Assembly (NCBI GenBank): GCA_021775005.1
Contig: JAJFIK010000090.1
Coordinates: 1 to 44,990 of the forward strand
DNA: 44,990 bases
Source: Rhodospirillales bacterium
Lineage (GTDB): Bacteria; Pseudomonadota; Alphaproteobacteria; JAJFIK01
Reading direction: 5' to 3'
The notes beneath the pieces were generated by a model that made no database searches, was not told the DNA's origin, and was given only the letters and a program-made list of their open reading frames with translations. Shown piece by piece: positions 1 through 44,990 of this stretch (within the stretch, counting starts at the first letter, position 1; the number at the start of each line of letters is the position of its first letter). Both the position numbers and the translations under genes were made by a program.

Positions 1-1638
1 GAAAATGGCGTGGTGCGCACGCCCCCCGGTTTCAAAGAAGCCTATGAGCAATATTGCGCCAACGGCTGGAACCGCCTTGGTGCCCCTGAATCCGTCAATG
101 GGGCGAACCTGCCTCCGGTGATCAGCTTTGCCTTTACTGAAATGGGCATGAGCGCGAACCAAGCCTTCTGCATGTATCCCGGCCTCACCAATGCGGCCTA
201 TGGCGCGCTGGCCGCCACCGGCGCGGACTGGATGCGCGAACACATTGTCACGCGCATGGTTTCTGGCGAATGGTGCGGCACCATGTGCCTGACCGAACCC
301 CATTGCGGCACCGACTTGCGTTTGATGAAAACCAAGGCCGTGGAGCAACCTGACGGATCTTACAAACTCAGCGGCACGAAGATTTTTATCTCTGGCGGCG
401 AGCATGACATGACCGACAACATCATCCACATGGTCATTGCCAAAATTCCTGACGAAGACGGCAAGGTCGCCGACGACCTCTCCACTGTGAATTTTTTCAT
501 GGTGCCCAAGGTGATCGTCAATGAAGATGGCAGTGCAGGTGAGCGCAATGGCGTTTCCTGCGGCTCTATTGAGAAGAAAATGGGCATCAAAGGCTCATCA
601 ACTTGCGTGCTCAATTTTGATGAAGCCAAAGCCTGGCGCCTGGGCCCCAAGCCCCAACCGAAAGTCGAAGGAGAAAAGCGCTCCTCATCAGCCGGCATGA
701 AAGGCATGTTCGGCATGATGAATGCCGCGCGTATGGGCGTTGGCATTCAGGGCATCGCCGTGGGCGAGGTTTCCTATCAAAACGGCGTCGCTTATGCCAA
801 CGAGCGCACGGCGGGACGGGCGCTGACGGGAGCAAAAAATCCGGATCAAAGTGCTGACCCCATCATGGTGCACCCCGATGTGCGGCGCATGTTGCTTCAG
901 GGCCGCAGTTTCTCCGAAGGCGCGCGGGCGCTTGCCATGTGGGTTTCCCATTTGATGACCCAATCAAACCACGGCGCGACCGAAGAAGAGCGTCAATTCG
1001 CTGGCGATACCTATGATCTGATGACGCCGGTGGTCAAAGCCTTCTTTACGGACCTGGGTTTTGAAGTTGCCAACGCCTCCATGCAGGTCTTTGGCGGGCA
1101 CGGCTATGTTCGCGATCATGGCATGGAGCAATTCGTGCGCGACGCCCGTATCAACCAAACCTATGAAGGCACCAACGGCGTGCAGGCGCTTGATCTTGTG
1201 GGCCGCAAACTGGGCCGCAATGGGGGCCGCGCGGTGCTGGGATATTTTGCCCATCTGGAAGCCTTCATGAAAGAGAATGAAGGCGATGCCGCCCTCGCCC
1301 CTCTTATCGCGTCGTTGCGCGAAGGCTATGATGAGCTTACCGGCGTCACCGGCTGGCTGATGGAGAACGCGCCAAAGAACCCCGACAACGCAGGCGCGGG
1401 CGGCGTGGATTACTTGCGCATCTTTGGCATTGTGTCCGTGGGTTACATGTGGGCGCGCATGGCCAAGGTCGCGCTTGAAAAGCTCGACGCCGGCACCGGC
1501 GATGCGGCGTTCTATCGGCGCAAACTCACCTGTGCCAAGTTCTGGATGGAGCGCATGATCCCTGACACCCACGCCTGTGCGCAGCGAGCGAAATCCGGCG
1601 CCGACGTGATTATGGAGATGGAAGCATCAGGGTTTTAG
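1..1638 (+). CDS. Acyl-CoA dehydrogenase, 5'-truncated by window edge
   Basis: FAD-dependent alpha,beta-dehydrogenation of an acyl-CoA thioester (beta-oxidation-like step, cytoplasmic). The reading frame is open from base 1, so the N-terminus (roughly 50 residues by family length of about 590-600) lies upstream. The flavin-binding stretch MCLTEPHCGTD and the C-terminal YEGTNGVQALDLVGRKL segment are clear; the Glu of YEGT (codon at 1165-1167) is the position of the catalytic base in this family. The long C-terminal extension and these motifs fit the FadE5/DmdC-like branch of long acyl-CoA dehydrogenases. Substrate cannot be read from sequence; fatty acyl-CoA or 3-methylmercaptopropionyl-CoA are both possible. 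It ends with TAG at 1636-1638, followed after 52 bp by an unrelated AT-richer gene. Confidence 0.93.
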   Translation, partial: ENGVVRTPPGFKEAYEQYCANGWNRLGAPESVNGANLPPVISFAFTEMGMSANQAFCMYPGLTNAAYGALAATGADWMREHIVTRMVSGEWCGTMCLTEPHCGTDLRLMKTKAVEQPDGSYKLSGTKIFISGGEHDMTDNIIHMVIAKIPDEDGKVADDLSTVNFFMVPKVIVNEDGSAGERNGVSCGSIEKKMGIKGSSTCVLNFDEAKAWRLGPKPQPKVEGEKRSSSAGMKGMFGMMNAARMGVGIQGIAVGEVSYQNGVAYANERTAGRALTGAKNPDQSADPIMVHPDVRRMLLQGRSFSEGARALAMWVSHLMTQSNHGATEEERQFAGDTYDLMTPVVKAFFTDLGFEVANASMQVFGGHGYVRDHGMEQFVRDARINQTYEGTNGVQALDLVGRKLGRNGGRAVLGYFAHLEAFMKENEGDAALAPLIASLREGYDELTGVTGWLMENAPKNPDNAGAGGVDYLRIFGIVSVGYMWARMAKVALEKLDAGTGDAAFYRRKLTCAKFWMERMIPDTHACAQRAKSGADVIMEMEASGF

Positions 1639-1690
1639 GTTGATACAAACAGCTTATGCCAAAATTCAAACAACTGATCTGCATTGAGCA

Positions 1691-2761
1691 ATGGTGTTAA
1701 AGCACTCAGCACTCCTCGAACTCGAAGACGATCTCAAACGAGAGGTGCGCAAAATTGATAGTGACTCAATTACAAAGTGGCTAATGCAGTTTGCTTCGCG
1801 ATATCCACTAAAGTTAACACATCCGGATGGCCGGAAAATTCACTTTGAAGGCGTTGCGTTCGCTGGCTCGACGGTCTCGGTATACGACAACTACATCATT
1901 GCTGTTGTCGACGAACTCGGACGCAGGAAATCAAAGGAGGTCTCAAAAAGACTCTCTGAAATCTCGGCATCGGAGCTTGACAAATTCGGGTCGCAAGCAG
2001 CCAGCCTCATCCGATCTGCTCAAAGAAAATTGCTGTTCCGGGCCTATGAAATCAAGGGACGGCTGATGACACCACCAGGTCAACCTTCAAAGCCTATGCC
2101 GATCTCCGGCATAGAAATGTTTGGTGTCTGTGAATACATTGAAGCGCATGTCGCTGAGCAAAAGGAAAGGCGCAATCCCGAGATGAGTATTGCCAAGATA
2201 TTGAATGATCGAGTTAAAATCCTCAACACGAGCGGAGAAATTGTTGCTGAGAATGTACAAGCCAACTGCCAGAAAGAGGAGATCGTGATACTGGCTGGAG
2301 ATTGGCCATTGGAGCGTGGATACCATGTTTTGAGGGAACGACCCGGCGCACTATTCGATGACTACGAGATTGATGACCCAGGATTCAGTCCCGGGTTAAA
2401 GAATATACCCCCGCACTACCTGGCAACCTTCGGAAAAGCTTCTGGGAAGCCCCAAACAGAGCGAAGCATTGTGAACATTCTTACCGGCCAGAATGCTCGC
2501 ATAAATATTGATTCTGTAGACAAATCCCATAACATTGCTGCTGGAGGTGATGTTAACTTTTTTCAAAATGCTCGCGACACAGTCTTGTCCCAGGTGCCAA
2601 TTGAAGATGACCGGGACAAACTTGTGGAGCTCCTGAGTGTGCTAGAATCCCAGAGCGGGCAAACATCTTTCAAAGAGACTTATGTCGAGTTTATTGCCGT
2701 CGCGGCCAATCACGCGACCGTGCTCGCACCAATCATGGTGGGACTAGCAAGCATGTTGTAG
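1691..2761 (+). CDS. Uncharacterised AT-richer orphan protein, 356 aa
   Basis: Family not recognised. The first 190 residues are mixed alpha/beta with charged helices; the middle (190-260) looks beta-rich. Around residues 260-295 there is an Asn/Ile/Gly-rich stretch (ILTGQNARINID, then HNIAAGGDVNFF). It is followed by a charged helix (DDRDKLVELLSVLES) and a hydrophobic C-terminus ending VGLASML. A variable N-terminal region, an Asn-rich beta linker, a helix and a hydrophobic tail resemble the general layout of some defence-type proteins such as AbiTii-domain proteins, but no defining motif is visible. Base composition is clearly more AT-rich than both neighbours, suggesting transfer. It is monocistronic between a dehydrogenase and a glutamate-synthase-like gene. 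The ATG has no strong ribosome site. It is a real coding frame, but its function is unknown. Confidence 0.75.
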   Translation: MVLKHSALLELEDDLKREVRKIDSDSITKWLMQFASRYPLKLTHPDGRKIHFEGVAFAGSTVSVYDNYIIAVVDELGRRKSKEVSKRLSEISASELDKFGSQAASLIRSAQRKLLFRAYEIKGRLMTPPGQPSKPMPISGIEMFGVCEYIEAHVAEQKERRNPEMSIAKILNDRVKILNTSGEIVAENVQANCQKEEIVILAGDWPLERGYHVLRERPGALFDDYEIDDPGFSPGLKNIPPHYLATFGKASGKPQTERSIVNILTGQNARINIDSVDKSHNIAAGGDVNFFQNARDTVLSQVPIEDDRDKLVELLSVLESQSGQTSFKETYVEFIAVAANHATVLAPIMVGLASML

Positions 2762-2906
2762 TGCTCCGACTAGTGTGATGAACGTTGAAACGGTAAAATC
2801 TGGTACTTTCTTGCTATGCGGTCAGCCCCTGTAACAACGTTGTCATTCAAGGCTATCCTTCTTCTGCCCCGCTGCATCAGAGCGCGGGTCAAAGGAAGGA
2901 TTTGTC

Positions 2907-4394
2907 ATGGATCCCATGTATGTCACCCAAGGGCTGGAGATCATCTCCGCCATCTTCGTATTCGTTGTCGGCGTCGCCGCTGCCGCCATTGTCATTATGT
3001 TTGTGCTCGATGTCAGCCAGAGCAAAGACGCGGTGCGCCACAACTATCCCGTCTTTGGCCGCCTGCGCGAGACGTTCACGCGTCTGGGCGAATTCTTCCG
3101 CCAATATTTTTTCGCTCTCGACCGCGAGGAGATGCCGTTCAACCGCGCAGAGCGCGAATGGATCTATCGCTCCGCCAATGGCGGCGACAATACAGTTCCC
3201 TTCGGATCCACCCGCAGCCTCTCGCCGGTTGGTACGCCGATCTTCGTGAATTGCCCCTTCCCGTCGATCAATGATGAGATTCGCGATCCCGACCCCATCA
3301 TTTTTGGGCCGCAATGCCCCAATCCCTATCAGAGTGCATCGGTCATCAATATCTCCGCCATGAGCTTTGGCGCGCTGTCAAAGCCTGCCGTACAGGCCCT
3401 GGCGCGCGGAGCGGCCCGCGCAAGCTGCTGGATCAATACCGGCGAGGGCGGCCTCTCCAGCTACCATTTGGAGGGCGGCCCGGACATTGTCTTCCAGATC
3501 GGCACAGCCAAGTATGGTGTGCGCAGTGATGATGGCAGCTTGTCGGAAAAGAAACTGAAGCGCATTGCCGAGCGCCCCCAGGTGAAAATGATTGAGCTGA
3601 AACTGAGCCAGGGCGCAAAGCCCGGCAAAGGCGGCATTGTGCCCGGCGTGAAAATCACGCGAGAGATTGCGGGCATCCGCGGCATCCCCGTTGGCAAAGA
3701 CTCGATCTCGCCCAATCGGCATCCCGAAATCGACTCAGTCAGTGAGCTGATAAATGAAATCAATCACATAAGGGGCATTGCCCAGAAGCCGGTGGGGTTC
3801 AAGATGTGCATCGGCGCTTATGACTGGTTTGGAGACCTCTGCGCCGAGATCAACAAACGCGGCCTGGATAGCGCGCCAGACTTTATCACCGTGGATGGCG
3901 GCGAAGGGGGCACAGGCGCGGCCCCTATGCCGCTTATCGACAATGTGGGCCTACCGCTGAAGGAATCGTTGCCCATGGTGATCGACATGTTGGAAAGCCA
4001 TGGCTTGCGTGACCGGGTCAAAATTATTGCCTCAGGCAAACTTGTCACCCCAGCCGAGGTGGCTTGGGCGTATTGCGCAGGTGCAGACACCGTTGTCTCC
4101 GCGCGCGCATTTATGTTTGCCATTGGCTGTATTCAAGCACTCAGGTGCAATACGAACAATTGCCCCACGGGAATCACAACCCACAAGAAAAGCCTGCAAG
4201 GGGGCCTTAACCCGGTCAACAAGGCTGAGAAAGTGGCGAATTTTGTCCACAAGATGCGCAAGGGCACCAGCATCATCGCCCATTCCTGCGGGGTGGAGCA
4301 CGCCCGCGCGCTCAAACGCAAACATGTGCGCATCGTGCAACCCAATGGGAAGTCCGTACCCCTTGATGAGCTTTATCCGCAAGAGGCGGCGTAA
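2907..4394 (+). CDS. Membrane-anchored FMN-binding glutamate synthase-like protein
   Basis: A 495-residue protein matching the FMN/Fe-S synthase domain of glutamate synthase (GltB central domain) but without the glutaminase domain. Residues 8-33 form one hydrophobic membrane segment. The (beta/alpha)8 barrel follows, with ISAMSFGALSKPA, the FITVDGGEGGTGAAP phosphate-binding stretch and a CX5CX4C cluster (Cys408, Cys414, Cys419, then PTGI) that in GltB holds a [3Fe-4S] centre. A good ribosome site (GGAAGGA) precedes ATG 2907. These stand-alone proteins are common in proteobacteria; their electron donor and true substrate are not established, so glutamate synthesis is only a family guess. Its stop codon directly abuts the stop of the convergent hydrolase gene. 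Confidence 0.9.
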   Translation: MDPMYVTQGLEIISAIFVFVVGVAAAAIVIMFVLDVSQSKDAVRHNYPVFGRLRETFTRLGEFFRQYFFALDREEMPFNRAEREWIYRSANGGDNTVPFGSTRSLSPVGTPIFVNCPFPSINDEIRDPDPIIFGPQCPNPYQSASVINISAMSFGALSKPAVQALARGAARASCWINTGEGGLSSYHLEGGPDIVFQIGTAKYGVRSDDGSLSEKKLKRIAERPQVKMIELKLSQGAKPGKGGIVPGVKITREIAGIRGIPVGKDSISPNRHPEIDSVSELINEINHIRGIAQKPVGFKMCIGAYDWFGDLCAEINKRGLDSAPDFITVDGGEGGTGAAPMPLIDNVGLPLKESLPMVIDMLESHGLRDRVKIIASGKLVTPAEVAWAYCAGADTVVSARAFMFAIGCIQALRCNTNNCPTGITTHKKSLQGGLNPVNKAEKVANFVHKMRKGTSIIAHSCGVEHARALKRKHVRIVQPNGKSVPLDELYPQEAA

Positions 4395-5306
4395 CTATTC
4401 CGCCGCTTGCGCCCGGCCGTCGACCCCGCGCACAAACTCAAGAATATGCCCGGTCAGGATCGGTTGCGCTCGCGTCGCCAAATCGTGACCATAGCCGTCG
4501 ATCACTTCCAGCTTCGCCCCGGGAATGGTTTCGGCGGTATCAATGCCGCCTTCCACAGGAACAAGCGGGTCATCCCGGCCATGCAGCACCAAGGTCGGTA
4601 GTGTCACCTCGGCGAGCAGGGGCTTGCGATTATCCGCAGCAATCACTGCCGCTGTGTGGCGCGTGACACCGACGGGGTAGTTGTCGCGATCCACGAGCCG
4701 GGCTGCGTTTTCCCGCAGCACTTCATCTGAATCCATAAAGCCCGGACTGCCGATAATTTTGCGGGCTTCCACCAAATTATCGAGAATTGAGTCCCGACTG
4801 CTCGGATCTGCCGGCTGCGAGAACAGCGCCCCCATGGCTGCGTCGGTTGCCGGTGGGAGGTCCGGGTTCGCGGTTGTGGACATGATCGAAGTCAGGCTGC
4901 GAATCTTATCCCCATGATGAATGGCAACGAGCTGAGCGATCATGCCCCCCATGCTGGCCCCCACAAGGTGAGGCCGATCAAGGCCAATGGCATCGATGAG
5001 TCCCGCCGCGTCCCGGGCCATGTCCTCCAAGGTGTAGGGCACAGTGACCGATTGCCCGCCCAGTTTTGCGCCCATGAGTGCAGGAATGTCTTGCGGGCCG
5101 GCTTCGTCGAACTTGGTTGAAAAGCCGGTGTCGCGATTGTCAAACCGCACAACCTTGTAGCCGCCATCCACCAGCATCTGGCAGAAACTGTCTGGCCAGG
5201 CGATCCCCTGCTGACCCAGCCCCATGATGAGCAGGATGGTGGAGGCACCCTCGGGCCCCAGAATTTCGTAATCAATTGTAATTCCGTTGGCGCTCGTTTG
5301 TGGCAT
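4395..5306 (-). CDS. Alpha/beta hydrolase
   Basis: A 303-residue single-domain alpha/beta-hydrolase, probably a soluble esterase or lactonase-type enzyme. The nucleophile elbow GASMGG places Ser118; the acid is likely in HGRDDPLVP and the histidine in GYGHDLA near the C-terminus. GLGQQGIAWP near residue 30 supplies the oxyanion region. ATG at 5306 is chosen because GGGAGGGG lies just upstream; an in-frame TTG five codons earlier is possible but has no better site. Divergent from the isomerase-glpD operon, with an 88-bp gap holding a near-palindrome. Substrate unknown. Confidence 0.88.
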   Translation of the reverse strand: MPQTSANGITIDYEILGPEGASTILLIMGLGQQGIAWPDSFCQMLVDGGYKVVRFDNRDTGFSTKFDEAGPQDIPALMGAKLGGQSVTVPYTLEDMARDAAGLIDAIGLDRPHLVGASMGGMIAQLVAIHHGDKIRSLTSIMSTTANPDLPPATDAAMGALFSQPADPSSRDSILDNLVEARKIIGSPGFMDSDEVLRENAARLVDRDNYPVGVTRHTAAVIAADNRKPLLAEVTLPTLVLHGRDDPLVPVEGGIDTAETIPGAKLEVIDGYGHDLATRAQPILTGHILEFVRGVDGRAQAAE

Positions 5307-5353
5307 GGTGGCCCCTCCCAATTAGTGACATCTGCGTCTATGTTGACCCGAAG

Positions 5354-5370
5354 ACTGGCAAATTGTCAGT
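5354..5370. promoter_or_regulatory. 17-bp near-palindrome between divergent genes
   Basis: ACTG and CAGT outer arms with CAA and TTG inner arms surround a central A, with one mismatched pair. It lies in the 88-bp gap between the hydrolase gene (start 5306, leftward) and the isomerase-glpD operon (start 5395, rightward), where a transcription-factor operator would be expected. No regulator gene is adjacent. Confidence 0.35.
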
Positions 5371-5394
5371 TTGAATAAAAGAGGCAATTGCCCC

Positions 5395-6045
5395 ATGACC
5401 CTCGAAGTTGACCTCTATTGGTCCTTCCGCAGCCCCTATTCTTATCTTGCCACCCCGCGCCTAGTTGCGCTGGAAGCCGAGTATGACGTTACGTTTAACG
5501 TCAAAATCGTCGCGCCATTGGCCATTCGCCAGCCTGATTTTTTTGAGCGCAATGACCCGCGCTGGCTGGCCTATACCATCACCGATATGGCGCGTCTGGC
5601 GGAGTATCTGGATATGCCGATTGGAGCTCCTAACCCCGATCCCATTATTCAGGACATAAAAACGCGAAAGATTGCCGCCGACCAGCCGCACATCTTTCGC
5701 CTGCTGCGGCTTGGCACTTTGGCCGCAGAGCAAGGCAAAGGGCTAAAGTTCATATACGAGGTTTCAGGCCTTATTTGGGGCGGCCGCGTGAAATGGAATG
5801 AGGGCAATCACCTGCGCGCTGCCGCAGCACGCGCGGGACTCGAATTTGACGAGCTGGAAAAGCGCGCGGTCGCCGAGGCCGATCGTCTGGATGCGGTTGG
5901 GGCGCAGAATGAGAAAGACCAGCAAGACGCCGGTCATTGGGGCGTGCCGCTAATGGTGTTTGAAGGCGAGCCGTTTTTTGGCCAGGACCGCATTCCGGTG
6001 CTCATTTGGCGCCTGGAAGAACACGGACTTTCAAAACGCACATGA
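5395..6045 (+). CDS. 2-hydroxychromene-2-carboxylate isomerase / DsbA-fold (GST kappa-like) protein
   Basis: A 216-residue thioredoxin-fold protein of the HCCA isomerase/GST-kappa family. The N-terminal strand LYWSFRSPYSYLA carries the Ser positions that replace the redox CxxC of DsbA, so the protein would be a glutathione-dependent isomerase or transferase rather than a disulfide oxidase. GVPLMVFEGEPFFGQDR near the C-terminus is the cis-Pro/second substrate segment. ATG 5395 follows an AAGAGG ribosome site. The stop overlaps the start of glpD (ATGA at 6042-6045), so the two are translationally coupled. In PAH degraders the family acts on hydroxychromene carboxylates; nothing in the context supports that substrate here. 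Confidence 0.88.
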   Translation: MTLEVDLYWSFRSPYSYLATPRLVALEAEYDVTFNVKIVAPLAIRQPDFFERNDPRWLAYTITDMARLAEYLDMPIGAPNPDPIIQDIKTRKIAADQPHIFRLLRLGTLAAEQGKGLKFIYEVSGLIWGGRVKWNEGNHLRAAAARAGLEFDELEKRAVAEADRLDAVGAQNEKDQQDAGHWGVPLMVFEGEPFFGQDRIPVLIWRLEEHGLSKRT

Positions 6046-7697
6046 AACGCGATCTTGACACCCTTCGCACAAACACATTCGACCTACTGATTATTGGCGG
6101 AGGGATCACCGGCGCATGCATTGCGCGGGATGCTGCCTTGCGCGGTCTTAAAGTGGCGCTGGTGGAAAAGCGTGACTTCTGCTCGGCAACAAGTTCCGCG
6201 CCATCAAAGCTTATCCACGGCGGGTTACGCTACTTGCGCAATTTTGAATTGGGCCTTGTGCGCGAAAGCCTGGCGGAGCGACGCATCTGGCAAAAAATTG
6301 CCCCCCATCAAGTGCGACCGCTTGCCTTCATGCTTCCCGCGGGCAAAAAGGCGCGCGCCGCATTGGGGGTTGGGCTAACGCTTTATGATCTGCTTGCCTA
6401 TGATCGCAATCGCCTTGGCGACAAGGCCTCGCATATTCCCGGCCATAAATGGTTGAGCGGTGAAAAGGTGCGTGCGCTCGAACCCGTGCTTGGTGTGCAG
6501 GAAATGGCAGGCGCGTTTCGTTACTACGATTGCCAAATGCGCAGCCCGGATCGGCTGGCGCTGGAATGCCTGATTGATGCTGATGCCCATGGCGCTGTGC
6601 TCGCCAATTATACAGAGGCGACAGATTTCCTGCGCGAGGGCACAGCGCTTGTTGGCGCAACTGTGGCGGACAAGTTTTCCAATCAGCATTTCGACGTCAA
6701 AGCGAAAATGACCATCAACGCCGCAGGCCCCTGGGCCGATCGCGTTCTTGGCCTGGCGGAAGACGGCAAGGCCTCGCGACATCTATTGCGCTCTAAAGGC
6801 ATCCACTTGATCACGCGCGCCCTCACTCGCGAAAACGCCGTGACAGTGGAAATCCCGTCTGAGATCGGCGGCGGGCACGTCTTCCTGCTGCCGTGGCGCG
6901 GTATGACCATCATCGGCACCACCGATACGCCCTTTGAAGGCGACCCCGATGATGTGCGCGTGAGCGAGAAAGAAATTCGCGACTATCTCGCCGTCATCAA
7001 TCGCAGCCTGCCCGGTGCAAAACTTACCCGCGACGATGTCATTCACGCCTATGCCGGATTGCGCCCCCTAGTGGACAAGCAGACCAATGTGGACGTGACC
7101 ACAAGTTATAACGCCAGCCGCGCGTCAGAGATTGTGGACCATGAAGCCGAAAGTGGCCTTGAAGGGTTCATCTCAGCCCTTGGCGGCAAGTGGACAACTT
7201 CGCGCCATGTGGCGGCGAAAGTGGTGAGCCTTGTGGGCAAACGGTTGGATCAAAATCTTGCCCCTTGCGAAACCCATTTGCGGGCTTTGCCGGGCGGCGA
7301 TATTCCAAACTTCGACACCTTTGTTTCTACCGGACGCGAGCGCGCCCCTGCGCTCCCGGACGCGAATATTGAAGAGCTGCTCCTCACCTATGGCAGCGCG
7401 GTTGATCAGCTCTACCAGTTGATTGAAGCCTCACCTGCCCTCGGCGCGCCGCTGACCTCTGCACGCAGTGAGGTGGCAGCGCAGATCACCCACGCCGCAC
7501 GGCATGAAATGGCCATGACGTTGGAAGACGCCGTGTTCCGCCGCACTGGTCTTGGCACCTTGGGAAATCCTGGGGGCCGGGCGCTGGCGCAAGCTGCGGA
7601 CTTGATGGCTCAGGAATTGGGCTGGTCCGATGCGCGCAAAACAGATGAACTTGCCGGGATCAATCGGTTGTTCTTCGCCGAAGGGGAAACCGCATGA
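6042..7697 (+). CDS. glpD: FAD-dependent glycerol-3-phosphate dehydrogenase
   Basis: Oxidises sn-glycerol 3-phosphate to dihydroxyacetone phosphate and passes electrons to quinone; peripheral on the inner membrane. The 551-residue protein has an FAD Rossmann motif (GGGITG, residues 19-24), the family signature KLIHGGLRYL, GTTDTPFEGDP in the middle, and GLRPL plus GGKWTTSR in the C-terminal half. The start is the ATG overlapping the preceding stop; a longer in-frame extension has no ribosome site and would overlap the upstream gene. Its own stop overlaps the lipid kinase start (ATGA at 7694). No glpK, glpF or glpR lies nearby. Placement with a lipid kinase and an alkyl-DHAP-synthase-like gene suggests a role in glycerolipid precursor supply. 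Confidence 0.93.
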   Translation: MKRDLDTLRTNTFDLLIIGGGITGACIARDAALRGLKVALVEKRDFCSATSSAPSKLIHGGLRYLRNFELGLVRESLAERRIWQKIAPHQVRPLAFMLPAGKKARAALGVGLTLYDLLAYDRNRLGDKASHIPGHKWLSGEKVRALEPVLGVQEMAGAFRYYDCQMRSPDRLALECLIDADAHGAVLANYTEATDFLREGTALVGATVADKFSNQHFDVKAKMTINAAGPWADRVLGLAEDGKASRHLLRSKGIHLITRALTRENAVTVEIPSEIGGGHVFLLPWRGMTIIGTTDTPFEGDPDDVRVSEKEIRDYLAVINRSLPGAKLTRDDVIHAYAGLRPLVDKQTNVDVTTSYNASRASEIVDHEAESGLEGFISALGGKWTTSRHVAAKVVSLVGKRLDQNLAPCETHLRALPGGDIPNFDTFVSTGRERAPALPDANIEELLLTYGSAVDQLYQLIEASPALGAPLTSARSEVAAQITHAARHEMAMTLEDAVFRRTGLGTLGNPGGRALAQAADLMAQELGWSDARKTDELAGINRLFFAEGETA

Positions 7698-8623
7698 CCG
7701 TCACATTGATTGCCAATCCCAATTCCGGGGGCGGGCGCACGGCAAAACGATTGCCGGAGATCGTCACCCGGCTGGCTGAAGTGGTGGGGCCGGTCACTTT
7801 GGTGACGACAAAAGGCCCAGGGGACGCCACAACCCTCACCCGCCAAGCGCTCCAAGAGGGCGCAAAACTGATTGTCGCCGTGGGCGGTGATGGCACGGTG
7901 AATGAATGCGTCAACGGATTTTTCGATGGTGAAACCCGGTTCGCGCCAGACGCTGCGTTCAGCTTCATTATGTCGGGCACGGGGGGCGACTTTCGCCGCA
8001 CCTTTGGCCTTGATACGGAACTTCAAAGTTATCTCGATGCCATCGGGTCGGGCCGCACCAAGGTGATTGACCTGGGCCGGCAGACTTATGTGAATAACGA
8101 CGGCCAGGAAGAAATGCGTCACTTCAACAACATCTCAAGCTTTGGCATTTCTGGTCGGGTTGATCGCGCGGTAAATCGGGCATGGCTATCCAAGTTGTTT
8201 GGCGGCACGTTTTCATTTTACTGGTGCACGCTCACATCCATGTTGGGGTTCAAACCGCAGCTCGTGCGCCTGCAGGTGGATGACCATTTCGATGAAATAA
8301 TTGCGGTGAACAATGCCGCTATCTGCAATGGTCAATATTTTGGCGGCGGCATGTGGGTGGCGCCAAGCGCTGATCCCAGCGACGGCATTTTTGAAGTTGT
8401 GATCATCAAGGACTCCACCATGGGCGACATGCTGCGAGATACCGGCGACATCTATGAGGGCAAGCACTTGGATAACCCCAAAGTGCTGACCACGCGCGGC
8501 AAGCGCATTATTGCGACACCGATTAACCAAGAGGACGTGTTACTGGACGTTGATGGCGAGACGCCGGGTAAACTGCCAGGAACCTATGAAGTTTTACCGC
8601 AGGCGCTGACACTCAGGATTTGA
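7694..8623 (+). CDS. Diacylglycerol kinase-family lipid kinase
   Basis: A 309-residue DAGK catalytic-domain protein (YegS/DgkB type). The ATP-binding signature GGDGTVNE starts at Gly64; IANPNSGGGR at the N-terminus is the family's first strand. Such enzymes phosphorylate diacylglycerol, sphingoid bases or related lipids at the cytoplasmic membrane surface. Start codon overlaps the glpD stop by 4 bp. The pairing of GlpD, this kinase and an alkyl-DHAP synthase-like oxidase recalls the M. tuberculosis Rv2249c-Rv2251-Rv2252 neighbourhood, as recalled from general knowledge. The lipid substrate cannot be assigned from sequence. Confidence 0.9.
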   Translation: MTVTLIANPNSGGGRTAKRLPEIVTRLAEVVGPVTLVTTKGPGDATTLTRQALQEGAKLIVAVGGDGTVNECVNGFFDGETRFAPDAAFSFIMSGTGGDFRRTFGLDTELQSYLDAIGSGRTKVIDLGRQTYVNNDGQEEMRHFNNISSFGISGRVDRAVNRAWLSKLFGGTFSFYWCTLTSMLGFKPQLVRLQVDDHFDEIIAVNNAAICNGQYFGGGMWVAPSADPSDGIFEVVIIKDSTMGDMLRDTGDIYEGKHLDNPKVLTTRGKRIIATPINQEDVLLDVDGETPGKLPGTYEVLPQALTLRI

Positions 8624-8663
8624 GCATCGGCCTTGCGGCGTATGGCGTTGACAATGGGGCGAA

Positions 8664-10352
8664 ATGGGCATCAATCGAACCAAGATGCGGTGGAATGGCT
8701 GGGGCTGGGCCGACGCGCCTGATCCGCTCTCCGGCAATGAAGCGGTGTGGGAGTGGATGGCAAGCGAACTCGGTATGGGGGCGCTGATGCTCACGCCAGC
8801 GATTCCATTGGAAGAAATTGAATTGCCCGCCTCCCGCCTGTCCATAACCGCGCTTAATGGCCTGGCAGAGATTGTCGGTGAAGAATGGGTCAAAACCACA
8901 AAGTCAGATCGCGCGTCCTATGCCCGCGGCAAAAGTTATCACGACCTCCTTCACCTGCGCGCGGGCAATTTATCCGACGCGCCGGACGCGGTGGTGTTTC
9001 CCGCCAACCCGCTAGAAACGTTAGAAATTGTCCAGGCGTGCAGCGAACGCCACATTGCCCTTGTACCAACGGGGGGGGGCTCATCAGTGGTAGGCGGCGT
9101 CACCGCAAGCCCCGGTAAGGACCAGCAGGGCGTTGTCGTGCTCGACACCACACGAATGGGCCGCGTGCTCACTACTGACACAGACGCCATGACGGCAGTG
9201 GTTGAAGCCGGCGCCTGGGGGCCTGAGCTCGAAGAGCAACTAAATGAATTTGGCCTCACCCTTGGGCACTACCCACAGAGCTTTGAATTTTCCACAGTGG
9301 GCGGGTGGATTGCCGCAAGCGGCGCGGGGCAGCAATCCAGCAAATTCGGCCGCGCGACACGCTGGCTTGTAGGGGCAAAGCTCGCCACGCCGAAAGGATT
9401 CTGGACGACGGAGTGTTTCCCCGGGTCCGCCGCGGGGCCCAATCTCACAGATTTGGTCCTGGGATCAGAAGGCACCATCGGGGTCATCACAGAAGCCACG
9501 GTGCGCGTGCAGAAAAAACCGCAGGTAAAAGACTATCGCGGCTATTTGTTCAAATCATTTGCCGACGGCGTTACGGCGGCGCGGCGCATTTCGCAAGCCA
9601 AGTTGCCTGTCGCCATGGTGCGCCTCTCTGATGCGGATGAGACTCACTTCTTCCGCACATTTTCCGATGCGCAAAAGAAGAAAAGTTTCGGCCGCAGCAT
9701 AAAGAAAGCGATAGAGCGCCAAGTACTCAAGTCCAATGGCGTGCCGGACCGTCCTTGCGTTATGATTATCGGCATCGAAGGCCATCAGCATGATGTGGAC
9801 ATCTGCCAAAAGAAAACCGCCCACATCGCCAAGTCCCTTGGCGCCATGGCGGTGGGCAAATCACCCGGCACCCAATGGTATCAAGGCCGCTTCCACGGAC
9901 CTTATGCCCGTGATCCCATGCTGGATCATGGACTTGGCGTTGATACGCTTGAGACCTCTACCCGGTGGTCAAATATCGCGAATTTGCATGAGACCGTGTT
10001 GGCCGCCATCGACAAAGCCATGCGCGAAGGCGCACCTGTTGCGGGCACCCACGGCATTGTCATGAGTCACATCAGTCATACTTACGTGGATGGGGCGAGC
10101 CTCTATTTCACCTTTGTGTTTCCCCGCGACCTGGAGCGCGAAGTGCCACAATGGCTCGCCATCAAGAAAGCAGCCACCGAAACCATCGTTGAGCAAGGCG
10201 GCACCATCAGCCATCACCACGGTGTCGGCACCGATCATGCCGCTTGGCTGATTGAGGAAAAGGGCCCCGTGGGCATGAATGTGTTGCGCGCCATCAAAAC
10301 CGAGCTTGATGCAAACGGCGTCATGAATCCGGGTAAATTGATCTCCCAATAG
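8664..10352 (+). CDS. FAD-binding oxidase, alkyldihydroxyacetonephosphate synthase-like
   Basis: A 562-residue flavoprotein of the VAO/PCMH superfamily. The N-terminus (MRWNGWGW) resembles the family's opening; the FAD-pyrophosphate loop is PTGGGSSVVGG; GSEGTIGVI follows in the FAD domain. Near the C-terminus His517-His519 (HHHGVGTDH) match the His cluster essential in alkyl-DHAP synthases. Those enzymes exchange the acyl chain of acyl-DHAP for a fatty alcohol to make ether lipids. Bacterial relatives are mostly uncharacterised, so the reaction is inferred. ATG 8664 is used; ATG 8685 is an alternative, and neither has a strong ribosome site. It lies 40 bp after the lipid kinase, probably in the same operon. 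Confidence 0.85.
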   Translation: MGINRTKMRWNGWGWADAPDPLSGNEAVWEWMASELGMGALMLTPAIPLEEIELPASRLSITALNGLAEIVGEEWVKTTKSDRASYARGKSYHDLLHLRAGNLSDAPDAVVFPANPLETLEIVQACSERHIALVPTGGGSSVVGGVTASPGKDQQGVVVLDTTRMGRVLTTDTDAMTAVVEAGAWGPELEEQLNEFGLTLGHYPQSFEFSTVGGWIAASGAGQQSSKFGRATRWLVGAKLATPKGFWTTECFPGSAAGPNLTDLVLGSEGTIGVITEATVRVQKKPQVKDYRGYLFKSFADGVTAARRISQAKLPVAMVRLSDADETHFFRTFSDAQKKKSFGRSIKKAIERQVLKSNGVPDRPCVMIIGIEGHQHDVDICQKKTAHIAKSLGAMAVGKSPGTQWYQGRFHGPYARDPMLDHGLGVDTLETSTRWSNIANLHETVLAAIDKAMREGAPVAGTHGIVMSHISHTYVDGASLYFTFVFPRDLEREVPQWLAIKKAATETIVEQGGTISHHHGVGTDHAAWLIEEKGPVGMNVLRAIKTELDANGVMNPGKLISQ

Positions 10353-10445
10353 AGTTGCGAAAGACTCTGATTTCCTTGAGTTGTTGCGCTGCACCCAAGC
10401 ATTCCCGCACGCGCGCGCGAAACTTCCCTAGGGTTAGCTGCATCG

Positions 10446-10480
10446 AATCACCGCAAGCGGCAAAAACCCGCGCGGTGATT
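10446..10480 (+). terminator. Inverted repeat between oxidase and doxX genes
   Basis: Perfect 9-bp arms (AATCACCGC and GCGGTGATT) are separated by 17 bp. Only a short T run follows, so this is a weak terminator/attenuator or an operator for the DoxX gene 20 bp downstream. Confidence 0.4.
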
Positions 10481-10500
10481 TTCAAAAGGGGAAACGCAAT

Positions 10501-10938
10501 ATGTTTGGAACGATTTCTAAAATGCTTGGCTTTACAGACATGCTTAGCCCGCTGTCAGGTTGGTTCATACGGCTGCCGTTTGCCGCTACTTTTTTGTTTC
10601 ACGGATACTCAAAATTTGAAGGGGGCATTGGAAACTTCGCCGCCAACTTTGGCGAAGGAGGGGTGGCTTTTGCCATTGCTCTCGCCGTTGGTGTCGCGGA
10701 AGTCCTCGCGGGGGTCGGCGCCATTGTCGGTGGTCTGACAAAAGATGATCTAAGCGACGCAGCGACCAAACTCTCAGGACTTGCTGCTGCACCGGTTTTG
10801 ATTGGCGCGATCTATTTGGCGCACTGGGGTCGTTTTAGCTTCACACCAGCCGAAGGATTTCCCATCGGCGGCATGGAGTTCCAACTCCTGTTGCTTGGTG
10901 TTGCGATCTATTTTCTTGCACGCGGCAAAGACGCTTAA
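10501..10938 (+). CDS. DoxX family membrane protein
   Basis: A 145-residue, four-helix inner-membrane protein. The N-terminal segment contains LPFAATFLFHGYSKFEGG, the typical DoxX opening (R/P...F..HG..K), followed by a Gly-rich helix with E and G residues (GVAEVLAGVGAIVGG). Family members include thiosulfate:quinone oxidoreductase subunits and many proteins of unknown role, some tied to oxidative-stress complexes; nothing here allows a choice. AAAGGGG precedes the ATG. Its TAA shares a TTAA tetranucleotide with the stop of the convergent esterase gene. Confidence 0.85.
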   Translation: MFGTISKMLGFTDMLSPLSGWFIRLPFAATFLFHGYSKFEGGIGNFAANFGEGGVAFAIALAVGVAEVLAGVGAIVGGLTKDDLSDAATKLSGLAAAPVLIGAIYLAHWGRFSFTPAEGFPIGGMEFQLLLLGVAIYFLARGKDA

Positions 10939-11864
10939 GCAAGCGCGTCTTTAACAGCTTTCCCGGCCTCTTTGACGGCGTCCTTCGCCTCCTCAAGGAG
11001 GCCGGTCATATTGAAAAACACATGGGTCATGTCATCATAATTTTTATAGGTGACATCAACGCCTGATCCCGCCATACGATCCGCATAGGCTTTGCCTTCA
11101 TCACGCAATGGATCATATTCCGCCGTGATGACGAGCGCAGGCGGCAACCCTGAAAGATCTTCTGCAAGCAGGGGAGAATGGCGCGGGTCAGACATGTCTG
11201 TCCCTTCCGGCAAATAATTATCGCGAAACCATTCTATGGTTGGTTTGTCGAGAATATAACCATGCGCGTTTTCGCTCATGGACGCTGTATTGGCATTGGC
11301 TTTTGTGCCCGGATAGATCAGCAATTGAAAGCAGATTTGCGGGCCTGATTTTTTCGCTAGCTGACAGGCGACGGTTGCCAGATTTCCCCCCGCCGAATCC
11401 CCCGCAACGGCAAGGCGATGGGGGTCAACGCCCAAATCCCTTGCATGGGCCTCAACCCACTTCACCGCTGCCAGCGCATCGTCCACAGCCGCCGGGAACG
11501 GATGTTCCGGGGCGAGACGATAATCGACGGCGATCACGGTAGCTTCGCTGGCATTTGCAAGATTACGGCACAAGCCATCGTGGGAATTAAGGCTGCCGAT
11601 AACAAAACCGCCGCCATGAAAGAATACAAGGCAGCCGCCATCTGATCCGCCGACGGGGGTATAAATTCGTATAGGCACCTCGCCGCCCGGTCCTTTGAAG
11701 GTGGTGTCTTCAACTTTCCCGATTGGCAGATCGGCCGGATCGGTTAGTGAGTGGAGCAATTCGTAGGCTTCGCGCGCGCCAGCTGGCCCGGTTTCTCTGG
11801 CCGGCGGCGAGTCAAGCGACGCCAACTGATCCAGAAAACCTTGGAGAACAGGGTGTACACTCAT
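10935..11864 (-). CDS. Alpha/beta hydrolase, hormone-sensitive lipase (HSL) family esterase
   Basis: A 309-residue esterase of family IV. HGGGFVIGS (residues 83-91) forms the oxyanion hole, GDSAGGN places the nucleophile Ser157, and EYDPLRDEG and MTHVFF carry the likely Asp and His. Acts on short or medium acyl esters in this family. No signal peptide, so probably cytoplasmic. Monocistronic, convergent with doxX with a 4-bp stop-codon overlap. Confidence 0.93.
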   Translation of the reverse strand: MSVHPVLQGFLDQLASLDSPPARETGPAGAREAYELLHSLTDPADLPIGKVEDTTFKGPGGEVPIRIYTPVGGSDGGCLVFFHGGGFVIGSLNSHDGLCRNLANASEATVIAVDYRLAPEHPFPAAVDDALAAVKWVEAHARDLGVDPHRLAVAGDSAGGNLATVACQLAKKSGPQICFQLLIYPGTKANANTASMSENAHGYILDKPTIEWFRDNYLPEGTDMSDPRHSPLLAEDLSGLPPALVITAEYDPLRDEGKAYADRMAGSGVDVTYKNYDDMTHVFFNMTGLLEEAKDAVKEAGKAVKDALA

Positions 11865-11937
11865 AGGGCGGGGCTCCAGCTCGTTTCAGTGCAACCATCT
11901 TGGGCACGAAGCAGCGCTCGCTGCAAGTTTGAACACT

Positions 11938-12495
11938 TTATGCCCCGGGTACGCTACGGCCCTCAAGCCATTTGGCCTCATTGTGGGTTGTCTCCCGGCC
12001 AAGGGCATTGTTGCGAAATGGAAAGCGGCCAAATTCGGCGATCACTTCTCGGTGCCATTTTGCATGACCCAGGGTGCCTGACTCTGGCCCCAGACGCTCT
12101 GTGACCAGGGCAATACACTTGTCCTGCATGGCCAAATCCTCCGCATGCATAAACGGCATGTAGAAAAAAGCACGGCGGTCCTCTGAGACGTCCATATCGA
12201 ACTTGGCCGTGGTCGCGGCGGTTGCTGCATCTTGGGCGCGCTGGTCTTGATCAAATGCTTGACCCTGACCGCGATAGATATTGCGCGACATCTGATCAAA
12301 CAGAATGATCAGGGCCAATGCCCCCTCCGGGTTCAAGCTCCAGGCATCCAGCTCGCCAGCGGCAGCTGACTCAAGAGCGGTTTGAAACCTGGCGCGAACC
12401 CCTGCGTCGAAGTCTGGGTCAACCTTCCACCACGCCTTCGAATCAACGTCTTCAAACCAAAATTGCAATACATCAGCGGGGGAAATGTCGGTCAT
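11938..12495 (-). CDS. DUF924 family protein
   Basis: A 185-residue protein with the DUF924 signature: an N-terminal DVLQFWFED, then ALALIILFDQMSRNIYRG, YMPFMHAED, and a C-terminal IAEFGRFPFRNNALGR. It is an all-helical, TPR-like fold of unknown function, widespread in proteobacteria. ATG 12495 is chosen because homology begins at MTDISPADVLQFW; a frame extension to 12600 lacks family features. Divergent from egtB across about 107 bp. Confidence 0.88.
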   Translation of the reverse strand: MTDISPADVLQFWFEDVDSKAWWKVDPDFDAGVRARFQTALESAAAGELDAWSLNPEGALALIILFDQMSRNIYRGQGQAFDQDQRAQDAATAATTAKFDMDVSEDRRAFFYMPFMHAEDLAMQDKCIALVTERLGPESGTLGHAKWHREVIAEFGRFPFRNNALGRETTHNEAKWLEGRSVPGA

Positions 12496-12602
12496 TAGGG
12501 CGTTGCCTTTGGTTGGTTGGAATCGCGAGACTATATTCCTTGAGCCTATCATGAGGATCGGCAGTTGAAATCCCCCCCGCACCCTGTAACATTTCGCCAT
12601 TA

Positions 12603-13895
12603 ATGGCGATGGCCCTGGAGGCCCAATTGACCGACGACCGCGCGCGCCTGATGGGCGCCTTTAATACAACGCGCCGTGCAACGTGCGAACTTTCAGCGCC
12701 CCTGTCGCCCGAAGATCAGACCGTTCAATCCATGCTTGATGCCAGCCCGACCAAATGGCACCTGGCGCACACCAGCTGGTTTTTCGAGACCTTCCTGCTC
12801 AAAACCTTTGCCCGGGACTATGACGTTTTCGACGATAGCTATGAAGTTCTGTTTAATTCCTATTACAACGCGGTAGGGGAGCAATTCCCGCGAGACAAAC
12901 GCGGTCTTATTTCGCGACCGACGACGCAAGACGTTCTTGCCTATCGCGAACACGTGGATGCGGCCACGCGCAAACTGATCGAGACCACAACAGACAATAC
13001 CTTTGCCAAAGTTGCCGGGTTGATCAAAGTTGGCATCAATCATGAGCAACAACATCAGGAACTGATCTGCACAGACATCAAACATGTGCTGGCACAAAAC
13101 CCCGCGTTCCCTGCTGCCTATAGCGCCCAAAACCCAATGGAAGACGAAGGCTCGCCACAACTGGGGTGGGCGAGTTTCGATGGCGGTGTGATTGAAACCG
13201 GCGTTGACTGGGAACTGGCGGACTTTGCATTTGATAACGAAGGCCCCCGGCACAATGAATATTACGAGCCCTTCAAGCTCGCTGACCGGCTGGTGACCAA
13301 TGGCGACTACCTCGCCTTTATGGAAGACGGCGGCTATGCCTCGCCCATGCTGTGGCTTTCAGATGGTTGGGCGCGGGTCCAGGCCGAAGCATGGGCTGCC
13401 CCGCTCTACTGGCAAAAAACCGATGAAGGATGGATGGAATTCACTCTCGATGGATTGCGTGCCCTCAACCTTCATGCGCCGGTGACCCACGTGAGTTACT
13501 ACGAGGCCGATGCCTTTGCCCATTGGACCGGCTATCGCTTGCCTCGCGAAGGGGAATGGGAGGCTGCCGCGCGAGGACAACCCATTGAAGGGAATTTTCT
13601 CAGCCCCGGAACAGCGCCCCACCCGGTTCAGGTCAACGGGCAATCTGCGCCGTTGCGTCAATTATTCGGCGATGTGTGGGAATGGACCCAAAGCGCTTAT
13701 TCGCCCTATCCCGGCTATCGCGCGCCGGCGGGGGCCATTGGGGAATACAACGGCAAATTCATGAGCGGGCAGATGGTCTTGCGCGGCGGATCCTGCGCAA
13801 CGCCGGTTGACCATGTACGGGCGAGCTATCGCAATTTCTTTTATCCGCAGCAGCGCTGGCAATTTACCGGCATTCGGCTTGCCGCGGAAGCTTAG
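12603..13895 (+). CDS. egtB: Ergothioneine biosynthesis protein EgtB (iron-dependent sulfoxide synthase)
   Basis: A 430-residue protein: an N-terminal DinB-like helical bundle and a C-terminal formylglycine-generating-enzyme/sulfatase-modifying domain. The iron-binding set is visible as WHLAHTSWF (His53/His56) plus HEQQHQE (His147, His151, Glu153). FGDVWEWTQSAYSPYPGY and GQMVLRGGSCAT are the FGE-domain signatures. EgtB joins a thiol donor to the imidazole C2 of trimethylhistidine with O2. The usual partner EgtD (histidine methyltransferase) is not in this window, so it must be elsewhere or the substrate differs. ATG 12609 is an alternative start. Its TAG overlaps the convergent acyl-CoA ligase stop by 4 bp. 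Confidence 0.92.
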   Translation: MAMALEAQLTDDRARLMGAFNTTRRATCELSAPLSPEDQTVQSMLDASPTKWHLAHTSWFFETFLLKTFARDYDVFDDSYEVLFNSYYNAVGEQFPRDKRGLISRPTTQDVLAYREHVDAATRKLIETTTDNTFAKVAGLIKVGINHEQQHQELICTDIKHVLAQNPAFPAAYSAQNPMEDEGSPQLGWASFDGGVIETGVDWELADFAFDNEGPRHNEYYEPFKLADRLVTNGDYLAFMEDGGYASPMLWLSDGWARVQAEAWAAPLYWQKTDEGWMEFTLDGLRALNLHAPVTHVSYYEADAFAHWTGYRLPREGEWEAAARGQPIEGNFLSPGTAPHPVQVNGQSAPLRQLFGDVWEWTQSAYSPYPGYRAPAGAIGEYNGKFMSGQMVLRGGSCATPVDHVRASYRNFFYPQQRWQFTGIRLAAEA

Positions 13896-15685
13896 AACTT
13901 CACTGCGCCGGATTTAAGACGCTCATGCATGGCCTCGTCCAATGGCACATACACCCCCGCAGATTTGTCAAAGATGTAGAGCGGCTCATGGACTTTGCCG
14001 GGGTCAAAGCCATCTTTCACCAGATCCACTTTGCGGTGCTTGAACGTGGCAGTGGTTTCTATCTCTGGCGACAGGCGCAAAAACAACGGTCTGGCATAAA
14101 CGGGAAGTTTTTCGGCCACAAATGCGGCAAAGGCATTCAGATCTATGGCCTCGCCGCCCACAAGTGACGCCATGCCCGCGCGCCCATCCGCACCGGGCAC
14201 TTCCACGCCATAGACATTGGCTTCTTTGATACCGGGAAATACGTCGAGAATTTCCGCCACTTCAGCAGTAGAGACGTTTTCACCCTTCCAGCGGAAGGTG
14301 TCGCCAATGCGATCGACGAAAAACATATAGCCGCGTTTGTCTTTGCGCAGCAAATCGCCGGTGCGGAACCAGGCATCGCCTTTGGCAAATACATCACGCA
14401 AGATTTTGGCATTGGTCGCTTCAGCGGTGTCATAGCCTTCAAAAGTGCGCCCCGGCTCGTCCGAGATTTGACCTAATAGTTCACCTGGCTCATCCAAATC
14501 GCACTCAATGCATAGACCGTCATCACCGCGCACCGGAGATGCCGTTTCGATATCAAACTTTACCAATTTCAAATGGCTGCTGGTTCCTTTTAGAAATGGT
14601 GGGATGCGGCCCACAGCGCCAGGATACCCGTCTAGGTTCAGCATTGAGGCATTGCCCTCAGTGGCAGCATAAAATTCCACAATGTGAGGGATCGCAAAAC
14701 GCTTCTGAAACGGCTCCCAGACATCGGGCCTGAGGCCGTTGCCAACGCAACTTTGGATCACATGATCTGTTTCACCCTCTTGCACAGGCGCGTTCAGAAG
14801 ATAGCGGCAAAGCTCACCAATATATTGAAACTGGGTAACCCGATGGGTTCGGCAATCGCTCCAAAACTCCGATACGGAGAACCTGCGCTTGAGAATTATT
14901 GTGCCGCCCACAAAAAGCGCTACCCCGATGGCGGCAACCCCGCCGGCCGAATGGTAAAGCGGCAAGCAGACATAAACCCGCGCGCCACTCTTGGCCCCTG
15001 CACCGATGGAAAATGCGCCGATCCCGCTCATAAAGCGCGTATGGGTGAATTTCGCCGCCTTGGGCAAGCCGGTGGTCCCGCTGGTGTAGATATAAAAGAG
15101 TATGTCGCGACCAACCAGATCCGGTCGTACCTCGGGGCCAACGGGATCGTTTGGTTGAGCTTCTAGCTCTGGGTTCACATGCTTTGTGCCGGCAACCTCG
15201 CCCCCCTCGCACCAGACCGGCGCGGCGGGTTTGATTAAGCCATCTGCAGTCGCAAACGCTTGGCTCAACTCTGCGCCTAAAATAATCAGTTTGGGTTTGG
15301 CGATGTTGATGCAATGGGCCAGAGCATCAGCGCGCAATTTATTATTGATCAGAGCGGTACAGACGCCGAGCTTTGCCATCCCGAGCCAGCAAAACAAAAA
15401 CTCCGGGCGGTCCTCCATAAAGAGTGCCACCACGTCACCCTGCAATAGGCCACGTGACCGCGCCCATTGGGCCCAGCGGTTTCCTGCAGCGTTGTACTCA
15501 GCGTAGGTATAGCTGCGGCCTTCAAAGACGATCGCTTCAGCGTCGGGTTGCTTTTGTGCCCATTCGTCGATCAAATCCGCGACGGTTCTGGGGTTGTCGG
15601 GCCCTTCACGCGCCAGACGCCGGGTCAATTTGATGCCGGTCAGCGTATACTTGATATCTCGCCTTAATTGATCGAAAAATCCCAC
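13892..15685 (-). CDS. Long-chain acyl-CoA synthetase (FATP/very-long-chain type)
   Basis: About 597 residues; ATP-dependent activation of fatty acids to CoA thioesters, possibly coupled to uptake. The AMP-binding P-loop YTSGTTGLPKAAKFTH, the FYAATEGN segment, the GDLLRKDKRGYMFFVDR hinge and FRWKGENVSTAEV are all present and arranged as in FATP/ACSVL-type ligases. GTG 15685 is proposed because AAGGGGG sits just upstream and the peptide then starts MGFFDQLRRD; an upstream in-frame TTG at 15709 would add eight residues. Monocistronic, divergent from the tusA-like gene. It fits the fatty-acid theme of this chromosomal section. Confidence 0.92.
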   Translation of the reverse strand: MGFFDQLRRDIKYTLTGIKLTRRLAREGPDNPRTVADLIDEWAQKQPDAEAIVFEGRSYTYAEYNAAGNRWAQWARSRGLLQGDVVALFMEDRPEFLFCWLGMAKLGVCTALINNKLRADALAHCINIAKPKLIILGAELSQAFATADGLIKPAAPVWCEGGEVAGTKHVNPELEAQPNDPVGPEVRPDLVGRDILFYIYTSGTTGLPKAAKFTHTRFMSGIGAFSIGAGAKSGARVYVCLPLYHSAGGVAAIGVALFVGGTIILKRRFSVSEFWSDCRTHRVTQFQYIGELCRYLLNAPVQEGETDHVIQSCVGNGLRPDVWEPFQKRFAIPHIVEFYAATEGNASMLNLDGYPGAVGRIPPFLKGTSSHLKLVKFDIETASPVRGDDGLCIECDLDEPGELLGQISDEPGRTFEGYDTAEATNAKILRDVFAKGDAWFRTGDLLRKDKRGYMFFVDRIGDTFRWKGENVSTAEVAEILDVFPGIKEANVYGVEVPGADGRAGMASLVGGEAIDLNAFAAFVAEKLPVYARPLFLRLSPEIETTATFKHRKVDLVKDGFDPGKVHEPLYIFDKSAGVYVPLDEAMHERLKSGAVKF

Positions 15686-15788
15686 GTGCACCCCCTTGAA
15701 TTCAGCCAAATAACCATAGCTGCGCAGTAGGGGCGGTCAAGCGGCAGCCACGTTGCATGCGCGGCGCAGGCACGATAGGAACCGCCCC

Positions 15789-16016
15789 ATGAGCGACATT
15801 CAAATCGATTGCATTGGGCTCAAGTGCCCCCTGCCAGTTCTTTTGGCCCGCAAGCGTATTGGCGAATTGAAGCCAGGCAGCGCCATGACCATCTTGGCCG
15901 ACGACCCGCTGGCACCGTTGGACCTTGCCCATATGGCGCAAGAAGAAGGCCTGGAGCTGATCAACTCCGCCCCCACCCAATCCTATTTCGAGGTGGTTTT
16001 GCGCCGTCCGGCTTGA
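15789..16016 (+). CDS. TusA/SirA-family sulfurtransferase
   Basis: A 75-residue protein of the TusA fold. The catalytic sulfur-carrier motif CPLPV has Cys13; Cys8 precedes it. TusA-like proteins relay persulfide sulfur to tRNA thiolation, molybdenum cofactor or other pathways; this short sequence does not identify the branch. ATG 15789 follows a weak AGGA site. It lies 56 bp upstream of proS and may share a transcript with it. Confidence 0.9.
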   Translation: MSDIQIDCIGLKCPLPVLLARKRIGELKPGSAMTILADDPLAPLDLAHMAQEEGLELINSAPTQSYFEVVLRRPA

Positions 16017-16072
16017 TGCTACTCCGCACGCAGGGTAAGCCTCGCAGTCAGACCCTCAAGCGGAAGACCCCC

Positions 16073-17593
16073 ATGGCCAAGTCCAACAAGACAGCAATTA
16101 CTCCCACTCGTGATCAAGATTATGCCGAGTGGTACCAGCAGGTGATCCGCGGCGCGGAAATGGCCGAAAGTTCGCCCGTGCGCGGCTGTATGGTTATCCG
16201 CCCCTGGGGCTATGCCTTATGGGAGAACGTGCAGAAAGCTATGGACAAGCGGTTCAAGGAAACCGGCCACGAGAACGCCTATTTCCCGCTTTTGATTCCG
16301 CTGCGCTTCATAGAAAAAGAAGCCGCCCATGTGGAGGGCTTTGCCAAGGAAATGGCGGTCGTCACCCACCACCGCCTGGAAATGCAGGACGGCAAGCTGA
16401 CGCCCGCAGGACCTTTGGAAGAGCCTATGGTGATCCGCCCTACATCGGAAACAATTATCGGGGAGGCTTTTTCGGGCTGGATTCGCAGCTATCGCGATCT
16501 GCCGCTAAAGATCAATCAATGGGCCAATGTGATGCGCTGGGAAATGCGCCCGCGTCTGTGGCTCCGCACTTCGGAATTTCTTTGGCAGGAAGGCCATACC
16601 GCCCATGCCGATGAGAATGAAGCGCGCGAAGAAGTCCTCACTATGCTTGAAGTCTATCGCGAGATCGTTGAGGAGCACATGGCGATCCCGGTGATCCCTG
16701 GCGCCAAGTCCGAAGGCGAACGCTTTCCCGGCGCGGTGGATACCTTCACCATTGAGGCCATGATGCAGGACGGCAAGGCCCTGCAGTCTGGCACGTCGCA
16801 CTACCTGGGTCAGAATTTCTCTACCGCCGCCAATATTCGTTTTCAAAACGAGGAAGGTGATTGGGAGTTTTGCCACACCACATCATGGGGCAGCTCCACG
16901 CGCCTTATTGGTGGGCTGATCATGACCCACGCCGATGATGACGGCTTGCGCCTTCCCCCGCGTATTGCGCCGGACCATGTCGTCATCGTTCCCATCATTC
17001 GTGAAGACAGCCAGCACGATACGGTAATGGCCTATGCCGAAGACGTTGCCGCAAAGTTGCGCGCGCAGTCGTTCGATGATGCGCCGGTAAAAGTACGCGT
17101 CGACACGCGGAAAATCCAAAGCCAGGAAAAACGCTGGGACTGGGTCCGCAAGGGGGTGCCAATCATATTGGAAGTCGGGCCGCGCGACATTGAAGAAGGA
17201 AAAGCCGCGTTCAGCCGCCGCGATCAAATTCGCGAGAAAAAGCAATTCCTCACCATTGCTGAAATTGCCGGGGAAATCGAAGAGCTGCTGTGGGGCATTC
17301 AATCAACCCTGTTTGAAGAAGCCAAGGCTTGGCGCGCCGCGCGCACACGGGAAGACATCACCGACCTCAAAGCCTTTGAAGATCACTTCAATGCCCTCAA
17401 AGGCAATACATTCAATGCGGATGGCGGGTTTGTGAAGGCATGGTGGTGCGAGAGTTCCGAAAGCGAGGCCTCCCTCAAAGAGCTTGGCGTTTCCGTGCGC
17501 TGCATCCCATTGGACCAGCCTGAGGGCGAAGGCAAATGCGTCCTTACCGGCGCGCCTGCGCATCGCATGGCCATATTTGCCAAGAGCTATTAG
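16073..17593 (+). CDS. proS: Proline--tRNA ligase, class 3 (eukaryote/archaeon-like)
   Basis: Charges tRNA-Pro with proline in the cytoplasm. The 506-residue length, absence of the bacterial editing (INS) insert, and the opening DYAEWYQQVIRGAEMAESSP identify the ProS type 3 lineage. Class II motifs are visible: the motif 2 region with RPTSE and NVMRWEMRPRLWLRTSEFLWQEGHTAHA, and the C-terminal anticodon/zinc-like domain ending AIFAKSY. ATG 16073 has GGAAG upstream; the longer upstream frame overlaps the tusA-like gene out of phase and is not coding. Stop overlaps the convergent permease stop by 4 bp. Confidence 0.95.
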   Translation: MAKSNKTAITPTRDQDYAEWYQQVIRGAEMAESSPVRGCMVIRPWGYALWENVQKAMDKRFKETGHENAYFPLLIPLRFIEKEAAHVEGFAKEMAVVTHHRLEMQDGKLTPAGPLEEPMVIRPTSETIIGEAFSGWIRSYRDLPLKINQWANVMRWEMRPRLWLRTSEFLWQEGHTAHADENEAREEVLTMLEVYREIVEEHMAIPVIPGAKSEGERFPGAVDTFTIEAMMQDGKALQSGTSHYLGQNFSTAANIRFQNEEGDWEFCHTTSWGSSTRLIGGLIMTHADDDGLRLPPRIAPDHVVIVPIIREDSQHDTVMAYAEDVAAKLRAQSFDDAPVKVRVDTRKIQSQEKRWDWVRKGVPIILEVGPRDIEEGKAAFSRRDQIREKKQFLTIAEIAGEIEELLWGIQSTLFEEAKAWRAARTREDITDLKAFEDHFNALKGNTFNADGGFVKAWWCESSESEASLKELGVSVRCIPLDQPEGEGKCVLTGAPAHRMAIFAKSY

Positions 17594-18813
17594 GCGTTCA
17601 AAACCTCAATTGCAGAAAACACAGCAAAGATAGCGGAGCTGATCAAACCCAGTACGGGTACGATCATGGGCACATTCCATACGCCCTTTGGGGGCGGGCC
17701 GCGACGTTTCAAAAGAACGAGCGCCCCGTTGACCAGCGCGAACACCACCAATATGAGCGTCGATGTAATCTCCGCCAATGTGGCAAGGGGTAGGAGCAAC
17801 GTTGCCACCAATACCAACACGCCAACAAGCACGGTTCCCAACAAAGGTGTTCTGGTGAGCGGATTTACGCGCGCTAATACACCAGGTACAGCGCCTTGAT
17901 CGGCCAAGCCATACAGCACCCGCGCTGCCATGATGATTTGAATCAAGGCCCCGTTCACAACCGCCAGCATGGCAATCACGCTCATTAGTGCAGGCGGAAG
18001 ATGGGTAACCCGATCAAACAAAAGCGCCATGGGCGCGTTGGACGCCGCAAGCTCCACAGGCGGCACCATACGCACGGCGACAAAAGATACCGCTACATAC
18101 AAAACTGTGGTTACAACCACCACAATAGCGATGGCCGGCCCCATCGTCCGGCGCGGATCGCGCACCTCTTCGACCACATTGACCATGTCCTCAAAGCCGA
18201 TGAAGGCATAAAACGCCAACACCGCCCCCGACAATATCGCGATGCCGCCGATTGCTGTGCCATCCGCGACGATGGGTATGGGGGCCGCGGAAATAGCATC
18301 GGGCATACCTATTACGACAATGAGTACAAGCGCGCCTGCCTCGATGACGGTCAGGAATGCAGCGACGATAACGGACTCAGCGATACCCCACGCGGCCAAT
18401 CCCGTAAGAGCCAGGATCAGAAAAACTTCGGGCCAAATCTCAGGAACCGGTATGATTGAATGCAAATAACCGGCGAACCCCTGCGCGATGGCCGCCGACG
18501 ATACAATTCCTGCCGCTGCTACCATCAAGCCAACAATGAGCGATAATTCCTTGCGCCCATAGCCTTCAAACACATAGACGGCTTCACCGGCACTTTTGGG
18601 AAACCGCCCCGCGAGTTCGGCAAAACAAAACGCCGTCAGTGCGGAGAGCACCGAGGCAAACAGAAATGAAACGGGCGCAAAGCCCCCCGCCCGCGCCGCC
18701 ACTTCACCGATCAGCACATAAATCCCAGCACCCAGTACTGTGCCGAGGCCGTATAGTGTCACCAGGGGCAAGCTCAGAGCGCGTTTGAGAGTTACGGATT
18801 TAGGATCGTTCAT
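17590..18813 (-). CDS. APC-superfamily amino acid permease
   Basis: A 407-residue, highly hydrophobic protein with about 12 membrane helices. The first helix LYGLGTVLGAGIYVLIGEVA carries the unwound GxG(I)Y substrate-binding segment of APC transporters; FAELAGRFPKSAGEAVYVFEGYGRKE is the conserved helix 2-3 loop, and FYAFIGFEDMVNVVEEVRDPRRTMG matches helix 6-7. It probably carries an amino acid or polyamine across the inner membrane by proton symport or exchange. It shares TTAG with the end of proS. Confidence 0.9.
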   Translation of the reverse strand: MNDPKSVTLKRALSLPLVTLYGLGTVLGAGIYVLIGEVAARAGGFAPVSFLFASVLSALTAFCFAELAGRFPKSAGEAVYVFEGYGRKELSLIVGLMVAAAGIVSSAAIAQGFAGYLHSIIPVPEIWPEVFLILALTGLAAWGIAESVIVAAFLTVIEAGALVLIVVIGMPDAISAAPIPIVADGTAIGGIAILSGAVLAFYAFIGFEDMVNVVEEVRDPRRTMGPAIAIVVVVTTVLYVAVSFVAVRMVPPVELAASNAPMALLFDRVTHLPPALMSVIAMLAVVNGALIQIIMAARVLYGLADQGAVPGVLARVNPLTRTPLLGTVLVGVLVLVATLLLPLATLAEITSTLILVVFALVNGALVLLKRRGPPPKGVWNVPMIVPVLGLISSAIFAVFSAIEVLNA

Positions 18814-18830
18814 GGCCAGTTTCTAACATA

Positions 18831-18873
18831 CAAAACGGGCGCCCATGAAAGCGGAGCGCCCGTATGTTTTTTT
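18831..18873 (-). terminator. Rho-independent terminator after the repeat protein gene
   Basis: A GC-rich stem ACGGGCGC/GCGCCCGT (18835-18842 and 18856-18863, 13-nt loop) is followed on the minus strand by TTTTG and on the plus strand by seven Ts. It sits 23 bp beyond the stop of the secreted repeat protein and could work in both directions. Confidence 0.75.
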
Positions 18874-18895
18874 GAGATACCACTCTCGCTATTGT

Positions 18896-20707
18896 TTAAA
18901 AGTGCGCCTGCGTTTCAGAAATAAACAATGTTGAGGGCGGCAGAGTATCGACGTCACTATATGTGCCAACCCAAATATTGTAGAGCCCTGATGCAGGATC
19001 AAGAAACTCAATTCCTGGATTGAGCCCCGAATAGTCATCTGAACAATGCCAGCTGCCATCGGGAGCATTGACCACCAGCGTCAAGTCAGCCGTGGAAGAC
19101 GCCGAGATGAAGAGGTCATAAGTATCGCCGGCGGTGTAAACCAAATTGTAGTCTGGTGCCGTGGCAACAAATCCGTTGCAGGCAAAATCAAGCCCGCTGG
19201 CATCCTGACTGCCCCCGGCCGCCACTGACACAACATGGGGGTCTGGCAGAAATCCGCTTTCAAGGTTGGCCGTGCCGTAGGAAGGCTCAAGGGACCAATC
19301 CACATCGCTGGTTACCGTGCCGCCGCTGCCATCGGGCCCTAGACCAAGCTCAGATACGGCCAGCAACGCGTCAATAAAATTATCCGCAATGCCAAACTGT
19401 CCCACCCAAACGTCATAGAGCCCTGATTTAGGGCTTTCGAAGGTGACTTGTGGGTTTGGATATCCAGCACCGTCATCGTCACAGTGATAGGTGCCATCGG
19501 GAGCGCGGATAACGAGCACAGTGTCATTTTGCGATGTGGCAGTAAACGTCAACGGCAATTCACCTGCTTCAAAAATGACATCATAGTCCGGCGCGGCGGA
19601 CACAAAGCCCCAACACTGATCGCCAAGTTGGCTGGCATCCTGGCTGCCGCCCGCAACGATATCCACCACATGGGGGTCGGGCAGAAAACCAGTTGTCAGA
19701 GTCACACTGCCAAAGTTGGGATCAAGGGACCAATCGATATCCCCCGTCTGCGCGAAACCACCATCGTCGTCAGGCCCCAGACCAATTTCAGAAATAGCCA
19801 AACGTGCGTCAGCAAGAGCATCACGGTTTTCAGAGCCAAAACGACCGACCCAAATGCTATATAGACCAGAGATGGGAAAGTTGATGAGCAATTGCGGGTT
19901 GGGATAACCCATGCCGTCATCATCGCAGTGGTAGACACCGTCTGGGCTGCGCACCACCAATGTTGTGTCACTCTCAGACATGGCGGAAATTGTCAGGTCG
20001 TACTCACCGCTTGAGTCATATGTCAGATTAAAATCCGGCGCGGCAGAAACCCAACCCCGGCAATGGTCGCCGAGAGTGTTGGCCTCTTGGTTGCCCCCTG
20101 CTACCGCCTCAACAACATGAGGGTCAGGCAGAAACCCCGAGCTGAGCGATACCGAGCCGAAATTGGGCGGCAAGCGCCAATCAATGCCCGCTTGTGGCGG
20201 CACCTTTGTGGGCACCACTTCTTCGGTCACGACGCGCAATTCAGAAATGTGTAGATCGGCTGGTTGCAAGCCCCCATATGCGGAATAGGTGCCAACCCAA
20301 ATATTATAGAGCCCAGATTGTGGCGACCCAAATGTCAGCGCCGGATCAAAACTGCCGTAATCGTCATTGCAATACCACTCTCCATCAGGCCCATTGACCA
20401 CCAGTGTCGTATCAGCCTCAGAGGTAACAGAAATATATAGGGGCAATGCTCCTGCGGTGAACATCAGATCCACATCGGGCGCCCCGGCGACGCTGCCAAT
20501 ACAATCCCCGCCGATGGTCTCGCTCGCATCAAGTTCGCCACCGGCATGGAGTGAAATGCTGTGGGGATCAGGAACAAACCCACTACGCAAATTCACCGTG
20601 CCATAAGTTGGATTTTGTGAAATGTCCTGCGCAATTGCCGCACCGGCAAATGCACCAATCAAAAGCGCCGCGGCAATTGTCGTGCGCGCTAAACCAAAAG
20701 AAGTCAT
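18896..20707 (-). CDS. Secreted protein of four tandem beta-type repeats
   Basis: A 603-residue exported protein. Residues 1-26 are a Sec signal peptide (cleavage after AIA-26). Four homologous units follow, about residues 32-158, 180-309, 329-456 and 474-600. Each has GF(L/V)PDPH, a Gly-Gly turn, a Cys about 25 residues later, APD, an acidic DTTLVV..PDG..C.DD(Y/D) cluster and SGLY.IWVG. Each repeat has exactly two Cys (69/113, 216/261, 365/409, 510/555), so a disulfide per domain is likely. The Asp clusters may bind calcium. Overall pattern resembles bacterial pre-peptidase-like beta domains, but no enzyme domain is attached. GGAGG precedes ATG 20707; the extended upstream frame has no signal sequence. 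Confidence 0.85.
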   Translation of the reverse strand: MTSFGLARTTIAAALLIGAFAGAAIAQDISQNPTYGTVNLRSGFVPDPHSISLHAGGELDASETIGGDCIGSVAGAPDVDLMFTAGALPLYISVTSEADTTLVVNGPDGEWYCNDDYGSFDPALTFGSPQSGLYNIWVGTYSAYGGLQPADLHISELRVVTEEVVPTKVPPQAGIDWRLPPNFGSVSLSSGFLPDPHVVEAVAGGNQEANTLGDHCRGWVSAAPDFNLTYDSSGEYDLTISAMSESDTTLVVRSPDGVYHCDDDGMGYPNPQLLINFPISGLYSIWVGRFGSENRDALADARLAISEIGLGPDDDGGFAQTGDIDWSLDPNFGSVTLTTGFLPDPHVVDIVAGGSQDASQLGDQCWGFVSAAPDYDVIFEAGELPLTFTATSQNDTVLVIRAPDGTYHCDDDGAGYPNPQVTFESPKSGLYDVWVGQFGIADNFIDALLAVSELGLGPDGSGGTVTSDVDWSLEPSYGTANLESGFLPDPHVVSVAAGGSQDASGLDFACNGFVATAPDYNLVYTAGDTYDLFISASSTADLTLVVNAPDGSWHCSDDYSGLNPGIEFLDPASGLYNIWVGTYSDVDTLPPSTLFISETQAHF

Positions 20708-20886
20708 TTGATTTCCCTCCGCGTGGGTCCGGGGTGCCTGACGGGGGCCCGGCATCGGCCCTGCCCATAATCTGGCATACCTAGCGCTGAACACACCATG
20801 AATTTGCACTGCCTGGGCGCAGTTTGATCGCCAATCGCGGCGAAATAACGCGGGCAATGTGGAAAATTGTGGTGAAACGGTGCGCC

Positions 20887-21263
20887 CTAGCGCTCAACCC
20901 AACTGGGCGGGGCCTCGAAGGATGGCGTTTGACTACAAGGGTCCACAGCTGTGCTGGTGAGGACGTTCGCTTCGGCGTGATGGCCAAAACATTGCCGCGC
21001 GGCACATCAAACTCGTAAACCGTAACGCCCGCCAATGCGCCTTGCGCTGACCGCAGATTGACGGACGCGCCTTCTTCTAAGCCGAGCGCTGCCATATCGT
21101 CGGAGTTCATTAACACCGACCAGCGCGTTTTGGTCCCGCGATAGGTATCCTTCTCCTCATATATGATGGAGTTGAACTGACCTTCGCTGCGGATCGTTGA
21201 AAGAGTGAACGGCGCATCAGAAACCGCGCGCCGCGGCAAGGCAACGACCTTAAACTGCGCACG
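20887..21263 (-). pseudogene. Truncated, frameshifted molybdopterin oxidoreductase (FdhF/YdeP-like) C-terminus
   Basis: The minus strand encodes about 120 C-terminal residues of a formate-dehydrogenase-alpha-like protein: TLSTIRSEGQFNSIIYEEKD, then NSDDMAALGLEEG and FDVPRGNVLA, which form the molybdopterin-dinucleotide-binding domain. After FDVPRGNVLA the frame is lost; shifting by one base near 20977-20985 restores HAEANVLTSTAVDP, the expected family ending, with a stop at 20887. A single-base deletion explains this. The 5' part of the gene (several hundred residues) is absent: homology ends near 21263, immediately before a short dispersed repeat at 21275. The flanking 20708-20886 holds no visible gene. 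Confidence 0.75.
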
Positions 21264-21274
21264 GCGAACTCGTG

Positions 21275-21295
21275 GTGAGCGAAAAAATGGTGCCC
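21275..21295 (+). repeat. Short dispersed repeat, copy 1
   Basis: These 21 bp (GTGAGCG, six A, TGGTGCCC) are identical to 39225-39245 at the 3' end of tRNA-Leu and share 19 bp with 36963-36981, all in the same orientation. It marks the point where the molybdopterin oxidoreductase pseudogene stops. Confidence 0.7.
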
Positions 21296-21313
21296 GGAGG
21301 CGGCGCGCGAACC

Positions 21314-21329
21314 TCAAATGCGCATTTGA
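21314..21329. promoter_or_regulatory. 16-bp perfect palindrome
   Basis: TCAAATGCGCATTTGA is a perfect self-complementary sequence next to repeat copy 1. It could be an operator or an element-end relic. The remaining bases between 21330 and the MFS stop at 21499 hold nothing recognisable. Confidence 0.35.
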
Positions 21330-21498
21330 CACACGAATGTTCAACGCGGTCGTGGCCCGCAGGGTTTTGCTAATCCGTTCCCCCTCATGTGCGATATGCT
21401 CCTATCTATCCCATCCGAGCCGATCAAATGTCCTGATTGGGGGAACAATGCTGAACATCATATTTCGGCAAGTGACTCAATTTCGTGCCTCCGTCCAC

Positions 21499-22818
21499 CT
21501 ACCCATTCCTCGGCCAATGTGGGTGGTCGTCATCAATCACATAGGGATGGCTGTGGGACCGTGACCCACGAATGTGAGGGTGATCTTCCGGAAGATCATC
21601 GTGCCGATGTTCCAAGTCATACGTTTTCGTGTTGGGCCAAAGAATTTTTGCCGAAATCAACCCAACAGCGGCCAGGGCCGCCATAGAGTAAAATGCTGTC
21701 GTTGGCCCAGATGTGGTGATTAGCCAACCGGCCAGGGGATAAGTGATAAGCCAACAGACATGGGAGAGGGCAAACTGCGCTGCAAAAACGGCCGGGCGAT
21801 CTTCTGGATGGGCGGACCGTCGAAGCAAGCGTCCAGACGGAGTTAGAATGGTCGAGTATCCGATTCCAATCACGAACCACGCACCAAGAAGCGCCGCCCA
21901 TGTCAACCGGTAGAGCTCGATTGCCACAGCGGGAATGACAAGTGCGGACAAGAGAACGGTTGCGCCGCCAATCATCACTTGCTGATCGGGAAGCCGGTCC
22001 AATAAGCGTGGCAGCACAAGGGCGGCGAGCATAGAGCCACCACCGAAAGCGCCGAGCGCGATGGCAACCTCAGCCTCACCTAGCGCGAGATCAGCACGGA
22101 CCAGGACGACCGTGTTGACCAGTACCATAGCTCCCGCAGCAGCGGCGGCGAGGTTTAGAGAAAGAAGGCCCCGTAGCCGTGGTGTGCTAAGGTAGATGCG
22201 AATGCCGCGCGTGGTTTGCTCATAAATGCCGCGTGGGGTGGAAGCCCTGGGGCTGGGCAGCAATACCGAAACCACCAGGAAAGCAGAGGCGGCGAACCCG
22301 ACGGCTGTCCCGATGAAGAGCGCATGATAGCTCACAAACGCCAGCATGATCGCGGCAAACATGGGGCTGATCAGGTTCTCCAGATCATAGGCAAGGCGGG
22401 AGAGTGACAGCGCGCGCGTATAGCGGCCCTCTTCAGGCAGGATGTCCGGTATTGTGGCCTGAAACGTCGGTGTGAACGCGGCGGACGCCGATTGCAGCAA
22501 GAATATCAGCACATAAACCTGCCATATCTCGGTAACGAAGGGCAAAAGCAATGCCACGCCTGCACGGATTAGATCGAGACCAACAAGCATGGTCCGGCGC
22601 GGCACACGATCTGCAAAGGCCCCGGCAATCGGTGCAATGCCAACATAGGCGACCATCTTGATGGTGAAAACGGTGCCTAACACCAGCCCCGCCCGCTCGC
22701 CCGCCATGTCATATGCCAGAAGACCAAGGGCAACCGTCGTCAGCCCGGTGCCCAGAAGGGCCACAATCTGGGCCAGGAACAAGTGGCGATAGGTCCTGTC
22801 GGCAAGGACGGAGAGCAT
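21499..22818 (-). CDS. MFS transporter with His-rich C-terminus, NreB-like metal exporter
   Basis: A 439-residue, 12-helix major facilitator protein. The loop 2-3 signature is ADRVPRRTM. The last 35 residues hold eight His mixed with Asp (HRHDD, DHPH, SHSHP, DHPH). A His-rich cytoplasmic tail on an MFS exporter is the hallmark of NreB-type nickel efflux proteins. The gene lies 12 bp after a DmeR/RcnR-family repressor and is surely co-transcribed with it, supporting Ni/Co export across the inner membrane. ATG 22818 has an AGAGG site about 11 bp upstream. Confidence 0.82.
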   Translation of the reverse strand: MLSVLADRTYRHLFLAQIVALLGTGLTTVALGLLAYDMAGERAGLVLGTVFTIKMVAYVGIAPIAGAFADRVPRRTMLVGLDLIRAGVALLLPFVTEIWQVYVLIFLLQSASAAFTPTFQATIPDILPEEGRYTRALSLSRLAYDLENLISPMFAAIMLAFVSYHALFIGTAVGFAASAFLVVSVLLPSPRASTPRGIYEQTTRGIRIYLSTPRLRGLLSLNLAAAAAGAMVLVNTVVLVRADLALGEAEVAIALGAFGGGSMLAALVLPRLLDRLPDQQVMIGGATVLLSALVIPAVAIELYRLTWAALLGAWFVIGIGYSTILTPSGRLLRRSAHPEDRPAVFAAQFALSHVCWLITYPLAGWLITTSGPTTAFYSMAALAAVGLISAKILWPNTKTYDLEHRHDDLPEDHPHIRGSRSHSHPYVIDDDHPHWPRNG

Positions 22819-22830
22819 GAGGAAAGCCTC

Positions 22831-23103
22831 TTAGAGGTATTTGGCGATGGCTTTGAACTCTGTCGTGTCCAAGCGACTGGCGGCATCCGCACTGGCGGCG
22901 TCCAAGCAATGATTGATGTGATCCTGAATTAGAACCCGCTTGGCTTGTGTGATTGCTTTTTCAACCGCATAAAGCTGCTGTGCGCTGTCAACGCAAGGAC
23001 GGCCACTTTCGATCATCTCAATGACGCTATGTAAATGACCATCAGCCCGTTTCAGTCGTTTGACGATATCGTGATGGGTTGTATGTTGGATTGACTTTAT
23101 CAT
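22831..23103 (-). CDS. DmeR/RcnR-type metal-sensing repressor (CsoR family)
   Basis: A 90-residue all-helical DNA-binding repressor of the CsoR/RcnR/FrmR family, without a helix-turn-helix. RLKRADGHLHSVIEMIE and QQLYAVEKAITQAK are the family's helices 1 and 2. Candidate metal ligands are His7/His10/His11, Cys37 (GRPC), His62, His65 and Cys66 (DHINHC). The Cys-His arrangement with N-terminal His fits the Ni/Co-responsive RcnR/DmeR branch more than CsoR (Cu) or FrmR (formaldehyde). It heads an operon with the MFS exporter. Its promoter spacer contains the probable operator; the predicted transcript starts at or next to the ATG (leaderless). Confidence 0.9.
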   Translation of the reverse strand: MIKSIQHTTHHDIVKRLKRADGHLHSVIEMIESGRPCVDSAQQLYAVEKAITQAKRVLIQDHINHCLDAASADAASRLDTTEFKAIAKYL

Positions 23104-23138
23104 ACAAAAACAATATCCTCCCCAGGGGGATAAGACAA
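23091..23138. promoter_or_regulatory. Overlapping divergent promoters with a DmeR-type operator
   Basis: A C/G-tract inverted repeat at 23114-23132 (TATCC arm, CCCC/GGGG core, GGATA arm; two mismatches) matches the RcnR/CsoR-family operator style. Rightward promoter: TTGACT at 23091-23096, 17-bp spacer, TATCCT at 23114-23119, whose -10 is the left operator arm. Leftward promoter: TTGTCT at 23138-23133, 17-bp spacer, TATTGT at 23115-23110, whose spacer is the operator. The leftward start site falls at the dmeR-like ATG. One site could therefore repress both operons. Confidence 0.6.
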
Positions 23139-23180
23139 GCAGCTGACCATTGTGCCAAGCTGCAAATCAACCAACGGGCA

Positions 23181-23543
23181 GTGATAGTGCGTCGCGTAAG
23201 AGCCATCATCCAGATCGTATTAACGATCTCACTAACGCTTGGGCTCGTCCTGTCTGCCAGTTCCTGGTCTTTGCCCCATGACCCTATTGAGCCCCTGACA
23301 ATCAGTGCCGGGCAGCAGGCCGAGATCGCCGAGCACGGTCATTCCCATGACGTGATCGACAGCCGGAGCCACGCCTTCCACAGCCACACCCCTGAAGTGG
23401 CCGACCATGATCATACCGTCAGCTTCCTGCTTCCACAGGCAACATCAGAGCATGCAGCCTTGGACAACGCCCGATGGCTGCTGCCTTCAGCACGCTTGTG
23501 GCAGGCCCCGGCGTTCAATCTGGATAAACCTCCGCGGGGATAA
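23181..23543 (+). CDS. His-rich exported small protein
   Basis: About 120 residues, not assigned to a named family. A Sec-type signal or single anchor (VRAIIQIVLTISLTLGLVLSAS) is followed by a region rich in His and Asp (EHGHSHD, RSHAFHSHTPE, DHDHTV). This composition implies a periplasmic metal-binding or metal-buffering role. GTG 23181 is the proposed start; the frame is open further upstream, but that part overlaps the operator and the divergent promoter, and the ribosome site is weak. First gene of the rightward operon with the HupE/UreJ-type permease. Metal specificity is inferred from the DmeR-type operator only. Confidence 0.6.
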   Translation: MIVRRVRAIIQIVLTISLTLGLVLSASSWSLPHDPIEPLTISAGQQAEIAEHGHSHDVIDSRSHAFHSHTPEVADHDHTVSFLLPQATSEHAALDNARWLLPSARLWQAPAFNLDKPPRG

Positions 23544-23599
23544 AGCGCGCACCTTTTTAGCGTCTTCATCCAACCAATAACCAACGCGGAAACTATTCA

Positions 23600-24334
23600 A
23601 TGATTTTCAACCGACTTTTCGGGTCGGGGGACCACCCTCAGTTGGGGCGGTCGCTCTTGACCCTCATGGCCATTGTCTGTCTGGCGGTTCTTGCCAGCGG
23701 CACATCGGCTTTCGCCCATGCCGTCACAGAGGGCGACAAGGGCTACATTATGGAGATCAGCGGCGTAAACCTGATCCCCTTTATCTATCTGGGGGCCAAG
23801 CACATGGTCACCGGATATGATCACCTGCTGTTCCTCTTTGCCGTCGTCTTCTTCCTCTACAAGATGAAGCACGTTGGCATTTATGTCAGCCTTTTCGCGC
23901 TTGGTCATTCAACAACCATGCTACTGGGCGTCTATTTCGATTGGAACGTCAGTTCCTACCTGATCGATGCCATCATCGGTCTCTCGGTGGTCTACAAAGG
24001 GCTCGACAATCTCGGCGCTTACCAACGCTGGTTCGGGGTACAGCCCAACACCAAGGCGGCAACACTGATCTTCGGCTTCTTTCACGGGCTGGGGCTGGCG
24101 ACCAAACTTCTTGATTACGACATTTCCGAAGAGGGTCTTCTGCCCAACCTTCTGGCCTTCAACGTCGGCGTTGAAGCGGGGCAGCTGATCGCCCTTGGCA
24201 TGATCCTGATTGTCATGGGCTATTGGCGCAAAACCGCCAGTTTCTGGAAGCACGCTTACACCGCAAACGTCATGATTATGTGGGCCGGGTTCATGCTGAT
24301 CGGATATCAGCTTGCCGGCTATTTCACCGCCTGA
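23600..24334 (+). CDS. HupE/UreJ family metal permease
   Basis: A 244-residue inner-membrane protein with an N-terminal signal-like segment (through AFAHA) and about six further helices. The family signatures GYDHLLFLFAVVFF, ALGHSTTM and FGFFHGLGLATKL provide the conserved His and Asp residues of HupE/UreJ-2 proteins, which include nickel, cobalt and copper permeases. Lying downstream of a His-rich exported protein and divergent from a Ni/Co-type repressor, it probably moves Ni or Co. Direction (uptake or export) is not clear, since association with a repressor and exporter favours resistance while the family is better known for uptake. Confidence 0.85.
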   Translation: MIFNRLFGSGDHPQLGRSLLTLMAIVCLAVLASGTSAFAHAVTEGDKGYIMEISGVNLIPFIYLGAKHMVTGYDHLLFLFAVVFFLYKMKHVGIYVSLFALGHSTTMLLGVYFDWNVSSYLIDAIIGLSVVYKGLDNLGAYQRWFGVQPNTKAATLIFGFFHGLGLATKLLDYDISEEGLLPNLLAFNVGVEAGQLIALGMILIVMGYWRKTASFWKHAYTANVMIMWAGFMLIGYQLAGYFTA

Positions 24335-24357
24335 TCCCAAACTCGGAGACTATTCAA

Positions 24358-24951
24358 ATGCACAATGCAATCAAACCAAACCCTGAAGATCTGCCAAGCT
24401 CGGCACAATTGTTGAAATCAACCGTCATCGCAGCTGTTGCAGCGGTGGTTATCCTGGTCACCATCGTTCTTCCGTCCGAATACGGAATTGATCCAACCCG
24501 CATTGGCGGCATATTGGGCCTGGCCAACATGGGTGAGATAAAAACCCAACTGGCAGAAGAAGCAGTGGCCGACGGGCAGGTGGAACTTCAAAGCCAAAGC
24601 GGCAGTTTCGATCAGTCAAGCCTTCTGAACGAGGTCGCATGGACCGACGAAGTCAGCGTTATCCTGACCCCTGGGGAAGGCATAGAAATCAAATTAGCGA
24701 TGGACGAGGGTGCCATAGCCGAGTTCGCATGGACCGTTGAGGGCGGCGTTGTAAACTACGACCTGCATGGAGACGGCGGGGGGCAATCCACCACCTATGG
24801 AAGAGGCCGCGCAGTCCCCGGGCACGAAGGATCCTTGACGGCGGCCTTCACGGGCAATCACGGATGGTTCTGGCGCAATCGCGACGACCAGGATGTTAGC
24901 GTCACCTTGTTCGTTCGGGGGGCTTACAGCGAGGTCATAGGAGCAAACTAA
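24358..24951 (+). CDS. Transmembrane-anchored periplasmic protein next to HupE/UreJ
   Basis: A 197-residue protein with one N-terminal membrane helix (about residues 22-42, TVIAAVAAVVILVTIVL) and a periplasmic domain. The domain ends in a beta-rich part with a YDLHGDGGGQSTTYGRG segment and GNHGWFWRNRDD. Proteins of this layout are repeatedly annotated as transmembrane anchor proteins beside HupE/UreJ genes; their job is unknown. GGAG precedes ATG 24358, and it lies 23 bp after the permease, in the same operon. It may be a partner or assembly factor for the permease. Confidence 0.75.
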   Translation: MHNAIKPNPEDLPSSAQLLKSTVIAAVAAVVILVTIVLPSEYGIDPTRIGGILGLANMGEIKTQLAEEAVADGQVELQSQSGSFDQSSLLNEVAWTDEVSVILTPGEGIEIKLAMDEGAIAEFAWTVEGGVVNYDLHGDGGGQSTTYGRGRAVPGHEGSLTAAFTGNHGWFWRNRDDQDVSVTLFVRGAYSEVIGAN

Positions 24952-25044
24952 GCAAAGCTCACCCAAACGCCCGACCGGGCGCGGCGCAGAAGACGCCGAC
25001 CCATTAGCGAGACAGCGCCTTCTTGGTTTGTCAGCAGGTCGCTT

Positions 25045-25308
25045 CTACCTGATTGGCAAATTGTAGAAGGTTGCGATCAACCAACCGAGAACGGCGGATG
25101 ACAATGACCAAAGGATCAGGCCGACCACAAAGCCAACCAAACTCATGGACCAGGACATGGCGGAGAGGTCGGCGTGCACCATGCTGCCGGATGCACCCAT
25201 CATGCTGCCGGGCATTATGGCGACGAGCGCTGAGCAGATCGTCCAAAGAACGGCGGCCGCCATCGCCGCTGCCAGGGCCAGTTTTGTCGCTTCGAGTTTC
25301 ATTTTCAT
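25045..25308 (-). CDS. DUF5676-type small membrane protein
   Basis: An 87-residue protein with two hydrophobic helices (about residues 8-31 and 50-77), separated by a Met/Ser/Gly-rich loop (IMPGSMMGASGSM). It fits the DUF5676 family, often found beside heavy-metal efflux genes. GAGGAGC lies just before ATG 25308; longer frame extensions lack this site. It is transcribed leftwards, divergent from the methyltransferase, and the CueR-type site at 25373 lies in the shared upstream region. The Met-rich loop could contact copper; function is unknown. Confidence 0.7.
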   Translation of the reverse strand: MKMKLEATKLALAAAMAAAVLWTICSALVAIMPGSMMGASGSMVHADLSAMSWSMSLVGFVVGLILWSLSSAVLGWLIATFYNLPIR

Positions 25309-25372
25309 GCTCCTCATTTGGGGTTCAGCTTCCAAGGGGTAGAGAACGCAACACAGGCTTGTGGCTTGACTA

Positions 25373-25403
25373 TTGACCTTCCACCCGCTGGAAGGTCTAG
25401 GGT
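25373..25403 (+). promoter_or_regulatory. CueR/HmrR-type (MerR family) promoter, copy 1
   Basis: TTGACC at 25373-25378 and TAGGGT at 25398-25403 are separated by 19 bp, the over-long spacer typical of MerR-regulated promoters. The spacer holds perfect 7-bp arms ACCTTCC and GGAAGGT, 7 bp apart, as in copper CueR/HmrR operators. It drives the methyltransferase gene 36 bp downstream. No MerR-type regulator is encoded in the window. Confidence 0.8.
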
Positions 25404-25438
25404 GCCATTTGACGCAGGCTTCAAGGGAAACGGGCCCA

Positions 25439-26113
25439 ATGACTTCAGAGACCGAAGATCGCGCCTATGTCCCGGCCCTGGGCCAGCATTGGATGACGCC
25501 GTTCTATGACGCAGCGATTGCGCTCACGACGCGCGAGGCAACGTGGCGGACGGCGCTGCTTGGCCTCGTCGATCCCCATGGCGAAGATGTGATCCTTGAT
25601 ATCGGCTGCGGCACCGGAAGCCTTATCGCGGCAATGAAGGCAGCCAGCCCTGAGATACAAATCGTCGGACTTGATCCCGACCCTGAGGTTCTTGTGATCG
25701 CGAAAGCCAAGGCCCGGTCTCGCGGCCACAAGGTTGAGTTTGTTCAAGGCTTCGGTGATGAACTGGCAGAAAAACTTGGCGCCCGAGCGATCAACAAAAT
25801 TGTGTCCAGCCTGGTCTTCCATCAAGTGCCCCTTGATGGAAAACGATCAACGCTCCAGGCCGCCTTTGACTATTTGCCCGAAGGCGGACAGTTGTTCATC
25901 GCAGATTTTGGAGAACAGCGCACGCCCCTGATGCGGTTTCTTTTCAAAACGGTGCAGCGATTGGACGGGTTTGAATTTACCCAGCCTAACGCTGACGGAT
26001 GCTTGCCAATTATTCTCACAGATGTGGGCTTTTCTGCGGTCCAGGAAGCATTGGTTGTCCCGACAATCGTTGGTTCAATTTCGCTTTACTCAGCACAAAA
26101 GGGCGGTATGTGA
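25439..26113 (+). CDS. Class I SAM-dependent methyltransferase under a copper-type promoter
   Basis: A 224-residue Rossmann-fold methyltransferase. Motif I is ILDIGCGTGSL, followed by the acidic VGLDPDPEVL (motif II), VSSLVFHQVP (motif IV region) and LPEGGQLFIADFG (motif VI region), as in UbiE/Methyltransf_25 proteins. No metal-binding Cys trio of ArsM type is visible, so arsenic methylation is unlikely. It is placed behind a CueR-type promoter and its TGA overlaps the next start by one base (TGATG). Its substrate in copper response is unknown. ATG 25439 is preferred over an upstream frame extension that would run through the promoter. Confidence 0.85.
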   Translation: MTSETEDRAYVPALGQHWMTPFYDAAIALTTREATWRTALLGLVDPHGEDVILDIGCGTGSLIAAMKAASPEIQIVGLDPDPEVLVIAKAKARSRGHKVEFVQGFGDELAEKLGARAINKIVSSLVFHQVPLDGKRSTLQAAFDYLPEGGQLFIADFGEQRTPLMRFLFKTVQRLDGFEFTQPNADGCLPIILTDVGFSAVQEALVVPTIVGSISLYSAQKGGM

Positions 26114-26583
26114 TGGCAGTCTGCGACTGGTCCGGCTTGACGATGTTCATGCGGCAGGCGCAGTATTTGTGTGTGACCAGCATGAGACAAATGTGGAAAG
26201 GCGTGCTTGCGGCATTTTTGGCCGCCACAATGACGTTCGCCTTCATACCCAGCACCCACGCCCATGCCAGTTCAGGTCATGCGAGCAACGCGATGGCGGT
26301 CCAATTGGATGATATGGGCGACAACCACACGGCCCCGCACTCCCATCACGCGGCTCCGAAGATGGACCAACCCGTAGACCAGTTAACACAGCATGCGCCT
26401 TCAGCGCCCGATAGTGAATTGTGCTGCGATGACGCAGGCCTCTGCGCTGGCGGGTTCACATTGGCCATCGAAACAACTTCCATTGAGCCTTTGTTCAGTG
26501 CGAACGATGAGTGGCCCGCAAACGGCAATGCTTTCATAGACTTCACTCCCGCATTGGACATCCCTCCCCCTCGGCACTCCTAG
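26113..26583 (+). CDS. His/Cys-containing exported protein, possible copper binder
   Basis: A 156-residue protein from ATG 26113, or 133 residues from ATG 26182, which begins a clean signal peptide (MWKGVLAAFLAATMTFAFI, cleaved near THAHA). The mature part is rich in His and Met (NHTAPHSHHAAPKMD) and has a Cys cluster LCCDDAGLC. This is reminiscent of CopL/DUF2946-like exported metal-binding proteins, but not a confident match. The first start overlaps the methyltransferase stop (TGATG) with GGGCGG upstream; the second fits the secretion signal better. Located directly before copA, so a periplasmic copper-buffering role is plausible. Confidence 0.6.
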   Translation: MAVCDWSGLTMFMRQAQYLCVTSMRQMWKGVLAAFLAATMTFAFIPSTHAHASSGHASNAMAVQLDDMGDNHTAPHSHHAAPKMDQPVDQLTQHAPSAPDSELCCDDAGLCAGGFTLAIETTSIEPLFSANDEWPANGNAFIDFTPALDIPPPRHS

Positions 26584-26651
26584 AGATCGATTGAATTTGC
26601 GCGTCCAGTTTTGGTAGCCGCATCCTCATCTCATTTCGTTGGAGTACCTTT

Positions 26652-28397
26652 ATGTCTATTGCTCGAAGAGCAGGGGCCGTGTTTGCCGGCCTTCTATCCA
26701 TACTGATTTTTGGCACGTCCGCACAAGCGGACGAATACAGTCTGACTATCGATGAGGTTGTCATGACCGTCGATGGCGAGACCCGCACCGGGATCGGCAT
26801 CAATGGGACAATCCCTGGACCTACGTTGCGCTTTCGCGAAGGCGAGACCGTGACCATCAATGTGACCAATAATTTGGATGAGGACTCGTCCCTCCACTGG
26901 CATGGCATTTTGCTGCCCAATAATCAGGATGGCGTGCCGGGTCTCACATTTGACGGCATCGCGCCGGGTGAGACCTTTACCTATAGCTACACTTTGCAGC
27001 AGCATGGGACCTATTGGTACCACAGCCATTCCGGCCATCAGGAACAGCGCGGCGTGTTCGGGGCGTTGATCGTCGATCCCGCAGAACCTGACGCGGTGCA
27101 GTACGACCGCGAGCATGTGATCGTTCTTTCGGATTGGTTGCATGAGGATCCGGCGACGGCGCTCCGTAATCTCAAATCGCGGGCGGATTATTACAATTTC
27201 GATCGGCGCACTGTGGGTGACTTCTTCCGCGACGTGTTTGGTGCCCGCTCTGGCGCAGAACGGCAGGCCGCCATTCAGGACCGGCTGGACTGGGGTGCCA
27301 TGCGCATGGACCCCACCGACATCAACGATGTGTCGGGCTACACGTTTCTGATGAATGGGCAAGAGCCGGACGTCAACTGGTCGGCGCTGTTTGAGCCCGG
27401 TGAGCGCGTGCGGCTGAGGTTTATCAATGCGGCGGCCATGACCTATTTCGATGTGCGCATTCCGGGCCTGACCATGGCGGTCGTCAATGCGGACGGCAAC
27501 AATGTGGTGCCTGTGCCGGTGGATGAGTTTCGCATTGCTGTTGCCGAGACCTATGACGTGATCGTGGAGCCAGAGGACCACCAGGCCTACACAATCTTCG
27601 CCGAGGCCCGCAGTCGTGAAGGCTATGCCCGCGGAACATTGACACCTCAGTTGGGCATGGAAGCGCCGATCCCGGAAATGTCGGCACGCGAGGTTTTGAC
27701 CATGGCAGCCATGGGCGGCGCGCATGGGGGACATGGGGGCGGAAACCGCCGTCAAGCAACTGAGCCGGAGCTTGATGCCATGGCAGGCATGGATCATGCT
27801 GCCATGGGGCATGAGGACATGGTGCAGATGGCCGAACCAGAAACCTCGCCCATGGCAGACATGGACCACGCTGCAATGGGCCACGACATGCCAGCGACAC
27901 CTGACCCCCTCGCCGGTCACGACATGGGGACAACAACCGGCGACGCAGAAATGAGTGGGCGCATCACACGGTTGACCTATGACGATCTTGAGGCGCTGGA
28001 GCCCTATGTCGGCGCGCCAGCCCCGGACCGCACCATCACGCTGCGGCTGACCGGCGTCATGGAACGCTACATCTGGACCATCAATGATGAGCGTTATGAT
28101 CCTGATGACACTGAGCCCATTCGAATGCGCCTTGGTGAGCGCGTGCGGCTGGAGTTTATCAACGAGACCATGATGGATCACCCCATGCATCTGCACGGCA
28201 TGTGGATGGATCTGCAAAACGGACACGGGGAGACAAACCCGCGCAAGCACACCATCAGCATCCCGCCCGGGCAAACTCTGTATGCGGATGTTACCGTGGA
28301 TGCGCCTGGAAATTGGGCGTTTCACTGCCATCTAATGTTTCACATGGCCTCGGGCATGTTCCAGCGCGTGGTCGTGGCCGAAGCGGTTGAGAGTTGA
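26652..28397 (+). CDS. copA: CopA-type periplasmic multicopper oxidase
   Basis: A 581-residue cupredoxin oxidase (Cu(I) oxidation, periplasm). A signal peptide ends near SAQA. The four copper-ligand blocks are present: HWHG (His82/His84), HSH (124-126), HPMHLHG (510-516) and HCHLMFHMASGM, with Cys559 as the type 1 ligand and Met569 as the likely axial ligand. Residues about 350-440 form a Met/His-rich insert with repeated MDHAAMGH-type units, characteristic of CopA/PcoA. The symbol follows copper-resistance usage; it is not the P-type ATPase. The stop overlaps the region before copB. Confidence 0.93.
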   Translation: MSIARRAGAVFAGLLSILIFGTSAQADEYSLTIDEVVMTVDGETRTGIGINGTIPGPTLRFREGETVTINVTNNLDEDSSLHWHGILLPNNQDGVPGLTFDGIAPGETFTYSYTLQQHGTYWYHSHSGHQEQRGVFGALIVDPAEPDAVQYDREHVIVLSDWLHEDPATALRNLKSRADYYNFDRRTVGDFFRDVFGARSGAERQAAIQDRLDWGAMRMDPTDINDVSGYTFLMNGQEPDVNWSALFEPGERVRLRFINAAAMTYFDVRIPGLTMAVVNADGNNVVPVPVDEFRIAVAETYDVIVEPEDHQAYTIFAEARSREGYARGTLTPQLGMEAPIPEMSAREVLTMAAMGGAHGGHGGGNRRQATEPELDAMAGMDHAAMGHEDMVQMAEPETSPMADMDHAAMGHDMPATPDPLAGHDMGTTTGDAEMSGRITRLTYDDLEALEPYVGAPAPDRTITLRLTGVMERYIWTINDERYDPDDTEPIRMRLGERVRLEFINETMMDHPMHLHGMWMDLQNGHGETNPRKHTISIPPGQTLYADVTVDAPGNWAFHCHLMFHMASGMFQRVVVAEAVES

Positions 28398-28408
28398 GGG
28401 AGATAACC

Positions 28409-29119
28409 ATGGAACATGCACGCCGCATGCGGTTTTCGGCCCTGATGATCGCTGTCTTCATATCCATGCTTGGTGCCTCAGCGATTGCTGCGGAAGGTGC
28501 CACCTTCGCATACGCCGCCCTTGATACGGACATCGCGGAACAGGGCGGTGAGACTGTCCTGAGCTGGGATGGACAGGGGTGGATCGGCGGCGATTTCCAC
28601 AAGCTTTGGGTCAAGACCGAAGGTGAATGGGCCGCGGGGGATTTAGAAGAGGCCGAATTGCAAGCGCTCTACAGCCGCATGATCGCCCCGTTCTGGGATT
28701 TCCAGGCCGGTATCCGCTATGACTTTGAACCTGAGGGCCGCGCCTATGCAACCGCCGGGTTCATGGGCCTTGCGCCCTATTGGTTTGAGGTGGACGCCGC
28801 TGCATTCCTGAGTGAGGACGGCGATGTCAGTGCCCGCCTCGATGTGGACTATGAGCTTTTGTTTACCCAGCGGCTGATCGGATCGCCCTATGCAGAGGTC
28901 GATATTTTCTCGCGGGATGTACCAGAGCTTGAGGTGGGCTCAGGTCTGGCCACGCTGAATAGCGGCTTTCAGCTGCGTTATGAGATCACACGAAAATTCG
29001 CACCTTATGTGGATATCAACTATGAGCGTGCGTTTGGCACCACTGCAGACATGCGGCGGGCGGCAGGCGAAGACGTAGAAACAACAACCGTCCGCTTCGG
29101 CGTGCGGCTGGTGTACTAG
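28409..29119 (+). CDS. copB: CopB-type outer-membrane copper resistance protein
   Basis: A 236-residue protein with a signal peptide (cleaved near AIAA) and a beta-strand-rich body. The region WDGQGWIGGDFHKLWVKTEGE and the alternating aromatic C-terminus ending FGVRLVY are the CopB/PcoB pattern. It lacks the long Met/His-rich N-terminal repeats of the Pseudomonas protein, so it is a short form. CopB sits in the outer membrane and works with periplasmic CopA. GAGGGAG precedes ATG 28409, which lies 11 bp after copA; the two are co-transcribed. Confidence 0.9.
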   Translation: MEHARRMRFSALMIAVFISMLGASAIAAEGATFAYAALDTDIAEQGGETVLSWDGQGWIGGDFHKLWVKTEGEWAAGDLEEAELQALYSRMIAPFWDFQAGIRYDFEPEGRAYATAGFMGLAPYWFEVDAAAFLSEDGDVSARLDVDYELLFTQRLIGSPYAEVDIFSRDVPELEVGSGLATLNSGFQLRYEITRKFAPYVDINYERAFGTTADMRRAAGEDVETTTVRFGVRLVY

Positions 29120-29159
29120 GCAGGGCTTTGTGAAGAACGAAATGATGGAGCGTCAAAAA

Positions 29160-29918
29160 ATGAGACTCAAAAAAGTACTGCTGGTGTTGCTCATACTGAT
29201 GGGCACCGGCAGCGCCTTTGCGGCAGGGTCCGGCCACGACCACGACGAACCCTCTTCTACAACTCAAGAAGCGCAGCCGTCAGCGGACCAAGACGACGCC
29301 AAACATGATGAGGTGGTGGAAGAATCCGCAGACCATCATGGCCCTGAACAACCCATGAATGCCCACAGTGACAGCGCAATGGGCGCTGATGACCACCATG
29401 GCGACACAGCCATGGAGGAAATGGCGGCGGAACATGATCATTCAACCCACGAAGAGGGAACGTGGGCCAAGGATGATTTCCAGCAGGTTCTTGCCTGGAT
29501 CGGTAAATTCCACCCAGCGGCAACCAACTTTCCCATTGCCCTCTTATTGGCGGCCGCCCTTGCAGAGCTTTTGTTCCTGGGAACACAGAACACTGCCTTG
29601 CGCCAGGCGGCACGTTTTTGCCTCTGGACCGGCACAGCCGGTGCTGTGGGAACAGCCGTGCTGGGGTGGTTCTTTGTTGGCTTTGATTTTTCCGCCGACG
29701 ATGCCCTCCTCTCAGCTCACCGATGGAATGGAACGGCGACAGCTTTCGTCTCGCTCTTTGCGTTGGGGTTCGGGGAGCGGGCGTTTGCCGCGCGGGGGTC
29801 AGTCGCCCTGTTTCGCGTCGCCCTCGTGGCTGTTGCTCTCATGGCCGGGTACAACGGCCTTCTGGGCGGCAAGATGGTCTATGGTGAGGACCATTATGCT
29901 TGGCCGACGTCAGAATGA
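29160..29918 (+). CDS. DUF2231-domain membrane protein with His/Asp-rich periplasmic region
   Basis: A 252-residue protein. A signal peptide (VLLVLLILMGTGSAFAA) is followed by about 85 residues dense in His, Asp, Glu and Met (SGHDHDEP, SADHHGPEQPMNAH, DDHHGDTAMEEM, EHDHSTHEE). A four-helix DUF2231 domain then opens with IGKFHPAATNFPIALLLAA. DUF2231 helices have conserved His residues that may bind haem or metal. The acidic-His segment looks like a metal-binding tether. ATG 29160 has GGAG 9 bp upstream. It probably belongs to the copA-copB transcript. Function unknown. Confidence 0.8.
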   Translation: MRLKKVLLVLLILMGTGSAFAAGSGHDHDEPSSTTQEAQPSADQDDAKHDEVVEESADHHGPEQPMNAHSDSAMGADDHHGDTAMEEMAAEHDHSTHEEGTWAKDDFQQVLAWIGKFHPAATNFPIALLLAAALAELLFLGTQNTALRQAARFCLWTGTAGAVGTAVLGWFFVGFDFSADDALLSAHRWNGTATAFVSLFALGFGERAFAARGSVALFRVALVAVALMAGYNGLLGGKMVYGEDHYAWPTSE

Positions 29919-29971
29919 TTTGGCTCAGGTCTGTGCGTGAATGGTGAGAACTATTGGGAAAGGTGAGGCAG

Positions 29972-30907
29972 ATGTCTCATAGCCATACACTCGGCGGCGG
30001 AATGGACGGCGGCAATAGCCGCGCCCTGCAAATTTCCGCTTGGCTGACAGGCATCTACTTTGTCGTTGAGCTGGCAATCGGGATCTACACTGGCTCGATC
30101 GCCGTTATCTCCGACGCCTTTCACACGTTCTCAGCCGTCGGCGGCGTTTTGCTGGCTTTTGTGGCAGCAAAAATTGCGACCCGCCCGGCGACGACATCAA
30201 AGACGTTTGGATTCGCACGGGCGGAAATTGTCGGTGCTTTGCTCAATGGGATGTTCCTTCTGGGAATGGCCCTCATCGTCTTTGTGATGGGCTACATGAG
30301 ATTACGGAACCCCATTGACCTTCCCACCGGGCCCATGCTGTTCGCGGCGGCTGGCGGGCTCATCACGGAAACGATTTCGCTTTGGCTGCTTTATGGGCGA
30401 CGAAAGGGAAACCTCAATATGCAGGGCGCGTTCTGGCACGTCATGCAAACATTTGTCGGCAGCTTGCTCATCATCGTTACGGCGCTTGTGATCAAGTTCA
30501 CCGGCTTTCTCGCCATCGACCCGATTTTGGGCATGGCCTTTGGCGTCGTGCTCCTTCTGGTGTCAATCGGGGTGATCCGGGAGTCCATCGACATTCTGAT
30601 GGAAGGGACGCCGAGAGATATCGACTTGCCAGTGGTGGTCAGTGATCTCGAAGCCATTCCCAATGTCACTGACGTTCACCATGTCCATGCCTGGGCGCTG
30701 ACGTCCGGGCGGAATGTATTTTCTGCGCATGTGAGGATCGGCAATGGCGCTGATCTGCACAACATTCTTGTTGAGGCCCACAAAAACCTCAAAGATAAAT
30801 TCGGGTTTCATTTTTCAACACTGCAAATCGAGACGACCTGCATGGACGAAGCCCATGCGCGGGATCTTGAATTCAACCAACACGGAGAAGACAATCATGA
30901 TCATTAA
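29972..30907 (+). CDS. Cation diffusion facilitator (CDF) transporter with an atypical metal site
   Basis: A 311-residue CDF protein: six membrane helices and a cytoplasmic C-terminal domain (VHHVHAWALTSG). Canonical zinc exporters carry HxxxD in both TM2 and TM5. Here TM2 reads SDAFHTFSA and TM5 reads HVMQT, so the Asp of each motif is replaced by Ala and Thr, while both His remain. Family membership is otherwise plain, with a His-bearing N-terminus (MSHSH) and C-terminus. The change suggests a different or altered metal preference. AGGTGAGG precedes ATG 29972. The stop overlaps the next gene by 11 bp. Confidence 0.88.
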   Translation: MSHSHTLGGGMDGGNSRALQISAWLTGIYFVVELAIGIYTGSIAVISDAFHTFSAVGGVLLAFVAAKIATRPATTSKTFGFARAEIVGALLNGMFLLGMALIVFVMGYMRLRNPIDLPTGPMLFAAAGGLITETISLWLLYGRRKGNLNMQGAFWHVMQTFVGSLLIIVTALVIKFTGFLAIDPILGMAFGVVLLLVSIGVIRESIDILMEGTPRDIDLPVVVSDLEAIPNVTDVHHVHAWALTSGRNVFSAHVRIGNGADLHNILVEAHKNLKDKFGFHFSTLQIETTCMDEAHARDLEFNQHGEDNHDH

Positions 30908-31463
30908 ACAACTCGCACTTGGATTTGGCGTTTTAGGATTGGCCGCCCTTCTCGGCGGTTGCGCCGCGACTAACGCAGCAGCACAAATGGACGACATGGA
31001 CGGTGGCCACGCGCAGGAGGGCCACCCGATGATGGGCCAAATGCACGGCACTCAAGAAATGCATTGCCAAATGCATGACTGCGGGGCCGATGCGGAGGCG
31101 GCGCAGGCCGTGCTTCAGGCCTATTCCGCCGCCATCAACGCCGAAGATATCGACGCCATGGCGGCGCAGGTTGTTGCCGATGAGCGCTTCAGCGTGATCG
31201 AAGGTGCCGGCACCAACAGTGGCTGGGCTGACTACCGCGATCATCACATCGGCCCGGAATTCGCCTCTGAGCGGATCGACTTTCACGTCTATGGCTATGA
31301 CAACATCGACATGCGCGTCGGCCACATGTTCGCCTATGCCACGTTTACCTATGCGTTCGAAGCCACATTGGACGGCGAGCCCTACAACAAAGAAGGCCGC
31401 GGCACCGCTGTCCTTCTGCGCACGCCTGAGGGCTGGCGCATCACCCATATCCAGACCTCGTAG
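30897..31463 (+). CDS. Met/His-rich lipoprotein with NTF2-like (SnoaL/DUF4440) domain
   Basis: A 188-residue lipoprotein. The lipobox LGGC lies near residue 22. A Met/His/Asp segment follows (MDDMDGGHAQEGHPMMGQMHG, CQMHDCG) of the type seen in periplasmic copper chaperones. Residues about 65-188 form an NTF2-like domain (AVLQAYSAAINAEDIDAM, then TPEGWRITHIQTS). An NTF2 domain fused to a copper-binding-type tail is unusual; the domain may bind a small ligand or act as a dimer scaffold. ATG 30897 overlaps the CDF gene's end, implying coupling. Anchored to a membrane facing the periplasm. Confidence 0.8.
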   Translation: MIIKQLALGFGVLGLAALLGGCAATNAAAQMDDMDGGHAQEGHPMMGQMHGTQEMHCQMHDCGADAEAAQAVLQAYSAAINAEDIDAMAAQVVADERFSVIEGAGTNSGWADYRDHHIGPEFASERIDFHVYGYDNIDMRVGHMFAYATFTYAFEATLDGEPYNKEGRGTAVLLRTPEGWRITHIQTS

Positions 31464-31475
31464 CGGGGCGGCCCC

Positions 31476-31958
31476 ATGAACAAGGCTGCTTTGTATGGAG
31501 GCATCGCCGCAGCGGCGCTTTTGGGCATTGGTGCATTTTGGTTGTTGGCGCCTGAGCGGGCGCCAACGGGGCCCCTGGCTGTTGAATTGCGGCCAGGGGA
31601 TGCGCCCTTTGTGGCCCAGGGGCAGGAGTTATATGAACAATATTGCGCCTCCTGCCATGGCGCGAATTTGGAAGGCGAGGCCAATTGGCGACGGCGTAAT
31701 GCGCAAGGTCGCTTGCCAGCACCGCCGCATGATGAGACCGGGCACACCTGGCACCACCCGGATGGTGTCCTGTTCCAGCTCACCAAGTTCGGCCCGGCGG
31801 CATTGGTGGGCGAGGGCTATGAATCCGACATGCCTGGATATGAAGGCACCCTGACAGATGAGGAAATCCTGGCGATTCTATCCTTCATCAAAAGCCAATG
31901 GCCCGAAGAAATACAGCTCCAGCATGACGGGGTGAACACCCGCGGCGGGCATCGTTGA
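31476..31958 (+). CDS. Membrane-anchored c-type cytochrome
   Basis: A 160-residue monohaem cytochrome c. One N-terminal helix (residues 7-24) anchors it. The haem site is CASCH (Cys57, Cys60, His61); the likely axial ligand is Met in [11 protein letters not shown], and [17 protein letters not shown] is the conserved C-terminal helix. The sequence closely resembles cytochromes found beside multicopper oxidases in copper clusters. It could receive electrons from copper oxidation or donate to a periplasmic reaction; neither is shown. Starts 13 bp after the lipoprotein gene. Confidence 0.9.
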
Positions 31959-31985
31959 CATTCTAGTCACTGGAGGGTTTAGGAG
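31955..31985 (+). promoter_or_regulatory. CueR/HmrR-type promoter, copy 2 (degenerate arm)
   Basis: TTGACA at 31955-31960 and TAGGAG at 31980-31985 are 19 bp apart. Aligned base by base with the 25373 site, the elements TTGAC, TTC, CTGGA, GGT and TAGG coincide exactly; the left arm is weaker. It overlaps the end of the cytochrome gene and precedes the MMPL transporter, whose ATG is 29 bp beyond. Confidence 0.6.
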
Positions 31986-32013
31986 TCTGTCTCCATAGAA
32001 GGGACGGCCCCCA

Positions 32014-34338
32014 ATGACCCACAAACTGATGTCGGCGATACTGGCATTCCGGCTACTCATCATTTGTGTATGGGCGGGCATCCTTTTAATTTTCGGGTAC
32101 GTTGCAGCAACGCAGACGGCGTTTACCTCGGACTACCGCGTTTATTTTGCGCCGGACAATCCTGAGCTTCTTGCTTATGAGGCGATTGAGCAGGAATTCG
32201 CCAGCGACGACAACGTCCTGATTGCCGTTGCGCCGCAGTCTGGTGACGTGTTCACACCTGACGTTCTTGCGCTTGTTGCCCAGCTCACAGAGGCCGCCTG
32301 GCAAATCCCCCATGCCCAGCGGGTTGATTCGCTGACGAACTTCCAACATGTCCGCGCGGTTGACGGTGATATTGTGGTGGGGTCATTGATTGAAAACCCC
32401 CGCACCATGCCGCCCGGGGAATTGACCGCCGCCCGTGAAATTTCCCTGAGCGAACCCACTCTCGTCCGCCGCCTTATCTCGGAGACCGGCCAGGCAACCG
32501 GCATATTCGTCACCCTGAATTTTCCGGGCGATGACCACCGGGCGCATGTCCCGGAGACAGTGGGATATGTTCGCAGTCTTGTCGACGAGATCAGGCGCGA
32601 GTATCCCGACTTGCGAATCGCGCTTACGGGCACAGCTATCATCAGTCACGCCCTCGACGAAATGACCGTCCGCGACCTGATGGTTCTATCACCTTTTCTC
32701 TATGTGGTGCTGTTTGGCATGCTGACGGTCCTTCTGCGCTCGGTGTCCGGCATGTTTGTCACAAGCGTGATTGTAACTGTTGCCGCCGTGGTCGCAATGG
32801 GGGTCGCCGCATCCCTCGGAATCCTGCTGACCTCTGCGTCCGTCGTCGCGCCAATCATTATCCTTACGCTTGCTGTGGCGGATTCGGTTCACTTCATTGC
32901 CAGTGCGCAGGACGCGCGCCATGGCGGCATGGGGAAGATCGAGGCGCTGAGAGAGAGCATGCGGATCAACTTTGAGCCCGTCTTCCTCACCAGTCTCACA
33001 ACGCTCATCGGCTTCCTCAGCCTTAATTTTTCCGCCGCTCCCCCTTTCCGGGATCTGGGAAATGTAACCGCAGCAGGTGTTATCATCGCCTGGGCGGCCT
33101 CAATCACATTGCTCCCGGCCATGCTCAGCTATCTACCCCTGCCCAGCAGCGGGCGCGGCCCGGTCGGGGCGAGGGCCATGGCGCGCTTCGCGGATTTTGT
33201 TGTTAAGGCCCGTTGGCCCATTCTCATCACCGCATCATTGGTGGCCGCTCTTTTCACAGGTCTTGCGCCGCTCAATAGGTTGGATGACCAAGTCATCGAG
33301 TGGTTCGGCGAGCGGACCGCCATTCGCCAGGACACCGAATTCGTGACGGAAGTCCTCACCGGACCCTATCGCATGGACTTCGCCGTGGACGCGGAATCCG
33401 AAGGCGGCGTAGCTGACCCGGCGTATTTGCGTGATCTGGACGCCTTCGCCACCTGGTTGCGGGCACAGCCTGAGGTCCAGCATGTTGACAGTTTTGCCGA
33501 TGTGTTGCGTCGGCTCAATCGGGCGTTCAACGATGATGACGAACGCTTCTACAGGTTGCCGGAGTCTCGGGAATTGGCCGCACAGTACATTCTCCTTTAT
33601 GAGTTCTCATTGCCCTATGGCCTTGATCTCACAACGCAGCTGAGCTTTGACAAGTCTGCAAGCCGCCTGACCGTGACGATGGGGCGAATCTCGTCGGCTG
33701 AAACACGCGCGTTGAAACGGCGCGCAGAAGCATGGGCGGCGGCAAGCCTGAGCCATGCCGAGATATCTCAGGGAAGCGGCACAGCTGTCATGTTCGCATT
33801 TGTGTCCCAGCGAACCATCAACAGCATGCTCGCGGGAACCGGACTGGCCTTTCTACTCATCGCCGTCACGTTGATCCTTGCCCTGCGCAGTTGGAGGTTG
33901 GGGCTTCTCAGCCTCATCCCAAATACGCTGCCGGTGGTGATTGCGTTTGGCATCTGGGCGCTCACGGTTTCTCAAATCGGCGTTGTGGCCTCAGCGATCG
34001 CCGCCATGACCCTGGGCCTGGTGGTTGATGACACAGTGCATTTCCTGAGCAAGTATCATCGCGCGCGAAAAGAGCACGGTCTGAACGTCCATGATGGGAT
34101 CCGCTTTGCATTCGAACACGTGGGCGGGGCACTTGTGACAACGACCATGGTTTTGGTCGCCGGTTTTTCTGTGATGACCTTTTCAGATTTCTTGATCAAC
34201 TGGCAGATGGGCGTCCTGACCGTGATCACGATCACCGTTGCGCTGGTCCTGGACTTCTTGTTGTTGCCAGCGCTGTTGATGTTTTTTGACCGCGAAAAGT
34301 TCTGCAGCTGCGCCACATGCAGAGCAATCGAGGCATGA
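32014..34338 (+). CDS. MMPL/RND-family transporter with Cys-rich C-terminus
   Basis: A 774-residue RND-type permease of the MMPL/patched-like branch: two repeats of one helix, a large extracytoplasmic loop, then five helices. Proton-path acids stand in LAVADSVHF (TM4 region) and LGLVVDDTVHFLSKYHRAR (TM10 region), the DxxHF motif of this branch. It differs from CusA-type heavy-metal RND pumps, which are about 1,040 residues and need a fusion protein. The C-terminus reads FCSCATCRA, a CxCxxC-like tail that could bind copper. It stands alone behind a CueR-type promoter. Substrate unknown: lipid or a metal-related compound. Confidence 0.85.
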   Translation: MTHKLMSAILAFRLLIICVWAGILLIFGYVAATQTAFTSDYRVYFAPDNPELLAYEAIEQEFASDDNVLIAVAPQSGDVFTPDVLALVAQLTEAAWQIPHAQRVDSLTNFQHVRAVDGDIVVGSLIENPRTMPPGELTAAREISLSEPTLVRRLISETGQATGIFVTLNFPGDDHRAHVPETVGYVRSLVDEIRREYPDLRIALTGTAIISHALDEMTVRDLMVLSPFLYVVLFGMLTVLLRSVSGMFVTSVIVTVAAVVAMGVAASLGILLTSASVVAPIIILTLAVADSVHFIASAQDARHGGMGKIEALRESMRINFEPVFLTSLTTLIGFLSLNFSAAPPFRDLGNVTAAGVIIAWAASITLLPAMLSYLPLPSSGRGPVGARAMARFADFVVKARWPILITASLVAALFTGLAPLNRLDDQVIEWFGERTAIRQDTEFVTEVLTGPYRMDFAVDAESEGGVADPAYLRDLDAFATWLRAQPEVQHVDSFADVLRRLNRAFNDDDERFYRLPESRELAAQYILLYEFSLPYGLDLTTQLSFDKSASRLTVTMGRISSAETRALKRRAEAWAAASLSHAEISQGSGTAVMFAFVSQRTINSMLAGTGLAFLLIAVTLILALRSWRLGLLSLIPNTLPVVIAFGIWALTVSQIGVVASAIAAMTLGLVVDDTVHFLSKYHRARKEHGLNVHDGIRFAFEHVGGALVTTTMVLVAGFSVMTFSDFLINWQMGVLTVITITVALVLDFLLLPALLMFFDREKFCSCATCRAIEA

Positions 34339-34342
34339 ACAC

Positions 34343-34373
34343 TTGACCTTCCTGCTACTGGAACCACTAGATT
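34343..34373 (+). promoter_or_regulatory. CueR/HmrR-type promoter, copy 3, for the copper ATPase
   Basis: TTGACC at 34343-34348 and TAGATT at 34368-34373 have a 19-bp spacer. The left arm ACCTTCC is perfect; the right half keeps CTGGAA but diverges after it. It starts five bases after the MMPL stop codon and 34 bp before the ATPase ATG. Confidence 0.75.
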
Positions 34374-34407
34374 GCTGCGTTAACCAATTATATCTTGAGG
34401 ACAGACA

Positions 34408-36741
34408 ATGAGCGCAGACCATAACCACGGCCATCACGACGAACCCGCTACTGATCCTGTATGCGGCATGAAGGTGGCGCTCAATGCGGGCAAACCGACA
34501 TTTGCTCATGACGGTTCGAGCTATCATTTCTGCTCCCAAGGCTGCCACGACAAGTTTGCGGCGGATCCGCAGCACTATCTCAGCGGTGCCCACAAGACGG
34601 CACAAGAAGACATGCCCGCGGGCACCCAGTACACCTGCCCCATGCATCCGGAAATCGTGCGCGATGCGCCCGGCGATTGCCCGATCTGCGGCATGGCGCT
34701 GGAGCCCATGGGCATACCTGCCGGGGATGAGGGCCCCAATCCGGAACTTGTGGACTTCACGCGCCGCTTCTGGGTCGGTGCGGCGCTTACAGTTCCGCTT
34801 CTTGTGTTGACCATGGGACCCTTTGTTGGCCTTGGGTTCATACGTGATTTCTTTGGCGAGCGGACGGCGCTGTGGATCGAACTCGCGCTCGGCACGCCGG
34901 TTGTGCTCTGGTCGGGCTGGCCCTTCTTTGTGCGCGGCGTCAAATCGGTGATCAGCCGTAATCTCAACATGTTCACGCTCATCGCTATGGGCGTCGGCTC
35001 GGCCTATCTCTTCAGCGTCGTCGCCGTGCTTGTGCCTGAAATTTTCCCCGATGGCTTCCGCAATGCAGAGGGCCATGTGGGCGTGTATTTCGAGGCCGGG
35101 GCCGTGATTGTGGTTCTGGTGCTGCTTGGACAGTTGTTGGAACTGGGCGCACGGGAACGCACCGGTGCGGCAATCCGGGCGCTGCTCGACCTTGCCGCCA
35201 AGACCGCGCGCATCATCCGCGAAGATGGGCGCGAAGAAGAAATTCCGCTAGAGGACGTGCATGTCGGTGATCACCTGCGTGTGCGCCCTGGCGATAAAGT
35301 CCCCGTTGATGGGGTGGTCGTCGAAGGCCGCTCGTCCATCGATGAGTCCATGATCTCCGGCGAGCCCATTCCGGTCGAAAAAACCGAGGGCGACAAAGTT
35401 ACCGGCGCAACCATTAACGGCACGGGAACGCTGGTCATGGAAGCCACCCGTGTTGGTGCCGACACCATGCTGTCCCAGATCGTTGAAATGGTCGCCAGCG
35501 CCCAGCGCAGCCGCGCACCCATTCAAAAACTCGCCGATTCCGTTGCGGGCCTATTCGTGCCCGCCGTCATAGCGGTCGCCATCGTCGCCTTTTTCGCCTG
35601 GGCGATCTGGGGCCCGCCGCCCGCCCTTTCCTATGCATTGGTTTCAGCGGTCGCTGTGTTGATTATCGCCTGTCCCTGCGCGCTGGGTTTGGCAACGCCC
35701 ATGTCGATCATGACGGCCACCGGCCGGGGCGCGCAGGCGGGCGTCCTCATCAAAAACGCTGAGGCCCTTGAGCGCTTTGCCAAGGTGGACACACTGATTA
35801 TCGACAAGACCGGCACATTGACGCTTGGCAAGCCAAAGCTGGTTGCCGTCCTGCCCCAAACCGGACATGACGAGACAGAGGTGCTCCGGCTTGCAGCAAG
35901 TCTGGAGCGCGGATCGGAACACCCCCTGGCTGAGGCCATCGTCGCAGGGGCAGAAGAACGCGGCATCGCGCTTGTAAAGGCGGAGGACTTTGAAGCCGTC
36001 ACGGGCAAAGGCGTCACCGGCCTTGTGGACGGTAAGCGTGTGGCCCTGGGCAACGCAGCGCTGGTCGCTGATCTCAACCTTGAGGGCGGCGCGCTATCAG
36101 AGATCGCTAATGCCCGGCGGGATGAAGGCGAAACAGTGATGTTCGTCATCGTCGGGGGCGAGATCGCCGGACTGGTGGCCGTTGCCGACCCGGTCAAGGA
36201 CACAACGCAAGGCGCACTGACGGCGCTCCATGCCCAGGGCTTCCGCATCGTCATGGCAACCGGCGACAATGAGCGCACCGCCGCCGCCGTGGCCGCCAAA
36301 CTCGGCATTGATGAGATTCGCGCTGATGTGCTGCCCCAGGATAAGGCGCGCATCATCAAGGACCTGCAGGCCGAGGGGCGCAAAGTCGCCATGGCCGGAG
36401 ACGGCGTCAACGATGCCCCCGCCCTTGCGCAGGCGGATGTGGGCATTGCCATGGGCACCGGCGCTGATGTGGCGATCGAAAGCGCCGGGTTCACCCTGGT
36501 CAAGGGGGATCTCAATGGCATCGTCCGGGCGCGGCGCCTGTCACGCGCCACCATGCGCAACATTAAACAGAACCTGTTCTTCGCGCTGGTTTACAACGCC
36601 GCTGGGGTGCCGGTGGCGGCGGGCATTCTGTTCCCGTTCTTTGGCATACTGATCTCGCCCATGTTTGCGGCTGCCGCCATGAGCATGTCGTCTGTATCGG
36701 TGATCAGCAATGCGTTGAGGCTGCGCACGGCGAAAATCTAA
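34408..36741 (+). CDS. Copper-exporting P1B-type ATPase with YHS and heavy-metal-binding domains
   Basis: A 777-residue inner-membrane pump for Cu(I). Residues about 15-55 form a YHS domain ([20 protein letters not shown]). Residues about 70-100 are a heavy-metal-binding domain ([20 protein letters not shown]). The ATPase has the CPC permeation motif (Cys422-Pro-Cys424), the phosphorylation site DKTGTLT (Asp466), HP in SEHPLAEAI, and [12 protein letters not shown]7 and TM8 read YNAAGVP and MSMSSVSV, the Y-N and MxxSS set of P1B-1 copper pumps. There is no N-terminal CXXC ferredoxin-like domain, as in SilP/CopF-like pumps. It is driven by the CueR-type promoter at 34343. Confidence 0.95.
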
Positions 36742-36940
36742 AAGAGAGCGTGCATTCCCTATAGAGCAGCTGCAGAACAAATTCCTCGCGAAGGGCGCGA
36801 AGCCACGCACAAGTTATCCCGAGTGGAACCAAGTGCTGAAATTGGTCACGAAGCTTTATCAAGAAAGTCGAAAAAATTAAGCGGGGAACGGTTAGGGGGC
36901 GAATCCAAAAATGGACAAACACGTTTCCCCGCCCACCCCC

Positions 36941-36981
36941 GCGAAGCGAGTTGAGCGTGAGCGTGAGCGAAAAAATGGTGC
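36941..36981 (+). repeat. Short dispersed repeat, copy 2
   Basis: Matches 39209-39243 over 35 bp (GCGAAGCGAGTTGAGC, then GTGAGCG and an A run ending TGGTGC), apart from one extra GTGAGC hexamer here. It has the same orientation as copies 1 and 3. Together with copy 3 it brackets the hipBA/mob-fragment segment. Confidence 0.75.
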
Positions 36982-36991
36982 GCCATTTTTT
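36970..36991. terminator. A-rich/T-rich palindromic hairpin
   Basis: AAAAAATGG and CCATTTTTT are perfect 9-bp arms with a 4-nt loop, overlapping repeat copy 2. It could be a weak bidirectional terminator, though the stem has little GC. Confidence 0.4.
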
Positions 36992-37241
36992 CAGAACATC
37001 CAAAACAGCTTAAAAACTCAAATGGAACAGAGGGTTGGGGAGTTCTAAATCCCTCTTTGCGCTTGTAGGCTATGCGATCAACAAATGTGAATTTCAGGAA
37101 CATTCGACGCTCCACATAACGCCTGATCTCCCAGAGTCTCTGCGGGTTTCTCAAGAATTGCATAGCCGAACGACGGCGCGCAGGCGTGCGGCGCACGTTT
37201 GGAAATTGCGATGCTCTTGCGGCTTAAACACCCCTCCGCCG

Positions 37242-37269
37242 GGAGGCTCCTCTATTTGGCGGAGCCTCC
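37242..37269 (-). terminator. Hairpin just beyond hipA
   Basis: GGAGGCTCC and GGAGCCTCC are perfect 9-bp arms with a 10-bp loop, 8 bp after the hipA stop on the minus strand. No T run follows, so termination is possible but not intrinsic-type. Confidence 0.45.
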
Positions 37270-37277
37270 TACGCGGT

Positions 37278-38507
37278 TTACGTTATGCGGCCTTCAATGA
37301 GTTTGATATTGCTCTTGGCGATCCCGTGCGCATCGGCCAAGTTCTTCCATTCTGAAAGGCTCGCCTGTGTTTGCTCAATAATCTCGGCAATGCGCGCGCG
37401 GCCCAGTTTGGCGTGTTCCCCCAGCTTTGTCAGATGCGATAGGGAAGGCGCTTTGCCTTCACCCATGACCATGGTGCTTTGTTCGCCGCCCGGCCCCGAT
37501 GAAAACGTCAAATCATAAGCGGGAGAGAGCGTCCACTCGCCCGCCTCATCCATGAGAAATGTGAAGTTCTTGGAGTGGTCGTCGCGGTTGTGCGCGAGCA
37601 CGTTGAAGACGGCCAGTTGGAACATCTTTTCAACCTCCCGCACGTCGCGGGTGAGCTGTTCCGTCAGGGCGAGCAAGTCCTGATAATCAAGCGCGGGTGT
37701 GCGGTAGTCCGAATGCAGCAGGCCGCAGGCCGTGTGTGTGTGGATGCGCTTTGTGCCCTCCCGATCAAACCGCGCCGTTGCGAAATACCCCGCGCCCTGG
37801 GCCGCCGGGAACAAGTGCGTGTCTGTCATGGGTACGCCCGCACTGCGGGCCATCAGCGAATAGACATACTCTATCGCGCCCGCATCATCGCTGTCCTGGG
37901 CGTTGGCAAACTTGACGATCCATGGCCTGAAACCGTCCGGCAATGCATTCTTGCCGTGGATGAGCTTTGCCTTGTTGGCCCCAACGCCAATGAGCGCCTT
38001 GGGACGCGCGCCGGCGGATGAACCATTAAGGGCGATCAGATCGTTGAGAACCTCGCCCGCTTTGCCCTCCAAAACGTGCCGTGTCTGCGTGGCGAGAGTG
38101 TCCAGGTCCAGCGTAATCGCGTCATCGGGCCGGGTGGTCTTGTCCGGTTCATAGGTCAGTGCGCCAAGGGCAGTGCGCCCCACAACGGCGAGGCGGTCGA
38201 GCGGGGTGACTTGATCAGGCTGCACGCCCCCTGCCCGCAACGCGCGATCCAGCAGCAGGCGGCCCCAGCCATCAGGCAGGCTGTCATTGAACAGCCCCGG
38301 CAGCCCTTCAAACAAGCTGCGGTCAAACTCGCGTAGCCCTGGCTGCAAGCGCAGGCGCAAGGGCGAGAGCTCCAGGCCGCGCTTGATGAAGGCCGCATCG
38401 TACTCGAAATAGATGCGCCCCTCGCGCTCGGCCAAACGGCCAACCGCAAAGGACGTGGTTCCAAAATCTAGCCCGACTTTGATTTCTTTGATGGGGATCC
38501 AGCTCAT
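37278..38507 (-). CDS. hipA: HipA-family serine/threonine kinase toxin
   Basis: A 409-residue type II toxin of the HipA fold. N-terminal strands (VGLDFGTTSFAVGRL) are followed by FEGLPGLFNDSLPDGWGR. The nucleotide loop GSSAGARPK (162-170) contains the serine autophosphorylation region, and the catalytic loop HNRDDHSKN has Asp309 and Asn314. AYDLT supplies the Mg-binding Asp332. E. coli HipA phosphorylates glutamyl-tRNA synthetase; the target here is unknown. Its ATG overlaps the antitoxin stop (ATGA, 38504-38507), the usual hipB-hipA coupling. It lies between repeat copies 2 and 3. Confidence 0.92.
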   Translation of the reverse strand: MSWIPIKEIKVGLDFGTTSFAVGRLAEREGRIYFEYDAAFIKRGLELSPLRLRLQPGLREFDRSLFEGLPGLFNDSLPDGWGRLLLDRALRAGGVQPDQVTPLDRLAVVGRTALGALTYEPDKTTRPDDAITLDLDTLATQTRHVLEGKAGEVLNDLIALNGSSAGARPKALIGVGANKAKLIHGKNALPDGFRPWIVKFANAQDSDDAGAIEYVYSLMARSAGVPMTDTHLFPAAQGAGYFATARFDREGTKRIHTHTACGLLHSDYRTPALDYQDLLALTEQLTRDVREVEKMFQLAVFNVLAHNRDDHSKNFTFLMDEAGEWTLSPAYDLTFSSGPGGEQSTMVMGEGKAPSLSHLTKLGEHAKLGRARIAEIIEQTQASLSEWKNLADAHGIAKSNIKLIEGRIT

Positions 38508-38809
38508 TTACGCCACCCTCTCTTACGGCGTTTAGGCGGCGTATCGGCAAGAACCTCGTCAATGGAGGAATAGGCGGATTGGGGCGGGGCTGTCGCCTCG
38601 ACCACGGCCTCCAATCCATCCAGGACCATGAGCAGCTTCAAAAAGGATTCCAGAGAAATCAGCCCCGTTTGCTCGAACTTGCGTAAGCTGGGCAGGCTCA
38701 CGCCGGAGCGCTCGGCAAGCCCGGCCTGGGTCAGGCCCATGGCCAGCCGCCGCTCACGGAGGTTTTTCGAGAGTTGGTCTTGCGCTTTTGAAGTGGTCAT
38801 AAGTGACAT
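38504..38809 (-). CDS. hipB: HipB-like Xre-family antitoxin
   Basis: A 101-residue DNA-binding protein with a helix-turn-helix in residues about 18-52 (RERRLAMGLTQAGLAERSGVS) and a basic C-terminal tail (PPKRRKRGWRK). It should neutralise HipA and repress its own promoter. First gene of the operon. A codon-4 ATG is a possible alternative start. The AT-rich upstream DNA holds a strong promoter with an overlapping inverted repeat. Confidence 0.88.
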   Translation of the reverse strand: MSLMTTSKAQDQLSKNLRERRLAMGLTQAGLAERSGVSLPSLRKFEQTGLISLESFLKLLMVLDGLEAVVEATAPPQSAYSSIDEVLADTPPKRRKRGWRK

Positions 38810-38844
38810 TATTATAGCTTTATATATTTCAAATCGATACTAAC

Positions 38845-38877
38845 TACCATTATAGTGGTATTTATAAGAAATAGCAA
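38845..38877 (-). promoter_or_regulatory. hipBA promoter with overlapping operator
   Basis: On the minus strand TTGCTA (38877-38872), a 17-bp spacer and a perfect TATAAT (38854-38849) precede hipB. The -10 lies inside an inverted repeat TACCA/TGGTA (38845-38860), the expected place for HipB autorepression. Confidence 0.7.
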
Positions 38878-38880
38878 CAT

Positions 38881-38915
38881 CCATGAGTTATAGGTGTGCA
38901 TTCTATAACTCATGG
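38881..38915. promoter_or_regulatory. 13-bp perfect inverted repeat upstream of hipBA
   Basis: CCATGAGTTATAG and its exact complement are 9 bp apart, just upstream of the hipBA -35 box. No T run follows. It may be a second regulatory site or the scar/end of a mobile element. Confidence 0.55.
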
Positions 38916-38918
38916 GGC

Positions 38919-39074
38919 CTACCTCTCCGGGCCACGATCCGGCCCTCGGCTCCGTGGACGCTCATTGCTGCGGCTTTCAAAGTGCGCCTTGCGCCGTTCC
39001 TCGCGCGCTTGGTCGGCCATTTGGCCGTATAAGCGCACCTCAGACTTCACTTGGTGGACGGTTTCCCGCTCCCG
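38919..39074 (-). pseudogene. C-terminal remnant of a charged protein, possibly a relaxase
   Basis: One minus-strand frame is open from about 39074 to TAG at 38919-38921 and encodes about 50 strongly charged residues (RERETVHQVKSEVRLYG, MADQAREERR, then an Arg/Ser/Pro-rich end). It has no start codon of its own and no ribosome site. The composition resembles the tails of mobilisation relaxases and it follows a MobC-like fragment, but the assignment is tentative. Confidence 0.35.
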
Positions 39075-39082
39075 GCAGGGTG

Positions 39083-39166
39083 TCAGAGGAAAACCCCCGC
39101 ATTGGCGGCCTTGGCGATCTGGTTGAGGTTTGAGGCAAGGCGGGATTGGCCGAGCGTTCCCAGCGC
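39083..39166 (-). pseudogene. MobC-like mobilisation protein remnant
   Basis: The minus strand reads ALGTLG, then SRLASNLNQIAKAANAG and a stop at 39083-39085. The NLNQIA.aaNaG pattern is the signature of MobC relaxosome accessory proteins. Everything upstream of it runs into repeat copy 3 and the tRNA, so only the C-terminus survives. It implies that a mobilisable element once occupied this place. Confidence 0.5.
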
Positions 39167-39208
39167 CCGACCGGGTGCCGGGCGAATAGCCCCCCGCGGA
39201 GCGGACGA

Positions 39209-39245
39209 GCGAAGCGAGTTGAGCGTGAGCGAAAAAATGGTGCCC
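39209..39245 (+). repeat. Short dispersed repeat, copy 3, entering tRNA-Leu 3' end
   Basis: Shares 35 bp with copy 2 (36941-36981, which has one extra hexamer) and 21 bp with copy 1 (21275-21295). The last eight bases are the 3' terminus of tRNA-Leu including the encoded CCA. This placement is typical of attachment sites at tRNA genes. Confidence 0.7.
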
Positions 39246-39324
39246 CCGGCCGGAATCGAACCGGCACTCCCGTAAAGGAACGGGATTTTGAATCCCGCGC
39301 GTCTACCAATTCCGCCACAGGGGC
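39238..39324 (-). tRNA. tRNA-Leu (anticodon CAA)
   Basis: An 87-nt cloverleaf with encoded CCA. The acceptor stem GCCCCTG pairs with CGGGGGC (one T-G pair). The anticodon arm has 5-bp stems CGGGA/TCCCG around the loop TTCAAAA, giving anticodon CAA for UUG codons. The long variable arm (TTCCTTTACGGGA) is typical of Leu isoacceptors, and GGTTCGATTCC forms the T arm. It is followed directly by a T run and repeat copy 3. Confidence 0.95.
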
Positions 39325-39343
39325 CCCGGAGCGAAGGTTGGCG

Positions 39344-39371
39344 ATCATAGGGATGGGCCCTGCCCCGTCAA
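39344..39371 (-). promoter_or_regulatory. Promoter of tRNA-Leu
   Basis: On the minus strand TTGACG (39371-39366), a 16-bp spacer and TATGAT (39349-39344) lie 20 bp upstream of the mature 5' end, appropriate for a short tRNA leader. Confidence 0.65.
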
Positions 39372-39470
39372 GCGCCCCGGGGGCCATAAATTGCTGCCGC
39401 GCGGAGGCCCCATTTACCGGCTAAATGGCTTTCATTGGACAACGACCCCGGCCCCTGTTATCGGCGATAC

Positions 39471-40139
39471 ATGACCAGCGACCAGCACCCCCAAGAGCAA
39501 CAAGAGACGCGGCGCAGCGCGTCTGCAGCCTTGCTCGCCGCCGCGTCTGGCGACAGCGAAGAGATGAGCGTGGGCGAGCTGCTCGAGGCCTTGGAAGATC
39601 GCGCCTTCGGCATGGCCATGCTTTTGTTCGCACTGCCGTGCTGCTTGCCGTTTGTCTATGGCATTCCGCAAGTGCTGTCCGTGCCCATGCTCCTCATTGC
39701 GCTTCAGATTGTCTCGGGGCGGCACAGGTTGTGGCTGCCGGAGAGCCTCAAGCGCCGCACGTTTTCCCGCGCCGGATTTGCCGAGGTGGCCGAGCGCTCG
39801 CAAAAATATCTTAAGTGGTTTGAAGCCCTGAGCCGGCCGCGCCTTTCGTACCTCACCCGCGGCGCAGCCGAGCGCGTTTTCGGCCTCTTCATGGCGATAT
39901 TTTGCGTCTCTATCGCGCTGCCGCTGCCCCTCACCAATTCTATGCCCGCCCTCGCTGTTGCCATCATGAGCATTGGCTTTATTGAGCGCGATGGGCTTTT
40001 GGTTATTGCGGGCACCCTTTTGGGCACCTTCTGGGTCTTAATGCTGGCGTTTTTCGCCGCGGCATTCTTTGCGTTCCTGGCCTGGATCGGCGCGGAGCTT
40101 ATCACCCTTTGGACTTGGCTATTGGGCCTTCTTTCCTAA
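39471..40139 (+). CDS. ExoD-family membrane protein
   Basis: A 222-residue protein with an acidic cytoplasmic N-terminus (SVGELLEALEDRAFGMAML) and several membrane helices. The ExoD signature LLFALPCCLPFVYGIP is followed by LPLPLTNSMPALAVAIMSIGFIERDGLL. ExoD of Sinorhizobium meliloti affects exopolysaccharide and alkali tolerance; the molecular role is unknown. ATG 39471 is chosen because the family begins near SVGELL; ATG 39435 would add 12 residues. Confidence 0.9.
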   Translation: MTSDQHPQEQQETRRSASAALLAAASGDSEEMSVGELLEALEDRAFGMAMLLFALPCCLPFVYGIPQVLSVPMLLIALQIVSGRHRLWLPESLKRRTFSRAGFAEVAERSQKYLKWFEALSRPRLSYLTRGAAERVFGLFMAIFCVSIALPLPLTNSMPALAVAIMSIGFIERDGLLVIAGTLLGTFWVLMLAFFAAAFFAFLAWIGAELITLWTWLLGLLS

Positions 40140-40207
40140 CGGAGACGGGTGCCAAGCGCGGCATCTGGTCTCTAGCCGTGGCCCCTTGAACCCCTTAGGT
40201 TTTGCCT

Positions 40208-40735
40208 ATGATTGATCGCCTAAAACACCGCATCGCCGCCGCGCCCGCCCAAGCCGGGTTTGCCCTTGTGGCACTGCTTGCCGCCCTCAGCCTTGGGGGC
40301 GCGTGGTATCTGCAATTGGTCGGCGGGCTTTTCCCCTGTCCCTTGTGCTTGGAGCAGCGTTGGCCTTGGTACATTGGTGGCGTAGTCGCAGTTGCGCTTT
40401 TGGTATTGGGCGAACGGGTACGGTCTTGGAACATCTGGGCCCTGCCGGTGTTGGCACTCACGATGGCATGGGGCGCATGGCGCGCGCTTTATCATGTGGG
40501 CGTTGAGCACCATTGGTGGGGGTCATCCTGCACCGGCGGCGGCAATGTGGGGCCCATCTCCATTGAAGACCTGGAAAACCTTACCCAGGGTACCGTCGGC
40601 GTGCCGTGCGATGCCATCCAGTGGGACTTTTTGGGAATAACGTTGGCGGGCTTTAATTTGGCCATTTCACTCGCTGTTGTGGCGGTGTTAGCCTATCTTT
40701 TCTGGCGTGCCCGTTCCCTTGCTAGGGCTGAATAA
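40208..40735 (+). CDS. DsbB-family disulfide bond formation protein
   Basis: A 175-residue, four-helix inner-membrane protein that reoxidises a periplasmic DsbA and passes electrons to ubiquinone. The first periplasmic loop has CPLC (Cys44, Cys47) preceded by GGLFP and followed by EQRWPW. The second loop has Cys108 and Cys134. This is the complete DsbB set. Start ATG 40208; an earlier TTG adds two residues. The next gene, for a ubiquinone enzyme, begins one base after its stop. Confidence 0.92.
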   Translation: MIDRLKHRIAAAPAQAGFALVALLAALSLGGAWYLQLVGGLFPCPLCLEQRWPWYIGGVVAVALLVLGERVRSWNIWALPVLALTMAWGAWRALYHVGVEHHWWGSSCTGGGNVGPISIEDLENLTQGTVGVPCDAIQWDFLGITLAGFNLAISLAVVAVLAYLFWRARSLARAE

Positions 40736-40736
40736 T

Positions 40737-41309
40737 ATGACCGCCGACCAGTTACGCAAACGTGTTTCCCTTCCCGGTGCCTCAAGCGGCAAGGCCCGGC
40801 GTGCGGCAATGGTGCGCGTCGATCACGCTGGTGAATTCGGCGCGGTGCGGATTTACGCAGGTCAGCTTGCGGTGCTCCGCAATCGCCCGGGCATGGAAGA
40901 TATTGTCGCCAAGATTGAGCACATGGCGGAGCAAGAGCAGGTTCACCTCAATACTTTTGATCGCTTACTCAATGAACGCGATGTGCGCCCCACGGCCCTT
41001 GCCCCGTTCTGGCATGTGGCAGGATTTGCCCTTGGCGCGGCGACCGCAATGATGGGTCCCAAAGCCGCCATGGCGTGCACCGTCGCCGTGGAAGATGAGA
41101 TCGACGAACACTACGCCGCGCAGGAAGTTGAACTCGAGGACAAAGACCCTGAGTTAAAAGAGACCGTGACAGCATTCCGCGCGGAAGAAGCCGAACATCG
41201 CGCAACGGCGCTGGAACATGGCGCAGAAGAAGCGGTTGCGTATCCGCTCTTGAGCCGCGCGATTCGCATGGGATGTCGCGCCGCCATTCGCTTATCGGAG
41301 AAAATATGA
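40737..41309 (+). CDS. coq7: Coq7-type ubiquinone hydroxylase
   Basis: A 190-residue di-iron monooxygenase that hydroxylates demethoxyubiquinone, the penultimate step of ubiquinone synthesis. Iron ligands lie in DHAGEFGA, EHMAEQEQVH, AVEDEIDEHY and EEAEHR, the full two-repeat ExxH pattern. It starts one base after the DsbB stop and ends overlapping the acetyltransferase start (ATGA at 41306). Pairing with dsbB, a ubiquinone-using enzyme, is sensible, though probably only by operon chance. Confidence 0.95.
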   Translation: MTADQLRKRVSLPGASSGKARRAAMVRVDHAGEFGAVRIYAGQLAVLRNRPGMEDIVAKIEHMAEQEQVHLNTFDRLLNERDVRPTALAPFWHVAGFALGAATAMMGPKAAMACTVAVEDEIDEHYAAQEVELEDKDPELKETVTAFRAEEAEHRATALEHGAEEAVAYPLLSRAIRMGCRAAIRLSEKI

Positions 41310-41956
41310 CCCTCGATCAGGGGGCCATTCATGAGCGGCGGCAATCAGCGGGCGCGCCGGTGCTCATTACCGATGCCATGGTTGCGCCTGTTGTTGAAAC
41401 GCTAACGAATTCTTTTTTTGCCGATCCCGTTATGAGCTGGTTTTTGCGCAGTGATGAAGGCAAGCGCGCTGGATTGCAGACCATCATTCAAATGCAGCTG
41501 GCCAATTATCGCGCCAATGGCATGGCGCTCGCCGCAGCTGATGCCAGTTGCGCGGCCCTTTGGGGCAAGCCTGGCATGGTCGCCGATGGGGGCATGGGGA
41601 TCATTCGGCAGTTGTCGCTGTTGCCGCGCATGATCCGCATTTGCGGGTTTGGACGCGTGAGCCGCATCATTGAGGTGATGGACGCGGTGGAGAAAAATCA
41701 CCCCAAAGAGCCTGAGCACTACTACCTTTTCATGCTCGGCGTTGATTCAGGTTTTCAAGGCCAGGGCTTGGGGTCAAGCCTATTAGCCGCGACCCTGGAT
41801 ATGGTGGATCGCGAGGGCGTGCCCGCCTATCTGGAAAACTCAAACCCGAAGAACACGCGGCTTTATGAGCGCCATGGCTTCAAAGCGCGCACAGAGATCA
41901 AGTTCAGTGGGGATGGCCCGGTGCTGCTGCCCATGTGGCGGGACGCCACCAAGTAA
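41306..41956 (+). CDS. GNAT-family N-acetyltransferase
   Basis: A 216-residue acetyl-CoA-dependent acetyltransferase. The acyl-CoA pyrophosphate loop is seen in GFQGQGLGSSLL (Q/RxxGxG/A), preceded by YYLFMLGVDS (strand 4) and followed by PAYLENSNPKNTRLYERHGF (strand 5 and helix 4). Substrate not determinable. The start overlaps the coq7 stop (ATGA). Confidence 0.9.
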   Translation: MTLDQGAIHERRQSAGAPVLITDAMVAPVVETLTNSFFADPVMSWFLRSDEGKRAGLQTIIQMQLANYRANGMALAAADASCAALWGKPGMVADGGMGIIRQLSLLPRMIRICGFGRVSRIIEVMDAVEKNHPKEPEHYYLFMLGVDSGFQGQGLGSSLLAATLDMVDREGVPAYLENSNPKNTRLYERHGFKARTEIKFSGDGPVLLPMWRDATK

Positions 41957-41985
41957 CAAAGCGGCGGGACGCCCGCAGCTGAGCC

Positions 41986-42546
41986 CTATGGCTCCAATTC
42001 AGAATCCCAATAGAGATAGTCCTGCCAGCTTTGGTGCAGATAGTTCGGCGGAAAACGCCGTCCATTGGAGTGGAGCTGCATGACCGTTGGTTGCTCAGGG
42101 TGCATGTTGGGCATGAACCCGCTTTCGCGCGGCAGTTTATTGCCCTTGGATAAATTGCACGGGGCGCAAGCGGTAACCACATTATCCCAGGTGGTACGCC
42201 CGCCGCGGCTGCGCGGAATCAAATGGTCGAACGTAAGATCATTGTCATCGCCGCAATATTGGCATTGAAAACGATCGCGCAAGAATACATTGAAGCGTGT
42301 GAACGCCGGGTGGCGCACAGGTTTGATATAGGATTTGAGGCAAACAACCGATGGCAGTTTCATTTCAAAACTGGGGGAGTGCACGGTCTCTTCGTACTCA
42401 GAAACAATATTGACCCGATCAAGGAACACCGCCTTGATGGCGTCTTGCCAGCACCAAATCGACAACGGGTAATAACTCAACGGGCGGTAATCCGCGTTGA
42501 GTACGAGGGCTGGACACGCTTCTGGGTTTGCTGCTCTGCCGTGCAC
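41986..42546 (-). CDS. HNH endonuclease family protein
   Basis: A 186-residue protein with an N-terminal NADYRPLSYYPLS domain and a C-terminal HNH/zinc module: CQYCG, then FDHLIPRSRGG, TWDNVV and CAPCNLSKG, with two CxxC pairs binding zinc. This type is found in nearly all Alphaproteobacteria next to no particular gene; its cellular role is unknown. GTG 42546 is preferred because AAGGGAG is 8-9 bp upstream and family similarity starts near PALVLNADYRPLS; an ATG at 42654 would add 36 unconserved residues. Confidence 0.88.
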   Translation of the reverse strand: MHGRAANPEACPALVLNADYRPLSYYPLSIWCWQDAIKAVFLDRVNIVSEYEETVHSPSFEMKLPSVVCLKSYIKPVRHPAFTRFNVFLRDRFQCQYCGDDNDLTFDHLIPRSRGGRTTWDNVVTACAPCNLSKGNKLPRESGFMPNMHPEQPTVMQLHSNGRRFPPNYLHQSWQDYLYWDSELEP

Positions 42547-42713
42547 GTCGCTTGCTCCCTTCTCAGACTTTCGTCCAAGCGCAAAGGGGCTTTGGGGCAA
42601 GCGATGGGACCGACCCGAGCGAAGTGTGCCAGACCTCGAAAACGTACTCGGCACGGTGACAACGCCAAAAGGACCCGTCCACCACGAGGCGGACTATATA
42701 CTTTGTTCGCCGA

Positions 42714-43373
42714 TTATGAAGCCTGTAGGCGGCCCGCGAGGGCGTCCGTGACAAATTTGCCGCCAATGGCAAGCCCATCCTCGCCAATAGAGTGTCCGAC
42801 ACCGGGGCTCACATGCCATTGCACCCCATAGCCGCCCTGGCTGAGCGCGCTGGCGGCCTTAAACATGGCGTCCACGGGAATCATGGGATCTTGATCACCA
42901 TGAATGAGAAAGATCGGCGGTTTGGCGATGGCTTGATCCAGATGATCGCTACCAGCAAGGGCACCGGAATATCCCAGGATGGCAGCAGGAGGCGTCGCGC
43001 GCCGGAGCCCGCAGTGCAGCGACATCATGGTGCCTTGGGAAAAACCAACCAACACAAGGCGGGATTCATCAAGGCCTGCGCGTTCAAGCTCTTGAGTAAT
43101 GAAGCCATCCAGATGTGATGCGGCGTCCTGCACGCCTTTCCAAGTCTCAGCGGGATCAAGCTTGGTGATGGGGAACCATTGATACCCCATGGGGTTGCCA
43201 TCGCAAGGCTGTGGTGCATTGGGAGCGGCGAAAGCAGTGTTGGGCAAGGCGCGCTGCCAAAAGGGTGCAAGGCCGATGAGGTCGTCTCCGTTGGCGCCAT
43301 AGCCATGAACAAAAATCACCAGGGAATCGGCTTTGCCAGCTGCGGCGGGAAGGCGGGGTCCATCAAGGGTCAT
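42714..43373 (-). CDS. Phospholipase/carboxylesterase family hydrolase
   Basis: A 219-residue alpha/beta-hydrolase of the carboxylesterase/thioesterase (Abhydrolase_2) type. FVHGYGANGDDL forms the oxyanion loop, GFSQGT gives Ser112, and HGDQDPMIPV and GVGHSIG carry the Asp and His. Likely cytosolic, acting on acyl esters or lysophospholipid-like substrates. Its start overlaps the stop of the DNA glycosylase gene (ATGA), so the two are co-expressed. Confidence 0.92.
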   Translation of the reverse strand: MTLDGPRLPAAAGKADSLVIFVHGYGANGDDLIGLAPFWQRALPNTAFAAPNAPQPCDGNPMGYQWFPITKLDPAETWKGVQDAASHLDGFITQELERAGLDESRLVLVGFSQGTMMSLHCGLRRATPPAAILGYSGALAGSDHLDQAIAKPPIFLIHGDQDPMIPVDAMFKAASALSQGGYGVQWHVSPGVGHSIGEDGLAIGGKFVTDALAGRLQAS

Positions 43374-44032
43374 GGATAGGTCTCACTATGGCTTGCTGAT
43401 TTCGCTAGGCGGGTTTGACGAAGATAAGTCCAAAGCACGCGTGCCGCCACCGCGCGCCAGGGGGACCACTTTTCTGCGATCAGTGCCATCTCTTTGGTGC
43501 TCGGTCGCGTTTCAAGCCCCGCTACCAATTGATAGGTGTTTTGCAGGGCAACATCGCCACTGGGAAAAATGTCCGGCCTGCCCAAACAAAACATGAGATA
43601 AATCTCTGCCGTCCACTGACCAATGCCTGGCACGTGGGTCAGGTGCGCGATGGCTTCATCGCTTTCAAGCCGCGCAAGCCTGTTCAGATCCAGGCGCTGC
43701 TCCACAAGAGCGCTGGCTAGCTCCCGCGCGTAGCGCACTTTTGGGCGCGATAGTCCCAAGTTTTGCAGCGAGGTTTCGCGCTTGGCCAAAAGCGTCTCTG
43801 GCGTCAGTGGATCAACGCCCGCTTCCACACGCGCCCAAATGGCCGTCGCCGACGCAACGGACACTTGTTGTGAGACAATCATATGGAGGAGCGCTTCAAA
43901 CCCGCCTTTGCGCGTGCGCAAGGGGATCGGGCCTTCCAGGGCCGCGATTGTTTGGCGCATATGCGGGCAGGCATCCCCTAAATAGGCAACGCCCGCATCA
44001 ATATGCGCGCGCGTGCGGATGCGCGGTGTCAT
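43370..44032 (-). CDS. AlkA-type DNA-3-methyladenine glycosylase
   Basis: A 220-residue HhH-GPD base-excision repair enzyme. The helix-hairpin-helix is THVPGIGQWTAEIYLMF (about 132-148) and the catalytic Asp is Asp160 in IFPSGDVALQ. MIVSQQVSVASA is the family's early helix. It removes alkylated purines from DNA. No regulatory Ada-type domain is attached. First gene of a two-gene operon with the esterase. Confidence 0.92.
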   Translation of the reverse strand: MTPRIRTRAHIDAGVAYLGDACPHMRQTIAALEGPIPLRTRKGGFEALLHMIVSQQVSVASATAIWARVEAGVDPLTPETLLAKRETSLQNLGLSRPKVRYARELASALVEQRLDLNRLARLESDEAIAHLTHVPGIGQWTAEIYLMFCLGRPDIFPSGDVALQNTYQLVAGLETRPSTKEMALIAEKWSPWRAVAARVLWTYLRQTRLAKSASHSETYP

Positions 44033-44044
44033 TCACCCACAGCT

Positions 44045-44776
44045 CTAGTCATAAATATCGTCGTCCAAACGTTCCCCGTCTGGGGTTTCGCCGATGACGC
44101 GCCGCCACCATGGACGATCATCCTCCTCAGCTTCGGGCGGTACACTAGCATCGCCCGCGTAACCACCGCTATCTTCCGGCTCTGGTTCGCGCGCTGCGGT
44201 TTGGTCGCTGCGCGCATAGATCCGTTGTGAAAGCTCCGACAGGGTCGCACGCTCATCCCGCCGCAAACGGAACGGAACATTGTGCGTGTGCGCCAGATTA
44301 AGAACGTCGCCCGGCAAGGTCTCAACCGCGATCGAGGCGGGGACCGAAATGGGGCGACATTCCCACCCTCTTTGCTGCCCGCGGTTCAAAAAATTCCCAA
44401 CTCTGCGGGTGTAATCGAGGCAAAGATGGGTGCGACCATCCACGCGCCAACGCCCCTCCAGAATTTGTGCATTGCGCGCGTGCCAAACAAAGAGCCTGCC
44501 ATCGGCGGCGGTATATTCCACCGCCGCGCCATCCTCAGGATGCACATAGCGATTGGTTTGATTGCGGTACATGGCAGAAATTTCAGTATCGCTATAGGCG
44601 CGCAGAGCGATGAACTGATCGTTAAAAAAAGTTGAGCCCGGATCGCCGCCTTGCAACTGTTCCTGAAGTTTCCGCGCATCGGGCGACATCCCATCATCTT
44701 GGGCAAACGCAGGGGCGGCAAGCGCCAGCAGGGCGGCACAAAGCGCCCCGAGCAGAAACGTATTCTTGAAAGACAT
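44045..44776 (-). CDS. Exported protein of unknown function with acidic C-terminus
   Basis: A 243-residue protein with a signal peptide (MSFKNTFLLGALCAALLAL, cleaved near AFA-QDD). The globular part contains YVHPEDGAAVEYTAADGRLFVWHARN, WRVDGRTHLCLDYT and RGWECRPIS; two Cys could form a disulfide. The last 50 residues are acidic and Pro-rich, then RPWWRRVIGE. No family recognised. ATG 44776 is chosen for the signal peptide. It ends 12 bp from the glycosylase start and may share its transcript; divergent from gluQ. Confidence 0.75.
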   Translation of the reverse strand: MSFKNTFLLGALCAALLALAAPAFAQDDGMSPDARKLQEQLQGGDPGSTFFNDQFIALRAYSDTEISAMYRNQTNRYVHPEDGAAVEYTAADGRLFVWHARNAQILEGRWRVDGRTHLCLDYTRRVGNFLNRGQQRGWECRPISVPASIAVETLPGDVLNLAHTHNVPFRLRRDERATLSELSQRIYARSDQTAAREPEPEDSGGYAGDASVPPEAEEDDRPWWRRVIGETPDGERLDDDIYD

Positions 44777-44873
44777 GGGCCGGATTCCTTCCCGGTTTTT
44801 CTGATGCGCGCTCAAACTATAGGCAACTGTCCAAGTCGTCGAGGCACAAGCCCAAAGCATGCTAGAAGACCCC

Positions 44874-44990
44874 ATGAATCGCAACAAACGCCACATCACC
44901 CGATTCGCGCCCAGCCCGACGGGCCGGCTGCATTTGGGCCATGCCTATTCCGCGCTAGTCGCGTGGCAGGCCGCCCAAAGCAGAGGCGGC
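44874..44990 (+). CDS. Glutamyl-Q tRNA(Asp) synthetase or glutamyl-tRNA synthetase, N-terminal fragment
   Basis: The 39 residues before the window edge begin MNRNKRHITRFAPSPTGRLH and continue LGHAYSALVAWQAAQ. This is the class I HIGH region of the GltX/GluQ group. LHLGHAYSALVAW fits the tRNA-modifying GluQ branch better than the charging enzyme, but the fragment is too short for certainty. The gene continues beyond the window. Confidence 0.75.
   Translation, partial: MNRNKRHITRFAPSPTGRLHLGHAYSALVAWQAAQSRGG

Follow-up and report, generated by a model that had tools for sequence, protein, structure and literature searches.

Three sites in a copper gene array of an uncultured Rhodospirillales bacterium are best read as CueR(HmrR)-type copper promoters, which belong to one regulon of five sites and would all answer in trans to one CueR, whose gene is on a different contig; we put the probability of this reading, drawn from sequence comparison, at about 0.92. 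The window that was analysed is the whole stretch of 44,990 nucleotides (GCA_021775005.1 JAJFIK010000090.1:1-44990), part of a draft metagenome-assembled genome of 97 contigs. The regulon itself appears to be of the textbook kind, and a class I SAM-dependent methyltransferase and an MMPL transporter are predicted to be copper-response genes within it. What seems to be new beyond the textbook regulon is a clade of MMPL proteins that stands under a putative CueR box in several lineages (see below).

Promoter sites and their target genes

All three sites (Table 1) have the 19-bp distance between -35 and -10 elements that is required of a CueR/HmrR promoter, with TTC-(6)-CTGGA inside the spacer, CTGGA beginning 15 bases from the start of the site, and a -10 hexamer of TAG type that fits TATAAT poorly. 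The dyad ACCTTCC...GGAAGGT, which CueR/HmrR promoters require, is centred in each spacer. Site 1 has no mismatches to the canonical CueR box; sites 2 and 3 have three mismatches each and are imperfect dyads, with, respectively, 7 and 6 of 11 positions paired. The original prediction had placed three such sites at these positions, with TTGAC, a 19-bp spacer, a TAG-type -10 and CTGGA at a common offset, and all of this is borne out; it had also given the first site perfect arms of 7 bp, which are indeed perfect but span 9 bp (GACCTTCCA at 25375-25383 and TGGAAGGTC at 25389-25397, around a centre of 5 bp). Likewise, the targets are those that had been proposed: the methyltransferase followed by a His-rich protein and copA/copB, the MMPL transporter, and the copper P-type ATPase. 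The last of these has the TIGR01511 score and the CPC and DKTGT motifs expected of a copper-translocating P-type ATPase. An open reading frame listed from 25373 is an artefact, starting at the TTG within the -35 of promoter 1, and the true start of the gene is the ATG at 25439. The -35 of promoter 2 and the stop codon of the preceding gene, for cytochrome c, share bases.

Table 1. Promoter sites, genes of the array and the regulator gene. Positions are those of the window, except where a contig of the same genome (C5, C81, C84) is given.
Feature	Position	Strand	Remarks
DUF5676 2TM protein	25045..25308	-	PF18926; start inferred from GAGGAG-ATG; divergent from promoter 1
CueR-type promoter 1 (predicted)	25373..25403	+	-35 TTGACC 25373-25378; 19-bp spacer 25379-25397; -10 TAGGGT 25398-25403; TTGACC-TTCCACCCGCTGGAAGGTC-TAGGGT
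Class I SAM-dependent methyltransferase	25439..26113	+	PF13649; follows promoter 1 directly
Small exported His/Cys protein, 133 aa	26182..26583	+	CC-x5-C, PPP near the C-terminus; next gene is copA; possible leader of CutF/CopL type
CopA-type multicopper oxidase	26652..28397	+	PF07732/PF07731/PF00394
CopB outer-membrane copper resistance protein	28409..29119	+	PF05275, E 6e-78
DUF2231 membrane protein	29145..29918	+	PF09990; His-rich N-terminal part
Cation diffusion facilitator (CDF)	29972..30907	+	PF01545, PF16916
SnoaL-like protein	30897..31463	+	PF13474
Cytochrome c	31476..31958	+	PF00034
CueR-type promoter 2 (MMPL; predicted)	31955..31985	+	-35 TTGACA 31955-31960; 19-bp spacer; -10 TAGGAG 31980-31985; TTGACA-TTCTAGTCACTGGAGGGTT-TAGGAG
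MMPL/RND transporter, box-bearing clade	32014..34338	+	PF03176; tree; clade-specific histidines
CueR-type promoter 3 (Cu ATPase; predicted)	34343..34373	+	-35 TTGACC 34343-34348; 19-bp spacer; -10 TAGATT 34368-34373; TTGACC-TTCCTGCTACTGGAACCAC-TAGATT
Copper-translocating P-type ATPase	34408..36741	+	TIGR01511 593.9 bits, cut-off 397; YHS, HMBD, CPC, DKTGT
Fourth regulon site	C5:38556		upstream of small exported protein and cusCBA-type RND operon
Fifth regulon site	C84:2723	-	upstream of outer-membrane-type protein and heavy-metal-associated-domain (HMA) protein
CueR gene	C81:22248-22631	-	TIGR02044 151.6 bits, cut-off 147.4

The pattern TTGACNTTCN6CTGGAN5TAG, with up to three mismatches, is matched four times in the window, where 0.18 matches would be expected, and none of 100 shuffles reached four; the fourth match, with three mismatches, is at position 19857. 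Because this pattern was derived from the sites themselves, the canonical CueR consensus (the signal of PMC1526738) was used as an independent test. Genome scans were made with consensus patterns, with mismatches allowed. The canonical box, with up to three mismatches, occurs at five sites in the whole 2.85-Mb genome, three of which are those of the window, and the reversed control gave none; more sites could fall in the gaps of the draft assembly. Metal-handling genes stand behind all five sites, so that the genome-wide scan suggested in the original prediction did return a small regulon of metal genes, comprising the three window sites and two others. A match on contig C34, with two mismatches, was rejected as a site, its -35 being TTGGCC and TAG being absent.

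All genes from 25439 to 36741 have the same orientation, and no gap between them exceeds 69 bp. Measured against shuffles, neither a terminator nor a sigma-70 promoter of the ordinary kind is conspicuous in this array. Promoters 2 and 3 thus probably serve as boosters within a long run of copper genes, whose extent as an operon we infer.

Conservation of the box and co-occurrence with CueR

Two congeners were compared. In one of them, a sister species (G001), boxes are found before the orthologs of the methyltransferase, MMPL, copper ATPase and cus operon, on three contigs. In 4 of 4 orthologous promoters the box ranks first among ungapped 28-mers, with 20-23 of 28 positions identical (23/28 for promoter 3) and a shuffle maximum of 17-18. 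The genes are scattered in this genome, yet the box is kept in all four promoters; here, as in the window, promoter 1 is followed first by the methyltransferase gene. The other congener (G002) lacks the box and CueR, has nothing closely related to the methyltransferase, and its MMPL paralogs are distant only.

Among 385 Alphaproteobacteria, the box is present in 78 genomes, CueR over the cut-off in 137, and both in 66 (odds ratio 18, Fisher p = 1e-23, uncorrected for relatedness of the genomes). The exceptions are 71 genomes that have CueR and no site with up to three mismatches, and 12 that have a site and no CueR over the cut-off. When box loci were sampled from other genomes, a relative of a copper gene of the window or of CueR was found within 1.5 kb in 22 of 28. 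Three genomes from another family (G143, G387, G389) have a cluster made up of box-MMPL, box-small protein-copA-copB and box-Cu ATPase-cueR, so that cueR is linked to the targets there. A CueR box that is kept through rearrangement and across families is an independent signal that would place two uncharacterised genes in copper defence, namely, a class I methyltransferase that is common on heavy-metal plasmids, and the MMPL clade; both assignments are now directly testable.

A clade of MMPL transporters with a CueR-type box

The six MMPL proteins with a box group as a single clade (100/100 support) in a tree of 53 such proteins, and the box is found upstream of 6/6 members of this clade versus 0/47 other MMPL loci. 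The box-MMPL pair occurs also in a genome from a third family (G384). His100, His175, His693 and His702 are invariant in the clade (the latter two as scored in the five complete proteins of the six) and absent from the compared relatives. A test for Met enrichment of the CusA kind showed none in the clade. A literature search on MMPL proteins, copper and CueR, judged by titles and abstracts, yielded no related paper. It may be supposed that the substrate of the MMPL protein is copper, or else a compound that suffers damage from copper.

The site in front of the MMPL gene has three mismatches and extends into the 3' end of the gene before it, which would fit a decayed box, with only promoters 1 and 3 acting as CueR promoters. 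We regard this as unlikely. The box before the MMPL ortholog of G001 is better than site 2, all six clade members have a box and none of the 47 other MMPL loci does, and site 3, also with three mismatches, is conserved.

The probable regulator is encoded on another contig

The genome encodes a CueR, on contig C81, which passes the NCBIfam equivalog cut-off (Table 1). Its closest relative in PDB is E. coli CueR, and the alignment of the two proteins has Lys15, Ser77 (not Cys) and the C-x7-C metal site all kept. There are six MerR_1 genes in the genome, and none of them is on the contig of the window. As cueR is at least 22.2 kb from the ends of its contig, and 10.6 kb separate site 3 from the end of the window's contig, the regulator gene is at least about 33 kb away from the sites. 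Thus the claims that the window has no MerR-type gene and that the regulator must be unlinked both hold, and the search for cueR/hmrR that had been proposed settles the question of where the regulator lies. That no regulator is encoded locally is correct, but it is no rarity: in Vibrio vulnificus, too, cueR has been described as unlinked and as lacking a box (PMC1526738), and related genomes have the same three targets beside cueR. No box that could serve in autoregulation was found near the present cueR with up to seven mismatches.

Could the sites be worked by a different member of the MerR family, such as the divalent-metal type regulator on contig C88 or a third metal-like regulator on C81, and respond to Zn, Cd or Hg? 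The C88 protein is a metal-sensing MerR with C-x7-C, an over-long spacer is common to MerR-type operators, and relatives of the methyltransferase adjoin divalent-type MerR genes on plasmids. In the residue-base code of the MerR family (PMC5045206), however, CC/GG is paired with a Lys at alignment position 14, and G,T with a Glu. The CueR of this genome has Lys in the recognition helix, and the boxes have the CC/GG that the code pairs with it (CT in site 2). In the C88 regulator, the only other MerR with C-x7-C, position 77 is a Cys and the recognition helix carries Glu; it has a linked and different operator of its own, TTGACCATGTAGGAACTACAAGGTGCAG, with GT at the places of CC, as the code predicts. 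It follows that CueR and the C88 protein have separate operators and that the sites of the window are of CueR type. The third metal-like regulator is without C-x7-C. Together with the same targets next to cueR in G143, G387 and G389, and the co-occurrence of sites with CueR across the 385 genomes, this makes control by another MerR-family protein very improbable and argues for CueR. Least credible of all is that the spacers resemble the box by chance and that control of these promoters is of another kind, such as by a response regulator of CopR/CusR type: five OmpR-type regulators match the copR model, but all below the cut-off (best 243.9 of 279.2 bits), and the shuffles, the reversed control and conservation in orthologous promoters all stand against chance.

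The methyltransferase

Relatives of the methyltransferase are found in heavy-metal islands of sphingomonad and Roseomonas plasmids, often beside divalent-type MerR genes. Those on sphingomonad plasmids adjoin divalent-type MerR, czc and cadmium genes, and one stands behind a box of another type. In a Robiginitomaculum MAG, the gene is flanked by those of a copper ATPase and a CDF. The box is missing from all five alphaproteobacterial relatives outside the genus (0/5), and only one of these five, in G279, clearly has genes for a metal ATPase and a MerR protein beside it. A role specific to copper is weakened by the divalent-metal plasmid settings and the box-less relatives, and the protein is better described as the product of a heavy-metal-island gene that is here under predicted CueR control. 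Curated methyltransferase models are matched below their cut-offs (CpaM 77.7 of 180, UbiE 42.2 of 216, and ArsM 39.4 of 510 bits); with such a score and only two cysteines in the sequence, ArsM-like methylation of metal was rejected.

The small protein upstream of copA

CutF-like leaders are defined by small size, a signal peptide, a C-terminal proline motif and similar traits (PMC9973294). The start of the small His/Cys protein is best placed at 26182, which gives a signal-like N-terminus. At 133 residues it is below 150, it has a signal peptide (as judged by eye), PP in the last 15 residues and a downstream gene on the same strand. CC-x5-C precedes the final PPP by about 45 residues, the protein ends in DIPPPRHS, and copA begins 68 nt downstream. 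It resembles the leaders of the CutF-CutO pair of Rhodobacter capsulatus and the CopL-CopA pair of Xanthomonas in being a small exported Cys protein with a proline-motif end, encoded directly upstream of a multicopper oxidase gene, and perhaps also in a pairing predicted over the copA ribosome-binding site; unlike those, it has CC-x5-C in place of CxxxC, no match to DUF2946 or to any Pfam family at E 0.1, and a methyltransferase gene in front (PMC9973294). The match to CopL_fam (E 0.0027, 18.3 of 40 bits) is below the cut-off. We consider this protein a candidate CutF/CopL-like leader, and do not claim membership in CutF, because DUF2946 and CxxxC are lacking.

The ribosome-binding site of copA is predicted to pair with the last codons of the leader: its unpaired probability is 0.001, compared to 0.149 in shuffles, of which 2 of 200 are as low, but the total fold energy is ordinary (z -0.8). 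Six comparable leaders are all below their own shuffle means (6/6), and four controls are not, with most of the single cases non-significant. Control of copA by the leader is a possible second layer. A wider and more tentative proposal, against which we would set the odds, is that the box-bearing MMPL protein is a dedicated copper-response transporter, present in three alphaproteobacterial families and marked by four histidines, and that, with CutF/CopL-like leaders, copA is controlled twice, at transcription by CueR and at translation by a nascent copper-sensing leader.

Comparison with known regulons

The 19-bp spacer, the ACCTTCC/GGAAGGT dyad, the CueR family of the regulator and the copper ATPase and multicopper oxidase targets are all shared with CueR/HmrR regulons of the E. 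coli type, in which unlinked cueR is known too; in contrast to these, a cus-type RND operon is here under a CueR-type box, two boxes are inside a long co-directional array, and the methyltransferase and MMPL targets are absent from the text of the survey (PMC1526738). The merR-copA clusters of Alteromonas plasmids likewise combine a copper island, a CueR-like gene and a methyltransferase, but theirs is an isoprenylcysteine methyltransferase with a linked regulator, whereas here the enzyme is class I SAM-dependent and the regulator unlinked (PMC8478169).

Proposed mechanism

From solved CueR complexes we infer binding and induction as follows. A CueR dimer would sit on the dyad within the over-long 19-bp spacer and, as long as copper is absent, keep the promoter DNA from taking a productive conformation; binding of Cu(I) (or Ag/Au) to the two C-terminal cysteines would lead to distortion of the DNA, such that the -35 and -10 elements become aligned for sigma-70 polymerase. 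Promoter 1 would then start the co-directional array from the methyltransferase and the small leader through copA, copB, the DUF2231, CDF and SnoaL genes to cytochrome c, and promoters 2 and 3, within the array, would supply the MMPL transporter and copper ATPase genes with additional transcription that depends on copper. The divergent DUF5676 gene is a possible second target of promoter 1, which, read in that direction, has TAGACC as the reverse-strand -35.

Putative copper-responsive boxes and associated genes

The source genome (G000) carries two CueR-type boxes beyond the three in the window. The fourth precedes a cus locus with a second His-rich protein, which ends in PPPRS, and the congener G001 has an ortholog of the cusC-cusB-cusA operon, box included. 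Behind the fifth, the 292-aa outer-membrane-type protein had no Pfam match. Within the window, the box of promoter 1 (25373-25403), ahead of the methyltransferase gene, may also serve the divergent DUF5676 gene.

The small protein ahead of copA is a candidate copper-sensing leader of the CutF/CopL-like kind; pairing is predicted between the leader's end and the copA ribosome-binding site.

Four histidines of the window MMPL transporter (32014-34338), at residues 100, 175, 693 and 702, are specific to the box-bearing clade and are possible metal ligands. In three genomes of another alphaproteobacterial family (G143, G387, G389) the MMPL box is near-symmetric, with TAGACC as -35; there, a box pair spaced by ~60 bp separates the Cu ATPase-cueR operon from a divergent gene run.

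Divalent-type MerR sites occur in two further places. On pMI1, a CDF gene and such a box (TTGACCCTGTAGTAACTAGAGGGTGCAG) precede the methyltransferase relative. The C88 locus of G000 is mercury-type: a small membrane protein is encoded downstream of its operator (TTGACCATGTAGGAACTACAAGGTGCAG), as is a GDCCVYC protein.

Coordinates of the features (L, extracted loci; C, contigs of G000)
Feature	Location	Strand	Remarks
DUF5676 2TM gene	window 25045-25308	(-)	divergent to promoter 1, ~65 bp off box
Small exported His/Cys protein	window 26182-26583		CC-x5-C, C-terminal PPP; copA directly downstream
Fourth box	G000:C5:38556 (L013 5557-12995)		downstream: small exported protein, cusC, cusB, cusA, second His-rich protein
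Fifth box	G000:C84:2723 (L014 1373-2750)		downstream: 292-aa outer-membrane-type protein, HMA-domain protein
Divalent-type MerR gene, own operator	G000:C88 (L019 7966-9086)
Boxes of G143/G387/G389 clusters	L119 7677, 14857, 14919; likewise L153, L154
Methyltransferase relative	L159 6300		Sphingobium sp. MI1205 plasmid pMI1

Follow-up and report, generated by a model that had tools for sequence, protein, structure and literature searches.

A copper-linked clade of cation diffusion facilitators without the HxxxD aspartates: candidate Cu+/Ag+ exporters with a rebuilt transport site

A gene within an alphaproteobacterial copper cluster encodes a cation diffusion facilitator (CDF) that has lost the aspartates of both HxxxD transport motifs, and it belongs to a clade in which this loss goes together with an invariant glutamate in TM4. 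The gene was found in the window, the whole stretch of 44,990 nucleotides that was analysed from a Rhodospirillales bacterium (contig JAJFIK010000090.1); the features discussed below are collected in Table 1. The protein is tentatively read as an inner-membrane Cu+/Ag+ exporter of a distinct CDF subfamily with a rebuilt site, a reading that falls a little short of probable and for which we infer the substrate.

The window protein is a genuine and complete member of the CDF superfamily that stands outside the HD-HD group of zinc exporters. Its reading frame runs uninterrupted from the ATG to the stop codon, and its translation passes the Pfam models Cation_efflux (PF01545; 116.8 bits, cut-off 26.6) and ZT_dimer (PF16916; 48 bits, cut-off 26.7) as well as the NCBIfam model TIGR01297 (229.2 bits, cut-off 82.35). 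It falls below the cut-off of each of the NCBIfam equivalog models for ZitB, DmeF, FieF and MntE, scoring 175.9 bits against a cut-off of 408 for ZitB. An AlphaFold2 model (pLDDT 78, pTM 0.63), built on only 33 aligned sequences, matches the structures of ZnT3, YiiP, ZnT7, SLC30A10 and ZnT1 along its entire length, and VIA-align assigns it the YiiP/ZnT fold with Z scores of 24.0 to human ZnT3 (9jj1, 288 residues) and 23.8 to YiiP (5vrf). The initial annotation had taken the family fold to be otherwise intact, and the fold matches and Pfam domains bear this out.

Table 1. Coordinates of the CDF gene, its altered sites and the surrounding copper cluster (positions in the window)
Feature	Position	Strand	Basis or remark
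Small His/Cys-rich secreted ORF, 5' of the multicopper oxidase	26182..26583	+	Sequence
Copper-resistance multicopper oxidase, CopA/PcoA type	26652..28397	+	TIGR01480, 688.6 bits (cut-off 479)
CopB outer-membrane copper protein	28394..29119	+	PF05275, 261.5 bits; 4-base overlap with the oxidase
DUF2231 membrane protein, N-terminal half His-rich	29130..29918	+	PF09990
CDF transporter, 311 aa, six TM helices and C-terminal ZT_dimer	29972..30907	+	Translation, Pfam/NCBIfam, AlphaFold2, PDB fold matches
TM2 site D48..H51-T-F-S-A55	30113..30136	+	A55 replaces Asp (ZitB D57, SLC30A1 D47)
M106 in TM3	30287..30289	+	Invariant in the clade; Glu in nearly all canonical Zn-CDFs
E133 in TM4	30368..30370	+	Invariant in the clade and the HT-HA sister; ZitB N135, SLC30A10 N127
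TM5 site H156-V-M-Q159-T160-F-V-G-S164	30437..30463	+	T160 replaces Asp (ZitB D163, SLC30A1 D255)
F281	30812..30814	+	His of the C-terminal HxTxQxE motif (ZitB H284) lost
Lipoprotein, His/Met-rich segment and SnoaL-like domain	30897..31463	+	11-base overlap with the end of the CDF gene
c-type cytochrome	31476..31958	+	PF00034
MMPL/HAE3-type RND protein	32014..34338	+	PF03176
Cu(I) P1B-1 ATPase, YHS and HMBD metal domains	34408..36741	+	TIGR01511, 593.9 bits (cut-off 397)

TM2 of the protein reads SDAFHTFSAVGG and TM5 reads GAFWHVMQTFVGS, and the resulting transport quartet is H51-A55 / H156-T160 (HA-HT) rather than HD-HD. Human SLC30A1 aligns with both motifs without gaps, which pairs A55 with D47 and T160 with D255, and in the alignment with E. 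coli ZitB the same two residues correspond to D57 and D163. Both alignments confirm that the HTFSA and HVMQT motifs lack the aspartates, as had been claimed from the letters of the sequence, and both histidines (H51 and H156) are indeed kept. The HD-HD (or HD-ED) quartet of zinc exporters of the ZitB/CzcD type is thus absent from the protein, and likewise from its clade. Nor have the acidic ligands moved to neighbouring positions, since residues 49-59 and 152-165 are free of Asp and Glu throughout the clade; relocation within the same helix is ruled out, and the new acid sits in TM4. Chance or sequencing error as the cause of the loss is ruled out by relatives with the same substitutions. Two other residues of the site are retained, D48 in TM2 (D50 in ZitB and D40 in SLC30A10 by alignment) and S164 in TM5 (S167 in ZitB), and W155 and Q159 in the TM5 site are specific to the clade.

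The positions fixed in the clade were identified by comparing 28 of its members with 32 HD-HD proteins. The changes from HD-HD proteins to the clade include D55 to A, D160 to T, M52 to T, G159 to Q, L155 to W, E106 to M, H281 to F or M, and N133 to E; position 281 is occupied by Phe, Met or Leu across the clade. E133 is present in all of the HA-HT records (94/94, a few of these being proteins fetched twice), in a single HA-PT record and in an HT-HA sister protein described below. The corresponding residue is N, occasionally D and in one case K, in HD-HD proteins, N in HD-ED proteins and mostly T in DD-HD proteins. The only other Glu at position 133 belongs to a very divergent protein (L115) whose alignment is unreliable, and no well-aligned canonical CDF has E133.

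E133 aligns with N135 of E. coli ZitB, and a HMMER alignment to SLC30A10 places N127 on E133. ZitB loses its function in each of the mutants D50A, D57A, N135A, D163A and S167A (PMC1868760, Table 1, in which the ZitB column was assigned by residue numbers that match the ZitB alignment), and the Mn2+ ligands of SLC30A10 are D40, N127, D248 and S252 (PMC13272668). Because E133 occupies a position that is essential in ZitB and coordinates Mn2+ in SLC30A10, the acid appears to have been relocated rather than simply lost. To judge from these sequence comparisons, the TM5 acid would have been lost and a TM4 acid gained in the same shell, with the TM2 acid D55 lost outright; H51, H156, D48 and E133 are left in the clade site. 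The altered site put forward in the initial annotation therefore stands as regards the aspartates, whose loss is real, but, with an invariant glutamate in TM4, the site has undergone more than a plain loss of carboxylates.

A scan of genome_contigs returned 80 loci at 57-70% identity to the window CDF, of which 79 have the HA-HT quartet and the remaining one (L015) has HA-PT. One of the scan patterns included the TM5 motif, and whole genomes were therefore also searched with a whole-protein profile. Matches of at least 347 bits were all HA-HT, apart from the HA-PT protein already named, and those of 264 bits or less had HD-HD, HD-ED, DD-HD and similar quartets. The single protein that scored between these two sets (L161, 285 bits) is actinobacterial and HT-HA. 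Six further gammaproteobacterial members of greater divergence, all HA-HT, were recovered with the same profile at 386-511 bits; they share D48, E133, M106, S164 and F281, an out-of-sample confirmation of the pattern. Across 33 members, whose identity to the window protein is about 57-70%, roughly 80 alignment columns do not vary. The HA-HT quartet in 79 of 80 relatives, together with invariant D48, E133, S164 and M106, argues that the site is under strong constraint. The Ala/Thr pair is thus conserved in a clade linked to copper genes, as an earlier suggestion had envisaged. Two of the copies look damaged: L015 (10001-10912) has Pro in place of H156, and the C-terminal domain of L157 appears to be frameshifted.

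Occurrence of the clade is sporadic, with members in 3 of 289 alphaproteobacterial genomes (including that of the window) and 7 of 321 gammaproteobacterial genomes, a further one in Brevibacterium (L074), and many copies on roseobacter plasmids; this distribution fits horizontal transfer. A scan of viral_contigs found no relative, and phage records gave distant matches only, at 32-37% identity among the matches listed. Plasmid matches from Acinetobacter, Staphylococcus and Enterococcus were rejected as clade members, being 20-32% identical among the matches listed, and the single Acinetobacter CDF whose quartet was read has HD-HD. One HT-HA protein was found overall, and genomes of the same order and the same class as the bacterium that carries it held no others.

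The HA-HT clade is monophyletic with support of 99/98 in a careful IQ-TREE analysis from which the quartet and position 133 had been removed, and its grouping with the HT-HA sister is supported at 100/100 in the same analysis. The clade is placed near the ZitB-like HD-HD zinc exporters, with its exact branching relative to those groups left unsettled, and a second, quick tree that took in 98 proteins gave the same neighbourhood near the ZitB-like group. The czcD gene of pMOL30 was searched for at 105-163 kb and was not found, and hence the trees were built without CzcD itself. The quartets given in the text of a CDF survey of 18 clades are HD-HD, HD-ED, ND-DD, DD-DD, DD-HD, EN-HD and HH-DH (PMC5703985); HA-HT is absent from that text and matches none of these published A-site quartets. 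No description of an HA-HT subfamily was found in the literature searched, and this Asp-less branch of the CDFs has apparently not been described before.

The window CDF, which is the sole CDF of its operon, lies within a colinear run of genes that extends from the multicopper oxidase to the P1B ATPase with intergenic gaps of -11 to 69 bases. The ATPase carries the CPC, YN and MSxSS signature. The small His/Cys-rich ORF is probably part of the copper cluster; the longer ORF that contains it (25999-26583) has no Pfam match. The CDF is flanked by two His-rich proteins, the DUF2231 protein and the SnoaL-like lipoprotein, and similar DUF2231/SnoaL-like genes were also detected by tblastn near two other clade members (L003 and L010), which suggests that the two proteins form a small accessory module. 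A HipA-like gene (HipA_C and Couple_hipA; 37281-38507, minus strand) lies directly downstream of the copper cluster. Elsewhere in the window, the ORF at 12603-13895 resembles the ergothioneine synthase EgtB in combining a DinB_2 with an FGE-sulfatase domain.

The clade as a whole is strongly linked to copper genes. Copper neighbours had been noted at the outset for the window CDF, and they recur well beyond it: when each cluster at 85% identity contributed a single locus, 12 of 22 clade loci had a multicopper oxidase or P1B ATPase within ~10 kb, compared with 0 of 20 canonical control loci (p=6e-5), so that membership in copper-resistance (cop/pco) operons exceeds the control. Several clade contigs are short, and 12/22 is therefore a lower bound. 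Most of the P1B ATPases near clade members (21/25) have the complete CPC/YN/MSxSS Cu(I) signature, and 2/25 are of the CPH type. Gene order is oxidase-CDF-P1B-DUF411 in the Brucella/Paracoccus relatives, and in several MAGs the P1B gene is immediately 5' of the CDF. On roseobacter plasmids the CDF shares a cluster with oxidase, cytochrome, two-component and CueR genes; in Sphingobium it is near an RND efflux trio, a copper-binding protein, SCO, a multicopper oxidase, DUF411 and CueR; and the Hyphomicrobium copy adjoins CopC-CopD. CueR and DUF411 recur among the neighbours, and CopB, an oxidase or a P1B ATPase is near 5 of the 6 added gammaproteobacterial loci. Among the loci inspected, four (L013, L025, L040 and L235) had no obvious copper neighbours, and no copper genes were recognised around the HT-HA sister. 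The most divergent clade member (L240; G1445:C2:66000-85500) lies beside a P1B ATPase (~10446-12692, minus strand) whose N-terminal metal motif is unusual, GMGSDHC instead of GMTCxxC.

An active copper transporter is the best single reading of the conserved, rebuilt site and of the copper genes that accompany it. According to this proposal, H51 and H156 would stay in place and, with both HxxxD aspartates gone, E133 would supply the acid beside D48 and S164, in a geometry that we infer from SLC30A10. The site would then carry one carboxylate fewer than that of the HD-HD exporters. A His-rich, less acidic site would suit a soft monovalent ion, hence the suggestion of Cu+ (perhaps Ag+), and an ion of this kind would account for the tolerance of a missing carboxylate. 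The ion would be moved from the cytoplasm to the periplasm against H+, alongside the Cu+ ATPase, and the periplasmic multicopper oxidase, CopB and cytochrome c would handle the exported copper. Copper as the substrate, the export direction and the coupling to protons are all putative, and synteny alone cannot tell Cu+, Ag+, Cu2+ or another metal apart. It counts against copper export that Cu+ is not typically bound by Glu or Asp, and a second copper exporter looks redundant in operons that already hold a Cu+ ATPase. The only phenotype found that bears on a member comes from D. shibae: a strain with a 102-kb plasmid that includes such a gene showed slightly improved growth in AgNO3, while its response to Cu, Co and Zn was unchanged (PMC9426580); because the whole plasmid was tested and the host has other clade copies, this comparison is weak evidence. 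A more specific form of the proposal, with the metal and proton site shifted to His2-Glu-Asp across TM2, TM4 and TM5 to make a dedicated Cu+/Ag+ antiporter, is possible but doubtful.

The protein may instead still export a divalent ion (Zn, Co or Ni), with E133, D48, H51 and H156 forming a four-ligand divalent site and with the gene carried in copper islands through the tendency of metal-resistance genes to cluster. The retained histidines and the suitability of H/D/E ligands for Zn2+ or Co2+ would agree with this, as would the position of the clade near the ZitB-like Zn-CDFs and the example of SLC30A10, a CDF that uses the D40/N127 region for a divalent ion; furthermore, the survey text describes A-site composition as a poor predictor of CDF metal specificity (PMC5703985). 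Continued divalent export is nonetheless somewhat unlikely: copper linkage is nil at the 20 canonical Zn-CDF loci, the substitutions D57A and D163A kill ZitB function (PMC1868760), the conserved C-terminal His has been lost too, and a canonical CDF on an Acinetobacter plasmid, although it lies near a P1B ATPase and CueR, stays HD-HD with N at position 133. We regard as unlikely the idea that the clade proteins are CDF-fold partners or copper sensors that hetero-oligomerise and do not transport by themselves. Hetero-oligomeric CDFs are known, the proton- and metal-binding aspartates are both gone here, and the Zrg17-like and ZnT6-like CDFs share a degenerate quartet, Zrg17 having TxxxS/T in TM5 (PMC1868760). 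However, their pattern differs from HA-HT, and they are subunits of eukaryotic hetero-oligomers, whereas the clade is bacterial and keeps both histidines along with a compensating Glu. The membrane site is also among the most conserved parts of the clade proteins, and most loci, that of the window included, have no second CDF nearby.

Movement of copper inward, or its supply to load periplasmic cuproenzymes rather than for resistance, would make sense of the multicopper oxidase, cytochrome c, SCO and L,D-transpeptidase genes, and not efflux genes alone, that are often found near the CDF. It is nevertheless improbable, because the CueR and P1B ATPase genes nearby indicate detoxification and the known bacterial CDFs are exporters that work by H+ antiport. 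Decay into a non-functional CDF, which the loss of both transport-site aspartates and the two damaged copies might bring to mind, has next to no probability; identical substitutions occur in dozens of intact relatives with their many invariant columns, and this conservation refutes the degenerate-gene reading.

Among characterised systems, E. coli ZitB and C. metallidurans CzcD have the same fold, length and domain order as the window CDF. The equivalents of ZitB H53, H159, D50 and S167 are retained, and the differences from ZitB include D57 to A, D163 to T, N135 to E, E108 to M, G162 to Q and H284 to F. SLC30A10, a Ca/Mn antiporter, is a fold match at Z 22.9, and its metal-binding D40 and N127 correspond to D48 and E133; it keeps D47 and D248, whereas the window CDF has lost both and has Glu for N127. 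The actinobacterial HT-HA sister (L161, genome G714) has likewise lost both aspartates and has E133, but it is unlike the clade in its reversed order of Thr and Ala, in N for Q159 and in R for M106. Its gene (G714:C2:107284-108147) may serve a separate substrate. The CzcX protein of A. baumannii, likened here by description, is a CDF in a pco-type copper cluster whose mutant has a marginal copper phenotype (PMC6387184). CdfX of C. metallidurans was set aside as a comparator, being a Zn exporter without a C-terminal domain. The genome of the window also encodes a protein (L084; G000:C38, ~5440-5967, plus strand) in which an HMA-like segment, MTVSRFHVAGMDCAAEE, is fused to a CDF-like membrane part; the CDF C-terminal domain is absent from this fusion.

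In every A-site quartet given in the text of the CDF survey, TM2, TM5 or both still carry an acid (PMC5703985). A widespread clade without either Asp, and with a fixed TM4 Glu, amounts to a natural experiment in charge relocation, and it would reveal which residues are required for metal selectivity and for proton coupling. Annotation pipelines label such genes 'cation diffusion facilitator' or 'czcD', so that zinc/cobalt resistance may be wrongly inferred from them. If the proposal of a dedicated Cu+/Ag+ antiporter is true, the Asp-less subfamily would be a monovalent soft-metal transporter within a family known for divalent ions, and the clade may represent the first copper-specialised branch of the CDFs.
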